A stretch of DNA of 64,000 nucleotides from Methanobrevibacter thaueri (GTDB lineage Archaea > Methanobacteriota > Methanobacteria > Methanobacteriales > Methanobacteriaceae): NCBI RefSeq assembly GCF_015062915.1, contig NZ_SUTJ01000001.1, positions 6,045-70,044 on the forward strand, given 5' to 3'. Positions 1 to 64,000 of the stretch are shown one piece after another; the first letter of the stretch is position 1; the number at the start of each line of letters is the position of its first letter. Made by a program: the position numbers and the translations under genes. Below the pieces are notes generated by a model, which was not told the DNA's origin, made no database searches, and was given only the letters and a program-made list of their open reading frames with translations.

Positions 1-289
1 CATCCTCTATCATTGTCTCCATTATCGGAAGGTTAAAAGCCAAAGTCTTTCCGGATGCTGTTGGGGTTGTTATTATGACATGCTCGCCGTCTTTAATTGC
101 CTCGTATGTTTCTGCCTGGTGCTGGTATAATTTAACATCCTTTGAGTCAAGATAATCAATTATTCTCTCGTTTAAATTCTCAACTTTTTTAAAACTGGCT
201 TTTTTGGCAGGTATGGTTTCTATATGCGCTATATTTTCCCTATACCTCACGTCATTTTTAAACATATCAATATTTTTAACATCTTCCAT
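1..289 (-). CDS. DEAD/DEAH-box helicase, YprA/MrfA (Hrq1)-like, N-terminal part only
   Basis: Only the first 96 codons lie in the window; the gene continues beyond the left edge. The reading starts MEDVKNIDMFKND. It then has a Q-motif-like segment (LYQHQAETYEAI) and a Walker A motif (TPTASGKTLAFNLP) about 75 residues in. The LYxHQAE...TPTASGKTLAFNLP arrangement is typical of the YprA/Hrq1 branch of superfamily 2 helicases, which in Bacillus (MrfA) act in repair of mitomycin-type DNA damage. A MrfB-like exonuclease lies at 24284-25330 in this window, so both halves of such a pathway may be present. The start ATG (287-289) is 60-75 nt downstream of a hairpin plus T-run on the same strand, so its leader may be regulated. 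The family assignment comes from a short fragment. Confidence 0.75.
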   Translation of the reverse strand, partial: MEDVKNIDMFKNDVRYRENIAHIETIPAKKASFKKVENLNERIIDYLDSKDVKLYQHQAETYEAIKDGEHVIITTPTASGKTLAFNLPIMETMIED

Positions 290-349
290 GGTACCAGCTA
301 AAATAAAATTAATAATAATATGTTAAACCGAATAATATTTAAAATAACC

Positions 350-425
350 CATGTAAAAAATAGTAAGCCGGAACCGAAGATGGTTCCAACTTATGCATAT
401 TATGGAAGAAATAAGTTTCTTCCCA
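350..425 (-). ncRNA. Candidate structured small RNA or attenuator leader
   Basis: Read on the minus strand, a TATA box (ATATATATAG, 456-447) is followed about 25 nt later by GGAAGAAA-CTTA-TTTCTTCC (423-404), a perfect 8-bp hairpin. After a short spacer comes an 11-bp stem (392-382 with 375-365: AAGTTGGAACC / GGTTCCGGCTT, two G-U pairs, six-base loop). This ends in ACTATTTTTT (T6 at 360-355). Promoter, 5' hairpin, 3' hairpin and oligo-U tail together look like an independent RNA of about 75 nt. It could equally be a terminator-containing leader of the helicase gene starting at 289. No credible coding frame was found. Confidence 0.5.
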
Positions 426-516
426 ATCATATTTTTGTATTTTTTACTATATATATTTGGTATGCCTAAATCATTTTACAAGTTCAACATCAATTGATTA
501 ATGTTTTAATGACAAT

Positions 517-592
517 CTTATTTAAATTAAGTGAGAGAGCAAATGAAAAGTAATATTAGTATCCAAATGCTCTCTCAATCATTATTTAAATA
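517..592. promoter_or_regulatory. Symmetric divergent promoter with two CAAATGCTCTC-type elements
   Basis: Two elements face outward. On plus, CAAATGCTCTCT (564-575) is followed 9 nt later by a TATA-like TTTAAATA (585-592) leading to the helicase gene at 637. On minus, CATTTGCTCTCT (545-534) is followed 7 nt later by TTTAAATA (526-519). The arms TGAGAGAGC (532-540) and GCTCTCTCA (569-577) form a 9-bp inverted repeat. The same element recurs near 12.8, 45.8 and 47.8 kb, always upstream of a TATA-like box and in the direction of the gene. I infer a transcription-factor site; the factor is unknown. Confidence 0.6.
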
Positions 593-636
593 AGTTAGTT
601 ACAAACATTAAATTATATTAAAAAATGAGGGAAAAT

Positions 637-3075
637 ATGATTACCTATGAAGAATTCGAAAATATCGTTGTAAATATTTTAAAAAGAGATATTTCTTCAA
701 ATGAAAATCAGAAAAAAGCAATACTGTCACCAAGTAATAAGTCCCTTTTTATCGTAGCAGGACCAGGTTCCGGAAAGACAACCGTTATGGTTCTTAAAAT
801 ATTAAAGTACATTTTTGTAGATGACGTCAACCCAAGCGAGATACTTGCAACAACATTCACAAGAAAAGCCGCTGAAGAGTTGTACTCACGTATCTTAGGA
901 TGGGGAGATGAAATAAAAAATCACCTATTGGACAATGTGGATGACTTTGACAGCATATTGAAAATTGACAGAGTTGATTTCAATCAAATCAAAATTGGAA
1001 CAACAGATAGCGTTGCTGAAGAATTACTCAGAGACTTTAAAAAACCAGGTGAAAACCAAGCCATTGTTATTGAAGATTTCGTTGCAAATTCCGCAATGAT
1101 GAGAATACTTATTGAAGATGAAAAATATCTCAACAAGAAACTGGTGGAATACCTGAAGGAGTTGAGCGGAAACTCCAAACTTGAGGAACCATCAAAATTA
1201 AGTGAAATATTGATGAACATCAAGAACAGATTATTCTACGACCAGATTGACATTGACAAATTATATAAACAGACTCCCGAGGGAAGCGGTGAGAGAATTG
1301 CCCTTGATTGCATCATGGAATATGAGGCCACATTGGAGGACAGAAACACAATAGACTTTGCAATGCTCGAATCACTATTCCTGAATAAGCTAAAAGACGG
1401 ACAGTTAAGGGAATTTCTTGATGAAATAAGAATTGTCCTAATCGACGAGTATCAGGACACAAATCTTATTCAGGAGGACATCTACTTCACAATCGCTGAG
1501 GCTGCACTGGAAAATGAGGGAAGCATCACTGTCGTAGGTGACGACGACCAGTCACTGTACCGTTTCAGGGGAGCCACAGTTGACTTGTTCACACATTACC
1601 CTGAACGTGTTAAGGAAAGGCTGGGCATTGACATTGAAGAGATTAACCTGCAGACAAATTATCGTTCAACCGAAAACATCATTGAACACTGCAACCGCTT
1701 TGCGGAGCTTGATCAGGAATATCAAAATGCAAGAGTGGCAAACAAACCTAAGATTATTGCTCCTGACTTTGAAAAGGACAAGATGCCAGTTTTAGGATTG
1801 TTCAGGAACAATCCTCAAATGCTTGCCAAAGACCTGTCAGTGCTGATTAACAAGCTGGTGAATAAAGGCGAGTGTGAGCTGAAAGTCTTAAGGGTACTGG
1901 ATGAGGAATACTATAAAAAGATGAACGGTAACATTGACATTGCCCAATTCCAGAAAATCAAAACTGAAAACGTCAAGGCTGGAAAAGAGGTTGAAAGCAT
2001 AAAGCTCAAACTGGATGGGGAATACGGGTCAGCATCTGACATTGCGATATTGTCATTTTCACCTAAGGAAGTTCCCCATGGAAACAATTCATTTCTCTTT
2101 ATGCTTAGAAAGCACCTTAAAAGGCTTAAGAACCCTATTGAAATGTTCAATCCAAGAGGAATTGACCTTCAGGAAATCGATATGGTTGGAGTGTTCTGCG
2201 GATTGATGCTTGAATGCATAGATCCTGAGGCCATTTTCCAAAAGTCAGACAAGACAATACCTAAACTGGCCATAAGAAACATGAACCGGTGGAGGCTCAA
2301 GGCAAAGGATTATATGAAGATGAACCCTGAACCCCACAAGCCTGTTACATTAAGCGAGTTTGTAACCTATTGGCAGCTCAGAAGGCCAAGGGGACATGAC
2401 GAATGGCCTAAAAGAGCCAGTTTAATGGAACTTGCATATAAATTGACAACATGGATAGAGGACTTGCAGGAGGATGTTGAGGGAATCGTATACCTTGAAG
2501 CGATTACCAAATCAATCACACAAACAGGATTTTTCAATGAATACCATTCAACAATTTCATTCTACAATAAAAAGCAGGAAGCAGAATCCGTTCTTGAAGC
2601 CATCTGGAACATTTTCATACCATTATCAACAGGTGGAGTGAAAATAGATGAGTCATTGCTTGAGACTTTGCCTGACGACAGGATTAACGTGTTGTCAATT
2701 CACCAGTCTAAGGGATTGGAATTCCCATTGGTTATTGTTGATGTGGGTTCAAAGTTCAAAACCAATGACATTAGAAACCAGCGTTTGAGATTTCCGAAAA
2801 CCCTTGAGGACAAGCTAACCATTGAGGATAGCATAAGGCGTCACAGTTCCTTGGGATTAAGTGAAAGAAGTGAGAAGGACAGGTCATTTGATGACTTGAC
2901 CAGATTGTATTTTGTGGCATTTTCAAGGGCCGAAAGCGTTTTGCTGCTGGTTGGACTTTATCCGGCCATTGAAGGATATACCAAAAGAAATGACCATTTC
3001 AATATACCGAATATTGCTCTTGGATGGAGCAGAGATGAGAATTATGTTGGATTTAAGGAGATTTATCTAATTTAG
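637..3075 (+). CDS. UvrD/AddA-like superfamily 1 DNA helicase
   Basis: About 812 residues with the full set of SF1A (UvrD/Rep/AddA) helicase motifs in order: Walker A AGPGSGKTT, Ia TTFTRKAAEEL, II LIDEYQDTN, III VVGDDDQSLYRFRGA, IV TNYRSTENI, V SIHQSKGLEFPLVIV, VI RLYFVAFSRAE. It should translocate on single-stranded DNA 3'-5'. The next gene, 11 nt downstream, encodes an AddB-like nuclease, so the pair probably processes DNA ends like bacterial AddAB. I prefer the ATG at 637 because GAGGG lies 5 nt upstream of it; an in-frame ATG at 625 overlaps that ribosome binding site. Transcription is likely controlled by the CAAATGCTCTC element at 564-575. Family is certain, the exact role inferred. Confidence 0.9.
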   Translation: MITYEEFENIVVNILKRDISSNENQKKAILSPSNKSLFIVAGPGSGKTTVMVLKILKYIFVDDVNPSEILATTFTRKAAEELYSRILGWGDEIKNHLLDNVDDFDSILKIDRVDFNQIKIGTTDSVAEELLRDFKKPGENQAIVIEDFVANSAMMRILIEDEKYLNKKLVEYLKELSGNSKLEEPSKLSEILMNIKNRLFYDQIDIDKLYKQTPEGSGERIALDCIMEYEATLEDRNTIDFAMLESLFLNKLKDGQLREFLDEIRIVLIDEYQDTNLIQEDIYFTIAEAALENEGSITVVGDDDQSLYRFRGATVDLFTHYPERVKERLGIDIEEINLQTNYRSTENIIEHCNRFAELDQEYQNARVANKPKIIAPDFEKDKMPVLGLFRNNPQMLAKDLSVLINKLVNKGECELKVLRVLDEEYYKKMNGNIDIAQFQKIKTENVKAGKEVESIKLKLDGEYGSASDIAILSFSPKEVPHGNNSFLFMLRKHLKRLKNPIEMFNPRGIDLQEIDMVGVFCGLMLECIDPEAIFQKSDKTIPKLAIRNMNRWRLKAKDYMKMNPEPHKPVTLSEFVTYWQLRRPRGHDEWPKRASLMELAYKLTTWIEDLQEDVEGIVYLEAITKSITQTGFFNEYHSTISFYNKKQEAESVLEAIWNIFIPLSTGGVKIDESLLETLPDDRINVLSIHQSKGLEFPLVIVDVGSKFKTNDIRNQRLRFPKTLEDKLTIEDSIRRHSSLGLSERSEKDRSFDDLTRLYFVAFSRAESVLLLVGLYPAIEGYTKRNDHFNIPNIALGWSRDENYVGFKEIYLI

Positions 3076-3086
3076 GAGTTGATTCT

Positions 3087-4304
3087 ATGAAATTACCGTC
3101 AAAATCAAGACCTTATATAATTCCAGAGTACAGCCTAACTGGAGATTTGCTTTCATTTTTAACATGCAACCTGCAATACAGGTACCAGAACAAGGGGACA
3201 CTGCCTCCATCAAAGCCCGTTCAGAGATGGTTCGGTGAATTCATCCACGGAGTGATGGAAGAGGCATACCTGGAATGGGATTACAAGAAAACAGCGTTTC
3301 CATGGGATTGGCTGGATGACATTCGCCCAATCGAGGAGCAAATTGACTTGAGACTTCAGACTAGAGGACTGTATCCTTATGATGAGGATCTTTTCTTCAG
3401 TATGTCCAATCATCCGGAAGTTGAATACCTGAATGAGCATGACCATAAGAAACTGGCCAGCGCAAGGGCTGAAAAGGCAATCAACATTTGGGGAAGACAC
3501 CTGTTCCCACTGATTGATTCATCCGAGCACTTAATCAAAGGTGTTAGGCCAATGCCAAACTATGATGAGCATAAGAGCCGTTCCAACTATTATGGAATCA
3601 ATGGTGTTGTGGATGTTTTGACTTCAATGAAGATTAATGACTTGGAGCAGAGCAATCTTGACAATTATGACAACCTGATTATTGAGTTTCTCAAAAAAGA
3701 TCCTAACTTCAAAAAACAGATTATGGAGCAGGATGGGGAAGATTACGAAATCATAATCGATTATAAAGGAATGAAAAGGCCACCTACAGTTGTGAGTGAT
3801 CCTAAAGTGGAGGACAAGTGGGAAACACACAAGCAACAAATCTTAACCTATTCATGGCTCAGGTCCAAGCAGGAGGATTCAAAGCCTATTGTGGCCGGAA
3901 TCATATTCTACTTGAATGAGCTTGTCCCATCAAAAGAGGACTTGGTCCTGATTAAGGAAGAGCTCAAAGACGATTTGACAGATGTTGGAAACGAATTTGA
4001 AAATGACGTCAAGTTGATTGAAAACTGGGAAGAGGACGATAAGGCACCGAACCTCAGCGATGAGTTTAAAATATCCCGGTCAATAAGAATCATTAATGTT
4101 GATGAATCAGAACAGGACAATGCATTGCTGATGTTTGACAGTGTTGTGGAGAATATTGAAAGTTCACTAATCAAGGAGATGAACGGTTGCAAGATTCAGG
4201 AGGCATGGAAAGCGGATTCTGATGAGAGAACATGCAGTGCTTGCGATTTCAGGACTTTCTGTAAAAATAACAGTGTTAAAACAAAAGATATTAAAATTCC
4301 TTAA
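3087..4304 (+). CDS. PD-(D/E)XK nuclease with Cys cluster, AddB/Cas4-like
   Basis: 405 residues starting after a strong ribosome binding site (AGGAGTTGAT), 11 nt behind the helicase gene. The middle holds a RecB-type nuclease core (EIIIDYKGMKR, metal Asp and DYKG lysine) after an earlier VVDVLTS strand. The C-terminus carries CSACDFRTFC, and a single Cys sits near the N-terminus (SFLTCNLQYRY). One early Cys plus a late Cys cluster is the pattern of Fe-S nucleases of the AddB and Cas4 type. No helicase domain is present, so this is nuclease only. With the upstream SF1 helicase it makes a two-subunit end-resection candidate. No cas genes are nearby, which argues against a CRISPR adaptation role. 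Confidence 0.82.
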   Translation: MKLPSKSRPYIIPEYSLTGDLLSFLTCNLQYRYQNKGTLPPSKPVQRWFGEFIHGVMEEAYLEWDYKKTAFPWDWLDDIRPIEEQIDLRLQTRGLYPYDEDLFFSMSNHPEVEYLNEHDHKKLASARAEKAINIWGRHLFPLIDSSEHLIKGVRPMPNYDEHKSRSNYYGINGVVDVLTSMKINDLEQSNLDNYDNLIIEFLKKDPNFKKQIMEQDGEDYEIIIDYKGMKRPPTVVSDPKVEDKWETHKQQILTYSWLRSKQEDSKPIVAGIIFYLNELVPSKEDLVLIKEELKDDLTDVGNEFENDVKLIENWEEDDKAPNLSDEFKISRSIRIINVDESEQDNALLMFDSVVENIESSLIKEMNGCKIQEAWKADSDERTCSACDFRTFCKNNSVKTKDIKIP

Positions 4305-4332
4305 TACTAAATTAATATTTAAGGGGATTAAA

Positions 4333-5007
4333 ATGACTAATTTAGAGACAAACAAAAAATACTGTGAAAAGATTGAAAGCAAAATCGACCTTGATGCAAA
4401 ACCTGTTGCAATAAAACTAATCAAAACAGAAGCTGACCTTCCGGAAGGCTATGATTTAATCGATGAAAAAATCAGACACTGTGAAATGGTTAGAAAAGCA
4501 TCATTAGGTAATAAATTCTACTCCACAATAGACGAACAGTTATGTTTAGGTGGAGCAGGTGCAATCGGACTTAGAGAAATGCCTGAAAAACTTGCAAACG
4601 GTGAAAAATACTTCTCATTAGGCAGATTCCAAGACTTGGAAACCGCAAAAAAACTTACTGCAGACCTTTCAATCGTCAAGGACATCCACTGGGGAATTGT
4701 TTATGCTCCTTTAGATGAGGCAGACTTTGAAGCAGATGTTATTCAAGTCATTACCGAACCTGTTGGCGGAATGAAACTTGCTCAAAGTATCGTTTACAAG
4801 ACCGGTGAAAAGGTCACTCCTTCATTTGCAGGAATTCAATCATTATGTGGTGATGCATTTGCAAACCCATACATTTCAGAAGGAATCAATTTCACATTAG
4901 GCTGTAGCGGTTCAAGAAGTTATGCTGACATCCATGACAATGAGATGATTGTAGGTATTAGCAAAGCTAAAATCGAGGAAGTCTTTTCAGGACTTGATTC
5001 AGTCTAA
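4333..5007 (+). CDS. DUF169 family protein
   Basis: 224 residues from the ATG at 4333, chosen because AAGGGGAT lies just upstream; a longer frame from 4222 would overlap the nuclease gene. It resembles the DUF169 family of archaeal and anaerobic bacterial proteins, whose function is unsettled. Visible features: AKPVAIKLIK near the start, RHCEMVRKA, SLGRFQ, and a C-terminal LGCSGSRSYADI segment with conserved Cys. Cys residues in DUF169 proteins suggest metal or cofactor binding, but this is inference. A paralogue is encoded at 55096-55896. The 3' end overlaps the convergent nucleotidyltransferase gene by 9 nt. Confidence 0.8.
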   Translation: MTNLETNKKYCEKIESKIDLDAKPVAIKLIKTEADLPEGYDLIDEKIRHCEMVRKASLGNKFYSTIDEQLCLGGAGAIGLREMPEKLANGEKYFSLGRFQDLETAKKLTADLSIVKDIHWGIVYAPLDEADFEADVIQVITEPVGGMKLAQSIVYKTGEKVTPSFAGIQSLCGDAFANPYISEGINFTLGCSGSRSYADIHDNEMIVGISKAKIEEVFSGLDSV

Positions 5008-5652
5008 GAGTTTAATATAATCATCATAATGATTAATATTCAATAACTCTTTTTCATTTTTTTCTTTTATTCCATAAAAAGCATATCCATCATCAAATAT
5101 TTTTCTAAGAATAGGATTTAAGTTATCATCCTCATTTTCCAGATATCTCATCAGGTTTTCCCTTGGCGCCACAAATGGCATTCCAAGACCTTCAGCAGTA
5201 TCCAGCCATCCTGTTTTTCTTCTTCTTAAAATGGATATTGTATGATACGGATCATCAGAACTCTGACTAACCTCAATCATTTCATTAAATGTCTCTGTTG
5301 TCACTGTCGGCTGGTCGGCAGTTATGCATAATGCAAACTCGGAGCCGATGTTTGAAAGACCATGGTAAAGTGATGTTGATAAACCTACATCAACAGGATC
5401 GTTTTCAATGAAAATGACTTCATCTTTATAATTATCAAAAATAGCTTCTCTTATTTCACTAGCATAATGTCCAAGTACCACAATGCATTCATCAATATTT
5501 GAGGATAATGCATTGTCAATGGTTGTCTCTATGACAGTCTTATCCTTGAACGGTAAAATCAGTTTGTTTGTCACTTCTATGCCACGGGAAATCTGGTCTT
5601 TCCTCATTCGGGAATTCTTTCCGGCGGCAGTTATTACTGTTGAAATAGACAT
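4999..5652 (-). CDS. MobA/MocA-like NTP transferase
   Basis: 217 residues with a Rossmann-type nucleotidyltransferase start (STVITAAGKNSRM), a sugar/cofactor acceptor region (GLSTSLYHGL) and a metal-binding ITADQPTV segment. This matches the MobA-like/MocA branch that transfers CMP or GMP to molybdopterin, or nucleotides to sugar phosphates. The DQP motif favours a cofactor cytidylyl/guanylyltransferase-like role. Other molybdenum-related genes in the window (MoaE-like 19264, molbindin 19881) make a Moco link plausible but not proven. No clear ribosome binding site precedes the ATG; a TATA-like GAATATATCC lies about 25 nt upstream, so the mRNA may be nearly leaderless. Confidence 0.7.
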   Translation of the reverse strand: MSISTVITAAGKNSRMRKDQISRGIEVTNKLILPFKDKTVIETTIDNALSSNIDECIVVLGHYASEIREAIFDNYKDEVIFIENDPVDVGLSTSLYHGLSNIGSEFALCITADQPTVTTETFNEMIEVSQSSDDPYHTISILRRRKTGWLDTAEGLGMPFVAPRENLMRYLENEDDNLNPILRKIFDDGYAFYGIKEKNEKELLNINHYDDYIKLLD

Positions 5653-5679
5653 AAAAATAAAAAAAAGAGGATATATTCA

Positions 5680-6864
5680 CTAATTTGGAATATATCTTAC
5701 AACTTGAGCATAAATGCCCATTCCAGTTCCTTCACCTTCAGTCCACATTTTGATTTGAACAGGATAGTCGTAATCATTGTGAACTGTAATGTCCCTTGCA
5801 GGGTTGTAACCAAAGAGCACAGCATCCTCATCCCATGTCATACCTGTTGGCAAATCAAATCCTTCTGATGTAACAGCTGCCCTTAGTGCCCTTGCAGATG
5901 GACATACACCGTGTGCGGCACTTCCACCTGGAGCAGAAGCATCGGATGCAGATTCAAAGTATACATAGTCTTTTCCACTGCCTGTTGAATTAGGTGGGAT
6001 AACAGTTCCATTCCATGCTTCAACAAATTGTCTGGCATTGATTTCCCTGATGGAATCTCCATATTCAGGGTGGGAACCTAATGAAGTACCGTATGCTTCA
6101 CCAGCCTCTTCGGTGTAATTTCCAGAGTATAGTAAAATTGGAGAACCTGTTGGGTATTCTGCTGCATAGTCCACTACATCTTGACCAAATATTTTCGGAA
6201 CATCATCTGATGAAATATTGTTTCTTCCATCTGAAAATCCTACCATACCTTTTTCCAGTGCGAATGTAGATCCAACTTGTGCATCATAATTATACCAGCT
6301 TGCAATTGTGGATGCGTTATAATAATCATTATGATAATCCAAATTCTTTATTTCCTCAACAGGTACAGACTTGATTTTAGTACCGTTTTCCATTACGTCA
6401 ACACCGCTTTCAGTTTTTACCAACCATTTGTAAGGAGCACTGTAACCCCATACATAATTATCCGGCGCTTTTACTGCTAATTTATCGCCTTCATAGGTTA
6501 AAAAACCTGGACCTTCAATATCCACTACATTTCCATAGGAATCAATACCACTACTGGCCACAGTACTGAAATCAAACGGAACAATACCAGTAGAAGCACT
6601 TCTCAATATTCCCTGAATGTCCAATGCTAAAAGCTGATGTGACAAGAATCCTAAATTTGAAACAATAGGAACTTCAATGTTTTCACTAGTTCCCACAATG
6701 GATTGATTTTCAAACATGGATTGGCCAACAGGAATATTATAATCCTCAACTACTGATTGTGCAGTGTATGAAGTGGTGCTTGCGGAAATTACAGCAAAAA
6801 ATGCGCATAAACATAATACTGCTACTAAAATTACTATAGAAATTTTTCTCCAACCACTGCTCAT
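5680..6864 (-). CDS. Exported membrane-anchored protein with VanW-like C-terminus
   Basis: 394 residues preceded by AGGTG. Residues about 8-30 form one hydrophobic signal/anchor (IVILVAVLCLCAFFAVISA); the rest should lie outside. The C-terminal third has a Cys in AAHGVCPSARALRAA followed by YNPARDITVHNDYDYPVQI. This resembles the end of VanW-type domains, seen in bacterial envelope proteins of unknown function. In a pseudomurein-walled archaeon a cell-wall role is plausible, but nothing in the sequence proves it. It precedes the nucleotidyltransferase gene on the same strand (27 nt gap). Confidence 0.55.
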   Translation of the reverse strand: MSSGWRKISIVILVAVLCLCAFFAVISASTTSYTAQSVVEDYNIPVGQSMFENQSIVGTSENIEVPIVSNLGFLSHQLLALDIQGILRSASTGIVPFDFSTVASSGIDSYGNVVDIEGPGFLTYEGDKLAVKAPDNYVWGYSAPYKWLVKTESGVDVMENGTKIKSVPVEEIKNLDYHNDYYNASTIASWYNYDAQVGSTFALEKGMVGFSDGRNNISSDDVPKIFGQDVVDYAAEYPTGSPILLYSGNYTEEAGEAYGTSLGSHPEYGDSIREINARQFVEAWNGTVIPPNSTGSGKDYVYFESASDASAPGGSAAHGVCPSARALRAAVTSEGFDLPTGMTWDEDAVLFGYNPARDITVHNDYDYPVQIKMWTEGEGTGMGIYAQVVRYIPN

Positions 6865-6930
6865 TAAAACACCTAACTAAATAATAATATTATACTATAT
6901 TTAAAGTACTATAAAAACATTATTAATTTT

Positions 6931-8211
6931 TTATAATTTTTCAGAAATTAGCTTAATTCTCTCTTGAATTTCAATAATGGTTTCCTGACCATTACCGCCT
7001 ATCAATATTGCATCTTCATGGGAATACTCTGCCACCAACTCGATGATCTGGTCAAGGGTGTTTACGGTTATGATGTTACCCATATAACCCAGTGAATTGA
7101 GCCTGTAAATTGCAAGGTCAAGAGTGTCATCAAGGCCCGGAAACAGCACAATGACTTCCGGATTGTAGTTGACTGCAACGTCAAGAATGTCAAGCCTATG
7201 CACTTCATTGTGACGTGGTGTTCCGATAAACAATGCATAGAAGTTCTTTTCAGCCAATATAGATGCCAAGGCATCGGAATTATCTGTTTTTCCAACATAA
7301 ACATCAGCATCATTGATCTTATAAACATCCAAACGACCTTGAACTGCCTTGAAATCAGCCAAAGTTTCTCTGATTAAATCCTTTGAAATCTTAAGTTCCC
7401 TTGCTATGGCAGTTGCAAGTCCCGCATTGAGCAGATTGAATTTACCGAAAAGCTGCAATTCATCCTGATATTCAAAATATGGAATCGCCTTGCTTGCAGA
7501 ATCCTTAAAGTCACTGTTAAAGTCCTGATTGAAAGCGGTGAATATTGTTTTTCCAGCGAAAAACCTGACCAATGAGTCCTTATAATTAGCTATGGTCTTG
7601 TGAACATCCATATGGTCATTTCCTATGTTTGTAAGGCCCACCATGTCAAAATCAAAGCAGTAATTTGCAAAATCAAGAGTCATGTCACAGACTTCAACCA
7701 ATAGGATATCATAATCTCCTTCGTTTGCCTCAAGAATCAAATCGTAATAACCTGAAAATCCTCCACCACCATTGCCTCCGACAAGAACCTTGCGTCCTGC
7801 ACTTTCAAGAATGCTTTTAAGCATATGGACAGTGGTTGTTTTTCCATTGGTTCCAGTAATTCCTATTGTGAAAAGGTCCTTGTGTTTGGATACGACATTG
7901 CTTAAAAGCTCATTTTTTTCAAGCAGACGTTCAGCAAAAGCCCCACCGAACATGCTAGGACTAATTGCAATTGCATCACATTCTTCAATGGCGTATGAAT
8001 TGGAAAAACCCAAATCAACAGTTATATTATCTCCCACAATGGAAACTGTTTGAGTATCTTCAATCATATTCATTGACAAATTAGGCAATTCCAAGCCATC
8101 CAAATCAACATTAATATTCAAATCAGTAGCGTAAACATCCCAACCATGTCTTAAAAGGGAGTTTACGGCTTTTTTACCTTCTACACCTAAACCGATTACT
8201 GCAGCTCTCAT
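6931..8211 (-). CDS. MurD-like Mur ligase family protein
   Basis: 426 residues. The N-terminus is a MurD-type dinucleotide fold (AAVIGLGVEGKKAVNSLL), followed by the Mur ligase P-loop GITGTNGKTTTVHML and a central LTNIGNDHMDVH motif with the metal/phosphate His and Asp. Mur ligases join amino acids to a carboxylate with ATP. In this archaeal group likely jobs are pseudomurein peptide assembly or the related CfbE step of coenzyme F430 synthesis. The MurD-like N-terminal domain fits pseudomurein-type ligases, but substrate cannot be read from sequence. It has its own ribosome binding site (AGGAATTA) and runs divergently from the TIR-like gene. Confidence 0.75.
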   Translation of the reverse strand: MRAAVIGLGVEGKKAVNSLLRHGWDVYATDLNINVDLDGLELPNLSMNMIEDTQTVSIVGDNITVDLGFSNSYAIEECDAIAISPSMFGGAFAERLLEKNELLSNVVSKHKDLFTIGITGTNGKTTTVHMLKSILESAGRKVLVGGNGGGGFSGYYDLILEANEGDYDILLVEVCDMTLDFANYCFDFDMVGLTNIGNDHMDVHKTIANYKDSLVRFFAGKTIFTAFNQDFNSDFKDSASKAIPYFEYQDELQLFGKFNLLNAGLATAIARELKISKDLIRETLADFKAVQGRLDVYKINDADVYVGKTDNSDALASILAEKNFYALFIGTPRHNEVHRLDILDVAVNYNPEVIVLFPGLDDTLDLAIYRLNSLGYMGNIITVNTLDQIIELVAEYSHEDAILIGGNGQETIIEIQERIKLISEKL

Positions 8212-8316
8212 AAAAAATAATTCCTTAAAAATAATTTCTATAATTAACTTACATTTTTAGAATTAATAAATATTTTTATACTAGATTAAGACAATACTAA
8301 AAACAAGGTGTTTCAC

Positions 8317-8712
8317 ATGTTTGAAGATGAAAGAGATGACAAGATTTACAATTTAATTATTACAAATGGTATTGACAAAAATAACGAATATGCCCAATTT
8401 ACAGAAAAACTATACTCTAAAGTCGATTTCTTATGGAAAGAATCCATTTCAGGCTCATATGAACATGCCGGAGAAACATTCTACTCCAAAGTGGATAGGA
8501 TCATTTTACTGGCAGGCCTATACAATGACAATAAGGAATTATTCGAACACCTGTTAACTGCAGCCGACAAGTATGACATACCACTAGTGCTTGTAAGACC
8601 AATGGGCGTTGAAGAGGTTCCTGAAGTATTGGAAGAAAAAGCAGCAACAATTGTAGGCTGGAATGCAAACTGCATCATTGATTCAATTAAAGATGCACCT
8701 GAAACTATGTAA
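8317..8712 (+). CDS. TIR-like (MTH538/ThsB-type) domain protein
   Basis: 131 residues from the ATG at 8317, with AGGTG 6 nt upstream; the upstream in-frame GTG at 8308 lies inside that ribosome binding site. The pattern YNLIITNG near the start, RIILLAGLYNDN, IPLVLVRPMGVEEVP and finally ATIVGWNANCIIDSI matches the MTH538-like flavodoxin/TIR fold. That fold is related to Thoeris ThsB. The protein is a single domain with no membrane segment. No ThsA-type SIR2/SLOG/Macro effector is adjacent; neighbours are a Mur ligase and, convergently, rad50. The usual TIR catalytic Glu is not obvious, so it may not be an NADase. Confidence 0.7.
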   Translation: MFEDERDDKIYNLIITNGIDKNNEYAQFTEKLYSKVDFLWKESISGSYEHAGETFYSKVDRIILLAGLYNDNKELFEHLLTAADKYDIPLVLVRPMGVEEVPEVLEEKAATIVGWNANCIIDSIKDAPETM

Positions 8713-8740
8713 AAAAAAAATAAGTTGGTAATAATGTAGT

Positions 8741-11488
8741 CTACATTATTACTCTTGAAATACCGTTTTCTTTTTCAACTTTTATTAGATTATCTGCAGC
8801 GTTTTCAAGTTGAGCCTCATGAGTTACAATAATCATTTGAGGCAATGATGACATTTCTTTTAACAGATTAATCAACTCATGCTTCCTGGATGAATCCAAG
8901 TGTATTGTAGGTTCATCCAATAGGATAGTGTCCAATTCACCATTTGCCATTGCTTGTGTAATACCTAACCTTAAGGCAAGTGCAATTGCTATTTTTTCAC
9001 CACCACTGACCATGCTCATTGATGACTCTCCCTCAGGACCATATACAGTCACTTCATAATCATCATCAATAGTCAAGTCTGAATAGTTGAAATTGAACTC
9101 ATTGAAGAATTCCTTGGTATGTTTCTGGATTAAAGGCCTTGAAATGTTTCTTAAATCCCTTTGAATTCCATTTTTACCATACAGGTTCCTGATATGAGTG
9201 AGCAGGTTAATATAATCGGATATGTCATTGTATTGTTGATTAAACTTATCCGCAACTGCAATTTTTTCCTTTAAATCTTTTAAAACAGCAATGGACTCAC
9301 GAGCCCTACCCTTGATTTCGGAAAGCTCATTGTTAAATATGGAATGTCTCCTTTCATACAATTCAGAACTGTATATGATTTGGTCATATCTGTCCTTATC
9401 ATACTTGGAAGCCTCAATCTTGTTTTTGGTAATGTCAATTTGATTTATTGAAACGCCAATGTCTTCCTTGATGGAATCAAGTTGAGTCAAGTAAGATGGC
9501 TTGTTTTGAACAAATCCTTTGAGCTGATTGTATTCCTCATTTTTCTGTTTTAAATCTTCAATACGGTCTTTAAGCTCTTCTGCACTAATGTCACTGCTTA
9601 AATGAGGGTCTTGATCAATAGCCAATTTGATATTAGTAACATGATTGTCGATTTCGTTTTTGACTTGTTTCAACTTGTATTGGGCTTCAGTTTCACTGCC
9701 TAAAACATCCAATGCACCTTTAGCCTGATTGTATGCATCATAATCTTCCTTGAATCTTTCACGATCAGCTTTCTTATTGGCGATGACTAGGATAATCTCA
9801 CCCAATTTGTTGCTGATGTACTCCTTGCCTTCCAAGTCCTCATCAACCTTGTTAAGTTTAACCAGTTGCTTTTGCAATTGATTGAATTTCTGCTTATACT
9901 CAATGATTTTCTTGGAAAGGTCCTGAAGCTTCTCGAGTTTTTCCTCAAAGCTTTTCTTGTTTTTAGTCAGTAAACGAACATTTTCCTCATTTACACTAAT
10001 CAATTTCTCATTTTCGGAAATCTGGGAATTGTAATCCTTAATCAATTCCTTCTTCTTATATGAACTGATGTCTGACTGACATACTGGACATTTGTTGTCA
10101 ACATCCTCCAGTTCCTCCAATGGCTTTTCGCAGGACTTGATATTCTGTTTATAAACGACAATATCCTCATTTTTGGAAATGATTTCCTCATCCAAATCCT
10201 TGATTTTGGATGAAGTTTGAGCAATGAAATCATTGGTTGCATCTTCAAGATGATTGAAGTCATCGATTTCAGCAAGGATATCCTGGTGAAGTCCATTGTC
10301 ATCCAACTTATCCTTGGATTTTGAGAAGAAACTTTCAATGTCGTTTCTTTCATCCTCAATATTCTTCAACAGGTCTTTTTTATCATTTTCAAGCTTAGCC
10401 ATGGTGGCAAGTTCTTTTTCAAAGTTATTCTTTTGATTGTTCAACTTGTTAATGTCTTCATCAGAACTTAAATAGTTATTGTAACCTTCTTTTTTATCTG
10501 AAGCCAGTTCTTTCTGATTAGCTATGGAATCCAACTTATCTTCAATGTCCTTTTCATCCATTTTAAGCTTTTGGATGCTGGTCACTGATTTTTCAAAGTC
10601 AAGGTAAACGTCCAATTTGGAAACGAATTTCTCAAGCCTTTCAATTTCTTCTTCAGCTTTTCTTATTTTATCCAAATTGTCCTGAACAAGATGCTTGTCC
10701 TCTTCAAGTTTAATCAATGTTTTCTCTTCATTTTCCAAGTTGGCTACTTGATGATCATAGATTTCCTTTTCACGTTCCATGTTGCGTTTGCTTTCGGAAA
10801 TTTCCTTTAAAAGACTGTTGACTTCCTCAATTTGTTCTTCTAGTTCATGTCCCCTGTCCTTTAAACTGTTTAACTCTGAAAGCTTCTTGTCATGGTCTTC
10901 ATGTAATTTGTCGGAATTATAAAGTTTACCCTTAAGTTCAGCAAGCTGATTTTCATAATCGCTGATGAATGGCAAGAGATTTTTCCAAGCCTTCTCAAGT
11001 GAATCAAGACCTAATAATTTACCGATCATTAGTTTTTTCTCAGCAGGAGTCTTGTCAACCAATTCAGCAATTTCACCTTGTCTGATGTAGATTGCATTTA
11101 GGAAAAGATCAGAATCAATATCTAAAATCTGACGAATTTCAGTAGCCACTTCCTTATCTCCAGTACATATGTGCGCATAACCGCTTTCAGGAGATGTTTT
11201 CTTGTAAATGGAAGATTTTAAACTGGATTTCTTTTCACGCACAATCTTATATTGTCTATTGTTTGAAGTGAATTCAAGCTCTACAGACATTGTCTGTGCA
11301 TTGTTTCTAACCAAGTCATCTATTCTTTTTCCTGTGTGTTGCTTGAATAATGCAAAGCTTATGGCTTCAAGTATTGTAGATTTTCCAGCACCATTTTCAC
11401 CAACAATCACACTGATTCCCTTGTTGAATGAGATGACAGTGTGTTCATGTGATTTGAAATTGTTTAATTTTAATCTTGTGAAAATCAT
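8741..11488 (-). CDS. rad50: DNA double-strand break repair ATPase Rad50
   Basis: 915 residues. Walker A GENGAGKST is near the N-terminus. Long coiled coils occupy roughly residues 170-720 around a zinc hook CPVC (CPVCQSDIS, near residue 470). The C-terminal lobe has ABC signature SGGEKIAIALALRL and Walker B/D-loop LLDEPTIHLD. Rad50 with Mre11 tethers and resects DNA ends; the hook dimerises two complexes through zinc. Its ATG overlaps the mre11 stop by 4 nt (ATGA), so the two are translationally coupled. It ends convergently 28 nt from the TIR-like gene. Confidence 0.97.
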   Translation of the reverse strand: MIFTRLKLNNFKSHEHTVISFNKGISVIVGENGAGKSTILEAISFALFKQHTGKRIDDLVRNNAQTMSVELEFTSNNRQYKIVREKKSSLKSSIYKKTSPESGYAHICTGDKEVATEIRQILDIDSDLFLNAIYIRQGEIAELVDKTPAEKKLMIGKLLGLDSLEKAWKNLLPFISDYENQLAELKGKLYNSDKLHEDHDKKLSELNSLKDRGHELEEQIEEVNSLLKEISESKRNMEREKEIYDHQVANLENEEKTLIKLEEDKHLVQDNLDKIRKAEEEIERLEKFVSKLDVYLDFEKSVTSIQKLKMDEKDIEDKLDSIANQKELASDKKEGYNNYLSSDEDINKLNNQKNNFEKELATMAKLENDKKDLLKNIEDERNDIESFFSKSKDKLDDNGLHQDILAEIDDFNHLEDATNDFIAQTSSKIKDLDEEIISKNEDIVVYKQNIKSCEKPLEELEDVDNKCPVCQSDISSYKKKELIKDYNSQISENEKLISVNEENVRLLTKNKKSFEEKLEKLQDLSKKIIEYKQKFNQLQKQLVKLNKVDEDLEGKEYISNKLGEIILVIANKKADRERFKEDYDAYNQAKGALDVLGSETEAQYKLKQVKNEIDNHVTNIKLAIDQDPHLSSDISAEELKDRIEDLKQKNEEYNQLKGFVQNKPSYLTQLDSIKEDIGVSINQIDITKNKIEASKYDKDRYDQIIYSSELYERRHSIFNNELSEIKGRARESIAVLKDLKEKIAVADKFNQQYNDISDYINLLTHIRNLYGKNGIQRDLRNISRPLIQKHTKEFFNEFNFNYSDLTIDDDYEVTVYGPEGESSMSMVSGGEKIAIALALRLGITQAMANGELDTILLDEPTIHLDSSRKHELINLLKEMSSLPQMIIVTHEAQLENAADNLIKVEKENGISRVIM

Positions 11489-12729
11489 TCCAGAACCTCC
11501 TTAAATGTAACTTGCTTGTCCTTCTCTTCCTCTTGAGGAGGTTGTTCTTCTCCAGGTTTTTCTGTCTTGAATTCAGTATCCTCCTTAACATTGGCGTAAT
11601 GCTCATCATAGAATTGGTTAATCAATTCACTTGATTCATCAATCTTGTCCTTGGACAATAGGTCATAAAGGTCAGTTGCCAATGTATCGACATCACTGTT
11701 TCCGTATCCTTCCAGTTGCTTGACGATTAACTCTTTTGGACCTACCTTCTGATTTTCCTCGATGATTACATCAGGGTCATCCATGTCGAACATGTTGAAT
11801 TTAGGCCTAATCATCAATGCCAAGTCACCCAATTCCTCATTGATTATCTCATAAACACCACTGGTGTCTGATTCGACATTGTTAATGGTCAAATTTAAAA
11901 TAGGTAACTTGTCAAAGTCCTTGATGGTTTCCTTTATTGCTGCTATGCCGCTTTCAAGATTGTTGTAGTCAATGGTTCTTTGAATGAATTCTCTTGGAAT
12001 GTCCACTTTTACCCTTTTGACTAGTGTTTTAGGACCATCCATTTCAACTACAACAAATCCTTTGCCGTTTTCCCTGTAATCTGGTATTTCAGATGATTTC
12101 CAGATTTCACCTGAACCCGGATAGACGAGTCTTCCCTTACCGAACTTATCGTTGACATACTTGTGGATATGTCCCAATGCATAATAATTGAAGTTGTCAG
12201 GAATCTCTCCGATTTCCAGTTCATAATTGTAGCCGAAGTACTTGTCTATTCCCTGGTGTAAAAGCAGAATTGACTTTTCATGGTGGGTTGCCTTTTCTGA
12301 CAATTCTGCAAGCTTGCTTCTTAATGCCTTACCATGTGATGCCGGATAGTATGGGATTCCTGCAATGAAGATGTCCCCATGCATGTAGGTCGGGTTGATG
12401 TTGCTTATTACCTTCAATCCCATTTTCTTAAATATCACTTGTGGAGGAATTGACCCCTTACGCATTACAACATCATGATTTCCTGCTATTGCATACATAG
12501 GGATTCCCGCACCTTTTAGCTTTAACAGTCCTTTTTGAAAAGTCAGTAAAGCCATAGGTGAAGGTCTGGCAGTTTCGAATAAGTCTCCACTGTGCACCAC
12601 AAAATCTACATTTTCCTCAATTATCTTATCAATAACCTTTTCAAATACTTCATAAAAGTCCTTTTCTCGCTCAAACAATCCGTATTGGCGATAACCTAAA
12701 TGAGTATCTGCTAAATGTGCAAATTTCAT
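11485..12729 (-). CDS. mre11: DNA repair exonuclease Mre11
   Basis: 414 residues with the five phosphodiesterase motifs: FAHLADTHLG, HSGDLFE, AGNHDV, LLHQG and LGHIHKY, which bind two Mn ions. The last ~60 residues are acidic/lysine rich (EKPGEEQPPQEEEK) and presumably disordered. It functions with Rad50 in end processing; the NurA-HerA genes lie immediately upstream on the same strand. A 181-bp gap separates herA from mre11 and contains a CAAATGCTCTCT element and a TATA box (12846-12809), so mre11-rad50 has its own promoter. Confidence 0.97.
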   Translation of the reverse strand: MKFAHLADTHLGYRQYGLFEREKDFYEVFEKVIDKIIEENVDFVVHSGDLFETARPSPMALLTFQKGLLKLKGAGIPMYAIAGNHDVVMRKGSIPPQVIFKKMGLKVISNINPTYMHGDIFIAGIPYYPASHGKALRSKLAELSEKATHHEKSILLLHQGIDKYFGYNYELEIGEIPDNFNYYALGHIHKYVNDKFGKGRLVYPGSGEIWKSSEIPDYRENGKGFVVVEMDGPKTLVKRVKVDIPREFIQRTIDYNNLESGIAAIKETIKDFDKLPILNLTINNVESDTSGVYEIINEELGDLALMIRPKFNMFDMDDPDVIIEENQKVGPKELIVKQLEGYGNSDVDTLATDLYDLLSKDKIDESSELINQFYDEHYANVKEDTEFKTEKPGEEQPPQEEEKDKQVTFKEVLE

Positions 12730-12808
12730 TATATTACCTTCTTTAATTTATTGTATATAACCAATTTAAACACTTAACCAAGCATTTAATGTGTAATGGT
12801 TTATTGTC

Positions 12809-12846
12809 TTTTATATATAATAGTTTGCCAAGAGAGCATTTGAAAA
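12809..12846 (-). promoter_or_regulatory. mre11-rad50 promoter with CAAATGCTCTC element
   Basis: On the minus strand, TTTTCAAATGCTCTCT (12846-12831) is followed by 10 nt and then TTATATATAAAA (12820-12809). A transcription start would fall near 12790, about 60 nt before the mre11 ATG. The 16-base element is identical to that at 45756-45771. The position just upstream of BRE/TATA suits an activator or a repressor that competes with TFB. Confidence 0.6.
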
Positions 12847-12910
12847 CTAATCAATATTGATTTTACAATGTAATAACTACTTAAAAAAAAGTTAAGAAAA
12901 GATGATGGGA

Positions 12911-14413
12911 TTAATAGTCATATCCCATATCTAGAAGTTCATCTTCCTGCCTACCAGTTTCAATTTCATCTTCCTTTTGTGAATTTATGAAATGTGAAAC
13001 GATGTCCATATCATCACCATGCTGGCGGCCTTGGAACTTGTCAATCTTGACAAGGGTAGGAACCTTGGTCATCAATCCAAGCACAATAGCCTCACCCACG
13101 TTCAATGACGGCAATTGATTGATCAAGTCCTGTGACAGGCTTTCGCTTGCTGACTGGACATGTCTTTGGTCTTCCGGCTCAACCAGTCTTAAAATGATCA
13201 TGTTGTTCATCTGGGACAATGCGTCATGGTCAACAGTCTTAGGTGACTGACTTACCAAGCATAATCCAAGACCGAACTTACGTCCTTCCCTTGCAACCCT
13301 TTGAATCCAACGTTTGGAATCACTGTCACGCTTGTTTGGAGCAAGGATATGAGCCTCTTCAAGAATATAAAACACTGAATTGTCCAGGAGTTCCTTTTTG
13401 TTTCCACTGTGAGCGGCATTTTTAGATCTCTGCAGAGAATTTCTCAGGATATGGCTCACTAGAACGCTTGCCACGGATTCATCGACCTGACTTAAATCCA
13501 GGACATTTGCATGAGATTTCTTGATGTTTGTCAGGATATTGCCTGCGTTCGGGTCGAAAAGGTTGGAATACCTGTCCATTGAATCGTCAATCTTGTTCAT
13601 CACATCAACTATCTGCTTATCTGAGCCTTCCACTTGGGAATCCTTTTCAAGAATGTCATATATTATCTGAAGGAAGTTATTTGTATAGGCTTCTCCGCTG
13701 CTAATCATTTCATTTGCTTTCTTGAATGCCCTTCTGAAGTGCCTTTCCTGAATATAACCGTTGCTTGGAATGTTTACAAGCTTCTTGATTTCATAGAATG
13801 TCATGTAATGAGGATTGATTTTAGGTCTGATTACATTAACATTACCATTTGGGAATTCCGCATCCTTATACTCTCCGTGCATGTCGAATATGAATACTGG
13901 AACATGATACCCGAGCAACTGGTCAATAAGCACTGATACAGTATTGGATTTACCTGCACCGGTCATTGCAAGAATTGCAAGGTGTCTTGAAAGTATAGGA
14001 TTTGCATCCACATTAACGGCAACATCACTCTGGTTTACAAGACAACCCAGTTTGATTGGATTTTTGACCTTAAATATCTCCTCAAGGATTTCACCGTCGG
14101 CCAGCTTTATTTCTGTTCCAGGAAGTACAGGGGTTCTTGGAAGTTTCAGATGGTCGTTGACATCTCCGAGAATTTTCACTTTTCCACGGATGTAGTTGTC
14201 TTCAGCACCCAATTGGGAGATTTTCTGAATTGCCTTAAAGTCATTGATGTCAATGTTTAATGCATCGTTTCCCCTTACAAGGTTTTCTATCATTCCCAAA
14301 ACTTTCTTTCCATCATATTCCATTGTCACATATTCACCGACTTGAGGCATTTTCTCTGAGATGAATGTGACTTCTGTTAATGAGGTTTCCCCTACACAAA
14401 TTCCAACTACCAT
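12911..14413 (-). CDS. herA: DNA-translocating ATPase HerA
   Basis: 500 residues. An N-terminal beta-barrel-type HAS domain is followed by Walker A AMTGAGKSNTVSVL (about residue 150), Walker B FYILEEAHILAP and the RVAREGRKFGLGLCLVSQSP segment of the FtsK/HerA group. HerA forms a hexamer that moves on double-stranded DNA and feeds the NurA nuclease and Mre11-Rad50. The C-terminus is acidic. The gene overlaps the 3' end of nurA by 7 nt, as in most archaeal nurA-herA operons. Confidence 0.95.
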   Translation of the reverse strand: MVVGICVGETSLTEVTFISEKMPQVGEYVTMEYDGKKVLGMIENLVRGNDALNIDINDFKAIQKISQLGAEDNYIRGKVKILGDVNDHLKLPRTPVLPGTEIKLADGEILEEIFKVKNPIKLGCLVNQSDVAVNVDANPILSRHLAILAMTGAGKSNTVSVLIDQLLGYHVPVFIFDMHGEYKDAEFPNGNVNVIRPKINPHYMTFYEIKKLVNIPSNGYIQERHFRRAFKKANEMISSGEAYTNNFLQIIYDILEKDSQVEGSDKQIVDVMNKIDDSMDRYSNLFDPNAGNILTNIKKSHANVLDLSQVDESVASVLVSHILRNSLQRSKNAAHSGNKKELLDNSVFYILEEAHILAPNKRDSDSKRWIQRVAREGRKFGLGLCLVSQSPKTVDHDALSQMNNMIILRLVEPEDQRHVQSASESLSQDLINQLPSLNVGEAIVLGLMTKVPTLVKIDKFQGRQHGDDMDIVSHFINSQKEDEIETGRQEDELLDMGYDY

Positions 14414-15477
14414 GACATCACTTCCCTGTTTGTTGTCTCATAAATCTTAGCTATTTTCATTAGTTCCTTCATGTTCCTGCCGGTTATCACCACATCATTG
14501 TGGGCCTTATTCAAAAGGTACGGATAACCCTGAACGGATAATGCGTTAATCTTTTTAATCAATTCGAATACTTCATCGTTAGTTGCCTTGTATGGCAATT
14601 CCACTTTCAATACGTTCCTGTTGTTTTGGAAACGCACATAAAATATTGTAAACGTTATGCCCTTGAAAAAATCATTGTAATATGGAAATGCAGCCTTATC
14701 ATATACTGACTTATGCTTTATCAGTGACATTCCCTGTTTTTTGGTGAACTTATCCAAGAATGCAATATCCGGAATGTTCCAATGGAACAAGTCATTGTCC
14801 GATGATGTTTTTGAAATTGAAATGATCTTTTTTCTATACTGCAGAAGTTCCTTTAAGAGAATAATCTTTTCAACGGAGGCAAGGTGAAGATTGTACTCCT
14901 CAATCTTGTTCAATTCGTCTTTAGGCAATTCAACCATCTTTAGGGAATCCCTGATTTCGGGAAAGACCAAACCGTATTTCCTGTTTGCCAGTCTTCTTTC
15001 AAATTCCTTCAATGTGGACTCGTCAAGGTTTTCCTTGATTTTGGATGGTAGTTTAGCACCTCTTGGAAATGCGTTTTGCAAATCTCCTAAAATGGAACCG
15101 TCAAACATGTAATAATCAACATTATATTCCTTGATGGCTCTCAATGCACATTTCAATTCGTAAATTGCCATGTAATTACTTAACAGTTCATCTAGAAAGG
15201 ACACATGTGATATGTCGAATATGTCCGAATCGTCGATTTTTTTTATTTCACCATCGTAAATAATGGATTCCGCTCCAACTGCACAGAAATTGGTGGTGAG
15301 AAATTTCTTCTTGTTGAAACTTCCATCTCCGGCAGCAATGGAAAAATCATCCTTGCTTTCATCTATGAATCGGTTGAACCATTTGTGTTCAAGCTGGGAT
15401 TCAATATCAGCATCGGATTCGATATTCTGGATAAATCCTCTTTTAGCGATGGCTTTCTCATATAATGAATTTAACAT
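14407..15477 (-). CDS. nurA: DNA repair nuclease NurA
   Basis: 356 residues. The NurA metal-binding motifs are visible: AAGDGSFNKKKF (first Asp, about residue 48) and YYMFDGSILGDL (second Asp). The nuclease resects 5' ends together with HerA. The gene is first in a four-gene set nurA-herA / mre11-rad50 on the minus strand. A TATA-like stretch and an AT-rich 60 bp precede it, without the CAAATGCTCTC element found before mre11, so the two halves may be controlled separately. Confidence 0.92.
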   Translation of the reverse strand: MLNSLYEKAIAKRGFIQNIESDADIESQLEHKWFNRFIDESKDDFSIAAGDGSFNKKKFLTTNFCAVGAESIIYDGEIKKIDDSDIFDISHVSFLDELLSNYMAIYELKCALRAIKEYNVDYYMFDGSILGDLQNAFPRGAKLPSKIKENLDESTLKEFERRLANRKYGLVFPEIRDSLKMVELPKDELNKIEEYNLHLASVEKIILLKELLQYRKKIISISKTSSDNDLFHWNIPDIAFLDKFTKKQGMSLIKHKSVYDKAAFPYYNDFFKGITFTIFYVRFQNNRNVLKVELPYKATNDEVFELIKKINALSVQGYPYLLNKAHNDVVITGRNMKELMKIAKIYETTNREVMSW

Positions 15478-15540
15478 AATATCACTACAAATAATATGTT
15501 AATATATAATTAAAAAAAGTTTGGTAAGAGCAGTTGGAAA

Positions 15541-16293
15541 CTACTCTTTGGAAGCTTTAAGTACAGCTCCAGTTAATTCTTGAATTTTAGCCTTTACATC
15601 ATCCACTTCTTCAACAACAGTACCGGTTACAATAATGTCCCCACCGGCTTTTGCTGCAGTGTATGCTGCCTTTGCATCACGGATTCCTCCACCGACAACA
15701 ATAATCATATTATCTGTTGCTCTTTTGGAGTATGCAACCATTTCAGGTGGAATCGGTTTATCCGCTCCGGAACCTGCCTCAAGGTAGAAGAATCTCATAC
15801 CGAACATCTCTGCAGACATTGCATAGATTGCAGGTATTTTAGGCTTGTTTCTAGGCACGAGTTTAGCGTCTCCAACCCAACCTACGGTTCCGCCAGGTTC
15901 AGCAACCATATAAGCCATAGGCAAGATTTCAATTCCTGATGCCTTGACTGATGGTGCGGCCAATGCCTGTGCACCGTTAATCCAGTATGGATTTGTGGAG
16001 TTTACATAACTCATATAGAATATTCCATCAGCGTATTTACTTACACTGCTTGTATTGCCCGGGAAAATAATTATTGGAACTGCAATGTTTTCAGACAATA
16101 TTTTGCATGTGTTGTCTACATCATCACCATTAACTGTGGATCCTCCAATCATGATTCCATCAGTGCCCCCTTCAATAGCCTCTGTAGCTATCTTCAATGC
16201 TTCCTCAGGACTTTGCTCATCAGGATCAATCAAGGTAAAATGAAGTTTACGTGTTTTTAATATATCTCTAATATAATTTTCTACATCTTTCAT
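15541..16293 (-). CDS. Geranylgeranylglyceryl phosphate synthase
   Basis: 250 residues with a TIM-barrel start HFTLIDPDEQSPEEAL, central GGTDGIMIGGSTV, YLEAGSGAD and phosphate-binding VVGGGIRDAKAA. This is the archaeal GGGP synthase (PcrB-related), which makes the first ether bond of archaeal membrane lipids from geranylgeranyl diphosphate and sn-glycerol 1-phosphate. It is a single-gene unit, 63 bp from nurA on the same strand. The family assignment is secure. Confidence 0.95.
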   Translation of the reverse strand: MKDVENYIRDILKTRKLHFTLIDPDEQSPEEALKIATEAIEGGTDGIMIGGSTVNGDDVDNTCKILSENIAVPIIIFPGNTSSVSKYADGIFYMSYVNSTNPYWINGAQALAAPSVKASGIEILPMAYMVAEPGGTVGWVGDAKLVPRNKPKIPAIYAMSAEMFGMRFFYLEAGSGADKPIPPEMVAYSKRATDNMIIVVGGGIRDAKAAYTAAKAGGDIIVTGTVVEEVDDVKAKIQELTGAVLKASKE

Positions 16294-16379
16294 AAGAATA
16301 CCTAAAAATAGTTTTATTAAAAATAATATATTAAATTAATTGTTTTAAAAAAAAATAGTAAAAAGATAAGAGAATAAGA

Positions 16380-16526
16380 TTATCCTCTTTGTTCTTTAGC
16401 TTTGAATCTTAAACCTTTGTAACCACATTTTCTGCAGGTTGTAGCGCCTGCAGGGTTACGAGCATTACATTTTAAGCAGATTTTTACATTGAACATTCTG
16501 TTTTCTGCTTCTTCGAATCTTGCCAT
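16380..16526 (-). CDS. rpl40e: 50S ribosomal protein L40e
   Basis: A 48-residue basic protein starting [10 protein letters not shown]. It has four cysteines in a zinc-ribbon pattern (CLKCNARNP...[10 protein letters not shown]), characteristic of ribosomal protein L40e. Length matches archaeal L40e (about 48-50 residues). An excellent ribosome binding site (AAGGAGGAG) lies just upstream of the ATG. It stands alone between GGGP synthase and tsr3. Confidence 0.95.
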
Positions 16527-16673
16527 TAATAACTCCTCCTTATCATCGTGAAAATTAATAATAATAAACCGTTATGCTATACATAACTATTAATTAATTA
16601 TTTTAACTTAATAGTATTTAAAGGTTTAGTTAAAATCAGTAAAAATAAGAAAAAATTACAATAATAAAAATTA

Positions 16674-17189
16674 TTATTGCTTGGACTCGAGAAAATCATT
16701 CTGAACCTTAACCACCTCTGCACTGGTATCGGCCTCACTGTAGGCTTCAAGCAGATCATGGTTCAACTCCAAAAAGGTATGTCCCCACTTATAACCATCC
16801 ATCAAATCCCTTGCCTCTTCCTTGAAGCGAGTGATGTATAATGTGGCACTTATTGCCTCAACAGTAGACAATATGCATGGTTTTCCATAATTCACAGGGT
16901 TGGTTGCGATTAAAAACGGCAGTGACCTGTGATATTTGGACAGTGAGAAGAATTTTTTAGAGCTTGAAACCTCGTTCCAGGAACAGTCAAGCCCCACTAC
17001 TCCTCTTCTTTGAACATACCGATAGTCTTCATATGATACAGCCTTTTCAGCATATGGATTTAGGACTATAGCACCTGATGGAATCTTGTTGATGTTATCC
17101 ACCAATCTGCATTTCCCCATCTTTGCCAGTTTGATGGCTGTGCATTTCTTCTTGTCGCATTCATTTGCGTGAAAGACTGTTATTCTCAT
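16674..17189 (-). CDS. tsr3: 16S/18S rRNA aminocarboxypropyltransferase Tsr3
   Basis: 171 residues from the ATG at 17189, chosen because the family begins with this strand (MRITVFHANECDKKKCTA) and CAGGAT precedes it; an upstream frame to 17261 would overlap the neighbour. Features: CDKKKCTAIKLAKMGK, VGLDCSWNE, and LPFLIATNPVNYGKP with the SAM-binding region. Tsr3 adds the acp group to a hypermodified nucleotide in helix 31 of small-subunit rRNA. It directly follows a small membrane protein gene (1-nt gap). Confidence 0.9.
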   Translation of the reverse strand: MRITVFHANECDKKKCTAIKLAKMGKCRLVDNINKIPSGAIVLNPYAEKAVSYEDYRYVQRRGVVGLDCSWNEVSSSKKFFSLSKYHRSLPFLIATNPVNYGKPCILSTVEAISATLYITRFKEEARDLMDGYKWGHTFLELNHDLLEAYSEADTSAEVVKVQNDFLESKQ

Positions 17190-17190
17190 A

Positions 17191-17859
17191 TTATCCTGAC
17201 ATTTGCTGCATTGCAGTTTGATTTCCTGCCTTGATCTGTTTAACCAATTCCATTTGCTCATTGAACTGGTCTTCAGTTAATCCAAATTCCTCATAGATTT
17301 TAGGAACGTTTTTACTATCTTTTAATGTGATGCTGTTGAGCAATGGCTCCACAAAGTCAGTGTATGATTCACCATAGGTGTTCAGGGTTGCATTGACTTT
17401 TGAATCGGCGTCAATGATCATGTAGATTAAATATCCCTGTTTATCGCCTTGATGTTGGCAGATAATGATGTTCATTGGCTTGTCATCTGAGTTTGAATCG
17501 TTTCCTTCAACAGCCTGGGTGAAGTAGATGTTCCATTCCTTGCCGTTGAATGTTCTCTGCTCAGGATTCATCACACCTTGCAGGTAATATATGTCCATCA
17601 ATGCATCTGAATCGTCAACAGTGGATATGTTATAGGTAATCTTGTTTTGCTTATCCTTATAGGAATGCATGAACTTTTCTGTGTCATCAACTAGCTTTAC
17701 CTTTCCTGCAAAACTGCCTTCCATGAATTCTGTTTCAAATGGAGTTGTTTGTGCAGGAGAGCTAGAATCATTATTATTCAATATTCCAGTAGCAAAAACG
17801 CCCACAATGGCAATTATCACAACTGCTACTGCAATGATTATTATATTTTTAGTTTCCAT
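17191..17859 (-). CDS. Membrane-anchored protein of unknown function
   Basis: 222 residues. A single N-terminal hydrophobic segment (IIIIAVAVVIIAIVGVFA) is followed by a Ser/Pro-rich linker and a soluble domain of about 180 residues, presumably outside the cell. I recognise no catalytic motif. Its stop codon lies one base before the tsr3 start, so the two are probably co-transcribed, although a functional link is not evident. It is divergent from the M14-like gene at 17963. Confidence 0.6.
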   Translation of the reverse strand: METKNIIIIAVAVVIIAIVGVFATGILNNNDSSSPAQTTPFETEFMEGSFAGKVKLVDDTEKFMHSYKDKQNKITYNISTVDDSDALMDIYYLQGVMNPEQRTFNGKEWNIYFTQAVEGNDSNSDDKPMNIIICQHQGDKQGYLIYMIIDADSKVNATLNTYGESYTDFVEPLLNSITLKDSKNVPKIYEEFGLTEDQFNEQMELVKQIKAGNQTAMQQMSG

Positions 17860-17962
17860 TGTAAAATTACTCCATACAATTTAATTAATATAATTTAAGT
17901 GAAAAGTGTTTAATATAAGTTTAGTTAGATATTTAATTATAATTATTGAATAAGGTCTTTTT

Positions 17963-19215
<1,253 letters not shown>

Positions 19216-19263
19216 CAATAGTTATATAAGATAAAGATATAATAATTATTTGGAGATGAAAAC

Positions 19264-19701
19264 ATGGTTGTACGTGTTATCGAAGCAAAAGAAGATAAAG
19301 TTACAACAGCTGACTTGATAGCTGAACTAAAGAAAAGCACAAAAATAGATTACTCAGGTGCAATATTCACTTTTGAAGGAATTGTACGTGGAAAAGAAGA
19401 AAACATGAACCTTGAAAAGCTGATATTGACCACCCCCGACAAGGAAAAGACAAAACAGGAAATCGAAAAGATCGTTGAAAACGCAAAGATAAAATACAAC
19501 GTCCATGAGATTTCAGTTGTCCACTACATCGGAGAGTTCTACACAGGAGACATGCTGTTCCTTGTTGCAGTTCTTGGAGCACACAGGAGAGAAACCCTTG
19601 ATGCACTAAAAGAAGTTATCGAAACAGTCAAATATGATGTTGAATTCCAAAAAGAAGAAATTTCAAAAGAAGGAACTAAAATCATTCTTGCAGGGGGCTA
19701 A
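19264..19701 (+). CDS. moaE: Molybdopterin synthase catalytic subunit MoaE-like
   Basis: 145 residues after GGAGATG. The MoaE signature is present: GAIFTFEGIVRG, VVHYIGEFYTGD, AVLGAHRRETLDAL and VKYDVEFQKEE with the two lysines used for dithiolene formation. MoaE transfers sulfur from MoaD to precursor Z in molybdopterin synthesis. No moaD is adjacent. A small membrane peptide gene begins 3 nt after its stop, and a molbindin is encoded convergently at 19881, so this corner looks molybdenum-related. Confidence 0.85.
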   Translation: MVVRVIEAKEDKVTTADLIAELKKSTKIDYSGAIFTFEGIVRGKEENMNLEKLILTTPDKEKTKQEIEKIVENAKIKYNVHEISVVHYIGEFYTGDMLFLVAVLGAHRRETLDALKEVIETVKYDVEFQKEEISKEGTKIILAGG

Positions 19702-19704
19702 TTA

Positions 19705-19845
19705 ATGAGCACCCTTCTTTTTATTATTAGATTAATATTATTATTCCTTATAATATATGCCATTATAAAGAACTTGAAAACTTTATTAAAAGCAGCAGTA
19801 GTTATTTTTGTTATTTTGATATTATTAGGATTTTTAGGAATCTAA
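19705..19845 (+). CDS. Small hydrophobic membrane peptide, 46 residues
   Basis: An ORF of 46 codons beginning MSTLLFIIRL, with two hydrophobic stretches (about residues 3-20 and 29-46) around a short basic loop IKNLKTLLKA. A strong ribosome binding site, AGGGGG, overlaps the end of moaE 8-13 nt before the ATG, which argues for real translation. It would be co-transcribed with moaE. Function unknown; a molybdenum connection is only by position. Confidence 0.6.
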   Translation: MSTLLFIIRLILLFLIIYAIIKNLKTLLKAAVVIFVILILLGFLGI

Positions 19846-19880
19846 TTCCCAAAAATCCAACCCCAGATTTTTAAAGATAC

Positions 19881-20087
19881 TTATTTTCCAATGATTACTT
19901 CAGTAGATTTGATGATAGCGGTTACGTCATCGCCTTCGGTTAAACCTAATTTTTCAGCGGATTCTTTGGTGATTACTGCTGTTACAGTGTTAGGTTCTGA
20001 AATTTCGATTTTAATATTAGCCATTACAGCTCCTTTTTCTACAGAAGTAATTTTACCTTTTAATTGATTTCTTGCACTAAGTTCCAT
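19881..20087 (-). CDS. mop: Molbindin (single Mop/TOBE domain)
   Basis: 68 residues matching one Mop domain: LSARNQLKGKITSVEKGAVMANIKIE followed by VTAVITKESAEKLGL and GDDVTAIIKSTEVIIG. Such molbindins oligomerise and bind molybdate or tungstate, acting as storage or buffering proteins in the cytoplasm. Methanogens need these metals for formylmethanofuran dehydrogenase. It has an ideal ribosome binding site (AAGGAGATG). It is convergent with the moaE operon. Confidence 0.92.
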   Translation of the reverse strand: MELSARNQLKGKITSVEKGAVMANIKIEISEPNTVTAVITKESAEKLGLTEGDDVTAIIKSTEVIIGK

Positions 20088-20431
20088 TTTTTCATCTCCT
20101 TAATTTTTACAATAATAAATTGTATCGAATTGTATATAAATATTTCGTTTTTTTAGAAAATAACAATTTTAAAATCGATTACCTGAAACATTACATATCG
20201 TTAGAAATATAAAAAATAATTTTAAAAAAAACAATGCAAATTAATTTATTTAAGATATAATAGTCTTAAATTACTATAATAAAAATATTAATAAAATTAC
20301 CATTGATTAAATTTTAAATATCAACAATAATCTAAAATATTATTATATTAACGAAATCCAAAGAACTTATCAAAGTGTCATTTAATTCACATCAGTAAAT
20401 TATATAAAAAAAATTAACCAAACATATAACT
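20088..20431. other. AT-rich divergent promoter region (mop / trmO)
   Basis: 344 bp without a credible gene. On minus, ATTTATATAC near 20130 is a TATA box for mop. On plus, TTATATAAA (20399-20407) sits about 29 nt before the trmO ATG, and the bases before that ATG (AACCAAACATATAACT) hold no ribosome binding site, so trmO is probably translated from a leaderless or nearly leaderless mRNA. A dyad TTTAAGA-N8-TCTTAAA (20249-20270) lies mid-region. Nothing else stands out. Confidence 0.5.
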
Positions 20432-20917
20432 ATGAAAGTAGAACTAGAATCAATCGGAACAATCCACACTGAGTTTAAAGAAATCGAGGGAATGCCGATT
20501 CAACCAACAGGGGCAAAAGGGATTGAAGGAACAATTGAAATCAAGGACAAATATGCTGACGGATTAAAGGACCTTGACGGATTTTCACACATCCACCTGA
20601 TATACCTGCTCCATAAAGTTGATGGATACATGCTTGAAGTAAAACCATTCATGGACAATAACACTCACGGAGTATTTGCCACAAGATCACCTAAAAGACC
20701 AAACCGCATAGGAATGAGTGTCGTTAAAGTCAACAAAGTGGAAGGAAACACAGTTTATGTGGAAAACGTGGATATTCTAGACGGAACACCATTACTTGAC
20801 ATAAAACCATACGTGCCGCAATTATACGAGGACACAATCGATGAGCTTAAAATCGGTTGGTTTGAAACAAAACACCAAAAGGCAAAATCACAAAAATCAG
20901 ACGACAGATTTAAATAA
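20432..20917 (+). CDS. trmO: tRNA (N6-threonylcarbamoyladenosine37-N6)-methyltransferase TrmO-like
   Basis: 161 residues of the YaeB/TsaA beta-barrel family: ESIGTIHTEF at the start, LKDLDGFSHIHLIYLLH, GVFATRSPKRPNRIGMSVV and LDGTPLLDIKPYVP. In bacteria TrmO methylates t6A37 of threonine tRNA using SAM; the archaeal member is assumed to do the same. A Lys/Ser-rich tail of about 15 residues follows the domain. The upstream TATA spacing suggests leaderless expression. Confidence 0.88.
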   Translation: MKVELESIGTIHTEFKEIEGMPIQPTGAKGIEGTIEIKDKYADGLKDLDGFSHIHLIYLLHKVDGYMLEVKPFMDNNTHGVFATRSPKRPNRIGMSVVKVNKVEGNTVYVENVDILDGTPLLDIKPYVPQLYEDTIDELKIGWFETKHQKAKSQKSDDRFK

Positions 20918-20933
20918 GGGATAAATCAATCCC

Positions 20934-21467
20934 TTACATCAACAACATTCTTGAAACACCATAAATAACCACAGCCAAAAGAATTATTCCAATACCATAT
21001 GTCTTTGCTTTTTCACTGTCTTTTCTAGTCATGAGATATACTCCGAAAATGATTCCGATTATAGGAATTAAAAAAGCAAAAACTGCACCTAAAACAATAG
21101 CCAATGTGTGGCTTTTCTCTTCAGCGGTTACCTGAACATCTGTGCTTGAAACAGAAGCGTTTATATTATTTTGAATGTCATCCAAGGTTTTCCTACATGA
21201 TCTTTTAGGAACTCCCGCCATGAATCCCTTAAGTTCGGATTCACCGCCGAATGCAAATGCACGAACCCAACCTTCCAATGTCAGCTGGTTGCCGTTGAAT
21301 GTGTACTTAATGAACTTCGGAGCTGTGAGAGCACCAACACCACATTGATAGAATTCCTCACCGTCTTTCTCCTTGAGTTCATAATTATATTGTCTTAAGA
21401 TATTCTTAATTACGGTTTCACTGTCTTTGGGATTGTCACATGTTAACTGAATTACTGTTCTTGACAT
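20934..21467 (-). CDS. Membrane protein with soluble N-terminal domain, unknown
   Basis: 177 residues. About 120 N-terminal residues form a soluble domain (DNPKDSETVIKNILRQY..., GWVRAFAFGGESELKGFMAGVPKRSCRKTL). Two C-terminal membrane segments follow (IVLGAVFAFLIPIIGIIFGVYLM and YGIGIILLAVVIYGVSRMLL), separated by a charged DSEKAK loop. The soluble part may face the cytoplasm. Excellent ribosome binding site (AGGTGAT). I do not recognise the family. It is convergent with trmO. Confidence 0.6.
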   Translation of the reverse strand: MSRTVIQLTCDNPKDSETVIKNILRQYNYELKEKDGEEFYQCGVGALTAPKFIKYTFNGNQLTLEGWVRAFAFGGESELKGFMAGVPKRSCRKTLDDIQNNINASVSSTDVQVTAEEKSHTLAIVLGAVFAFLIPIIGIIFGVYLMTRKDSEKAKTYGIGIILLAVVIYGVSRMLLM

Positions 21468-21567
21468 TTAATCACCTAATTGTATTTTAGTCAATTAAGC
21501 AATTAAGTCAGATAAAGTGAAACATTTATAAATGAATTTGTTTAATCAAAAAAAGAAAATGGTAAAG

Positions 21568-22596
21568 CTATAAATCGTTTATAGCTTCAGTAATTAATTG
21601 AATAGTATATTCAATATCGTCCATACTGCATACGCTTACAGGAGTGTGTATGTAACGAGTAGGAACGGATAATACACCGGTTGGAATTCCTTCACGGGTC
21701 AAGTGAATTGCAGTTCCGTCAGTGGTTCCGCCGTCACTCACTTCTAATTGGTATGGAATGTCGTTTTCATCACCGGCCTTGATGAGCATGTCCTTAACGG
21801 ATTGTTGGGTTAAGATACCTCTTCCGCTTGCATCTGCCAAGATGATAGCTGGACCTTTGCCCATTACCACAGGTGCCTCATCAGGCTTGATTCCTGGGTG
21901 GTCACCGGATAATGTAACGTCAAGTGCAATTGCCAAGTCAGGGTTTAACTTGAATGAAGCGGTTTTTGCTCCTTTAAGACCAACTTCTTCCTGTACGGTA
22001 CCTACACCGTAGACGGTGGCTCTTGTTTCAACTCTTTTTAAGACTTCCATCATAACATAGCAGCCTACACGGTTGTCTAAAGCCTTACCCATGATTCTGT
22101 TGTTTGGGTATTCTTCGAATAATGCGTTGAAGGTCATTTTGTCTCCGATTCTGACCATCTTTTCTGCTTCTTCCTTGTCCTTTGCACCGATGTCAATGAA
22201 CATGTCTTTTGCTTTAACAACTTTGTTTCTTTCTTCAGGAGTTGTTACATGAGGTGGTTTTGAACCTATTACACCAACAACATCTTCACCGACGGAAGAG
22301 TGGATTGTTACGGTTTGGTTCATTAGCATTTGATCGTTAATACCGCCTATTGTTGAAAAATTAATAAAACCGTTATCGTCAATGTATCTTACCATTAAAC
22401 CAATTTCATCCATGTGAGCAGCTAACATTACAGTAGGAGCCTTTTTTTGACCTTTTTTAGTAGCAATAAGGTTTCCCATACTGTCAGTTTCTATTTTATC
22501 AGCTACATCTTTTAATTCACGTGTAATAATTTTAGAAATTTCCTCTTCAGACCCGGATACACCCGGTGCTAAAGATAGTTCTCTCATTAATTCCAT
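21568..22596 (-). CDS. M42 family metallo-aminopeptidase
   Basis: 342 residues with the M42 metal motifs: [12 protein letters not shown] (first His/Asp), [16 protein letters not shown] (bridging Asp), [10 protein letters not shown] (catalytic and metal Glu), ALDVTLSGD and RYIHTPVSV (last His). These enzymes form tetrahedral TET complexes that trim peptides in the cytoplasm, or cleave glutamyl/lysyl peptides. Start supported by GGTGATAC. Often labelled endoglucanase in older annotation, which is misleading. Confidence 0.92.
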
Positions 22597-22764
22597 CGTA
22601 TCACCACATAATTTTTATTATTTTAATAATATTAAATTGTTTCTATTGTTAAAAATAAATTTAAGTAAACTGTTATGAAAATATTTTTTTAGTCCAACAG
22701 GACCCATCAAAAAGTTTCCAAACAATATAAGAGAAGTTTGAAGCTGAAAGTTGATTTTGAAAAC

Positions 22765-24282
22765 CTACAGATTCTTTCTCTTTTTGGCGACATTTCTAAC
22801 GTACTCGTTTTCATCGTTTATGGAAATGTCTCTTAAAACCTTTTTACTAACTATTTTTTTAACCGCCGCCTCACGGACTCTCCATGATTCTGCGTTATGA
22901 GCAATGTCAGTCAATAGCTTTTGGTCCTTGATTAGTGAAACCGCCCTTACAGATATGTTTTCAGATATTCCCTGTTCATATATCTTGAAAAGGCATTTTT
23001 CAACCTTGATCTTGTTGAGTGCCTTGAGTGAGAATTCCTCATCCTCATTGGCCAGGACTATCCTTATCAATGTCTCCAAATCAGTGATGTTGTCAAGTGT
23101 TGCCTTTCTGACTGAGTCTATTTTTGCTGTTTTCAGAATTTCTATGAAGTTTTTCTCATCTGTTATATGGGTTAACGCCTCTGAGGCTATTTCCTCATGG
23201 GTTGAGTTTATCGCAATGTAGGTGAAATCGCTTTCATCTGTTAGTGAAGGGTTTTTGATTGCATGATTTCTCACGAACTGATCCTCATCTTCAATTGCAA
23301 TCTTTATCAGTTCCTTAGGGTTTTGAAGATTGTTCACTGCAATCTGGCGTACAAATCGGTCATTATCATTGGAGATTACATCAAGAAGAACATTCTCATC
23401 AGTAATTTTCTTAACGGCTTCACTTCTAACAATTTTATCCCCATCATTCAAAGCTATTTGAGACAATAATTTATCATCATCCAATTTTTTCACAATGTCC
23501 AGTCTGACATCCGCCTTGGTTGAATTGAGTGCAATGTCCTCAAGTATCTTAGGGTCCTGGATTTTATCAAAGATTATTGACCTTATCTTTGCATTGTCCT
23601 CGTTAAGGGCGATTTTTTCAAGATTGTCCTCATTTCGGATTTTGCCGACAGCAGCTTTCTTGACTGATTCGTCCTTGTCCTCAATGACAACCTTTTGGAG
23701 AATGTCCTCACTGACAAATGAGTCCTTCAGCACTGCAGCCCTTCTGATTGAACTGTCCTTTGCCTTGAAAACCAAATCGTACAATATGTCAGCGTCATTG
23801 ATTTTTTCAATCGCATTGTTTCTGTATTTCTTGTCCTGTGCATCTATTGCAATCCATGCAAGGGTCTTCTCATCAGTGACCTTATCAAATATTTCATCTA
23901 CACGGGGATTTTTCTTGGTGTTTATAACCACTTCGGCTATGGACTTGTTGTTTTCACCTAATCTTTCCCATGCAAAACTCCTCACATCAAAGAACGGTGA
24001 ATTTTCAGCCGCATCGCGCAATAATTTTTCATCCTTGACCTTGTTGATTGCTATAAGTCTTATTGCACGGTCCTTGATTGTCTTTGACATGTCAAGGGCA
24101 ACGTACTGGTCGGTGATTTGGTCTGCTGCGGCCGCCCTTTCATAGCGGTCCTTGCTATTAGTTGCTATTTCTTTAAGTATCAGTTGATCCTCATCAATTT
24201 CCAAATTATCCGGGATGACCTTCTCCTCTTTAGGCTCTTCCTTTTTGCTGTTGTCTTTCTTGAATCTGTCAAATAATCCCAT
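22765..24282 (-). CDS. HEAT-like repeat protein
   Basis: 505 residues. After a charged N-terminus (MGLFDRFKKDNSKKEE) the protein is made almost entirely of about 20 repeats of 20-25 residues, of the form [D/N]xxLLxxIAxNxxDxxVRxxAVxKIxDExx, characteristic of HEAT/variant leucine-rich alpha-solenoids. It probably serves as a protein-interaction scaffold. The start lies one base after the stop of the MrfB-like exonuclease (TAA-A-ATG), so the two are translationally coupled; the exonuclease may be the partner. No catalytic residues seen. Confidence 0.85.
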   Translation of the reverse strand: MGLFDRFKKDNSKKEEPKEEKVIPDNLEIDEDQLILKEIATNSKDRYERAAAADQITDQYVALDMSKTIKDRAIRLIAINKVKDEKLLRDAAENSPFFDVRSFAWERLGENNKSIAEVVINTKKNPRVDEIFDKVTDEKTLAWIAIDAQDKKYRNNAIEKINDADILYDLVFKAKDSSIRRAAVLKDSFVSEDILQKVVIEDKDESVKKAAVGKIRNEDNLEKIALNEDNAKIRSIIFDKIQDPKILEDIALNSTKADVRLDIVKKLDDDKLLSQIALNDGDKIVRSEAVKKITDENVLLDVISNDNDRFVRQIAVNNLQNPKELIKIAIEDEDQFVRNHAIKNPSLTDESDFTYIAINSTHEEIASEALTHITDEKNFIEILKTAKIDSVRKATLDNITDLETLIRIVLANEDEEFSLKALNKIKVEKCLFKIYEQGISENISVRAVSLIKDQKLLTDIAHNAESWRVREAAVKKIVSKKVLRDISINDENEYVRNVAKKRKNL

Positions 24283-24283
24283 T

Positions 24284-25330
24284 TTAATTTACATCCCTAT
24301 ACATTTTATCTAAAAAGCTTGCAAGTGAAATGATATCCTGGCAGTTGTGCTCTATAATAGGCACAACAGGTCCAATGTTATTCCTCTCCAGGTAAGTGTC
24401 ATAATATCCTGGAATATACTGTCCAGGAACATCTCCCTCACGCTCGATTCCGAACATTTCCCTTTCAATTGTTTGCAATTGGCAATTCGGCAGCTCATCG
24501 CCCCATAGGCTTTTTGCAAAGTACATCAAATCAAGGTGCGGAAGGTCAAGATTTCCTTCAATCCTGTTGTATCTGCACCTATTCTTTATGAACGGCACAT
24601 CAAAAGTCTTTCCATTGAATGTGACATGAACGGAGTCCTCATCAAGATGTGTCAGATAGGCTTCAATTATGCTTGACTCTTCTGTGTAGTCTCTCAGGAA
24701 GTATTGTGATGATATGATTTTGCTTCCCTTGATCTCAGCAACCCCAATCAGTATTATTGGAACATTGGATAATCCTTTGGTTTCAATATCCATGAACTTG
24801 AAGTCTTCAGGGTCTTTCAGGCTTATGCTTTTAAGTATATTGTTCCTGCATTTCTTTGTGTACTTGTTCTGGTCAAGAACTGTCATTATGTCAAGGTAGT
24901 CCATATCCTCGATTCTTGAGAGGAATTTTGATGCCACATCACAGTACTTGTCGTGACCTGTCAATGACTCGATTGTGTCATAACCCTTGTTTTTAAGGTT
25001 TTCCTCGGTTTTCACGCCGATTTTTGGAAGCAACTTGAGATTGTGGTTCATCTGGTTTTTGAAATTGTTGTCCTCAATGCTGAAATCGATTTTCTGGGAG
25101 GTCTTGATTTTAAGGACTTCCCCGAATGAGCCTTCACATTTCCTGCAGTCCATTACATCCTCCAGATTCTTTCCCTCATATTCCATGAGCAGCTTTTCCT
25201 TAAGGTCACTGTAATATGATGGAGATAGCTTTCTTGCCTTGCTTTTTGCTTCACTTGAAGGGTTTGCTGAGCTAATGGAGTTGCTTAGCATCTTTCTTAA
25301 ATACTCTTCAAAATTATCATCTTGAGTCAT
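24284..25330 (-). CDS. RNase H-like 3'-5' exonuclease, YprB/MrfB-like
   Basis: 348 residues. The N-terminal ~115 residues include a two-Cys element (DCRKCEG) and a helix-hairpin-helix-like LLPKIGVKTEENLKNKGY. The DEDD exonuclease core follows: FKFMDIETKGL (Asp, Glu), VTFNGKTFDVPFIKNRC (Asp), and HNCQDIISLASFL (His/Asp). This is the YprB (RNase_H_2) family; Bacillus MrfB works with helicase MrfA. A MrfA-like helicase begins at 289 in this window, 24 kb away. No ribosome binding site; a TATA box (CTTTATATTG) about 32 nt upstream implies a very short leader. Confidence 0.85.
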   Translation of the reverse strand: MTQDDNFEEYLRKMLSNSISSANPSSEAKSKARKLSPSYYSDLKEKLLMEYEGKNLEDVMDCRKCEGSFGEVLKIKTSQKIDFSIEDNNFKNQMNHNLKLLPKIGVKTEENLKNKGYDTIESLTGHDKYCDVASKFLSRIEDMDYLDIMTVLDQNKYTKKCRNNILKSISLKDPEDFKFMDIETKGLSNVPIILIGVAEIKGSKIISSQYFLRDYTEESSIIEAYLTHLDEDSVHVTFNGKTFDVPFIKNRCRYNRIEGNLDLPHLDLMYFAKSLWGDELPNCQLQTIEREMFGIEREGDVPGQYIPGYYDTYLERNNIGPVVPIIEHNCQDIISLASFLDKMYRDVN

Positions 25331-25440
25331 TCAATTTAACTTTATTAATCTGACAATATAAAGTTTTTTAATAAAGTACAATTGAATTTTTATAAAATAA
25401 CAATAAGATTTATATATTGTGAATTTCATATAATACATTA

Positions 25441-25575
25441 GGCTACAATGTAGCCTTGAGAGATAGATTAAACAGCCAAATTTAAAATTCATTTCTCTAA
25501 AGCTTGTAAAACAAGTTGTTAGGTAGTTAATTTATTATATTTTCTACCTAACCATCCCAAAAACTATTTTTAATT
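25441..25575 (+). ncRNA. Candidate structured non-coding RNA
   Basis: A TATA box TTATATATT (25410-25418) lies about 27 nt before a run that starts with the hairpin GGCTAC-AAT-GTAGCC (25441-25455). Then come AGAGA/TCTCT pairing (25459-25463 with 25494-25498), CTTGT-AAA-ACAAG (25503-25515) and a perfect 9-bp stem GTTAGGTAG / CTACCTAAC (25518-25526 with 25544-25552, 17-nt loop). T-rich TATTTTTAATTTTT follows at 25564-25577. No open frame or tRNA signature is present. The next gene (25660) has its own TATA region, so this is probably a separate RNA gene of about 130 nt. Confidence 0.5.
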
Positions 25576-25659
25576 TTTACCAAACATTTGCAAGTTAGAA
25601 AAGTATTTAATGTTTTTAAACTATAAATATAATTGATTATTAATTATAAGGTTTAAAAA

Positions 25660-26043
25660 ATGAAACTAAAATTAGCAATAATATTCGGAATTGTGATATG
25701 GGTCTTATCCTATATACTCTCATCAATACTCGGTCCAATATTCACCGACAACCTTCCATACATTGACCTTATTATACCCCTAATTACCATAGTCGTCACA
25801 GGATTTTTTGGAATACTGTACATCCGAAATATTGAGACAAATGAAGTTGTTGAAGGCCTACTGGCCGGGATGATTTTCATTATAGTGGACATCATTCTAG
25901 ACATGATATTTTTCGTTGTGCCAAACACACAAAACATTATGTTTGATAATTTCCCAATGCATGTACTTTCTGTGGCAATACTGACATTACTGATTACTAC
26001 ATTTTTAGGATATTTAGCGCAAATGAAAATCGATTTAAAATAA
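25660..26043 (+). CDS. Small integral membrane protein, four helices
   Basis: 127 residues with four hydrophobic segments (about 4-24, 35-57, 68-92 and 103-122) and a lysine tail. AAGGTT precedes the ATG. I recognise no family. It lies 14 nt upstream of the phosphopantothenate synthetase gene and may be co-transcribed with it, but a role in CoA metabolism is not evident. Confidence 0.6.
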   Translation: MKLKLAIIFGIVIWVLSYILSSILGPIFTDNLPYIDLIIPLITIVVTGFFGILYIRNIETNEVVEGLLAGMIFIIVDIILDMIFFVVPNTQNIMFDNFPMHVLSVAILTLLITTFLGYLAQMKIDLK

Positions 26044-26057
26044 GGAGACAATAATAA

Positions 26058-26795
26058 ATGATACCAAAATCACATCCACGTTATGAATCTTTACTTTTAA
26101 GAGACAAGATGGTGAAAGCTTCTAAACTAGGTTACTTAGCGGACTCTGCAATGATAGCACACGGCAGAGGAGAGGCTTTTGACTATCTGATTGGTGAAAA
26201 AACAACCTATCCTGCAAAAAGGGCAATGTATGTTGCCGTTGCAGCATTACTTTTATCAAATAATCCAGTCATTTCAGTTAATGGAAACGCAACCGCACTG
26301 GCCTGTGAGGAAATTATCGAGCTGGCAAACAGTGTGGATGCAAAAATCGAAATCAACCTATTCTACAGGACAGACGAGAGAGTTAAAATTATCACACAGA
26401 TTTACAAGGATCTCGGCTATGATAAGATATTGGGCACATTGGATGACGATATCGAATACATTGACGATATTAAAAATAATCGTGCAAGTGCAAGTAAAAC
26501 TGGAATCTACAGTGCCGATACCGTACTGGTGCCATTGGAAGATGGTGACAGGGCTGAAATATTGAAAAAAGGTGGCAAGAACATATTGACAATAGACTTG
26601 AACCCCCTTTCAAGAACATCAAAGATGTCTGACGTTTCAATCATGGACAATATCGTTCGAGCAATTCCATTCATGACAAAAATAGCTGAAGACTTGAAAA
26701 CTCAAGATAAAAAAGTATTGATGGAAATAGTAAACGAATTTGATAATGAAGAAAACCTTAAAGAATCATTGGAACAAATTAAATTAAAAGAGTGA
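26058..26795 (+). CDS. 4-phosphopantoate--beta-alanine ligase (archaeal phosphopantothenate synthetase)
   Basis: 245 residues of the archaeal family once called DUF137: HPRYESLLLRDKMVKA, MIAHGRGEAFDYLIGE, ISVNGNATALACEEI and a C-terminal LTIDLNPLSRTSKMSDVSI. The enzyme joins 4-phosphopantoate to beta-alanine with ATP, the archaeal route to 4'-phosphopantothenate and coenzyme A. Strong ribosome binding site (AAGGAGACAA). The stop codon is 5 nt from the downstream kinase start, indicating an operon. Confidence 0.93.
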   Translation: MIPKSHPRYESLLLRDKMVKASKLGYLADSAMIAHGRGEAFDYLIGEKTTYPAKRAMYVAVAALLLSNNPVISVNGNATALACEEIIELANSVDAKIEINLFYRTDERVKIITQIYKDLGYDKILGTLDDDIEYIDDIKNNRASASKTGIYSADTVLVPLEDGDRAEILKKGGKNILTIDLNPLSRTSKMSDVSIMDNIVRAIPFMTKIAEDLKTQDKKVLMEIVNEFDNEENLKESLEQIKLKE

Positions 26796-26800
26796 ATATA

Positions 26801-27340
26801 ATGAAAGTAATGGGAATATCAGGTATGCCGGGTTCCGGAAAAAGCATTATTTCAGACATTGCAACTGAAAGAGGTGCAATCATCGTTAGCATGGGCGACA
26901 TCATCCGTGAGGAAGCTAAAAAAAGAGGCGAAAGCTCAAAGGAAACTGCAAAAAACCTAAGAAAAGAACATGGAGAGTATATCGTTTCTGAATTGACCAT
27001 AGAAAAAATTAAAAAAATACAGGAAGAGGGCGTTGAAAAAACAATTGTCGTTGAAGGCATAAGAAGCCTTCCTGAAGTTGAAATGTTCAGGGAAAACTTT
27101 GATAACTTCATTATTCTTTCAATATTTGCAAATCCTGCCTTAAGATTTGAAAGATTGAAACTAAGACAAAGGGAAGACGATTCCGACGACTACAATGTAT
27201 TTAAAGAAAGAGATTACACCGAATTAAAATTCGGTATCGGATCAGTTATTTCACTTTCAGATAAGCTCATCATTAACGAAAGTGACATGGAAAGCTGTAT
27301 TGAAGAGATAAATAAGTATTTTGATGAAATCAACTTATAA
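26801..27340 (+). CDS. P-loop nucleotide/cofactor kinase, UPF0200 type
   Basis: 179 residues from the ATG at 26801; a GTG at 26792 overlaps the previous stop. Walker A GMPGSGKSIISDIA, then GDIIREEAKKRG, VVEGIRSLPEVEMF and RQREDDSDD. This matches the archaeal UPF0200 group, related to dephospho-CoA and nucleoside monophosphate kinases. Because it follows the phosphopantothenate synthetase gene directly, a role in CoA synthesis is an attractive guess. Known archaeal dephospho-CoA kinase belongs to another family, so this remains open. Confidence 0.8.
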   Translation: MKVMGISGMPGSGKSIISDIATERGAIIVSMGDIIREEAKKRGESSKETAKNLRKEHGEYIVSELTIEKIKKIQEEGVEKTIVVEGIRSLPEVEMFRENFDNFIILSIFANPALRFERLKLRQREDDSDDYNVFKERDYTELKFGIGSVISLSDKLIINESDMESCIEEINKYFDEINL

Positions 27341-28021
27341 TCATTTATCCTCTAAAATTGCATCTTCGATAATGTAAACACCACTGTCAAGATGCCATTC
27401 TTTTTTATATTTAATTATTTTAAGTCTTTTTTTAAAAATAGGCCCATCAATGGCCAATGTTTCGGCTTCACCGCCTTCAAAGGCAATGTCAAGGCGATAC
27501 TTCCCGTTGAGCTTGACAAGTTCATCAATTGTTTCATCATCAATGACTCTTCCAAGCCATGACTCGTCAAGTCCCCATGCTGCCACACCGCAAATCATTA
27601 TCTTAAATCCCAGTGAAACTATTTTTCGCATGTATTCCAACTCATCGACATGCCAATATGGTGAGATAATCTCCAATCCCACCTCATCACCAAGTTTCTC
27701 TATCCTTGACTTTTGATAAACTGAGTAAAGGGCACCTGTGTATATGGCTTGAACACCTGATTTTTTAAGAGTTTCAAAAGCAGCCCTCAAATCCTCAAGT
27801 TCCTCTTCCTTAATCCCATCTGTTTCGACTGACATTATCGGAATGTCAAGTGCTTCTGCAAGCAAATCGGTGACATGAATGTTTGGAACATGGAACATGT
27901 ATGACTCGTCATTTTTGGATTTCATCGAAAGAAGATATTTAACATCTTCCTTCGCTTCCAATGCGGCATAAACCGCCATGGTACTGTCCTTTCCTCCTGA
28001 AAATAGTACTGCAACATCCAT
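27341..28021 (-). CDS. dph6: Diphthine--ammonia ligase Dph6-like
   Basis: 226 residues with the PP-loop VLFSGGKDSTMAVY, central MSVETDGIKEEELEDL, YTGALYSVYQKSRIE and the conserved FEGGEAETLAIDGP near the C-terminus. Dph6 amidates diphthine on elongation factor 2 using ATP and ammonia, the last step in diphthamide formation. It lies 2 nt after the membrane protein gene at 28024-28827, and its stop abuts the convergent kinase gene. Confidence 0.88.
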   Translation of the reverse strand: MDVAVLFSGGKDSTMAVYAALEAKEDVKYLLSMKSKNDESYMFHVPNIHVTDLLAEALDIPIMSVETDGIKEEELEDLRAAFETLKKSGVQAIYTGALYSVYQKSRIEKLGDEVGLEIISPYWHVDELEYMRKIVSLGFKIMICGVAAWGLDESWLGRVIDDETIDELVKLNGKYRLDIAFEGGEAETLAIDGPIFKKRLKIIKYKKEWHLDSGVYIIEDAILEDK

Positions 28022-28023
28022 AA

Positions 28024-28827
28024 TTATCTTTTACGTTTAGTGTTGAGGAACTTTCTGAATCTTCTGTATGCAGGAACAACAGAGTCCATGTATATTCCAA
28101 TTATTGCCACGATGACTCCAATTCCACCGCAAACAAGTGTAAACTCAAGATCTGATAACATTGATGAGTTGGTATTGTTCACACTATCCTGGATTGGTCC
28201 TTCAATATGTGATGCAACTACTCCCTTTTCAAGCAGGGCCTGCTCGAAATCATCAAGTTTGGATGAATCGATGACAAGCACTGCATGGATTTGAGCGTAT
28301 GAGATGGTATCGTCATAAACCAGCTTATACCAATCTGAAAATGATTTTAACGCTTGGGATGCAGTGTAGTTTTCCGCAAGGTCAATCTTGATTGAATTTG
28401 AAGTTACATTGTATTTCTCGTAATGGGAATCTATATTACCCACTATGGATGCAAAGTAGTCATGTTCCCGTTCGTTGAAGCTCCACATCGGAATCGTGAT
28501 GGAAGTTTCATCAAAGGACTTGAAACCCTGCATTGAGGACAAATCGCTTCTCAATTGATTTGTATCAATCGATGAAGATAAATCTAAATATAATGTTTCT
28601 TCATTATTCGGCATATTGCTTTCAACGGCACTTGCCATTGCAGGCAATTCCTGATAAATCGGCTCTAAAAAGAATGCTCCTCCGATTGCACCAATGAAGA
28701 ATGCCACAGCCAATACCAGAAGTATCTCGCGCTTTGGCATGTATTGCCTTAGCATACCTATTGAAAAGACAAATGCCATCATGATAATGAATAAAACAAT
28801 GTAAATTATGCTTGTAATAATATCCAT
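28024..28827 (-). CDS. Membrane protein, unknown, with large external loop
   Basis: 267 residues with an N-terminal pair of hydrophobic segments (IIYIVLFIIMMAFVFSIGML and LLVLAVAFFIGAIGGAFFL), a ~160-residue soluble loop and a C-terminal segment (FTLVCGGIGVIVAIIGIYM). It ends in a basic tail (RRFRKFLNTKRKR). The soluble loop contains no motif I can name. It has a GGTGTGA ribosome binding site and is followed closely by dph6. Function unknown. Confidence 0.6.
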   Translation of the reverse strand: MDIITSIIYIVLFIIMMAFVFSIGMLRQYMPKREILLVLAVAFFIGAIGGAFFLEPIYQELPAMASAVESNMPNNEETLYLDLSSSIDTNQLRSDLSSMQGFKSFDETSITIPMWSFNEREHDYFASIVGNIDSHYEKYNVTSNSIKIDLAENYTASQALKSFSDWYKLVYDDTISYAQIHAVLVIDSSKLDDFEQALLEKGVVASHIEGPIQDSVNNTNSSMLSDLEFTLVCGGIGVIVAIIGIYMDSVVPAYRRFRKFLNTKRKR

Positions 28828-28904
28828 AATAATTCACACCAATTTTAAGTGTTATACTTTTATATTAAAAGATAATACTTAAAATAACTTTGTATGAAAT
28901 TTGG

Positions 28905-29330
28905 CTATATCTCATAGATTTTCATGTTTTCACTGCCTACTGGCCATTCGACGATTATCGTATTTGTCCCCTTGCCTATTGGTATTGATGTTCTTTTCAG
29001 GTTTGAATTGCAGTCAACATTAACAAGCTTGCTTGCCCCATCATTAAGCTTCAGCCTGCATGATACATGACTGTCGGACACATCGATTCTGTGTGAATCC
29101 TTTGATATTATGTTGACACTTTGTTTTGAACCCTGTCCCTGGCCGTAAACGCTTTCAATCGCATTTGAGAGCTTTGAAAGGTCTGATTTCACATCCAGTG
29201 AATCAGATACGTCAAGAGTGTTTCTAATTGTCATGTCGGTCATAGGCAATGTGAATGCAATCAAAAGGATCAATGAAACTGCAAATATTAGCATGTATTC
29301 CAATGATACCTGTCCGTTGCTGTCCATCAT
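28905..29330 (-). CDS. Class III signal-peptide pilin-like protein
   Basis: 141 residues. The N-terminus NGQVSLEYMLIFAVSLILLI has the class III signal peptide form (Q-x-S-x-E-x(3)-L, with cleavage before Gln) recognised by EppA-type peptidases in euryarchaea. The hydrophobic part then forms the pilus core helix. The rest is a small Ser/Asn-rich domain with two cysteines (CRLKL, VDCNS) that may form a disulfide. Its ATG overlaps the stop of the peptidase gene (ATGA), so enzyme and substrate are encoded as one unit. Confidence 0.85.
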   Translation of the reverse strand: MMDSNGQVSLEYMLIFAVSLILLIAFTLPMTDMTIRNTLDVSDSLDVKSDLSKLSNAIESVYGQGQGSKQSVNIISKDSHRIDVSDSHVSCRLKLNDGASKLVNVDCNSNLKRTSIPIGKGTNTIIVEWPVGSENMKIYEI

Positions 29331-30193
29331 ATCACCAGCACAATGTTTTTTGTAAAGATCATCATTATGTCTCCATAAAACACCGCTATCAGCAATCCTG
29401 CAACGATGGCAGGGGTGAATGGGTATGAAATCTTGATGGATATCTCATCGCCAATGAATCCCTGGACGCTCATTATCTTAAGCAGGTTTTCCTCTTTTTT
29501 TGTTATTCCCCCTGCACTTAGAGACTTGAAATAGTATTTGCATCCCTCGTCCTTGTTCTTGTACACCTTCAGGTTTCCGTCAGCCTCCTCAATAAGCTCA
29601 CAGATATGCTCATCATCGAAATAATAGCTGTTGACAATGTTTCCCTCCTTTATGTCCCTAACCTTTATTCTCTTGTTGAGCGCCCGCTCCTTGATATAAT
29701 TCAGGCTGGTTGGGCTGAATACATTGAAGAGTATGTCTATGTTGTTTTTGAAGAGATCCTTCTTGATTATCACATATGCCACGAAAATCAAGAGGAATGG
29801 AAATGACACCAGGATGCTGTTTACTACCACACTGAACGAGAAGGGATATATTGACATCACAGGAAAAACATGCAAGAAGTCGACATTTAGTCCCGATGGT
29901 ATTACTGTGGCAATGCCAGTAAACAGTCTAACATCACCACCACCCCACATTGACAATTGCCACAGCATATAAGTTATGGAATATGTGACAACCATCGAAA
30001 TAAATGAGGCTAGAATGAATTTAATGTTAGCTGAAATTAATGACAAAATCAGGTTTGTTGCCAATCCGAAAATTATCATGATATAGCATAACATGTTGGG
30101 AACAAAACCCTTTCGAACATCAAAAATTGTCGCACAAACCGAAAACAAAATTGTAATTACTATCTGAATTAAAAATATAGTACTGAAATTCAT
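29327..30193 (-). CDS. Archaeal prepilin peptidase (A24 family, EppA-like)
   Basis: 288 residues, polytopic. The aspartic protease residues are in ATIFDVRKGFVPN (Asp about 25) and MWGGGDVRLFTG (GxGD motif), as in A24 prepilin peptidases. A cytosolic insert of about 110 residues follows (KRIKVRDIKEGNIVNSYYF...), before a C-terminal membrane segment; the family is often shorter, so the insert is notable. It removes the class III leader of pilins such as the one encoded immediately downstream. Confidence 0.85.
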   Translation of the reverse strand: MNFSTIFLIQIVITILFSVCATIFDVRKGFVPNMLCYIMIIFGLATNLILSLISANIKFILASFISMVVTYSITYMLWQLSMWGGGDVRLFTGIATVIPSGLNVDFLHVFPVMSIYPFSFSVVVNSILVSFPFLLIFVAYVIIKKDLFKNNIDILFNVFSPTSLNYIKERALNKRIKVRDIKEGNIVNSYYFDDEHICELIEEADGNLKVYKNKDEGCKYYFKSLSAGGITKKEENLLKIMSVQGFIGDEISIKISYPFTPAIVAGLLIAVFYGDIMMIFTKNIVLVI

Positions 30194-30278
30194 AAGTATA
30201 GTATTTTACAACAAATAATATAAATTAAGCAGAAAGCAAGCATGCAAAATTGCTTTCAACTTGTAAAAAAAAGAGAAA

Positions 30279-31880
30279 TTAATTTTTAGAATACTCATAT
30301 ATAGCTTCTAAAAATGATTTGAATAATGGATGTGGCCTGTTAGGTCTTGACTTGAATTCAGGATGGAACTGACAACCTATAGCCCAAGGGTGATCAGGCA
30401 GTTCAACAATCTCCACGAGGAAGTCATCAGGGCTTGTACCTGAAATGATCAATCCTTTTTCCTGCAGGTCTTCCCTGTAGTCATTGTTGAATTCGTATCT
30501 GTGTCTGTGGCGCTCTTCAATATCTATTTCGCCATAAGCCTCATGGGTCTTGGTTCCTTCAATGATTTTACAGTCATATGAACCTAAACGCATTGTTCCG
30601 CCCATGTTCTTGATTTTCTTTTGCTCTTCCATCATGTCAATTACAGGGTCTGCAATGTCATCGCCGAATTCGGAACTGTTTGCTTCAGGGTATCCGTTTC
30701 TTCTGGCGAATTGAGTCACCATGGATTGCATTCCAAGACATATTCCGAATAATGGTACATTGTTTTCAATTGCATAGTCGATAGCGTCCAATTTACCTTC
30801 AAATCCTCTTTCACCGAATCCTCCAGGTATTAGGATACCGTCAAATTCCTTCAATGCATCCTGGTCAAGCTCTTCAACGTCTGAACTTAGGTACTTGATG
30901 TTTGCCTTGACGCCGATGCTTGCTGCTGCGTGAAGCAGGGATTCACGGATACTGATGTATGAATCTTCAAGCTCAACGTATTTACCAACAATACCTATTG
31001 TAACTTGAGGGTCGGAGGTCTTAAGGGATTTTACGATTTCCCTCCATTCATCGAGTTTGGAGGTGTCCGCTTCAACGTCCAATCCTATACGATTGACTAT
31101 CAACTGACCGATATTGCGGTCTTCTAGAACTAAAGGCACTTCATAGATTGTGCCTGCATCAGGAGTGTTGACCACTGCATTAACGTCAACATCACAGAAG
31201 TGAGCGACCTTTCCAAGCAGCGCATCGTCAATGTGGACTTGTGATCTGCATACAATAACATCAGGATTAATACCGACACTTCTCAATTCTTTTGTTGAGT
31301 GTTGGGTTGGTTTGGTTTTGAATTCTCCAGCTGCATTCAGGTAGGGAATGAATGTAACATGGACGAACATAACGTTTTCTCTTCCTTCCTCGTTTCTGAG
31401 TTGTCTTAATGCTTCGAGGAATGGTTGGCTTTCAATATCTCCAACGGTACCACCGAGCTCAACGAGAACCACGTCATAATCTGCGCTTTCGGAGTTTGCC
31501 CTAATCATTTCTTTGATACGATTAGTGATGTGAGGAATTACCTGTACACATTCTCCAAGATATCCTCCTTCTCTTTCTTTTGCAATGACGGACTCGTAAA
31601 CTTTACCGGTTGTGATGTTAGCCATTCCATCAAGCTCAACATCAAGGAATCTTTCGTAGTGACCAAGGTCCAAGTCTGTTTCCATACCGTCGTGAGTTAC
31701 GAATACCTCACCGTGCTGATATGGATTGAGTGTTCCAGAATCCCAGTTTAAATAAGGGTCTATTTTAATAGCTGAAACCTTTAAACCATATGATCTTAAA
31801 ATTCTACCCATAGATGCTGAGGTAATACCTTTACCTATGGAACTAACTACCCCACCAGTTATAATAATATACTTTGTCAG
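30279..31880 (-). CDS. pyrG: CTP synthase
   Basis: About 533 residues. The N-terminal amidoligase domain has [16 protein letters not shown], and the C-terminal class I glutaminase has GICLGMQS (Cys nucleophile) and QFHPEF (His). It makes CTP from UTP, glutamine and ATP. Start choice is unusual: the family begins (M)TKYI, and here the codon before TKYI is CTG (31880), preceded by GGAGAGG with suitable spacing. The only alternative in frame is a TTG at 31895 lying upstream of that ribosome binding site. A TATA box (TTTATATATT near 31934) would put the transcript start near 31908. Confidence 0.96.
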
Positions 31881-31963
31881 ATTAATCCTCTCCAATTCAA
31901 TTATACTATAATTTTAGTTTTTACTAATATATAAAAATTTAATTTGCTTTATAAAGATGATTT

Positions 31964-32437
31964 TCATCTGTTATTTTTCCAGTGATTTAACCTGTTTGAA
32001 ATGTTTCGTGATGTTTCATCAAACTGGTATTGTCCACTGTCACCATAGTTTGCAAAACTGTGTGCCTGTACAAAATCACTGCAGGAATCCCCCGGTCCAT
32101 TGGTTAGATAACCTCTCCTGCAAACCATTCCATGAGCCGCTCCATATGGACTTACACTCCAGTAGGTGCAGTTTAAACAGATTTGGTCTCCATTGTTGAC
32201 CATTGAATCATAATCCGGTTCTTCAAAAGAATTGTCTTCATAATCAACTTCCTCAAAAGCATTGCCTTCATAATCATCCTTGATGAATTCACAGCATTCA
32301 CTGCAGTAATTATCCTCATCCAACTCGCTACCGCAGTTAGGACATAGATTTTCCACATCCTCAAAAAATTCACAGCATTCACTGCAGTAATTATCCTCAT
32401 CCAATTGGTTTCCACATTCCGGACATTTCATAATCAT
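31964..32437 (-). CDS. Zinc-ribbon protein with duplicated fingers
   Basis: 157 residues starting at an ATG that overlaps the previous stop by one base (TGATG) after AGGGGG. Two near-identical double-CxxC modules (CPECG...CSECC and CPNCG...CSECC), each followed by DEDNYCSECCEF-type sequence, come from a recent internal duplication. A third Cys-rich region (ICLNCTYW...GMVCRRG...CSDF) resembles a metal site for a short aromatic-rich domain. Acidic linker in between. It is coupled to the TPR protein gene upstream, suggesting they act together. Function unknown. Confidence 0.7.
   Translation of the reverse strand: MIMKCPECGNQLDEDNYCSECCEFFEDVENLCPNCGSELDEDNYCSECCEFIKDDYEGNAFEEVDYEDNSFEEPDYDSMVNNGDQICLNCTYWSVSPYGAAHGMVCRRGYLTNGPGDSCSDFVQAHSFANYGDSGQYQFDETSRNISNRLNHWKNNR
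32286..32404. repeat. 38-nt direct repeat inside zinc-ribbon gene
   Basis: The 38-base segments 32286-32323 and 32367-32404 are identical and lie 81 bp (27 codons) apart, so the frame is kept. They encode the second half of each zinc-ribbon module (D-E-D-N-Y-C-S-E-C-C-E-F). Identity at silent positions indicates a recent duplication or gene conversion. Confidence 0.9.
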
Positions 32438-33537
32438 CACAACCCCCTTAACTTACCGTCATCATACATGTCTATGATTCTTGACCAATGGTAATGGAAA
32501 AGCATTTCCTCGCATTTATCAGCGAATCCAACTGAATCAACCCTCGGAAGCTGATACCATCTCAATATGTCACCAATTGACTCACCGGACACTTGAGTAA
32601 TGTGCTTTACGAATCCCATGTAATCGTTTTCATCCAAACCGTCAGGATTATACATATGATGACTTGCTATTGCATTCAAAACGTTTTGAAGTCTCTTGTA
32701 AAGAATTTCCATATTCTTTAGGGATTTGCTTTTCCTCTCCTCCAGGAAAGGGTCATCAGGTATGATTTCGGACAGCAAATCTATTCGATCGATTGCCTTT
32801 TGATAGCATTCCCTAGACATTAAAAAATCAATGAAATCCTTATAGCACTGTATTGCTTCGCTTTTACGGTTCAAATTAATTAGACATTGGCATTTATCAT
32901 CAAGATGATCCTCTCGATAAGGATGATTATTAATTTCTATATCCAAAAACGGTATGGCCTTGTCGTATTCACCCATACCCATATGACACATTGCCAAGTG
33001 CCAACTGACATCCTCTTTTGTGATGCGACTGTAATATTTTAAGGATTCATCATACCTTTCTAACTGCTTTAAGGCATAAGCCAATTCTTTTAAGGATTTC
33101 TCATCATTAGGATTCAGTTCAACCGCCTTTTTATAATATTTTGCGGCAAGTTCCATATCCCTGTCCCCAATCCAAAGCTTGAAATATCCTAATTCGGAAT
33201 ACCAATTGGCTGCATCGATTTTTCTTCCCAGACTTTCCAAACATTCCGCTTTCCCCTTTAAGGCTTCATCAACAAGTCGTTTATCCAATGCCAAATTATA
33301 TAATTTTATGGCATTGACATAATCCCCATTGTTTTTCAACTGATTGGCTTTGGCAATATACTCCGCAGGAGAGTATCCGATTCTATCATCATCATATGAG
33401 TCATCATCTTCGAACTCCCAATCATCTTCGTATGAATCATCATCTGATTTGTCCTTCAGATAACCCATGTATGGTATATCCGGTACGCCTAAATCATTTC
33501 CGTCACCAATTGGATCTCCGACTTGCCATTCCCTCAT
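32437..33537 (-). CDS. TPR repeat protein
   Basis: 366 residues. An N-terminal acidic Asp/Ser/Tyr-rich stretch (KSDDDSYEDDWEFEDDD) is followed by tetratricopeptide-type repeats (AIKLYNLALDKRLVDEALKGKAECLESLG; AAKYYKKAVELNPNDEKSLKELAYAL) over residues 60-260. A helical C-terminal part (HYHWSRIIDMYDDGKLRGL) completes it. It probably acts as an interaction scaffold. It is coupled to the zinc-ribbon gene downstream. AGGTGAA precedes the start. Confidence 0.8.
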   Translation of the reverse strand: MREWQVGDPIGDGNDLGVPDIPYMGYLKDKSDDDSYEDDWEFEDDDSYDDDRIGYSPAEYIAKANQLKNNGDYVNAIKLYNLALDKRLVDEALKGKAECLESLGRKIDAANWYSELGYFKLWIGDRDMELAAKYYKKAVELNPNDEKSLKELAYALKQLERYDESLKYYSRITKEDVSWHLAMCHMGMGEYDKAIPFLDIEINNHPYREDHLDDKCQCLINLNRKSEAIQCYKDFIDFLMSRECYQKAIDRIDLLSEIIPDDPFLEERKSKSLKNMEILYKRLQNVLNAIASHHMYNPDGLDENDYMGFVKHITQVSGESIGDILRWYQLPRVDSVGFADKCEEMLFHYHWSRIIDMYDDGKLRGL

Positions 33538-33547
33538 AATAATTCAC

Positions 33548-34330
33548 CTAATCAGTTATTAATGTTTTCATGAATTCCTTGACGTACTTGTCAGCAAAAT
33601 CCCAAGTGTGTTCACCCTCGTCACCGACAAAAGTGGCAGGAACATCATTTTCTTTCAAATACAAATAAAAATCAGCGTTTTTTCTAAACAAGAAATCATC
33701 AATCCCACATGCCATATAAATGTCAGGAATATCAGGACAGGTCTCAATCAGATGTTTTGGATCATTTTCTGAGCCTTCGATTTCATCAAGATTTCCGAAA
33801 ATTGACTCGTAGAAATCTCTTGACCTTAAAACATTGCTGTCATCAGTATAGCTGACAATATCATCTGTTATCAATGCAGATGAAATCATTCCAATTTTTG
33901 AGAAGTTCTCATAATATTTCAATCCATTGCGGAGTGCACCATAGCCTCCCATTGAAAAACCTGCGATGAATGTGTCCTCCCTCTTATCGGATAACGGGAA
34001 AATGTTTCTTGTAATGTCCAAAAGTTCCTGGCCCACATATTCTCCGTAATAGGCATGTGCCTTTGGATTGTCAACGTAAAAGCTGTTCTCGCCACATGGA
34101 ATTACAATAGCTATCCCGTTGTCCTCTGCAAACTTCTGAATGGAAGTGTTTGCAAGAAATATGTCGTCACTGCCGTAGAGGCCGTGAAGCAGATACAATG
34201 TTTTATAGGGCTGCGGAACGATTTCCTCTGTGTCCTGCAGGAAATGGATATTGTCCGCAGGCAGTATTACACTTATAGATGTGCGTCTCTGCAGGCTCTT
34301 GCACTTGATGTCTCCTCTGAAAAGTACCAT
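33548..34330 (-). CDS. Alpha/beta hydrolase, esterase D/acetyl esterase-like
   Basis: 260 residues. LYLLHGLYGSDDIFL carries the oxyanion region, AGFSMGGYGALR the nucleophile elbow with catalytic Ser, ACGIDDFLF the Asp and GEHTWDFADKYV the His. This is the putative-esterase family including tributyrin esterases and S-formylglutathione hydrolases; no signal peptide, so cytoplasmic. Natural substrate unknown. Its ribosome binding site (AGGTGTAAAT) overlaps the end of the GNAT gene, so it belongs to the same transcript as the GNAT and MATE genes. Confidence 0.83.
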   Translation of the reverse strand: MVLFRGDIKCKSLQRRTSISVILPADNIHFLQDTEEIVPQPYKTLYLLHGLYGSDDIFLANTSIQKFAEDNGIAIVIPCGENSFYVDNPKAHAYYGEYVGQELLDITRNIFPLSDKREDTFIAGFSMGGYGALRNGLKYYENFSKIGMISSALITDDIVSYTDDSNVLRSRDFYESIFGNLDEIEGSENDPKHLIETCPDIPDIYMACGIDDFLFRKNADFYLYLKENDVPATFVGDEGEHTWDFADKYVKEFMKTLITD

Positions 34331-34338
34331 ATTTACAC

Positions 34339-34749
34339 CTAATTCTCCAATTCTGTAATGAATAATGCACTCTTTTCTTCCTCTTTTTCAAAACCGCAGT
34401 ATTCGTAAAACTTAACATTAGGATCTTTACAGATTACAACTATCCTTAAATAATCGTCATAATGCTTCTTGACCCTTTCAACAAGTTCCTTTCCAATTCC
34501 CTTTAGCTGATAGTCCGGTTTTACAAGCAGGTAATGGATGTATGCATTCATTATCCCATCATCCATCACTGATATCAATCCGACAAGCTCCTCGCCGTCC
34601 CATGCTGAAAATACTGTGTCGAAGTTTTTCATTGCTATCACTAGCTTTTCGGGATATTCGCCTGAAGACCATTCAACGGATAGGAATAAATCCTGAAGTT
34701 CCTTTTTACTAAAATGATGCGTATTTTTATATGTTATTTCCGGTCTCAT
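34339..34749 (-). CDS. GNAT family N-acetyltransferase
   Basis: 136 residues from the ATG at 34749, which overlaps the MATE stop (TAATG); a longer frame to 34902 would lie inside the MATE gene. The GNAT core is visible: ELVGLISVMDDG, YIHYLLVKPDYQLKGIGKELVERV (acetyl-CoA P-loop Q-x-x-G-I-G) and FYEYCGFEKEEE. It transfers an acetyl group from acetyl-CoA to an unknown amine. Its operon position between an exporter and an esterase suggests drug or metabolite handling. Confidence 0.85.
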   Translation of the reverse strand: MRPEITYKNTHHFSKKELQDLFLSVEWSSGEYPEKLVIAMKNFDTVFSAWDGEELVGLISVMDDGIMNAYIHYLLVKPDYQLKGIGKELVERVKKHYDDYLRIVVICKDPNVKFYEYCGFEKEEEKSALFITELEN

Positions 34750-36104
34750 TAAACCACCCTGTATTCTGTCCATTTGTTTGAGAAATACCTGTAAATGTAA
34801 ATCGCTGCCCTCACGTACCAGTCTATGAACATTGCAATCCATGTTCCAAACACTCCAACACCCATCCAGTCGGCTATGACATAGGACAGGCCTATTCTGC
34901 ATGTGAACATTACCGCAAGGCTAATGTACATTACTGATTTTGAATCACCAGCTCCCCTGAATGTTGCAGGAATGGTAAATGACAATGGCCAAATGATTAT
35001 TGCAAATATTCCATGCCAAATCACCATTTCAGTTGCCATTTGAGCTGTCTGAGCGGATAAGTTGTAAATTCCTAAAACCATCGGAAGCATGGCAAATATG
35101 ATTAAATTTATTATGATATGTGATATAAATACTAGACTTAAACATTTCTTATTGTAATATCTGGCCTGCTCATAATCGTTTGCACCGACACAATTTGATA
35201 TTATTGCGGTTAATCCTAAATTGACTGCAAACCCTGGCAATACTGAAAATATTCCTATTGCATAACCGACTGAGTTTGCAGCTATTGCCATTGTTCCGAA
35301 TGTTGAAACCAGACTTAGAATGAGTATTCTTCCCAGCTGGAACAGTCCGTTTTCAATACCATATGGAATTCCAACCTTCAGCACCTTTTTAAGGATTATG
35401 GTATCAAACTTATGCTTCAATTTCAGTTTGATAGATAGCCTTTCATTTTTGGTTGCAGCGAAGTACATGATTAAAATCGCCGCCATCATACGTGAGATTA
35501 CGGTTGGAATTGCAACGCCACGAACGTCCCATCCCAGGTAATATATGCAGATTGCATTGCCGACAATATTCAATATATCGCATACAAGCATTACCTGCAT
35601 TGGAAAAGCAGCCTTGTTGGTTGTTCTGAAAATTGCCGCACCTGCATTGTATATTGCAATGAATGGGATTGACAATGCCACAATATACAGGTACATGTCC
35701 GCATTGTACCATACGTCAGCCTCAATATGACCGAAAAGAATTCCAATCAGGAACTGTCTCAATATGATTACAACAATCATTAACGCTGTTGATGATATTG
35801 TGGAAAACCAGACGAGCTGAGTGGCAGCATTTTGAGCTTGACCCACCTTCTTATCGCCCAGGTATTGTCCTGCCACAACGGCTCCACCCGTTGCAAGGGC
35901 TGAAAATGAAAAAATAAGAAACTGCATCAGAAAGTCAACAAGTGAAACCCCTGAAATCGCCGCTTCACCAAGTGATGCAACCATGATGGAATCGGCTAGA
36001 CCTACAAAGAATTCCAAGGCATACTCCACCAATAAAGGTAGGAAAAGGTAGAGCAATGCCCTATTTGAATATAGATAGCCTTCAGGAGTTTTGAAAATGT
36101 TCAT
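34749..36104 (-). CDS. MATE family efflux transporter
   Basis: 451 residues with about 12 membrane segments in two pseudo-repeats. MATE features include LLVEYALEFFVGLADSIMVASLGEAAISGVSL at the start and PATFRGAGDSKSVMYISLAVM in the second half. It exports drugs or metabolites in exchange for Na+ or H+. The gene starts 4 nt after the flavoprotein gene and overlaps the GNAT gene, so a flavoprotein-MATE-GNAT-esterase operon is likely. Confidence 0.9.
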   Translation of the reverse strand: MNIFKTPEGYLYSNRALLYLFLPLLVEYALEFFVGLADSIMVASLGEAAISGVSLVDFLMQFLIFSFSALATGGAVVAGQYLGDKKVGQAQNAATQLVWFSTISSTALMIVVIILRQFLIGILFGHIEADVWYNADMYLYIVALSIPFIAIYNAGAAIFRTTNKAAFPMQVMLVCDILNIVGNAICIYYLGWDVRGVAIPTVISRMMAAILIMYFAATKNERLSIKLKLKHKFDTIILKKVLKVGIPYGIENGLFQLGRILILSLVSTFGTMAIAANSVGYAIGIFSVLPGFAVNLGLTAIISNCVGANDYEQARYYNKKCLSLVFISHIIINLIIFAMLPMVLGIYNLSAQTAQMATEMVIWHGIFAIIIWPLSFTIPATFRGAGDSKSVMYISLAVMFTCRIGLSYVIADWMGVGVFGTWIAMFIDWYVRAAIYIYRYFSNKWTEYRVV

Positions 36105-36108
36105 AATT

Positions 36109-36744
36109 TTATCTTATAAAGTTAGTGGCTATTTTAGGTTCCTCTTCAGGAGTTAAGCCTTCTTTTTTACCTGCTTCTATGCATTTAAGGAAATATGCCA
36201 TGTTTCTTCCAAGCTGTCTCATGGTGGCTAACCCTTCAAGGTCCTGTTCAACCTCTTCAGGAGTGTTACCATGAACCATGTTCCAGTAGAATGATGATAC
36301 AATTGGCATTTGGGATATTCCTAAATATTTGATTAACTGATCATATGTTGCAGTTGTTCCTCCACGTCTAGCGGAACATATTACCGCACCAGGCTTATGC
36401 TTGAATGCATCTCCATCAGGATTATGTGAGTTTGAATAAAATGCCCTGTCCAAAAAGGATGTCATTGACCCGTTTGCACCTGCATAATAAACCGGTGAAC
36501 CGAATACAAATGCATCTGCATCGTGTGCCTTTTCAACAAACTCGTTTACACTGTCATTATTGTATGTGCATCTGCCTATCTCTCCACAAATGCCACATGC
36601 AGTGCATCCTGTTATTGGTTTTGTTTTAATCCAGAATATTTCTGTATCGATTCCTGCCTCATTTAATGTCTTTTCGACATATGTGAGTGCAGTGTAAGTG
36701 CATCCTTTACGGTTAGGACTTCCATTAACTAATAATACTTTCAT
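36109..36744 (-). CDS. Iron-sulfur flavoprotein / NADPH-dependent FMN reductase family
   Basis: 211 residues from the ATG at 36744 (GGAGATTATT upstream). Flavodoxin-like start KVLLVNGSPNRKGCTYTAL binds FMN. CTACGICGEIGRC (residues about 47-60) provides a compact Cys cluster typical of archaeal iron-sulfur flavoproteins. FGSPVYYAGANGSMTSFLDR closes the flavin site. It is probably an electron-transfer or oxidative-stress reductase. It begins 2 nt from apgM and precedes the MATE gene. Confidence 0.85.
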   Translation of the reverse strand: MKVLLVNGSPNRKGCTYTALTYVEKTLNEAGIDTEIFWIKTKPITGCTACGICGEIGRCTYNNDSVNEFVEKAHDADAFVFGSPVYYAGANGSMTSFLDRAFYSNSHNPDGDAFKHKPGAVICSARRGGTTATYDQLIKYLGISQMPIVSSFYWNMVHGNTPEEVEQDLEGLATMRQLGRNMAYFLKCIEAGKKEGLTPEEEPKIATNFIR

Positions 36745-36745
36745 T

Positions 36746-37957
36746 TTAATAATCTCCATCAATCAATCTTTGAACTAGGAAATGACCTTCTTTAAATTCA
36801 AGTGAACCTTTCTTGACTCCTTCCTCATCAAATGATTCGCATTCATCCCCTTCACGTTCAGAGTCAAATATTATAATCGGCACATTGTCACGGGTGTGGG
36901 TTCCAACGCTGATTGGTGTTGGATGGTCAGGCAATATTGCTCCCCTGAATTCCTCGCCTTCAAGGCTTTCAATGATTGGTCCTACAATGAACTCATCGAT
37001 TCTTTCAATAGCTTTTACCTTTTCTTCAGTATTTTGGGCGTGACCTGCTTCATCAGGAGCTTCAATATGAATCAATAATAAATCAGTTTCCTTTAAAGCT
37101 TCGATTCCATATTCTCCTTTTTGCTTATAGTCAGTGTCAAAGTATCCTGTTGCACCAGGCACATTGACAATGTTCATGCCTGCAAAGTTACCTATACCTT
37201 TCAATAAGTCAACACCGGTAATCACTGAAGCGGTTATTCCGTAAGTCTCCTCGAAGTTAGGCAGGGTCGGTGTTACGCCTTGTCCCCATAGCCATACCAT
37301 GTTTGCAGGAATTTCCCTTTTCTGGTTTACCTCATGATCCTTGAGGTATTCCCTTGCCTCAAACATTATCTTATGGAATTCTTCTGCTAGCTCGCAGTCT
37401 CCAAATAGATTATCAACTAGTTTTTCACCGGTAATGTCGTGTGGAGGCATTGTCTTGATGCTTGAAAGGATTTCTGCATCTTCCACGCTGCCACAGGTGT
37501 AGATGAAAAGATGTCTGTAGCTTACGCCAGTGTAGAACTTGCCCTTGAAGTCAGGGTATTTCTCATTGAAATACTCGTTTAGGCCTTTCATCAGTTCGTC
37601 AGCCTCTTCAGTGGAAATGTGGCCTGCGTTGAAATCATCCATTGCATCACTTTCACTGTATATTGTGTTGCATCTGAATATTACGTCTTCAGGTTTTGTT
37701 GGAATTCCTTCACTACCCGCTTCCAACGGTCCACGTCCAGTGTAGTAGTCAGCAGGATTAAATCCGAAAATGCTCATGTTAGCCACATCGGAACCTGGAG
37801 TGTACTGTTCAGGCACGTTGTTTGTGAATCCTCCGAATCCTCTTTTTGCCAATTTGTCAATGTTTGGAGTGTTGGCCACCATTAAAGGAGTTTTACCGTC
37901 TAGTTCATCTACCGGGTAATCGCTTGACCCGTCCGGAATAAAAATTACATACTTCAT
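36746..37957 (-). CDS. apgM: Cofactor-independent phosphoglycerate mutase, archaeal type
   Basis: 403 residues of the alkaline-phosphatase superfamily: IFIPDGSSDYPVDELDGKTPL (metal Asp and active Ser region), GSDVANMSIFG, GRGPLEAGSEGI, HIEAPDEAGHAQN and LPDHPTPISVGTHTRD. It interconverts 3- and 2-phosphoglycerate in glycolysis/gluconeogenesis, using Mn or Zn. Length is typical for ApgM. The flavoprotein gene follows 2 nt downstream. Confidence 0.95.
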   Translation of the reverse strand: MKYVIFIPDGSSDYPVDELDGKTPLMVANTPNIDKLAKRGFGGFTNNVPEQYTPGSDVANMSIFGFNPADYYTGRGPLEAGSEGIPTKPEDVIFRCNTIYSESDAMDDFNAGHISTEEADELMKGLNEYFNEKYPDFKGKFYTGVSYRHLFIYTCGSVEDAEILSSIKTMPPHDITGEKLVDNLFGDCELAEEFHKIMFEAREYLKDHEVNQKREIPANMVWLWGQGVTPTLPNFEETYGITASVITGVDLLKGIGNFAGMNIVNVPGATGYFDTDYKQKGEYGIEALKETDLLLIHIEAPDEAGHAQNTEEKVKAIERIDEFIVGPIIESLEGEEFRGAILPDHPTPISVGTHTRDNVPIIIFDSEREGDECESFDEEGVKKGSLEFKEGHFLVQRLIDGDY

Positions 37958-38000
37958 ATTATCATCTAGGTAAAAATAGTGAAAAAAATAAAGAATTTAA

Positions 38001-39020
38001 TTAGTTTTTATTTTTTAAAATACTAATTAAATCGGTTAACATTGCTGAAGCGGTTTCAAGGGAACCTGCTCCAAGTCCAATTACGGAAACCTCATCAGCC
38101 AAGTCAGTCTTGATTGTTGCCATGTTCAAGGTTCCGCTTACATCATAGGAACTTCCTCTTTTGACTAAACGAGGAGATACCTGCAGATTGTCAGGAGATA
38201 CTTCTGCAATCAGTTTGATTAGATAATCATCTTTTTTAGCCAGTTCAATAGCTTGTGAATTGATTTTTGAAATACCTTCCACTTTAACGTCACTGTATGT
38301 TGCATCAATGCCTAAAAGTGAGTTTGCAAGAATAACTGTCTTACATGCTGCATCGATACCTTCAACATCCTGTGTTGGGTCGGTTTCTGCAATACCTAAT
38401 TCCTGTGATTCCTTGAGGATGACTTCATATTCTGAACCTTCAGAAGTCATTCTTGACAGAATATAATTGGTGGTACCGTTGAGGATACCTTTGATTGATT
38501 TGATTTCACATGATGCGAGTGTGTCTCTTGTGAAATTGATGATAGGCATTGATCCGCCTACACTTGCTTCATATTTGAATTCAACGCCAGCTTCCTCTGC
38601 TGCACTAACAACTTCCCTGAATTTGAGTGCAAGGTGTCCTTTGTTTGAGGTTACAACGTCTTTTCCCTGTTCGAATGCTTTTAATGTTAATGATAATGCA
38701 GGCTGTGCATCAACGATGTTAGTAGGAGTTGCTTCGATAAGACAATCGTATTCGACAGCATCTAAAACATCCAAACCGCTTTTATCTGAACCGAATTCAG
38801 GATATGCTGAGAGTTTTCCTTCTTCTTTTTTTGTCTTGACAAGTAATTCTTCATCCAATCCTTCCTGTGAGATTGCAGATGAAGATGAATCAGCTGCTGC
38901 TACAACCTTCACGCTGATTCCAGTTTTATCCTTAATTAAATCTTTTTTCATGGAAAGGGCATTAGCTACACCTTGGCCAACTGAACCGAATCCCATGATA
39001 ATGACTTTACATTCATCCAT
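38001..39020 (-). CDS. hom: Homoserine dehydrogenase
   Basis: 339 residues from the ATG at 39020 (AGTGATGAT upstream); a start at 39032 is also open. NAD(P)-binding [15 protein letters not shown], substrate region [18 protein letters not shown], and [14 protein letters not shown] plus [14 protein letters not shown] are diagnostic. It reduces aspartate semialdehyde to homoserine for threonine and methionine. It lacks a C-terminal ACT domain, but the gene just upstream encodes a separate ACT-domain protein that may supply feedback control. MetX, the next methionine-branch step, is encoded at 43520. Confidence 0.94.
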
Positions 39021-39032
39021 AATAATCATCAC

Positions 39033-39518
39033 TTAAACTTCATTAATTACCAGTAATTCCTTTTCTTCTGCAATTTCTGCAATCTTATCAAATACTGCTT
39101 GCTTTCTGCCGACGCCCGCTTCGATATTGATTACTGCAGTGGATTTTTCCTCACCATTCAATTTTATGTCAAATGCCACGATTTCAACCTCATCAAGGTC
39201 ATTGATTCTGTCCATTGTGTCTCTTAAATCTTGATCTACGATGTGGCCGAATAGGATGGTAGTGATTTTTTCCTTTAAGACTACACCATCCAATTCTATT
39301 ATGGAAAATCCTAACTCTTCAAATCTGTTAACTACATTTTTAAGGTCTTCTTGTTCTCCTTCAATAGTGAGTTGAACGGGAACATTGCCTTTCTCGTTTT
39401 TATAATCTCTCTTATGGATAACGGTGACAAGGTTTGCACCAAGACTGCTTACAGGTTCCAATGCCTTAACAAGTTGTCCTGGAGTATCCATAAGTTCGAG
39501 AACCAAATTTATTCTCAT
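39033..39518 (-). CDS. ACT domain protein, probable regulator of homoserine dehydrogenase
   Basis: 161 residues. The N-terminal half is an ACT domain (LVLELMDTPGQLVKALEPVSSLGANLVTVIH) and the C-terminal part looks like a second, diverged alpha/beta module (VEIVAFDIKLN...VGRKQAVFDKIAEIAEE). ACT domains bind amino acids. With only 12 bp to the homoserine dehydrogenase start, it most likely forms the detached regulatory subunit sensing threonine or methionine. The link is by position and family, not shown. Confidence 0.83.
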   Translation of the reverse strand: MRINLVLELMDTPGQLVKALEPVSSLGANLVTVIHKRDYKNEKGNVPVQLTIEGEQEDLKNVVNRFEELGFSIIELDGVVLKEKITTILFGHIVDQDLRDTMDRINDLDEVEIVAFDIKLNGEEKSTAVINIEAGVGRKQAVFDKIAEIAEEKELLVINEV

Positions 39519-39529
39519 GTAAATCCCTC

Positions 39530-39745
39530 TTAATTAGTCCAATCAGCTCTTTTCACAATAAGATTTCCATCTTTGTCAATGTTGGCGTTTCTTAATATTT
39601 TTTCAGGATTTTTTTCGTGAGCTTCATCTTCACGGGTTAAATTTAAATTATCAGTAATGTACCAGGTTTCATCTGAATCTGGAATGTTTTCTAATGTTTT
39701 TGAAAATTTTTCTATAATTTCTTCTGCATCTTTTTCGATTGACAT
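39530..39745 (-). CDS. gatC: GatC-like Asp-tRNA(Asn) amidotransferase subunit
   Basis: 71 residues. EEIIEKFSKTLENIPD, then ETWYITDNLNLTREDE, ILRNANIDKDGNLIVKRADW: this pattern matches the short archaeal GatC group, where GatC stabilises GatAB for transamidation of misacylated tRNA. It is shorter than bacterial GatC (about 95). No gatA or gatB is adjacent. It stands just upstream of the ACT-hom pair on the same strand and may be co-transcribed. AGGAGT ribosome binding site. Confidence 0.7.
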   Translation of the reverse strand: MSIEKDAEEIIEKFSKTLENIPDSDETWYITDNLNLTREDEAHEKNPEKILRNANIDKDGNLIVKRADWTN

Positions 39746-39866
39746 CTATAAAACTCCTAACAATTAATAATATAATTATTATGTTTTTCAATATTAATAA
39801 AGTTAAAGATTAAAAAGTTAAAAAAAGAGAAAATAATAGCCCTGGTCGGCCATTAAAATTTGAGAA

Positions 39867-41312
39867 TCATTCTAAAAATTTTGAGATATCAGTGTCTTTT
39901 AAGATTTTCTTTCTCAAAATCTTGTCGATACCTGTCCCATACTGGGCAGCCTTCTTTGGCCTGTAGGCTATCTCATAGTCAAGGCCTTCCTCAAAGGCCA
40001 GTTTCCTTAAGATGCTTTTTCTCATCTCATCATGCATTGAAACGATTTTCTTGTTGTCCTGAATGTTCAGTGCCAATTCAACAAGCTTTTCATCCAGAAA
40101 CGGCAATCTCAATTCAACTGAGTTTAGCATGGCGCATGCATCGTCCCTTTCAAGGTTGACATGGTACATGTTTGACATGTCCTCACGAATGTCATAGTTC
40201 AATGTGTCATTTACAAAGCTTTCAAGGTAGCGCTTATATCCTCCAAAGAGCTCATCTGCACCCTGACCTGATATTGCCACTTTTATACCGTCTTCTGCAG
40301 CCATTTTTGTTGCAAAGTATGTTGTAAGTCCAACTCCAACCTTCATCAGGTTATCGTCACCGATTGCATTCACTACACTAGGCAATGCCTCTCTAACCAT
40401 GTCTTCAGTGACCTCACATGTCTTCAAGTCAAGATTGAGGTATTTGGCGGCGTATTTTGCTGCCTCAAGGTCATGTGAGTTTTCAGTTCCCACAGCATAA
40501 AGTGTTATTTTCAAGGCAACATTCTCAGCAATTTCACCCAAAAGCAGTGCAAGATATGAACTGTCAACACCGCCTGAAAATATTACCCCGACCTCATATA
40601 ATCCTTCAACTCTTTTGGCAACACTTAACTTTAACAGCTTGTCTATTTTACTTACGTCACCTTCAAAGATCTTTTCATATATCGGTTGTGCCGGAGCTAT
40701 ATCTTCCCAGTTAAATAGGATATGTTCTGGTTTTAGGGTATGAATATCATTGAATCCGGCCTCTTTTAAGGCATTTCTTGTTGATGCAAATCCTTTCAAA
40801 TCATCATTTTCAGCATAGAACAGAGGTTTGACACCTAAAGGATCACGAACAAGCGCAAGGTTTTCACCGTCCCAAACCGCAAATGCATAATCTCCATCAA
40901 TCAGTCTCATAGCCATTTGAATGGCTTTGATTAAATCTCCCTTGTTATAAAAATCAATTAGATACATGAGCGCTTCAGCATCACTTTTAACTTCTGCATC
41001 AACCCCCACCTTGGAGAGAAGGTTTCTGATTGTTTTGAAATTGTACAGTTCCCCATTGAAAACGAGTGTGAGATTATCATTGCTTACCGGTTGAGGTTTG
41101 GAAATCCTTTCATTCAAATCATAAATGGAAAGAAGGTTATGGCCAAAAGCAATAGGGTATTGTGAATCGTCTTCAAACTCATCCAAATCAATATCTGAAT
41201 AAATCTTATCAAGATAGATGCCTGATGCATCAGGACCCCTGTTTTTTGAGGATTTCAACATTTTTATTATACTTTCCGCATTAACGTTACCCTGCAAACC
41301 AACAATTGAACA
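39867..41312 (-). CDS. asnB: Asparagine synthase (glutamine-hydrolysing)
   Basis: 481 residues from the ATG at 41312, chosen because it makes Cys2 (MCSIVGLQG) the N-terminal glutaminase nucleophile and GGAG lies upstream. The glutaminase domain has LVFNGELYNFKTIR. The synthase domain has the PP-loop GVIFSGGVDSSYLALL and SGQGADELFGGYKRY. It makes asparagine from aspartate with glutamine and ATP. It is somewhat shorter than E. coli AsnB (554). Single-gene unit. Confidence 0.93.
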   Translation of the reverse strand, partial: CSIVGLQGNVNAESIIKMLKSSKNRGPDASGIYLDKIYSDIDLDEFEDDSQYPIAFGHNLLSIYDLNERISKPQPVSNDNLTLVFNGELYNFKTIRNLLSKVGVDAEVKSDAEALMYLIDFYNKGDLIKAIQMAMRLIDGDYAFAVWDGENLALVRDPLGVKPLFYAENDDLKGFASTRNALKEAGFNDIHTLKPEHILFNWEDIAPAQPIYEKIFEGDVSKIDKLLKLSVAKRVEGLYEVGVIFSGGVDSSYLALLLGEIAENVALKITLYAVGTENSHDLEAAKYAAKYLNLDLKTCEVTEDMVREALPSVVNAIGDDNLMKVGVGLTTYFATKMAAEDGIKVAISGQGADELFGGYKRYLESFVNDTLNYDIREDMSNMYHVNLERDDACAMLNSVELRLPFLDEKLVELALNIQDNKKIVSMHDEMRKSILRKLAFEEGLDYEIAYRPKKAAQYGTGIDKILRKKILKDTDISKFLE

Positions 41313-41378
41313 CATTACAATACGCTCCAAATTTTAACAACTAAAATAAAATATTGAAAAATTTATTAATAAATTTAA

Positions 41379-41813
41379 TTACTTCATGGGATTGAATCCG
41401 AATACCTTACCTGCCAACTTGAATGCCAATGGATTTACCGCCTGGCTGACTATGAAGTAAGCCACAACCCATCTGACAGGCCATAAATAAATCAACATGT
41501 CCACAGGCAATTGTCCGATAGGGACTCCGAATATCAAAGGCATTATGAAACTCATTATCAGACTTATGAAAAATGCCAAAGGATTCCATAATCCTGTTTT
41601 CATTCCCAATTTAAATCCAAACACCTTATTGGCCAGTTTTAATCCCAATGGATGAACAATCAGATTGACTAAAAAGTAAGCTACAACCCATCTTACCGGC
41701 CACATTAAAAAGCATATCTCTACGGGCATTCCCATAGGTGTTGCAAAAATCAACGGCATGACAATACTCATTATAAGACTAATGAAAAACGCTATTGGAT
41801 TCCACAATTTCAT
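41379..41813 (-). CDS. Internally duplicated DUF2798-like membrane protein
   Basis: 144 residues made of two copies of one two-helix unit: NPIAFFISLIMSIVMPLIF...WPVRWVVAYFLVNLIVHPLGLKLANKVFGF and NPLAFFISLIMSFIMPLIF...WPVRWVVAYFIVSQAVNPLAFKLAGKVFGF. About 70 percent of positions agree by eye. The MSxxMPLIF...VRWVVAYF pattern resembles DUF2798 proteins, which normally carry one unit. Four membrane helices in total. Function unknown. Confidence 0.7.
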   Translation of the reverse strand: MKLWNPIAFFISLIMSIVMPLIFATPMGMPVEICFLMWPVRWVVAYFLVNLIVHPLGLKLANKVFGFKLGMKTGLWNPLAFFISLIMSFIMPLIFGVPIGQLPVDMLIYLWPVRWVVAYFIVSQAVNPLAFKLAGKVFGFNPMK

Positions 41814-41858
41814 TTAAACTCACATCACCATCTATAATACATTAAAGATTTTTAGTAA

Positions 41859-42422
41859 TTATAATTTCAATAGACTAAAAATCCTATCCTTAAACCTGTT
41901 AACTACCAATGCTCCGGCAATTCCTATCAATGCACCTGCCAGAACATCAAACGGATAATGCACCCCGCAGTAAATTCTTGAAAATAGAATCGCAACTGCA
42001 AATACCACTAAAAGAATGCTTACAATCACATAGTGTTTTTTGACCAAATCCTCAATGTTTAAAAGGAATAGTGAAACAACCGCCAATGTTGAGGTTGCAT
42101 GACCTGAAGGAAATGCAAGTAAATCATCCTCCCTTATTAACAAACGGACATGATCCAATGTCATGAATGGCCTTGGCTCCTGAACAATTATCTTTAACCC
42201 ATAGGCTATCACGTCTGAAAAGAGAAGAGCTATCAATGCAAGGATTGCAATTTTTTTAAGTGTTTGCCTATTTCTCAGCTTGGCATACAATATGATTGCA
42301 ATCACTATTATGAATAACCCTAAAAAACCTCCAAAATCAGTAATGAAAGGCATTACCGCATCAAAGAATGGGTTTTGCAAATTATTATTAATATAATAGA
42401 AAAAAATTTCATTAATATTCAT
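41859..42422 (-). CDS. PAP2 family phosphatase (undecaprenyl/polyprenyl-diphosphatase-like)
   Basis: 187 residues with five to six membrane segments and the three PAP2 motifs: KIIVQEPRPF (KxxxxxxRP), AFPSGHATST (PSGH, His nucleophile support) and SRIYCGVHYPFDVLAG (SRxxxxxHxxxD). Such enzymes dephosphorylate lipid pyrophosphates at the membrane; in pseudomurein or S-layer glycan synthesis they recycle the polyprenyl carrier. Substrate unproven. It is close to azlD (9-nt gap). Confidence 0.85.
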   Translation of the reverse strand: MNINEIFFYYINNNLQNPFFDAVMPFITDFGGFLGLFIIVIAIILYAKLRNRQTLKKIAILALIALLFSDVIAYGLKIIVQEPRPFMTLDHVRLLIREDDLLAFPSGHATSTLAVVSLFLLNIEDLVKKHYVIVSILLVVFAVAILFSRIYCGVHYPFDVLAGALIGIAGALVVNRFKDRIFSLLKL

Positions 42423-42431
42423 TAAATCACC

Positions 42432-42746
42432 TTAAAAGAATGGCACTATTGAGTATACTGCAATAAGAATTACCACTGTCAAAATCACAATGGCTCCGAG
42501 AGGAACCTTTTTCCATGCAAGTCCTGCTGCAACAATCGCTCCGATCAATCCTATGTACCATAGCTGATTGTCCACAGTCAAAACTCCCGGACATATCAGT
42601 GCAGCAAGGGCAGTGTATGGAATCAGATTCAGGAATTTTTCCGCTTTAGGTGGGAAATTCAGCTTATCGATAAAGAGTGCCGGAATCAATCTTGGAATGA
42701 AAGTGACAAGGGCACATCCTAAAATGACAAGGTTTACGTAATCCAT
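42432..42746 (-). CDS. azlD: Branched-chain amino acid transport subunit AzlD-like
   Basis: 104 residues with four membrane segments (LVILGCALVTFIPRLIPALF, FLNLIPYTALAALICPGVL, WYIGLIGAIVAAGLAW, VILTVVILIAVYSIV), matching AzlD small subunits. It pairs with AzlC, whose stop overlaps this start. Together they export branched-chain amino acids in Bacillus; the archaeal substrate is assumed. Confidence 0.88.
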   Translation of the reverse strand: MDYVNLVILGCALVTFIPRLIPALFIDKLNFPPKAEKFLNLIPYTALAALICPGVLTVDNQLWYIGLIGAIVAAGLAWKKVPLGAIVILTVVILIAVYSIVPFF

Positions 42747-43438
42747 TATACCTCTCCCCCTAGAATATAGTCATCATCAACGATATACATTCCAACTGCA
42801 GCACCAACCAATGTTGAAACAATCAGTGACCAATTGCCTAAAAATTGGCCCAAAACAATATTTAAGACTGCTGTAATCAATACCAAAAGTGCAATTTGCT
42901 TGGATTCCTTAATTGATGGAACCAAAATGGCTACAAACAATGCATATAATGATATGTTGAAACTGTTAGTGACAATTACAGGCAGCAAGTCAAGTACTAC
43001 AACACCGATTCCTGCCCCAAGAATCCAGCTCAACCATGCAAATATTGCAATTCCAAGATAAATCCAGATATTTGAATCCTCACTTAATGAAAACATTGCA
43101 AATGATTCGTCAACAGTCACATGTGCCGCAAGAATGTTCAATGGCAAACTGGATTTCTCAACCTGATTAAGAACACATGTTGACATTACAAAGTACCTCA
43201 GGTTTACAACAAAATTGGTAAGAATTATTGCCATTGCAGTGGCACCACTTAAAAGCATTGATGCCGCAATGATCTGGCCCGCACCTGCATAAACAAGCAC
43301 TGACATTGATATTGTTTGAATAGGAGTCATTCCTGCCTTTATTGCAATTGCAGCATAACCAATCCCCATTGGAACGTAACCAAAGGCAATTGGAACACCC
43401 TTCTTACAACCTTCAATAAATTTTTCTTTCCTCGACAA
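42746..43438 (-). CDS. azlC: Branched-chain amino acid exporter subunit AzlC-like
   Basis: 230 residues, polytopic. Typical AzlC start FIEGCKKGVPIAFGYVPMGIGYAAIA, then MSVLVYAGAGQIIAASMLLSGA, NLRYFVMSTCVL and FAMFSL. It forms the large subunit with AzlD, encoded immediately after with a one-base overlap. Preceded by AT-rich promoter sequence. Confidence 0.9.
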   Translation of the reverse strand: MSRKEKFIEGCKKGVPIAFGYVPMGIGYAAIAIKAGMTPIQTISMSVLVYAGAGQIIAASMLLSGATAMAIILTNFVVNLRYFVMSTCVLNQVEKSSLPLNILAAHVTVDESFAMFSLSEDSNIWIYLGIAIFAWLSWILGAGIGVVVLDLLPVIVTNSFNISLYALFVAILVPSIKESKQIALLVLITAVLNIVLGQFLGNWSLIVSTLVGAAVGMYIVDDDYILGGEV

Positions 43439-43519
43439 AATAACGACTCCAAATTAGTTAAAATAATACTTATGTAATAAATACCTTATAAAATTAATTA
43501 AAAAAAATAGATAAGTAAT

Positions 43520-44986
43520 TTAACTTAATAAATTACTGATTTGGTCTGTTGTAATCAAACCTAAAACTTTCATATCCTCATCGACTACAGGAAGACATGA
43601 TATATCGAATTTACGCATTCTCCCTGCAATGTCCTCTATTGTATCATCAGCATGGCAGTATTTCACTGTTGTTGTCATGATGTCTTTCAGATGATTGGAG
43701 TTGGTTGCAATGGACTTTGACAAGTCCCAGCTGGTCACGATACCAATCAGCTTGTAATCCTCCGTAACGACCGGAATGTGAGTTACATGCTTGTCCAGCA
43801 TCAGCTTGGCCGCATCCTGCACGTCAGCGGTTTCCCTGATTGTTGCAATTTTTTCCATCATTATGTCCTCAACAATGCTGCTTGACAGGAATTTTGAAAG
43901 TATGTGGTTTAACTGTCCCATTTCAAGCAGGAATGCATCATGCCCGTAATTTGATTTTATCTCTGAAAATGACACTTCAACATTGTTTGCGTTGAGTGCG
44001 GTTACAAGCTCTGTGCTTTGCTCTGTTGGATATAGCCAATCTGAATCTACTGAAATGACTTCCATTTTACATTCCACATTCTTAAGTCCGTCAATCAGTG
44101 AATCGTTAACGCTTAAGTCAAACAGGTCCACTGCCTTTGTTATGAACAGGTAACTGTTTGCATCGAAACGCTTAACAAAGGTTTCCCCTTGATGCTTAAG
44201 ATAGCTTTCAACCTGGAAATCGATTGAGAAATCGTAGCTGATTTCATCCTTGTCCTGAAGATCCCTTCCGAACTTGATGTCCATTGACTCATCGCTCAAA
44301 TAGGTGATGTGAGCAATCATACGAGCCAGTGACAATCCGTTTTCCGGAATCTTGCCTGTTTCATAATAGTTACCATTGTTCCAGTTAGGATCTGAAAAGA
44401 TTGCCTGACGACCAACTTCGTTAAATGCTATTTGCTGCGGAGATGATAAAGCTGTTGTTGCTATTGGAACTGCCTTTTTCATCATTGATGGATATGTTAC
44501 CAGCCATTCAAGAACCTGCATTCCACCCATTGACCCTCCGATTATTGCATACAACTGGTTTATGCCGAATGAATCGATGAGTTTCTTTTGGACTTTGACC
44601 ATGTCCTTAATTGTTATTACTGGAAATTCCAATCCATATTCCTTACCTGTTTTTGGATTGATTGAACTTGGACCGGTTGTTCCCTTACATCCTCCCAATA
44701 CGTTGGAACAGATTATGAAGAATTTTTCAGTATCCAGTGCCTTTCCTGGACCTATCACTATTTCCCACCAGCCAGGTTTCTTATCGCCTTCATGCCATCC
44801 TGCAGCATGAGCGTCACCGGTAAGTGCATGACAGATTAGTATAGCATTGGTTTTTTCTTTATTGAGTTCACCATATGTTTCATATGCCACTGTGACCTCT
44901 TCAAGGGTTTTTCCACTATCCAAATCAATTGGTTCGGCAATATTATAATATTTTGTCTCTACATTGCCAACAGATTCTTTGCTCAT
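43520..44986 (-). CDS. metX: Homoserine O-acetyltransferase MetX fused to two CBS domains
   Basis: 488 residues. Residues 1-365 are Met[44 protein letters not shown] (catalytic Ser), WLYPTEQS (Asp) and [10 protein letters not shown] (His). It acetylates homoserine for methionine synthesis. Residues about 375-488 are a CBS pair ([17 protein letters not shown]...HIPVV...[34 protein letters not shown]). CBS pairs bind adenosyl ligands such as SAM or AMP, so feedback by SAM is a natural hypothesis. Starts right after the rnc stop (TAAATG). Confidence 0.93.
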
Positions 44987-45658
44987 TTATTTTCTCCCAA
45001 TTCGTAGTTTTCGCATTGCTCCTTTTGCAGCAGCCTGCTCAGCTTCTTTTTTATTCTTTCCTCTTCCGACACCCATTTCCTTGCCGTCAATCAGACAGGC
45101 CATGATGAATGTCTTGTCATGAGGAACACCGTATTCCTTTAGAACTTCATATGTGATCTTAAGCTCATTAGCATCACCATATTCTTTAATGGAAGACTTG
45201 TAGTCCTCAAAGAATACTCTTTTCTGGTCGATGTATTTGAATATTGCATTTGCTACGAATTCCTTAGCATAATCCATTCCCTTATCAATGAATATTGCTC
45301 CAAGGAATGATTCAAATAAATCCGCAGTAATTGACAATACTTCATTTTTTGTCAGATTAGATTCCTCTACAGATACCTTAAGGAATTCCTGTAACCCCAA
45401 CTTATGAGAATAGTATATTAATGCATTTTGGCATACGAAATTTGACCTTATCTTTGTCAATTCGCCCTCTTCATAGTTAGGATATTTCTTGTAGAGATAT
45501 TCTGATACTATTACACCTAAGACGGAATCTCCTAGAAACTCTAATCTTTCATAAGTATAATCTAAATCATTATACGTTGAATATGAAGCATGTGTGAATG
45601 CTATTTCATACAAGTGTTTGTTATCAGTTTCTATACCAAATTTTTCAAATAAATCCAT
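44987..45658 (-). CDS. rnc: Ribonuclease III
   Basis: 223 residues. Catalytic signature ERLEFLGDSVLG (about 39-50) and the second acidic motif ADLFESFLGAIFID are intact. The C-terminal dsRNA-binding domain runs from GDANELKITYEVLKE to KEAEQAAAKGAMRKL. It cleaves double-stranded RNA and matures rRNA in bacteria; it is rare in archaea but occurs in some Methanobacteriales. It is coupled to metX downstream. TATA-like repeats (ATATATAAT) precede it. Confidence 0.95.
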   Translation of the reverse strand: MDLFEKFGIETDNKHLYEIAFTHASYSTYNDLDYTYERLEFLGDSVLGVIVSEYLYKKYPNYEEGELTKIRSNFVCQNALIYYSHKLGLQEFLKVSVEESNLTKNEVLSITADLFESFLGAIFIDKGMDYAKEFVANAIFKYIDQKRVFFEDYKSSIKEYGDANELKITYEVLKEYGVPHDKTFIMACLIDGKEMGVGRGKNKKEAEQAAAKGAMRKLRIGRK

Positions 45659-45755
45659 AATTAAAGCCCAAACTTATTTTGTTACATTATTAAATTATGG
45701 AATTCTAATTATATATAACTACTTATTAATATATAACTATTGTTATATTTATTAC

Positions 45756-45791
45756 TTTTCAAATGCTCTCTCGCACTTTTCATTTATATAA
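45756..45791 (+). promoter_or_regulatory. CAAATGCTCTC element plus TATA box
   Basis: TTTTCAAATGCTCTCT (45756-45771) is identical over 16 bases to the element in front of mre11. After 11 nt comes TTTATATAA (45783-45791). The direction and spacing point to the unknown gene starting at 45825; rnc is transcribed the other way from the same intergenic region. Confidence 0.6.
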
Positions 45792-45824
45792 CATGGACCA
45801 AAATTGAATCAAGGATTTGGTAAT

Positions 45825-46160
45825 ATGATATTAAATTGGAAAGAAGAAATGACAAAAATCGACCCTGACATGAAATTCAGAGCACAGGGCGGATGGTTAA
45901 AAACCGTAGACGAATTAGATAAAAGCGTTAAAAACGGATACTCCCTTGTAGGTGATTTTGTTCAAGCGGGAGACTTTGAAGAAGAATACAGTGAAGGATT
46001 ATACCTTGACTGCAACAAGGAAGGAACCGCCAAAAAAGCACAACTAGACTACCGCCTATTCAGATTCAAAGACGGAAAAGTCAGGTTGCTCGATATGGTA
46101 ATCGACGGCAAACAGGGTTGGGCAGTTGACCTATGGGATGCCGTTGAAGGAGAATTATAA
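45825..46160 (+). CDS. Small acidic protein of unknown function
   Basis: 111 residues from the ATG at 45825 (AAGGA upstream; an in-frame TTG at 45804 falls at the expected transcript start). The sequence is soluble, rich in Asp, Glu and Lys, with AQGGWLKTVDELDKSVKNGYSLVGDFVQAG and DGKQGWAVDLWDAVEG. I recognise no family. Its promoter carries the same element as mre11 and the AddA-like helicase, which suggests a role in the same response. Its 3' end overlaps the convergent gene by 6 nt. Confidence 0.6.
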   Translation: MILNWKEEMTKIDPDMKFRAQGGWLKTVDELDKSVKNGYSLVGDFVQAGDFEEEYSEGLYLDCNKEGTAKKAQLDYRLFRFKDGKVRLLDMVIDGKQGWAVDLWDAVEGEL

Positions 46161-46547
46161 TCCTCCAAAACGTTCCTCAGGAGTCACGAATCTTGAAAAA
46201 CCTGTTTCTTGAATGTTGACTCTTGGATCCAAATTTGTAGGTTCCTGCAAAAGAATAATCTTATGATTGAAATTATTAGGGAAATTTTTTCCTTTCCCTT
46301 CAACCAACCCTCTGAACCTCACCTTATAATCACCAGTTCCACCAATGTCCATGTAAACCTCTTCAGAAGTGATGACCCCCTCAAAGAAATCCTCAATGTC
46401 CATTGATTCAAAAGCTGGAGCAACATAACTGATGCCCATCAATCCATTCTTGTTTTCACGAATCTTGATTCTCCTTTGATCAAGTTCAATGCTTTGTCCG
46501 TTGCCCTTTGTTATTTTGATTATATCGCTAAACTCATCGCCAAACAT
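46155..46547 (-). CDS. Unknown protein, probable paralogue of its upstream neighbour
   Basis: 130 residues, beta-rich by appearance. MDIGGTGDYKVRFRGLVEGKG...FNHKIILLQEPTNLDP resembles ISQTGYRPVYYRGLSPM...FNITLFAQKAIVEPED of the next gene upstream, so the two may be paralogues after an old duplication. No catalytic motif. GGGGTATC ribosome binding site and 8-nt gap to the neighbour imply one operon. Function unknown. Confidence 0.55.
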   Translation of the reverse strand: MFGDEFSDIIKITKGNGQSIELDQRRIKIRENKNGLMGISYVAPAFESMDIEDFFEGVITSEEVYMDIGGTGDYKVRFRGLVEGKGKNFPNNFNHKIILLQEPTNLDPRVNIQETGFSRFVTPEERFGGL

Positions 46548-46555
46548 GATACCCC

Positions 46556-46966
46556 TTAATCGATATGGCAGAACTCACAGCATGCACAGGCAGGTGCGAA
46601 GTATGAGTCTTCAGGTTCAACAATTGCCTTTTGGGCAAATAGTGTGATGTTGAATTTCGGCATGTACTCCTTGCTTACCTCCTTGGTCATTGGAGACAAT
46701 CCGCGATAGTACACCGGCCTGTAGCCTGTTTGTGAAATGTTAAAGTAGAATTTTTCACCGGTTGTGAATCTGTTGAAATATTCCTCTAATTTTAATGCCT
46801 GTTTTGGAGAGATTGAAAAGGTGAATCCCATTGTATCGTCACTTCTCTGCCTGATTCCGGCGTTTGTAATGTCAACAGCAAGTATGTCATCGTTTCCTCT
46901 TACGAAAACCACACAGTTTTCTAAATCCACATCGTTTTCTAAAGCAATGTCTTTCAATTCAGTCAT
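46556..46966 (-). CDS. Unknown protein with C-terminal Cys cluster
   Basis: 136 residues. The body is beta-rich (NCVVFVRGNDDILAVDITNAGIRQR, MGFTFSISPKQALKLEEYFNRF). It ends in CACCEFCHID: four Cys and a His in eight residues, a likely metal site absent from the paralogue-like protein downstream. AGGAGGT ribosome binding site. No family recognised. Confidence 0.55.
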   Translation of the reverse strand: MTELKDIALENDVDLENCVVFVRGNDDILAVDITNAGIRQRSDDTMGFTFSISPKQALKLEEYFNRFTTGEKFYFNISQTGYRPVYYRGLSPMTKEVSKEYMPKFNITLFAQKAIVEPEDSYFAPACACCEFCHID

Positions 46967-47121
46967 ATTTTTGACCTCCTAAAAAAGTTAGTTATACCTA
47001 AAATAATTTAATTGACGATGTAATTAATAAAGTTATCTAAAAAGAGTTCTGTTAAAGTAAACGTTAATGAAAAAAAGAGTTTTGAAAGAAGATTATTAAA
47101 ATAATCTTCAGAGTTACCAAC

Positions 47122-47310
47122 TTATACTAATCTTTGTCTAGTAGTTGGTTTTTTGTTTTGCCAGCTGTATCTCCTGAGTTTTTTGGATTTACCAAATCCA
47201 CAAGAAGCACAGACTTTTTTACGTATGTGATAAGTGTTTCTACCACATCTTCTGCATCTGATATGGGTCTTTTTATTCTTTTTACCCATTGATGGAGTTC
47301 CCTTTGACAT
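47122..47310 (-). CDS. rpl37e: 50S ribosomal protein L37e
   Basis: 62 residues, very basic. Starts [22 protein letters not shown] and continues [17 protein letters not shown], with the CxxC pair zinc ribbon of L37e. Length is standard. It follows the Lsm gene on the same strand, the common archaeal lsm-rpl37e operon. AGGAGGTG ribosome binding site. Confidence 0.96.
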
Positions 47311-47367
47311 TGATACACCTCCTTAAGCTATCGTAAAAATGTAATCTCGAAAAGTATTGAATAATAC

Positions 47368-47899
<532 letters not shown>

Positions 47900-48391
47900 A
47901 TGACTTTCAACCGCACCAAATATATCGACCTAATAATGTATATTTTATCCCAATGCTCCTATAAGCCGAATTTCGGAAAGACAGTGCTGTGCAGCATAAT
48001 GTATTTCATTGATTTCGGATATTATGAACTTTACGGTGAGCTTTTAACCGATGAAACCTACATAAAGTCAAGGCGAGGAATAAAGCCCAAGCATTTCTTT
48101 GAGATAACACAGGAGCTTATTTCAAATAATCAGCTGTTTTTAAGAAAGGAAAATTACTACTCAAGAAAGATCCACAGGTACTTCCCGACAATAATCCCAA
48201 CACCCCATTTCAGCCAGCAGGAGATGGAAATCATCAACAGAACCATAGACAAGCTAAGCAACAGCAATGCAAGCACAATAACCCGGTATGCAAGACACGA
48301 CTCACCAATCATTGTTGCAGATATTGGAGATGACATCGATTTCAGGTATGTGTTTTCAAGGGACAGAAAATATTCCCTGATAAATAAATAA
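47900..48391 (+). CDS. Panacea (DUF4065/SocA-like) domain protein
   Basis: 163 residues. KTVLCSIMYFIDFGYYELYGELLTDETYIKSRRGIKPKHF follows the Panacea/SocA-like (DUF4065) pattern of a helix, a YxxDF-type step and a Y...RGPxP-like loop. In bacteria this domain serves as an antitoxin that neutralises many unrelated toxins, and it occurs on phage and plasmids. Here no obvious toxin neighbour is present (next gene is a PUA protein). The C-terminal half (RYARHDSPIIVADIGDDIDF) is helical/loop. The promoter carries the shared CAAATGCTCTC element. Confidence 0.62.
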   Translation: MTFNRTKYIDLIMYILSQCSYKPNFGKTVLCSIMYFIDFGYYELYGELLTDETYIKSRRGIKPKHFFEITQELISNNQLFLRKENYYSRKIHRYFPTIIPTPHFSQQEMEIINRTIDKLSNSNASTITRYARHDSPIIVADIGDDIDFRYVFSRDRKYSLINK

Positions 48392-48445
48392 CCTTATTAA
48401 TTGCGAAAACATAATACTATTCATTAAAATACAATTGGGATAGAC

Positions 48446-48928
48446 ATGGCTATAAAAGTTAAAAAAAGAAATTTCCTAAAAAAGAAGAAAATTAAAGAGA
48501 TAAAATCAGAATTAGGCGAATATGGAAATTTACTTCAAGGAAAGAAGAATGTTGAGATACTTGAAGCGGAACCTAATTCATTCATACTGGTAGACGGCGA
48601 ACCTTACATCATAATAATCGACGACAAACCGTTCCCAACACTAAAAGCGGCACTTGCCAATGAGATTGATGCAAAAACAGTGACCGTGGACATGGGAGCG
48701 ATTCGTTTTGTAAGCAACGGTGCAGACATCATGAGTCCTGGAATCGTTGATGCTTCTGAAGGCGTTGAAGCCGGAGACATCGTACTGATAATTGATGAAA
48801 CCCATGGAAAACCATTGGCAATCGGTGTCAGTTTAATCACCGGTGAGGAAATGGTTGCAAACGATTCAGGAAAAGCGGTTGAAACCAAACACTATGTCGG
48901 AGACGACATCTGGAACTTCGAGATATAA
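48446..48928 (+). CDS. PUA domain RNA-binding protein (MCT-1/Tma20-like)
   Basis: 160 residues. A basic N-terminus (KVKKRNFLKKKKIKEIKSELGEYG) precedes a PUA domain of about 75 residues (TVTVDMGAIRFVSNGADIMSPGIVDASEGVEAGDIVLIIDETHGKPLAIGVSL). It matches the archaeal MCT-1/Tma20-like group, which binds RNA and in eukaryotes acts in translation reinitiation and recycling. It lies 9 nt from arfB, probably the same transcript. Confidence 0.88.
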   Translation: MAIKVKKRNFLKKKKIKEIKSELGEYGNLLQGKKNVEILEAEPNSFILVDGEPYIIIIDDKPFPTLKAALANEIDAKTVTVDMGAIRFVSNGADIMSPGIVDASEGVEAGDIVLIIDETHGKPLAIGVSLITGEEMVANDSGKAVETKHYVGDDIWNFEI

Positions 48929-48937
48929 GGTGATTTC

Positions 48938-49630
48938 ATGGCTGAATTGAGATACAGAGCAGGCAAAATCAGAGACCCTGGCGTTCACAAGGTTGGAATC
49001 ATTGCACTTGGGTCACACCTTGAAAACCATGGCCCAGCACTTCCTATTGACACAGACGCCAAAATAGGAGCGCATATCGCATTCCAATCATCCCTTGAGA
49101 CAGGAGCCAAGTTTTTAGGAATAATCTTTCCCGCCTACGAATTGGACACAATCGATCATGGAGTTCACGTTTCCCTTGACGTGTTAAAAGAAAACGTCAT
49201 CAACACATTAAACCAGGCAAAGGAATTCCTCGATATTGAAAAAGTTGTCATTGTAAATGCACATGGCGGAAACATACCTCTGATGGCTGAATTATGGGAC
49301 ATTGAGGACAAGACAGACCTTGCAATAACATTCAACAACAAGGTGATATCCTCCGAAGGACCTCACGGCGGAAGCGGCGAGCTTTCAATGGCTAAGGTAT
49401 TGGGCATTGTAAATGAGGAAGAGCTTGAAAATCAGGCAAATGTCAATGAATACGAGGAAGTGGGCTTGCATGGATTCAAGCAGGCGCGCAAAGACGACCC
49501 TAACATTGAAGAGGGTGCAAGGGACGTTGAAGAAAACGGAGTCTACATCGATGAGGAATACGGTCACAGACTGTTTAATCTCGCCATAAACTCAGTAATA
49601 TTTGACGTTGAAAAATTATTGGATTTTTAA
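48938..49630 (+). CDS. arfB: FAPy deformylase ArfB (F420/riboflavin pathway)
   Basis: 230 residues of the creatininase family: IIALGSHLENHGPALPIDTDAKIG (metal Glu, Asp), DHGVHVSLDVLKEN, NAHGGNIPL and SEGPHGGSGELSM. Close agreement with the archaeal enzyme 2-amino-5-formylamino-6-ribosylaminopyrimidinone 5'-phosphate deformylase (MJ0116 type), which follows GTP cyclohydrolase III in making riboflavin and F420 precursors. Perfect ribosome binding site (AAGGTGAT). Confidence 0.9.
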   Translation: MAELRYRAGKIRDPGVHKVGIIALGSHLENHGPALPIDTDAKIGAHIAFQSSLETGAKFLGIIFPAYELDTIDHGVHVSLDVLKENVINTLNQAKEFLDIEKVVIVNAHGGNIPLMAELWDIEDKTDLAITFNNKVISSEGPHGGSGELSMAKVLGIVNEEELENQANVNEYEEVGLHGFKQARKDDPNIEEGARDVEENGVYIDEEYGHRLFNLAINSVIFDVEKLLDF

Positions 49631-49648
49631 AAAAAAGAAAAAAAGTAG

Positions 49649-50098
49649 TTATTTATCTGTGGTAGTTTCAATATCGGAACTACCTCCAGAAGAACCACCA
49701 GAACCACTTCCAGATGAACTGCCACCAGAACTTCCACCAGAAGAACCTGAATCACCACTAGATGAACCAGAATCACTACTAGATGAACCGGAACCTCCAC
49801 TTGAGGAACCTGAACCACCAGATGATGAGTCATCTGTTGTTGTCTCTACATTTGAAGAATCATGTTTTGATGAATCATCACTGTAGGAATTGTCACTGTA
49901 ATCCTGATAACTATAGCTGCTCTGACCGATTGAATCGTCTTCAGTGATAGCAGACAGGTTATCTAGAACTCCTCCAGACTCACTTTCATTAGGTAAAATT
50001 GATATTGGTCCAGTCATAGATGCAAAGACACTTGCAAGACAGAATGCAAGAACAGCAACTATAAAAACAACCAAAACTGTAGCTGATCTACTTGCCAA
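49649..50098 (-). CDS. Exported Ser/Gly-rich low-complexity protein
   Basis: 149 residues from a TTG at 50098, chosen because AAAGGTG lies 6 nt before it (the upstream GTG at 50107 is within that site). Residues about 8-30 are a signal/anchor (ATVLVVFIVAVLAFCLASVFA). Then comes an Asp/Ser/Tyr-rich segment and about 55 residues of SSSGGSGSS-type repeats, ending in TTTDK. It is probably a surface-exposed linker-like protein. No catalytic domain. Ser/Thr residues could be glycosylated. Confidence 0.65.
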   Translation of the reverse strand: MASRSATVLVVFIVAVLAFCLASVFASMTGPISILPNESESGGVLDNLSAITEDDSIGQSSYSYQDYSDNSYSDDSSKHDSSNVETTTDDSSSGGSGSSSGGSGSSSSDSGSSSGDSGSSGGSSGGSSSGSGSGGSSGGSSDIETTTDK

Positions 50099-50133
50099 AT
50101 TTAACACCTTTGTAAAAATTAATTAAATTTAAT

Positions 50134-50766
50134 ATGTTTGATGAGATATATAAATATATTGATAACATGAAAACTATTAAAAAACCCGTGCAAGTTGAGA
50201 TAAACGTCAAGAAATCACAGTTCATATGCTCACTGTTTCCAACCAAAAGCAAGAAGGAGTCAAAGGAAATCATCCAACGCTTGAACCAGCAGTACAGCGA
50301 TGCCACTCACAACTGCACAGCATACATTGCAGGTGACGGGGAAGGATTTGACGATGACGGGGAACCTGGCGGAACCGCCGGAAAACCTATGATTAACGTT
50401 TTGAGAAAAAACGAACTTCACAATGTGACTGCTGTGGTTACCAGATACTTCGGAGGAATCAAGCTTGGCGCAGGAGGGCTTGTAAGGGCATACTCAAAAT
50501 CAGTTATGGAGGCCATCGGAGAGGCTGAAATCGTTGAGATTGAAGAGTATGATGTTTTTGAACTTGTTTTTGAATACTCAGACATTAAAACAGTTGACGG
50601 TGAAGTGAGAAACAACAATCTGGAATCCATAGATAAGGAATATTCAGATAAAGTGAGTTATCAGGTCGTGTCAAGGGACAATCGTGACATTGAAATGATA
50701 TTTGAAAAATACTCTGGAAAAATAAGTGTCAACTTTAAAAATAAGCAATTTTTAGAAAAAATATAA
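50134..50766 (+). CDS. YigZ/IMPACT family protein
   Basis: 210 residues. The IMPACT domain motif is complete: KSQFICSLFPTKSKKESKEIIQ, SDATHNCTAYIAGD, DDDGEPGGTAGKPMINVL and VVTRYFGGIKLGAGGLVRAYS. A C-terminal ferredoxin-like domain follows, as in bacterial YigZ. The family is linked to translation regulation (IMPACT/YIH1 in eukaryotes), while the archaeal role is unknown. No ribosome binding site before the ATG at 50134, so it may be leaderless or start at the ATG at 50167. Confidence 0.9.
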   Translation: MFDEIYKYIDNMKTIKKPVQVEINVKKSQFICSLFPTKSKKESKEIIQRLNQQYSDATHNCTAYIAGDGEGFDDDGEPGGTAGKPMINVLRKNELHNVTAVVTRYFGGIKLGAGGLVRAYSKSVMEAIGEAEIVEIEEYDVFELVFEYSDIKTVDGEVRNNNLESIDKEYSDKVSYQVVSRDNRDIEMIFEKYSGKISVNFKNKQFLEKI

Positions 50767-50776
50767 AAAGAAGAAC

Positions 50777-50887
50777 TTATTGTTCTTCAAAATTAGCTGC
50801 AGGTACGCCACAAACTGGGCATACGTAATCTTCTGGTAATTCGTCTTCTTCTAAGACAAATCCACATACCTTACAAACATAAGCCAT
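50777..50887 (-). CDS. Rubredoxin-like minimal protein, 36 residues
   Basis: 36 residues: CKVCG near the start and CPVCG at position 23, separated by 14 residues (FVLEEDELPEDYV). Two CxxCG loops bind one iron. It lacks the roughly 15-residue insert of standard rubredoxins and resembles the rubredoxin-like domain of rubrerythrin. It is the last of three tandem genes on the minus strand (51244 to 50777). Probable electron carrier in oxygen detoxification. Confidence 0.85.
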   Translation of the reverse strand: MAYVCKVCGFVLEEDELPEDYVCPVCGVPAANFEEQ

Positions 50888-50898
50888 TTAAAACAATC

Positions 50899-51018
50899 CT
50901 ATTCTACTTTTTCGAACATGTCAGCGGTTGCGCCACACATTGGACATTTGTAGTCTTCTGGGAGTTCATCGAATTCTTCGGTTACGTATCCGCATAATTT
51001 ACATTTGAATTTTGCCAT
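50899..51018 (-). CDS. Rubredoxin-like minimal protein, 39 residues
   Basis: 39 residues beginning MAKFKCKLCGYV and continuing ELPEDYKCPMCGATADMFE. Both CxxCG knuckles are intact and again closely spaced, so it is a minimal domain like its downstream neighbour. GGAGATTG-type ribosome binding site upstream. Eleven bases separate it from the 36-residue gene, consistent with one transcript. Confidence 0.85.
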   Translation of the reverse strand: MAKFKCKLCGYVTEEFDELPEDYKCPMCGATADMFEKVE

Positions 51019-51082
51019 ATTTAACAATCTCCTAAAAATTTTTAAGATATAATACTATTTTATATGTTAGTAATATATAAAA

Positions 51083-51244
51083 CTAATCTATTTTTTCAAA
51101 CATTCCCTTTGCCATTCTGCATTTTGGACATTTGAATGAAGCAGGCAGGTCCTCGAATTTGGTTCCGGCAGGAATGTTTAAACCTTCCTCAATATCATCT
51201 TCATCAAAAACATATCCGCAAATCTTACATTTATATTGAGCCAT
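51083..51244 (-). CDS. Rubredoxin
   Basis: 53 residues, the normal rubredoxin length: YKCKICGYV, then the long loop NIPAGTKFEDLPASFKCPKC. The second knuckle is CPKCRMAKG, with Arg in place of the usual Gly after the second Cys, which may shift the redox potential. Good ribosome binding site (AAGGAGAAT). First gene of the three. Confidence 0.88.
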   Translation of the reverse strand: MAQYKCKICGYVFDEDDIEEGLNIPAGTKFEDLPASFKCPKCRMAKGMFEKID

Positions 51245-51255
51245 TATAATTCTCC

Positions 51256-52095
51256 TTAAAATCTGTTTGGAACCTTCAAGTGGTCAGGAAGCGGCTTGAT
51301 ACGTGCCGGTGTTCCTATTGCCAGATAGAATGGCGGAACTGAGTGTATAACGATAGCTCCGGCAGCCACAATTGATCCTTCACCTACTTCAACATTTGAC
51401 AGGAATGTGGTGTTTCCTCCAATTGAAGCTCCACGCCTTACCTTTGGTCCTTGAAGTTCATAGTTAATTCTAACAGGATACTTATCATTGGTAAAACAAG
51501 CACAAGGTCCGATAAATACATTGTCCTCAATGACTGAATTGGTTGGTATGTAAACGTTTGACTGGATGCTGACATCATTTCCAATGATTACATCACCTTC
51601 AATGACAGTATTGGTACCGATTAATACATCATCACCTATGTTGGTGTTTTCACGAATAACCACGTTGTGTCCTGTTCTGAAATTGTCCCCAATCACAACG
51701 TCATTGTAGATGATTGAGTTTGAACGGATTGTGTAGTTATTTCCTATTACCGGCGGTTTTGAATTTGGCTTGTATTCCACACCGAATTGGATGTTTTGAT
51801 CAGCAGGGAACTGAAGTTCAGGTTTTCTGTAATCCGGCTGGACAGATTCCCTTTCAGTTTGATGCTGTACATAGATGACCTCATCATCATAGTCAGAATA
51901 CCTGTTTTCCTCTTGATAGACTGTTCTTTGAACCTGGTTTGGTCTAGGCAATCTGCTGTACATGATGTCATCTATAGACCTGGAACTGGCATTGGGTTCT
52001 TGACGAGAATAATTCTGATTTTCCCTTGGAGGAACATATGATTTTTCTCGACTTCTCGGTTGCCTATCATCAAGAGTTTGTGAAAACTTAACCAT
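51256..52095 (-). CDS. Hexapeptide-repeat acyltransferase with disordered N-terminus
   Basis: 279 residues. About 100 N-terminal residues are polar and disordered ([22 protein letters not shown]). From about 115 on, a left-handed beta-helix of isoleucine-rich hexapeptides appears ([40 protein letters not shown]). It ends with [25 protein letters not shown] as in WbpD/WlaK-type sugar N-acetyltransferases. The acceptor is unknown; surface glycan synthesis is likely. 11 nt upstream of the rubredoxin gene on the same strand. Confidence 0.82.
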
Positions 52096-52248
52096 ATTAT
52101 CAAACCTTCAGTTAATTAAATTTAATTAGTTAATGTGTTTATTTATGTAGTTAATTAGTATATATATTAGATGGTTTGAAAATGTATCTTTGTAAAAAAT
52201 AGTATAAATTATGCCTTCAAAAAGAAAAAAATAATATTTAATAATAAA

Positions 52249-52884
52249 TTAAATATTCTCTTTTAAGATATAACCCAAGTAAACTCCAAAATAAGCAGCT
52301 ACAGGAATCAGTAAAATAAACAATATTATTTTAAAAACACCGCTTAAGTCCATATTAGGAACATAATTTGGAGTTGTTGGCTGATAAGAACTTCCATATG
52401 GAGAGGAACTGCTCATTGAAGAAAATGCTGAACTGAGAGCTGACAAGATTCCCATCAAAAATGTGAATATCAACCCTATTCCACACAATACGACCGCATA
52501 AATGCTGCCAGAGTATAATGCAAAGTTTGGCATTACATAAGATTTGTCCACACATCCCTTATATCCGACAAATATCCCTCCGAAGAATACTGCAAACACA
52601 ACGGTCAACATAAGATAAGTTAACAAATCCAAAGATCCGTTTGACATGAATGAAGACCAAAACAAAGCGCCAACAAATAGGAATATTCCAAATATTACAA
52701 AAGCAAATACCATGACTGGAAAACTTGTTTTTTCAACCAGATTATCAAAAAATCCTTTTTCATCTTTTGTTGCCCTTATTATCCTAGGAGAATTATCCAA
52801 TAAGTTATATCCACATTCTGTACAAAATTCCCCTTCATCTGTAATCTCATTTCCACAATTTGGACAATGCTTAACTATAACCAT
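52249..52884 (-). CDS. Zinc-ribbon membrane protein
   Basis: 211 residues. The N-terminus KHCPNCGNEITDEGEFCTECGYNL is a zinc ribbon of the kind heading many archaeal membrane proteins. Four membrane segments follow (PVMVFAFVIFGIFLFVGALF, LLTYLMLTVVFAVFFGGIFV, YSGSIYAVVLCGIGLIFTFLM and IILFILLIPVAAYFGVYLGY), with a Ser-rich loop before the last. GGTGAT ribosome binding site. Function unknown. Confidence 0.75.
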   Translation of the reverse strand: MVIVKHCPNCGNEITDEGEFCTECGYNLLDNSPRIIRATKDEKGFFDNLVEKTSFPVMVFAFVIFGIFLFVGALFWSSFMSNGSLDLLTYLMLTVVFAVFFGGIFVGYKGCVDKSYVMPNFALYSGSIYAVVLCGIGLIFTFLMGILSALSSAFSSMSSSSPYGSSYQPTTPNYVPNMDLSGVFKIILFILLIPVAAYFGVYLGYILKENI

Positions 52885-52956
52885 TTAATCACCATGTAGT
52901 TAATTTGTTGTTAAATTATTAAAAATATTGTGTTAAAAAAAAGAAAAAATAAAAAC

Positions 52957-53904
52957 CTAAATAATCACTAAAGCAACCAATATCAAGACCAAAGCCATGA
53001 TAATGATGTTGTTCCACCATGAGTCGCCGTTTTGAGGCACATCAATGCTGGTGACATTATCATCTGAAGTCACATTGCCTTCAGTGGAATTGCCTACTAT
53101 CGGATTGAATAGGTTATTTAAGCTTGAATATGAGATAGGAACTAATGCATCCAGAATATCCATGCATCCTGCTGACGCGCATCCGTAGAATGTTTCTGTT
53201 TTAAACATCCATGCTAAATGGAAGTTTGAAAAGTCATCACTTTCGTTCCAGGTGTAGTTTGCACTCACATTACCATAATTGTTAAGATAATATATTATCA
53301 GGAATTTAAGATATGCTGTCTCGTTTTCTGTTAGATTATAATCACCAAATGTTGAGGTTATTGAATCGAATATTTTAACATATGTTTCATAACCCTCAAG
53401 ACTTTCATTTAGAGTGTAGTTTGATGGATCATTTAGATATTTCTGATATTCATTCAGGAAAGCATCGGATTCTGTCCAGTTTTCATCTGTGAGATTACCG
53501 TATTTTTCTAGATAAACCAGAATTTTGGATTCAAGATAATCATAGTCGGATAAGTAGATATCTGATTCATTGAAATCATCATCCCAATCGTCATCGTCTA
53601 AATCATCGTCATCATCAGAATCATCATCAGAATCATCATCAGAATCATCATCCCAATCTTCATCAGAATCATCATCAGAATCATCATCCCAATCTTCATC
53701 AGAATCATCATCCCAATCTTCATCAGAATCGTCATCAGAGTCATAATCAGAATCATCGTCTAAATCTTCATCCAAATCAAAGTCATCATTTTGATTATCG
53801 GTTATTGTTGAATCACCTGCATCTGTTGCAGAAACTGATCCAACCGCAATTATTAGAAGTAACAGAATTATTGAAATTTTAAAAATGCTTTTAAAATATT
53901 TCAA
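52957..53904 (-). CDS. Exported acidic repeat surface protein
   Basis: 315 residues from a TTG at 53904, selected because GGAGGTGA lies 7 nt before it; the ATG at 53931 is upstream of that site. Signal segment ISIILLLLIIAVGSVSA, then about 80 residues of Asp-rich DDDSDEDWDDDS repeats, a globular domain of about 150 residues with NxT/S sites and GCASAGCMD, and a C-terminal membrane anchor (IIIMALVLILVALVII). It resembles the adhesin-like and surface proteins abundant in Methanobrevibacter. The acidic repeats may bind cations. Confidence 0.72.
   Translation of the reverse strand: MKYFKSIFKISIILLLLIIAVGSVSATDAGDSTITDNQNDDFDLDEDLDDDSDYDSDDDSDEDWDDDSDEDWDDDSDDDSDEDWDDDSDDDSDDDSDDDDDLDDDDWDDDFNESDIYLSDYDYLESKILVYLEKYGNLTDENWTESDAFLNEYQKYLNDPSNYTLNESLEGYETYVKIFDSITSTFGDYNLTENETAYLKFLIIYYLNNYGNVSANYTWNESDDFSNFHLAWMFKTETFYGCASAGCMDILDALVPISYSSLNNLFNPIVGNSTEGNVTSDDNVTSIDVPQNGDSWWNNIIIMALVLILVALVII
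53580..53790. repeat. Tandem TCATC-rich repeats coding Asp/Ser
   Basis: Low-complexity tract of tcatcatcagaa/tcatcatcccaa units inside the acidic surface protein gene. It encodes D-D-S-D and D-E-D-W-D-D blocks on the minus strand. Such in-frame units vary in number by slippage, so length is likely to differ between strains. Confidence 0.85.
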
Positions 53905-53998
53905 GTATAATTCACCTCCATTAATTAACATTATGATTTTATCATATATAAATTACATCAATGGGTTAATTTATAGGAGGTTAAAAAAAGAATGGGAT

Positions 53999-54859
53999 TT
54001 AAATCCCATTTACAAAGGATTTAATCCAGTTAAACAATCCGTCAAGTGAAAATCCGCCTGTTGAATTGGTGTCATTTAAAAAACCACTTACTTTATCTTT
54101 ATAGTAGTTAACATCACCTTGAACGTTTTGCACTTGCTCGATACTGCCCGCCAAGTTTTCAATATCACTGTTGGTTATGTTAATGTTGTTGTTTTGAACA
54201 TAGTTGTTAATGATATTCACAATTGTGTTGTGGTCTGTGACATTTTCTCTTGAAACTTGTTCCTTAACGTCATTCACCAGTTGTGATAAGCTGTTAGGGT
54301 CGACACCGGAGTTTTCCACAATTTGTGATTCAGTGTAGATCTCATTGTTTGCAGCTTCCTTGACAGTGTCTGGAATTTCAACATCGGTCGCTTGCTCATA
54401 AGCGTTCATTATTCCTGCAAGAGCGGATTCACCAGTTGCAGTCACTGGACTTGTCACATAGACATGGCCGCTTGTAATTCCTGCAGATTTCAATGCTGAA
54501 ATGTACATGTCCCCTGTTATTGTTGTTATCTTGGACTTGTCAACGCTAACCTGAAGATTGTCATTGTCATTCAAATCCAGGAGCGCTGATGAGTATATTT
54601 GATTTGAGGAATATGATTTTCCAGTAATACCGCTTGATATTTGATTAACCTGATCAGCAGTGATTACTTTTGAGTTTACATCACCTAAATTTACATTTGC
54701 TTGACTTGTGAAGAATGAATCAACAATTGATTTATAATTGCTGTTTGCATTTGTACTTTCACCATATGTTATTACAAGATTGGAATCGGTTGCAAATCCT
54801 GTTGGAATCAACATGCCAACGAGGACTAATGCTAATATTGCGATAGTAATTTTTCTCAT
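53999..54859 (-). CDS. DUF1002 domain exported protein
   Basis: 286 residues from the ATG at 54859 (GAGGTG 6 nt upstream; the GTG at 54868 is part of that site). Signal peptide ITIAILALVLVGMLIPTGFA, then LVITYGESTNANSNYKS and GESALAGIMNAYEQAT typical of DUF1002, a family of exported proteins found in Firmicutes and methanogens. A polar C-terminal region ends in GLFNWIKSFVNGI. Function unknown. It lies behind the acidic surface protein gene in the opposite transcription order, on the same strand. Confidence 0.8.
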   Translation of the reverse strand: MRKITIAILALVLVGMLIPTGFATDSNLVITYGESTNANSNYKSIVDSFFTSQANVNLGDVNSKVITADQVNQISSGITGKSYSSNQIYSSALLDLNDNDNLQVSVDKSKITTITGDMYISALKSAGITSGHVYVTSPVTATGESALAGIMNAYEQATDVEIPDTVKEAANNEIYTESQIVENSGVDPNSLSQLVNDVKEQVSRENVTDHNTIVNIINNYVQNNNINITNSDIENLAGSIEQVQNVQGDVNYYKDKVSGFLNDTNSTGGFSLDGLFNWIKSFVNGI

Positions 54860-54959
54860 TATTTTCACCTCACTGAATTCCTATCTTAAATTAGTCGAGG
54901 TAGTATATAAATGTTTCAGTTTTTTGGACAGTGATTAAATAATGTAAAGTTTGAAAAAA

Positions 54960-54980
54960 CATTGTAAAAAATATACAATG
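54960..54980. promoter_or_regulatory. Inverted repeat CATTGTA-N7-TACAATG
   Basis: A perfect 7-bp dyad with a 7-nt centre in the divergent region between the DUF1002 and DUF169 genes. A smaller dyad, AATCG-TT-CGATT, lies at 55009-55020. Either may be an operator; no T-run follows, so they are poor terminators. Confidence 0.4.
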
Positions 54981-55095
54981 ATATAACACCATATTCTAAA
55001 AATTGTTCAATCGTTCGATTTTTTGAAGTGAAAAACTAACCAATTGATAAAAATTAATACTTTAAATGTTAAACAATAACATAGAGGTAGTTAGT

Positions 55096-55896
55096 ATGCA
55101 AAGCAATATATCAAAAGAACTTAACATGAAATTTCCGCCAATTGCGTTACTGAAAACAGATACCAAACCGGAAGATGCCATCGGCCCAAAAAGCGAAAAG
55201 GGCGGCTGTGTAATGAGTTTTGTTGCACAGACAATAGCCAATAGAAAAACAACCTATTTTGGACGTGACCACATTACCTGCGGAGGAATCAGCGTTGGAT
55301 TCGGATGGGGATCAGGGAGGGCAAATGAGGATGCAATAGATTTCCAGGCAACATTTCTCTCATGCGGCGTGGAATCCGCTCCAAACCGTGAAGCGTATGA
55401 AGAAAGGCTGAACCATATGCCAAAGCACACCAGTGAAATGTTCAGGCACGGTGAGAGAATATATTCAGATTTTGAAACCGCAAAGGCAGGAATCAAAAAC
55501 AGGCCAGTGTATGATGAAGGACAATACGTGATTTTCAAGGGCATTGAGAACCTGGAAGAAGGTGAGATTCCGGAATCTGTGATATTTACAGTAAATCCGA
55601 TTGAGCTTACCGCTTTGATTCAGATAAACTCATCATTCAGGCTTGACGGGGCATATATACTTACTCCACAGGCATCAGCATGTCAGGCAATAGGATGCTT
55701 TACATTTAGAGAAGCTGACAGCGATGATCCAAAGCCTGTTCTTGGACCGATTGACTTTGCAGGAAGAAGCAAGATGAAGCACTTCATCCCAAATGATTAT
55801 CTGACACTGTCAGTTCCATGGGAACTTTTCCTGAAACTTGAGGAATTAAGCGAAAATAGCGTTCTTCAGACTGACTTGTGGAAAAAATTTATTTGA
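55096..55896 (+). CDS. DUF169 family protein (second copy)
   Basis: 266 residues from the ATG at 55096 with GAGGTAG upstream; an in-frame ATG at 55066 has no such site. Features: MKFPPIALLKTD, KGGCVMSFVAQTIA, HITCGGISVGFGWGSG, ASACQAIGCFTFRE and DFAGRSKMKHF. This is the DUF169 family with several conserved Cys, longer than and only distantly similar to the copy at 4333-5007. Function unsettled. It is followed by a large dyad (55943-55973) and the ABC exporter genes. Confidence 0.82.
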   Translation: MQSNISKELNMKFPPIALLKTDTKPEDAIGPKSEKGGCVMSFVAQTIANRKTTYFGRDHITCGGISVGFGWGSGRANEDAIDFQATFLSCGVESAPNREAYEERLNHMPKHTSEMFRHGERIYSDFETAKAGIKNRPVYDEGQYVIFKGIENLEEGEIPESVIFTVNPIELTALIQINSSFRLDGAYILTPQASACQAIGCFTFREADSDDPKPVLGPIDFAGRSKMKHFIPNDYLTLSVPWELFLKLEELSENSVLQTDLWKKFI

Positions 55897-55942
55897 TTTA
55901 AATAGTTATTTTTCAATAATATAACATAAAATTATGAAATTA

Positions 55943-55973
55943 TTCAGACATACGAAAATTTCGTATGACTGAA
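55943..55973. promoter_or_regulatory. Large palindrome, candidate operator
   Basis: TTCAGACATACGAAA, one central base, then TTTCGTATGACTGAA. The arms are 15 bases with a single mismatch. There is no T-run after it, and the centre is too tight for an RNA hairpin loop. It is therefore more likely a dimeric repressor site (MarR or TetR size) controlling the ABC exporter pair 120 nt downstream, or the DUF169 transcript. No regulator gene is adjacent. Confidence 0.55.
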
Positions 55974-56092
55974 CATTATTTAGATTAATTGAAATTTTTT
56001 TATCATCGAGAGCGATTACAACTTCTCAAGCTCTTTTTCCGAGAAACTAAAATTATAATAAACATATTAAATAAAAATTATTCAAGAATAAT

Positions 56093-57799
56093 ATGAAGAA
56101 ATTATTGAAACCGATGAGGAATAAAATCCCTCAGATTTTATTCATTTTCATTTTCCTACTAATTCAGGTTTACTGTGACTTAACCTTGCCCCAATACACA
56201 GCAGATATCGTCAATACCGGAATCCAATACACCAACTTCCAGTTCATCATAGATATCGGAATGATAATGCTTGTGATGGTTGCAATATCTGCTCTTGCAA
56301 CTGTCGGAGTGTCCTATTTTTCAAGCAGAGTGTCCTCAGGATATGCAAAGGATTTAAGGAAAATCATCTACAATAAGGTTTTGAAGTTCTCGAATCATGA
56401 ACTGAATGACATTTCACGCTCTTCACTGATTACTCGAACAACCAATGACGTTAACCAGCTTCAGGGAGTTCTTGGATTCATTTTCACAACACTCATTTTT
56501 GCGCCATTGCTTGGTATCGGCAGCATAATCAAGGTGTTTGAGCTTCAAACCAACCTCTCTTGGATTATCCTGGTCAATTTCGTTGCAATCATAATCCTCA
56601 TGGTTATTGTAATGGTGAGGGTGATTCCCTACTTCAAGATAGTGCAGGAGATAATCGACAGGATAAACAAGACAGCAAGGGAAATCCTGATTGGAATACC
56701 TGTCATCAAGGCTTTTGTTAGGCAGGATTATGAAGAGGAGAAGTTCAGGAAAGTGAACAAGGAGTTTTATGACGTCAACATCTACGTTTTCAAGACCATG
56801 CTTATCATGCTTCCGCTAATGACATTGATAATGAACATTATGGTTGTTCTGATTCTCTATTTTGGAGCATATGATGCAATAAACAGCGGAATACTGACCG
56901 GTGACATCATAGCCTTCATACAATACGCCACCCAAATCGTCACATCATTCTTGATGATTGGAGGATTCTTCATAATGCTTCCGAGATTTCTTGTCTCAGC
57001 AAGGCGTATCAGCGAGGTTTTAAACACTGAAATTACAATAAAAGACGGTGAAATTAATCAAATCCCTGAAAATCCGACAATAGAATTCAAAAACGTTTCA
57101 TACAAATATCCTGGAAGCGAGAAGGAAACACTTAAAGACATCAACTTCACTCTAAAACCAGGCAAGACCACTGCAATCATTGGCGGAACCGGAAGCGGCA
57201 AGTCAACAATACTGAATTTGATTCCACGTCTTCAGGATCCGAGTTCAGGTGAAATCCTCATTGACGGAGTCAACATAAAGGAATATAATTTAAAGAGCTT
57301 AAGGGATAAAATATCCTTCACCCCTCAAAAGGCCATCCTATTCCAGGGTGATGTGAAGTCCAATATGCAAATCGGCAAAAACGATGCAAGCGATGAGGAA
57401 ATAAGAAGAGCATTGGATCTTGCACAGGTTGACTTTGTTGAAAATCTGGCGGAAGAAGTCACACAGGGAGGTTCCAACTTTTCAGGAGGCCAGAAGCAGC
57501 GCCTTTCAATAGCCCGTGCAATCATTGACGAGCATGAGTTTTATCTTTTTGACGACTGCTTTTCAGCGCTTGACATGAACACTGAAAGGAAAATCAAGAA
57601 TAACCTGAAGGAACTTAAGGATTCCTCCATTCTAATCGTTTCCCAGAGGATTTCAACAATCATGGATGCTGATGAGATACTTGTGGTTGACAATGGTGAA
57701 ATCATTGACCGTGGAACACACGAGAGACTTGTTGAAAGCTGTGACATCTACAGGGAAATCGCAAACATTCAAATTGACCAGATGGAGGCATTGTCATGA
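56093..57799 (+). CDS. ABC exporter half-transporter with degenerate nucleotide site
   Basis: 568 residues: six membrane helices (residues 10-310) and one nucleotide-binding domain. Walker A GGTGSGKSTIL and signature FSGGQKQRLSI are normal. The residue after Walker B is Asp instead of Glu (YLFDDCFSALD), and the switch His is replaced by Gln (VSQRISTI). Such losses mark the non-catalytic side of heterodimeric multidrug exporters (BmrC/LmrC type). The partner starts at 57796 (4-nt overlap). No clear ribosome binding site before the start. Confidence 0.92.
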   Translation: MKKLLKPMRNKIPQILFIFIFLLIQVYCDLTLPQYTADIVNTGIQYTNFQFIIDIGMIMLVMVAISALATVGVSYFSSRVSSGYAKDLRKIIYNKVLKFSNHELNDISRSSLITRTTNDVNQLQGVLGFIFTTLIFAPLLGIGSIIKVFELQTNLSWIILVNFVAIIILMVIVMVRVIPYFKIVQEIIDRINKTAREILIGIPVIKAFVRQDYEEEKFRKVNKEFYDVNIYVFKTMLIMLPLMTLIMNIMVVLILYFGAYDAINSGILTGDIIAFIQYATQIVTSFLMIGGFFIMLPRFLVSARRISEVLNTEITIKDGEINQIPENPTIEFKNVSYKYPGSEKETLKDINFTLKPGKTTAIIGGTGSGKSTILNLIPRLQDPSSGEILIDGVNIKEYNLKSLRDKISFTPQKAILFQGDVKSNMQIGKNDASDEEIRRALDLAQVDFVENLAEEVTQGGSNFSGGQKQRLSIARAIIDEHEFYLFDDCFSALDMNTERKIKNNLKELKDSSILIVSQRISTIMDADEILVVDNGEIIDRGTHERLVESCDIYREIANIQIDQMEALS

Positions 57800-59601
57800 G
57801 CCCTAGACCTTTGAGAAGAAAGCCTCCTGAAAAGCCTGTTGACAATAAAAGGGCAATCAGAAACATCCTGACAATCCTAAGGGACCATAAATGGAAGCTG
57901 ACATTGACAGTCATCTGTGCCGTGATATCAACCGCATTCACGATAATAGCTCCATTGCTGATTGGTCAGGCCACAACAATAATATATGACGGAATCGGCA
58001 GGATTATGAACCACACGGGCACAATCGATTTCAACTCATTGATTAATCTCTTAATAATCGTTGTAGTTTTGTATATCATAAGTTCTGTGTTTTCATACCT
58101 TCAAAGCATTTTCCTGATTGAAGTGACAACAAAAATCAGCTATGACCTAAGGGAAAGACTAATGGATAAGATACTGCACCTTCCGATGGACAGTGTTGAG
58201 GAAAACAAGAGAGGAGACATTCTCTCAAGGGTTACAAACGATGTTGACTCCCTTCAAAACGGAATCACCCAGTCATTCATCCAGCTGACAACAGCAATAA
58301 TCACCCTTGTCGGCGTGTTCATCATGATGCTTTTCATCAACATCTGGATGACCCTGGCAACCGTGATTCTCATCCCTATTGCTTTCATACTCATCAGGTT
58401 CATGACAAAGTTTTCACAGAAGTATTTCCTAAGACAATTGGAGTTCAAAGGGTCTCTTAACGGCCAAATCGAGGAGACATTCACAGGCCATGACATCATA
58501 CGCGCATTCAACCAGGAAGACATCTCAATGGAGAGGTTTGAAAATGATAATGAGAACTGGTTTACTCATGAGTGGAAATCACAGTTCTATTCAAGCCTTA
58601 ACGGTCCCTTGATGAACTTCATCTCCAACTTCACATATGTTGTGGTGGCTGTTTTGGGTGCGGTGTTCGTGCTTCAAAGGGTTATTGCAGTTGGGGATAT
58701 TCTGGCATTTTTCCAATACACACAAAGCTTTACAAGACCAATCCAGCAGATAACCCGTGTCATGAATCAGATTCAAACTGCAATGGCTGCAAGCGAACGT
58801 ATTTTCGAGTTTCTTGAATTGGATGATGAGGAAAACCCATCCGCAAGACAGATAAGTGAAATCAAGGATGGAATAAGCTTTGAAAATGTAAGCTTCTCAT
58901 ACACTCCAAATGAGAAAATCATCAAGAACCTGTCATTTGACGTCAAGAAAGGCGAAAAGATAGCTATTGTCGGCGAAACCGGTGCCGGAAAGACAACAAT
59001 CGTCAAGCTGCTCATGAGATTCTATGACATCACTTCAGGATCCATAAAAATCGACGGCATAGACATTGACGAATACGACAAGAACAGCCTAAGGTCAATG
59101 ATTGGAATGGTATTGCAGGATTCATGGCTCTTTTCAGATACCATAACAAGCAATATCGGCTATGGAAACCTTGAATCCTCAGAGGAAGACATTGTTGATG
59201 CTGCCAGGCAGGTGTATGCCGATAATTTCATAAGAAGACTGTCCGATGGCTATGAAAGCGAGCTGAATGAGGATACGGACAACATTTCCCACGGACAAAA
59301 GCAGCTTTTGACAATTGCAAGAACCATTCTTGCCGAAAAGGAGGTTCTCATATTGGATGAGGCCACTTCCAGTGTTGATACCAGAACAGAAAAGCTGATT
59401 CAAAAAGCAATGGATAAGCTTATGGAAGGAAAAACTAGTTTTATAATAGCTCATAGGCTTTCAACTATCCGTAATGCGGATAAGATAATAGTGATTGAAA
59501 ATGGTGAAATAATTGAGCAAGGAACCCACGAGGAATTGCTTGCTCTTAAAGGATATTATTACAATACTCTTAACTCACAGCTTAAGGAAAACCTTGCCTA
59601 G
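57796..59601 (+). CDS. ABC exporter half-transporter, catalytic partner
   Basis: 601 residues: six membrane helices, then Walker A GETGAGKTTIV, Walker B with catalytic Glu (VLILDEATSSVD) and switch His (IIAHRLSTI). The signature is altered to ISHGQKQLLTI (LSGGQ to ISHGQ). Together with the changes in the upstream protein this leaves one functional and one degenerate ATP site, the usual design of heterodimeric exporters. Starts with ATGA overlap and GGAGGC. Likely exports drugs, lipids or peptides. Confidence 0.93.
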   Translation: MSPRPLRRKPPEKPVDNKRAIRNILTILRDHKWKLTLTVICAVISTAFTIIAPLLIGQATTIIYDGIGRIMNHTGTIDFNSLINLLIIVVVLYIISSVFSYLQSIFLIEVTTKISYDLRERLMDKILHLPMDSVEENKRGDILSRVTNDVDSLQNGITQSFIQLTTAIITLVGVFIMMLFINIWMTLATVILIPIAFILIRFMTKFSQKYFLRQLEFKGSLNGQIEETFTGHDIIRAFNQEDISMERFENDNENWFTHEWKSQFYSSLNGPLMNFISNFTYVVVAVLGAVFVLQRVIAVGDILAFFQYTQSFTRPIQQITRVMNQIQTAMAASERIFEFLELDDEENPSARQISEIKDGISFENVSFSYTPNEKIIKNLSFDVKKGEKIAIVGETGAGKTTIVKLLMRFYDITSGSIKIDGIDIDEYDKNSLRSMIGMVLQDSWLFSDTITSNIGYGNLESSEEDIVDAARQVYADNFIRRLSDGYESELNEDTDNISHGQKQLLTIARTILAEKEVLILDEATSSVDTRTEKLIQKAMDKLMEGKTSFIIAHRLSTIRNADKIIVIENGEIIEQGTHEELLALKGYYYNTLNSQLKENLA

Positions 59602-60395
59602 ATGTTTTCCAGGCATTCGTCCCATATTTCCTTGGATGTGCTGTCAAGAGTGCCCATTGAAGAGGCATTTTTAAACTCTTCATTTGCCTTTGCAAAGTCA
59701 CCTGATGCGTAATAGGTCAATGCCTTGCCCTTAACTGCATCGAATGAGTTTTCATCCCTCTCCAAGATTTTTTCATATATGCCTATTGCATCATCATAGT
59801 CTCCGTTGAGAGTATTTGAGTTTGCAATGGCTATCCAGACCTTGATGTCATCCTCAATGGCCAGAGAGTTAATGAATTCCTCGATGGCTTCAGGATACTT
59901 GTCGAGATTCATCAATGCACGGCCCTTGACATAGTATGCATCTGCATTGGATGAATTGACTTCTATTGCCTTGTCACAAAGCTCGATTATGCGGGCATTG
60001 GTTTTGTAAACGTTTACAAGCTCGCCTGAATTGTGCCTGTCCAGTCTTCTTTGTGCCCTTCTTACATAATCGTCATCCCTGTTCAATGCCCTTTTGGCAT
60101 CAAGGGTGTATTCCTTTATGAATGTAGGAAAATCATCTGAGTCGAATAATTCTGATTTCAATTGTGACAGTTCATCTGAAATGTCTGAAATTTGATCCAA
60201 AGTGTATTCACCAAATTCGTCAATATCAATATTGTCAAGTCCCTTAAGGTCTATTTCAGATAGGATTTCTTTGCTTTGGTCCCTTATAAAGTCAATACCG
60301 TCTGATATTTGTTGAAGCAATGTTGATTCAAAATATACCTTGTCGGTGCGCCTTTTGTTGACTTTGATGTCCTCTTCATCGTTTGATTTTTTCAT
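59598..60395 (-). CDS. TPR repeat protein
   Basis: 265 residues. The N-terminal half is charged and helical (KVYFESTLLQQISDGIDFIRDQSKEILSEID). The C-terminal half has three to four TPR units: CDKAIEVNSSNADAYYVKGRALMNLDKYPEAIEEFINSLAIED; GDYDDAIGIYEKILERDENSFDAVKGKALTYYASGDFAKA. It is probably an adaptor protein in the cytoplasm. Its end overlaps the convergent ABC gene by 4 nt. AGGTGAA ribosome binding site. Confidence 0.8.
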   Translation of the reverse strand: MKKSNDEEDIKVNKRRTDKVYFESTLLQQISDGIDFIRDQSKEILSEIDLKGLDNIDIDEFGEYTLDQISDISDELSQLKSELFDSDDFPTFIKEYTLDAKRALNRDDDYVRRAQRRLDRHNSGELVNVYKTNARIIELCDKAIEVNSSNADAYYVKGRALMNLDKYPEAIEEFINSLAIEDDIKVWIAIANSNTLNGDYDDAIGIYEKILERDENSFDAVKGKALTYYASGDFAKANEEFKNASSMGTLDSTSKEIWDECLENI

Positions 60396-60574
60396 GAGAA
60401 TTCACCTCTAAAATGTAAGTTATTTGTTAAAGTATAAAAACGTTTTCATTTGATAAAAGTGATTAGAACATTTTAAATTAAAATTAAAGTATAGAATTTA
60501 GTTAAAATAAGAATAATTAGACCAATAAAGTTTTCTAAATGATTTTAGATGATAATTTATATTAAAAATAAAGA

Positions 60575-60721
60575 TTACCTGAAAACAGGTACTCTTCTTT
60601 TATTTTTAATTCTTTTAGAAATTTCTTTTTCTTTTTCATTCATAGGTCTTTTGATATATTCCTGTAATTTTTTTAAATCATCTCCCTCAAATAGAGGAGT
60701 AGGAGTGACTTCATGTACCAT
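60575..60721 (-). CDS. 48-residue antitoxin-like small protein
   Basis: A 48-codon ORF beginning MVHEVTPTPLFEGDDL and ending RRVPVFR, very rich in Lys, Arg and Glu, preceded by AGGTG 6 nt before the ATG. The T-P-T-P-L-x-G-x-D-L start followed by a charged helix (NEKEKEISKRIKNKR) recalls small antitoxin-type proteins, but this is a weak resemblance from memory. No toxin partner is visible beside it. The upstream 200 bp carry two dyads. Confidence 0.6.
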   Translation of the reverse strand: MVHEVTPTPLFEGDDLKKLQEYIKRPMNEKEKEISKRIKNKRRVPVFR

Positions 60722-60800
60722 TTTAACACCTATTCATTATTGTTAAATTTAAATCTGGAAATTAATTTTCCATAGATTATTTAATATTGTAGTTTTTATT

Positions 60801-60819
60801 TAATCTTTATTAAAGATTA
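60801..60819. promoter_or_regulatory. Perfect 19-bp palindrome upstream of the 48-residue gene
   Basis: TAATCTTTA-T-TAAAGATTA, 80 bp before the small gene (minus strand). A second, near-symmetric dyad GGAAATTAATTTTCC lies at 60757-60771, closer to the start. Both could be operator sites, perhaps autoregulatory as in antitoxin genes. The rest of 60722-60918 is AT-rich without a gene. Confidence 0.45.
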
Positions 60820-60918
60820 TGATAAATTTAAGCACTACATTTTTACGAAGTGAGACAATATTTTATTGATTTGAACTAAAACAAATTGGTTAACTCATGT
60901 TTTCATTTTAATACTAAA

Positions 60919-63900
60919 TTATCTTAAATTAAGCATCTCTCTCAATTCATCATTGCTCATTTCTGTTATAAACATTTTATCATCACCAATGGCCAAATCA
61001 ATCAATTCCTTTTTCTCCAACAGTATCTGATTTATCCTCTCTTCAAGTGTCCCCTTTGTGATGAACCGATATACCATAACGTTTTCACTCTGGCCTATCC
61101 TATATGCACGGTCTGTCGCCTGGTTTTCAACTGCAGGATTCCACCACAAGTCATAATGGATGACATTTGAGGCTGCAGTGAGATTAAGCCCTGTGCCTCC
61201 AGCCTTAAGGGACAAAATAAATATTTTTGCATCACCGTCCTGGAACTCATCAATCATCCTATCACGCCTGTTTCTGTGAACTCCCCCATGAAGAAAAAGC
61301 ACCTCTTCTGAAAACCTCTCCTCAAGAAGTCTCTTCATGATCTTGCCCATCTGGACGTATTGGGTGAATATCAACACCTTCTCATCGGATTCAAGGATTG
61401 TCTCAAGGATATTAACGAGCACTTCCATCTTTCCGGATTCATTGATTTTGGCCTCATCGATTTTGAGAAAGTGTGACGGGTGATTGCAGATTTGCTTTAG
61501 GGAGTTTATCAGTTTAAGCACCAAACCCTTTCTCTGTATTCCCTCGCTTTTCACAACATCATTGATAAGCTGGTTCAAGGTCTCATCATACATGCTTGCC
61601 TGCTTGATTGAAAGGTTGCAGTAAACATCATTGATAATCTTGTCAGGCAGTTCCTGGACAATGTTCTTATCTGTCTTGAGCCTTCTCATGATAAACGGTG
61701 AGGTAATCTTTTTAAACTCTTCAAGAACCTCCCCATCCCTTTGATTTTCAATCGGTTTTATGAATCTCTTGTTGAATTCCTTGAGGCTTTTAAGATAACC
61801 CCTGTTTGTAAAGTCAAATATTGACCAGTACTCACTTAGATGGTTTTCTATAGGCGTGCCTGACAATGCTATATGATGTTTCGCATTTACCTCCTTTACA
61901 GCCTTTGTCTTTTTGGAATTCGGGTTCTTGATGTTTTGGGCCTCATCGGCAACCATCAAAAACCATTTTGATTGGCAAAAATCGTCAATGTCCTTTCTCA
62001 AAACACCATATGAAGTCAGAAGAACATCATAATCACTTTCGGGAATGTACCTGTTCGGACCATGGTAAATCTCAACATTCAGGCTTGGGCTGAACTTTTC
62101 AATTTCCATTGCCCAGTTTGTAAGAATGCTTGTCGGAGCCACAATCAATACCTTTTCATGATTTAGACGATTGGTTTGCTTCAGATGCAATATCACGGAA
62201 AGCACCTGTATGGTCTTTCCGAGACCCATGTCATCTGCCAGAATCGATCCGAACCCCAGCTGCATATTCTGAACCATCCATGAAAACCCAATCTCCTGAT
62301 ACTCCCTCAATTTTCCATTTAGAGATGATGGAACGTCAATCTTTTGAACCTGTATCATGGCGTTGACCAAATCCTCAAGCTTACCATCCATCTTGACGTT
62401 ATCCTCATCAATGGTGAGAAGGTAGCTGATTATCTCAGACTTGTCATCGGTTTCGGGGATGCTTGCTATATCCTCCCGCAACCGGTTGAGATTTCCCTCA
62501 TCCAAAAGGACATACCTGTCCTTTACCTTCACCAGTCCACGAAAGCTTGAGCTGAATGACTCGAAATCCTCAAGAGAAAATGTCTCATCACCGATTGCCA
62601 CTTTCCAGTCAAATTCAACTAGGTCATTCAATGTAAGCGATGATGTGGGTTGGCTTGAGTTGACATTCAGCAGCAGTTTTGCATCATGGGCGTTTCTAAA
62701 TTCAACGGGCAGGTTAACCTCAATGCCACATTCCCTCAAGACGGGAGCGATGTTGTCCATGAAATAGCTGTATTGGCGTATGTTCATTGTCTTGCCGTTC
62801 AGGAAACTCAGCGAGAGATTCGATTTTGAAAATATGTTTTGGATGACTGAAACGTTGCTGATTATGTCATTGCGACCCAAATCCACAATGTCTGTGAAAT
62901 CATGGATTTCACCGTCAATCCTGATTTTAAGCTGCAGGAGGAAATGGTAGTCAACCTGTTCAGTATTAAGGACGTATTCATAATCCTTCTGGTTTAAAAA
63001 GAGAACTGAAAGCCACTCATCAATCTCGATTTCCTTTTTATCGGAGTAATTGCTCAAGTCCTGGCTTTTGACGAAAAACAATCTGAAATAAGCGTCGTTT
63101 TTAAATGATGACAAGTTTCTTGGAATGAAGCTGTTAATGTAATACTGGCAGAACCCCTCGAATATCAGGCTTATCAAGGCATTGACCTGGCTTTCGCTTG
63201 AAACCTCCCCCTGGCGGAATGTCAATATGTTTTCCGGACAAGTCATGTAAAAGTATTCAAGCTCCTCATATATTGACTTTTCAAATGACGGAACCCATCT
63301 CACATGATACTCACCGTTTTCGAGGCTGAAGAATTCGGGCACCAACGCATTCATGTTTATGAGCTTTGAGGTGAACATGTACAGGTCATGAAGAAATATT
63401 ATATCATCGCAGTAGAATGACAAGTCAACCTGGTCGATTTCCGCAAGGAATGCAAACAACGGGTATTTGAGATTGGATTTGAAGAAGTTGTTGGAGAACT
63501 TTCCTGTGCTGATTTTTGAGATTTCATAGTTTCCGTCCAATTCTATGCTTATTTCATCCCATCTTTGAGGGCATTCCCATTTGTCCTCAAAGGCATCCAT
63601 AATGCCTTTCTTTGTCTTTGACTTGAAAAACTCAAAGTCCCTTAATGCGTTTCCAAGAATAATCAGTTCCTGAAACTCGTTTTTGACTCTTGAATTGTGG
63701 ATTTGGTATATACATCTTGACATTGACGCCAGCGTATCACATATGACCTCATTGAAATTGACTGATCTTGACGGGTAGAATGATGGAAAGTCATCCAGAA
63801 GGAAATTCATCCTGACCAGATAGTTGATGTCGCCTGAATCGTTCAGCACATATTCGGATTCATCATTCATGACTTTTGAGATATCCTTGATATCATTGGG

Positions 63901-64000
63901 CTTGTGGTCTGTCATTTCATTCAAATCCAATCCCCTGAGTGACAGGAGAAGAAAGGGGTTTTTGACCATTTCACTTGAAATCCTATGGAATACCGCAGCC
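60919..64000 (-). CDS. SWI2/SNF2 helicase with SNF2-associated N-terminal region, 5' end outside window
   Basis: The frame is open to the right edge (residues AAVFHRISSE precede the first ATG at 63969), so the true start is probably outside. About 1026 residues are visible. The N-terminal half holds a SNF2-helicase-associated (DUF3670-type) region (GLVKVKDRYVLLDEGNLNRL). The helicase follows: DDMGLGKTIQVLSV, VADEAQNIKN, ALSGTPIENHLSEYWSIF, LSLKAGGTGLNLTAA, HYDLWWNPAVENQATDRAYRIGQ. It is an ATP-driven remodeller of protein-DNA complexes, related to bacterial HepA/RapA-type and defence helicases. Confidence 0.92.
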   Translation of the reverse strand, partial: AAVFHRISSEMVKNPFLLLSLRGLDLNEMTDHKPNDIKDISKVMNDESEYVLNDSGDINYLVRMNFLLDDFPSFYPSRSVNFNEVICDTLASMSRCIYQIHNSRVKNEFQELIILGNALRDFEFFKSKTKKGIMDAFEDKWECPQRWDEISIELDGNYEISKISTGKFSNNFFKSNLKYPLFAFLAEIDQVDLSFYCDDIIFLHDLYMFTSKLINMNALVPEFFSLENGEYHVRWVPSFEKSIYEELEYFYMTCPENILTFRQGEVSSESQVNALISLIFEGFCQYYINSFIPRNLSSFKNDAYFRLFFVKSQDLSNYSDKKEIEIDEWLSVLFLNQKDYEYVLNTEQVDYHFLLQLKIRIDGEIHDFTDIVDLGRNDIISNVSVIQNIFSKSNLSLSFLNGKTMNIRQYSYFMDNIAPVLRECGIEVNLPVEFRNAHDAKLLLNVNSSQPTSSLTLNDLVEFDWKVAIGDETFSLEDFESFSSSFRGLVKVKDRYVLLDEGNLNRLREDIASIPETDDKSEIISYLLTIDEDNVKMDGKLEDLVNAMIQVQKIDVPSSLNGKLREYQEIGFSWMVQNMQLGFGSILADDMGLGKTIQVLSVILHLKQTNRLNHEKVLIVAPTSILTNWAMEIEKFSPSLNVEIYHGPNRYIPESDYDVLLTSYGVLRKDIDDFCQSKWFLMVADEAQNIKNPNSKKTKAVKEVNAKHHIALSGTPIENHLSEYWSIFDFTNRGYLKSLKEFNKRFIKPIENQRDGEVLEEFKKITSPFIMRRLKTDKNIVQELPDKIINDVYCNLSIKQASMYDETLNQLINDVVKSEGIQRKGLVLKLINSLKQICNHPSHFLKIDEAKINESGKMEVLVNILETILESDEKVLIFTQYVQMGKIMKRLLEERFSEEVLFLHGGVHRNRRDRMIDEFQDGDAKIFILSLKAGGTGLNLTAASNVIHYDLWWNPAVENQATDRAYRIGQSENVMVYRFITKGTLEERINQILLEKKELIDLAIGDDKMFITEMSNDELREMLNLR

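Follow-up and report, generated by a model that had tools for sequence, protein, structure and literature searches.

A candidate small structured RNA gene conserved within the methanogen genus Methanobrevibacter

A 64,000-nucleotide stretch of a Methanobrevibacter thaueri contig (hereafter, the window) almost certainly carries an uncatalogued, conserved gene for a structured RNA, transcription being set aside in this judgement. The predicted product is a folded RNA of ~130 bases, which probably performs a job of its own, undescribed so far. The fold did not arise by chance, being conserved in 56 of the 67 genomes of the genus with compensatory changes. Judging from sequence, the element is a new RNA family of a known kind, the intergenic structured small RNA. 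The features of the locus are collected in Table 1.

Table 1. Features of the RNA locus and its neighbours (window coordinates)
Feature	Position	Strand	Basis and details
RNase_H_2 (exonuclease) protein gene, divergent	24284..25330	-	Pfam RNase_H_2, E 1e-36
TATA box TTTATATA of the RNA gene	25409..25416	+	sequence; conserved across the alignment
Structured RNA gene	25441..25578	+	fold z -4.86, covariance model, covariation; predicted ends
Hairpin P1	25441..25455	+	strands 25441-25446 / 25450-25455, GGCTAC/GTAGCC
Hairpin P2	25458..25497	+	stem 25458-25464 / 25491-25497, predicted in L001
Near-invariant core AAACAGCCAAATTTAAAATTCATTTCTC	25470..25497	+	proposed contact surface; identity across 55 loci
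Hairpin P3	25501..25517	+	strands 25501-25507 / 25511-25517
Hairpin P4	25518..25552	+	perfect 9-bp base, 25518-25526 GTTAGGTAG / 25544-25552 CTACCTAAC
T-rich end ACTATTTTTAATTTTT (approximate)	25563..25578	+	likely terminator
Promoter-like element of the downstream membrane protein gene	25597..25611	+	conserved AGAAAAGTATTTAAT-type, after a variable gap
127-aa membrane protein gene	25660..26043	+	outside the RNA
Phosphopantothenate/pantothenate synthetase gene	26058-26795		PPS_PS, E 2.9e-69

The interval folds into four predicted hairpins with a minimum free energy of -32.2 kcal/mol, compared to -16.9 +/- 3.15 kcal/mol for 200 dinucleotide shuffles, none of which folded as well (0/200), and the minus strand of the RNA interval folds less well (z -2.6). 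The three stems that the initial annotation had described beyond the first one, including a perfect 9-bp helix, are recovered here as P2, P3 and P4. The same annotation had seen no coding frame, and indeed no ORF of at least 60 aa is present at the interval on either strand; furthermore, single-base indels occur across species inside the near-invariant core, excluding a conserved reading frame.

We then assessed the distribution of the element. BLAST with the 186-bp interval returned matches in 56 of the 67 genus genomes, in one of which (G065) the match belongs to an unrelated locus and is confined to the TATA region. The covariance-model search that the initial annotation had suggested, with a model built from 47 sequences, recovered the element in 56 of the 67 Methanobrevibacter genomes (including G053, discussed below) and yielded no copy in the family's 16 other genera. 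Thus, the lack of conservation that would have spoken against a structured RNA did not appear and, with the covarying stems described below, the structured-RNA reading is supported. A more sensitive model search, run on a subset, found no copies outside the genus, the weak matches inspected being devoid of the core; weak matches in other genera and in basal genus members (E 0.1 to 1) were rejected for the same reason. In the loci compared, there is one copy per locus, at the same position. When 84,980 named species genomes were scanned with the core pattern, 43 stretches were found, 39 of which belong to Methanobrevibacter, including M. millerae. The other 4, from unrelated bacteria, as well as 4 viral stretches, were rejected as unlike the RNA, 7 of these 8 lying in an open frame.

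Conservation is concentrated in P2. Across 55 loci, positions 25470-25499 are 97-100% identical to the window, whereas identity falls to about 0.24-0.8 in the flanks of the core and amounts to 24-60% near the T-runs and past them; the P2 core, AAACAGCCAAAYUUUAAAAUUCAUUUCUC, hardly changes. A partial tandem duplicate was observed 3' of the RNA in G063 (L094:1650-1780; G063:C2, about 57787-57918), which comprises another AAAAATTCGTTTCTCTAAAG strand and, after it, another P4-like hairpin, TTAGGCAGTT ... CTGCCTAA.

Covariation was tested over 25 base pairs of P1, P3 and P4. In these hairpins, 94.8% of the cells are paired, compared to 89.8% in the shuffled controls and 19-46% (at most 45.5%) when the alignment was slid by 1-3 columns. 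Double (compensatory) changes were found at 14 of the 25 pairs, whereas the shuffled mean was 5.9 and none of 500 shuffles scored as high; the covariation score was 0.199 versus 0.113. All 49 members that were folded beat their own shuffles (z below -3.8). The double changes are confined to P1 and P4. In P1, where 98.2% of the cells pair, 2 of the 6 pairs show double changes from G-C to A-U, giving the forms GGCTAC/GTAGCC, GACTAC/GTAGTC, AGCTAC/GTAGCT and GGTTAC/GTAACC, and G007 carries a 12-bp version, GACTACTAATAA/TTATTAGTAGTC. P4 (91.8% paired) shows double changes at 12 of its 14 pairs, and in G053 (AGGAGGAT/ATCCTCCT) and G007 (TTATAAGGCAAG/CTTGCCTTATAA) the stem is kept with an unrelated sequence. 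The left strand of P2 occurs in slipping variants (GAGAGAT, GAGATG, GAAATG), each of which pairs with the right strand; since the latter hardly varies, the pairing is backed by consistent rather than double changes. P3 (98.7% paired) varies on one side only, and is absent in two loci (L068 and L073) and reduced in two others (L076 and L079), which indicates that it is dispensable. A conserved DNA element or an unrecognized small ORF in place of an RNA would account for the conservation itself and nothing more; given the compensatory stem changes, the single-base indels in the core and the lack of a long ORF on either strand, we regard this explanation as extremely improbable.

The element does not fall into a known family. 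Rfam 15 gave no matches in the window at the gathering threshold, and in a relaxed search the best sub-threshold match had an E-value of 1.9 or worse, SpF01_sRNA reaching 19.3 bits (gathering threshold 55) with an E-value of 3.3. No tRNA was found at the RNA interval, and RNase P RNA (RF00373) was rejected as an identity, given that it has no match here and the real one is located at G000:C17:2140-2420. These results agree with the earlier view that the element does not look like tRNA, RNase P RNA or 7S RNA. C/D or H/ACA guide RNA boxes were not seen upon inspection by eye. In searches of the open-access literature, we found no report of the element, nor of any other conserved RNA with a regulatory role in Methanobrevibacter. 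Separately, G049 contains, besides a full RNase P RNA match, a second, sub-threshold one (G049:C50:3031-3210, L357; 75.7 bits), which may represent contamination or a partial copy.

The RNA gene has promoter and terminator signals of its own, namely, a TATA box whose distance from P1 is nearly constant and T-runs 3' of P4. In the window, the box is centred ~28 nt upstream of the first base of P1, in accordance with the positions given in the initial annotation, and the T-rich end noted there corresponds to T-runs at 25567-25571 and 25574-25578. The transcript ends are predicted from the TATA spacing and these T-runs. Across the alignment, the box is kept as TTTATATA or TATATATA, and T[TA]TATA begins 28-33 nt 5' of P1 in 49 of the 55 aligned loci. 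The pattern lies 41-42 nt from P1 in four further loci (the pattern match being taken as found), and in the remaining two (L091 and L092), where the aligned stretch opens inside the box, the box itself stands 23 nt 5' of P1. Nearly all relatives have T-runs after P4. As had been proposed, the flanking gene has a signal separate from the promoter of the RNA, the promoter-like element in Table 1.

The RNA lies between two protein genes. The upstream gene had been described as MrfB-like, a label that holds for the exonuclease domain and not beyond it, RNase_H_2 being the only match. As this gene is divergent, the RNA is not its leader. Downstream, the 127-aa membrane protein, which has no Pfam or NCBIfam family, is followed by the phosphopantothenate synthetase gene and then by an AAA-type kinase-like gene. 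The membrane protein gene is syntenic with the phosphopantothenate synthetase gene across the genus, and its product is possibly linked to the handling of CoA precursors.

This arrangement raises the question of whether the RNA is a cis-acting leader (riboswitch or attenuator) of the operon encoding the membrane protein and the phosphopantothenate synthetase. Consistent with a leader, the RNA is located on the same strand directly upstream of the operon in nearly all genomes, its end resembles a terminator, and a CoA-biosynthesis gene is a plausible riboswitch client. However, the position is not fixed in the 5'-UTR, as would be expected of a leader or riboswitch: between the RNA and the membrane protein gene lie about 600 bp devoid of long ORFs in G006 and about 1.7 kb in G053. 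Furthermore, in G049 the RNA is deleted, leaving a 133-bp gap, whereas both flanking genes and a stretch similar to the promoter-like element at 25597..25611 are retained, and in carriers this separate conserved element stands between the RNA and the gene. Thus, the RNA is not an obligatory leader of the downstream operon, and we consider a cis-acting role improbable. In G049, the exonuclease gene (L124, G049:C18) gives two separate matches (residues 1-217 and 263-348) and, judging from these matches, looks broken or diverged mid-gene; the loss of the RNA and the damage to the neighbouring gene may have been one event.

To trace the origin of the RNA, we used a phosphopantothenate synthetase tree with 62 proteins; as a single protein tree, it constitutes limited evidence. 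All RNA carriers belong to one clade (support 95/87). G049, G028 and G035 are placed inside this clade, and the RNA-less G066, G062, G030 and G025 outside. The G028 contig stops at the locus, and the G035 contig stops about 240 bp 5' of the gene, with other sequence standing there. The simplest reading of the tree would be one gain within the genus followed by loss in G049. In several lineages outside the clade, the interval is filled by a putative methylated-DNA-cysteine methyltransferase gene (from translation by eye, with a PCHR active-site motif); these loci (L125, L128, L130, L133, L134 and L137), from basal genus members and other genera, have the methyltransferase-like gene between the exonuclease and membrane protein genes.

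What might the RNA do? Invariance centred on one core, with helical caps that drift, is usual for an RNA with an interaction site. Here, the P2 loop and strand are invariant, whereas the caps are fixed in shape and free in sequence, which points to P2 as the contact surface. In the mechanism that we propose, archaeal RNA polymerase would start near 25441 from the TATA box at 25409 and stop at the T-runs after P4, producing an RNA of roughly 125-140 nt with four hairpins. P1 and P4 would serve as 5' and 3' caps, for which shape and not sequence matters, and P2 would display the near-invariant ACAGCCAAA loop and AAUUCAUUUCUC strand as a working surface. This surface would most likely base-pair in trans with one or more mRNAs, as described for Methanosarcina mazei sRNA154 and sRNA41 (PMC5867862). 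We infer transcription, the transcript ends, action in trans and mRNA as the partner from the analysis, and consider an independent small RNA acting in trans through the P2 surface the most likely of the explanations, at about even odds.

To look for partners, we searched 67 genomes for exact occurrences of two 12-mers that are reverse complements of the core, ATTTGGCTGTTT (loop) and AGAGAAATGAAT (P2 strand). Both occur elsewhere in most genomes. Among the 40 and 20 extra sites that were read, most were inside unrelated ORFs and none was at orthologous gene starts; ATTTGGCTGTTT outnumbers the backwards control, apparently through coding bias. A site in argG (4 of the 20) was rejected, since it encodes a conserved protein motif, REMN, and is not at the start codon. 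Complementarity to 16S rRNA, of which ~1.2 kb was readable and the rest masked, reached at best -14.5 kcal/mol, not above shuffles.

Among 47 gene starts in the window, that of the neighbouring membrane protein ranked first by duplex z (-3.2), so that the RNA could be envisaged to repress this mRNA by pairing of UUCAUUUCUCUAAAGCUU with the ribosome-binding site and start codon. The membrane protein starts from 38 genomes have a mean z of -1.6, compared to -0.25 for 313 other starts. However, the orthologues are not independent, the raw duplex energies are barely apart (-12.4 versus -11.8), and the same complementarity is found in two genomes without the RNA, namely, G068 from another genus (z -2.7) and G049 (z -3.1). 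For the latter reason we do not rely on this signal, which probably reflects composition and the AAAUGAA start context, and consider repression of the neighbour very unlikely.

A further alternative is a structural, protein-bound RNA, in which the P2 core would bind a protein (Lsm-like or lineage-specific) for scaffolding or sequestration, with no mRNA pairing. A typical pairing seed spans 8-12 nt, so the nearly 30 invariant bases exceed it and could signify protein binding. This long invariant stretch (~28 nt, spanning the loop and one helix strand) makes protein binding a serious rival, which also agrees with the dispensable P3, the sequence freedom of P1 and P4, and the failure to find a conserved mRNA complement among exact 12-mers in the 67 genomes. 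However, there is no candidate protein, and the RNA is lost in G049 and absent from basal genus members, implying that it is not universally essential. We therefore hold protein binding to be possible but doubtful. A more specific version, a lineage-specific RNP scaffold whose 28-nt core binds a dedicated protein and which would constitute a new functional class that arose once in gut Methanobrevibacter, appears rather unlikely.

In the human gut and the rumen, Methanobrevibacter is an important methanogen. The archaeal small RNAs that are understood through experiments belong to a small number of model organisms; for methanogens, this is mainly Methanosarcina mazei. The RNA described here is single-copy, vertically inherited and recent (inside one genus), with a clear candidate for the functional core, and is thus directly testable; G049, as a natural deletion, and the basal lineages, which lack the RNA, provide ready-made comparisons.

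The RNA resembles Rfam families at large (RNase P, SRP, tRNA, snoRNA-like guides and riboswitches) in having a conserved fold, but none of them reaches its gathering score. The closest parallels are provided by Methanosarcina mazei. Its sRNA41, an archaeal sRNA from an intergenic region, has been proposed to act by masking ribosome-binding sites (PMC5867862); the RNA described here is likewise intergenic but has no demonstrated target. The sRNA154 of the same organism is nitrogen-regulated, with stable hairpins whose loops act on targets (PMC5867862). Although the two RNAs have no known sequence relation and come from different orders of methanogens, and sRNA154 has shown targets (nifH, nrpA, glnA1 and glnA2) whereas ours is predicted from sequence, both are intergenic, form stable hairpins and are conserved within one genus (PMC5867862).
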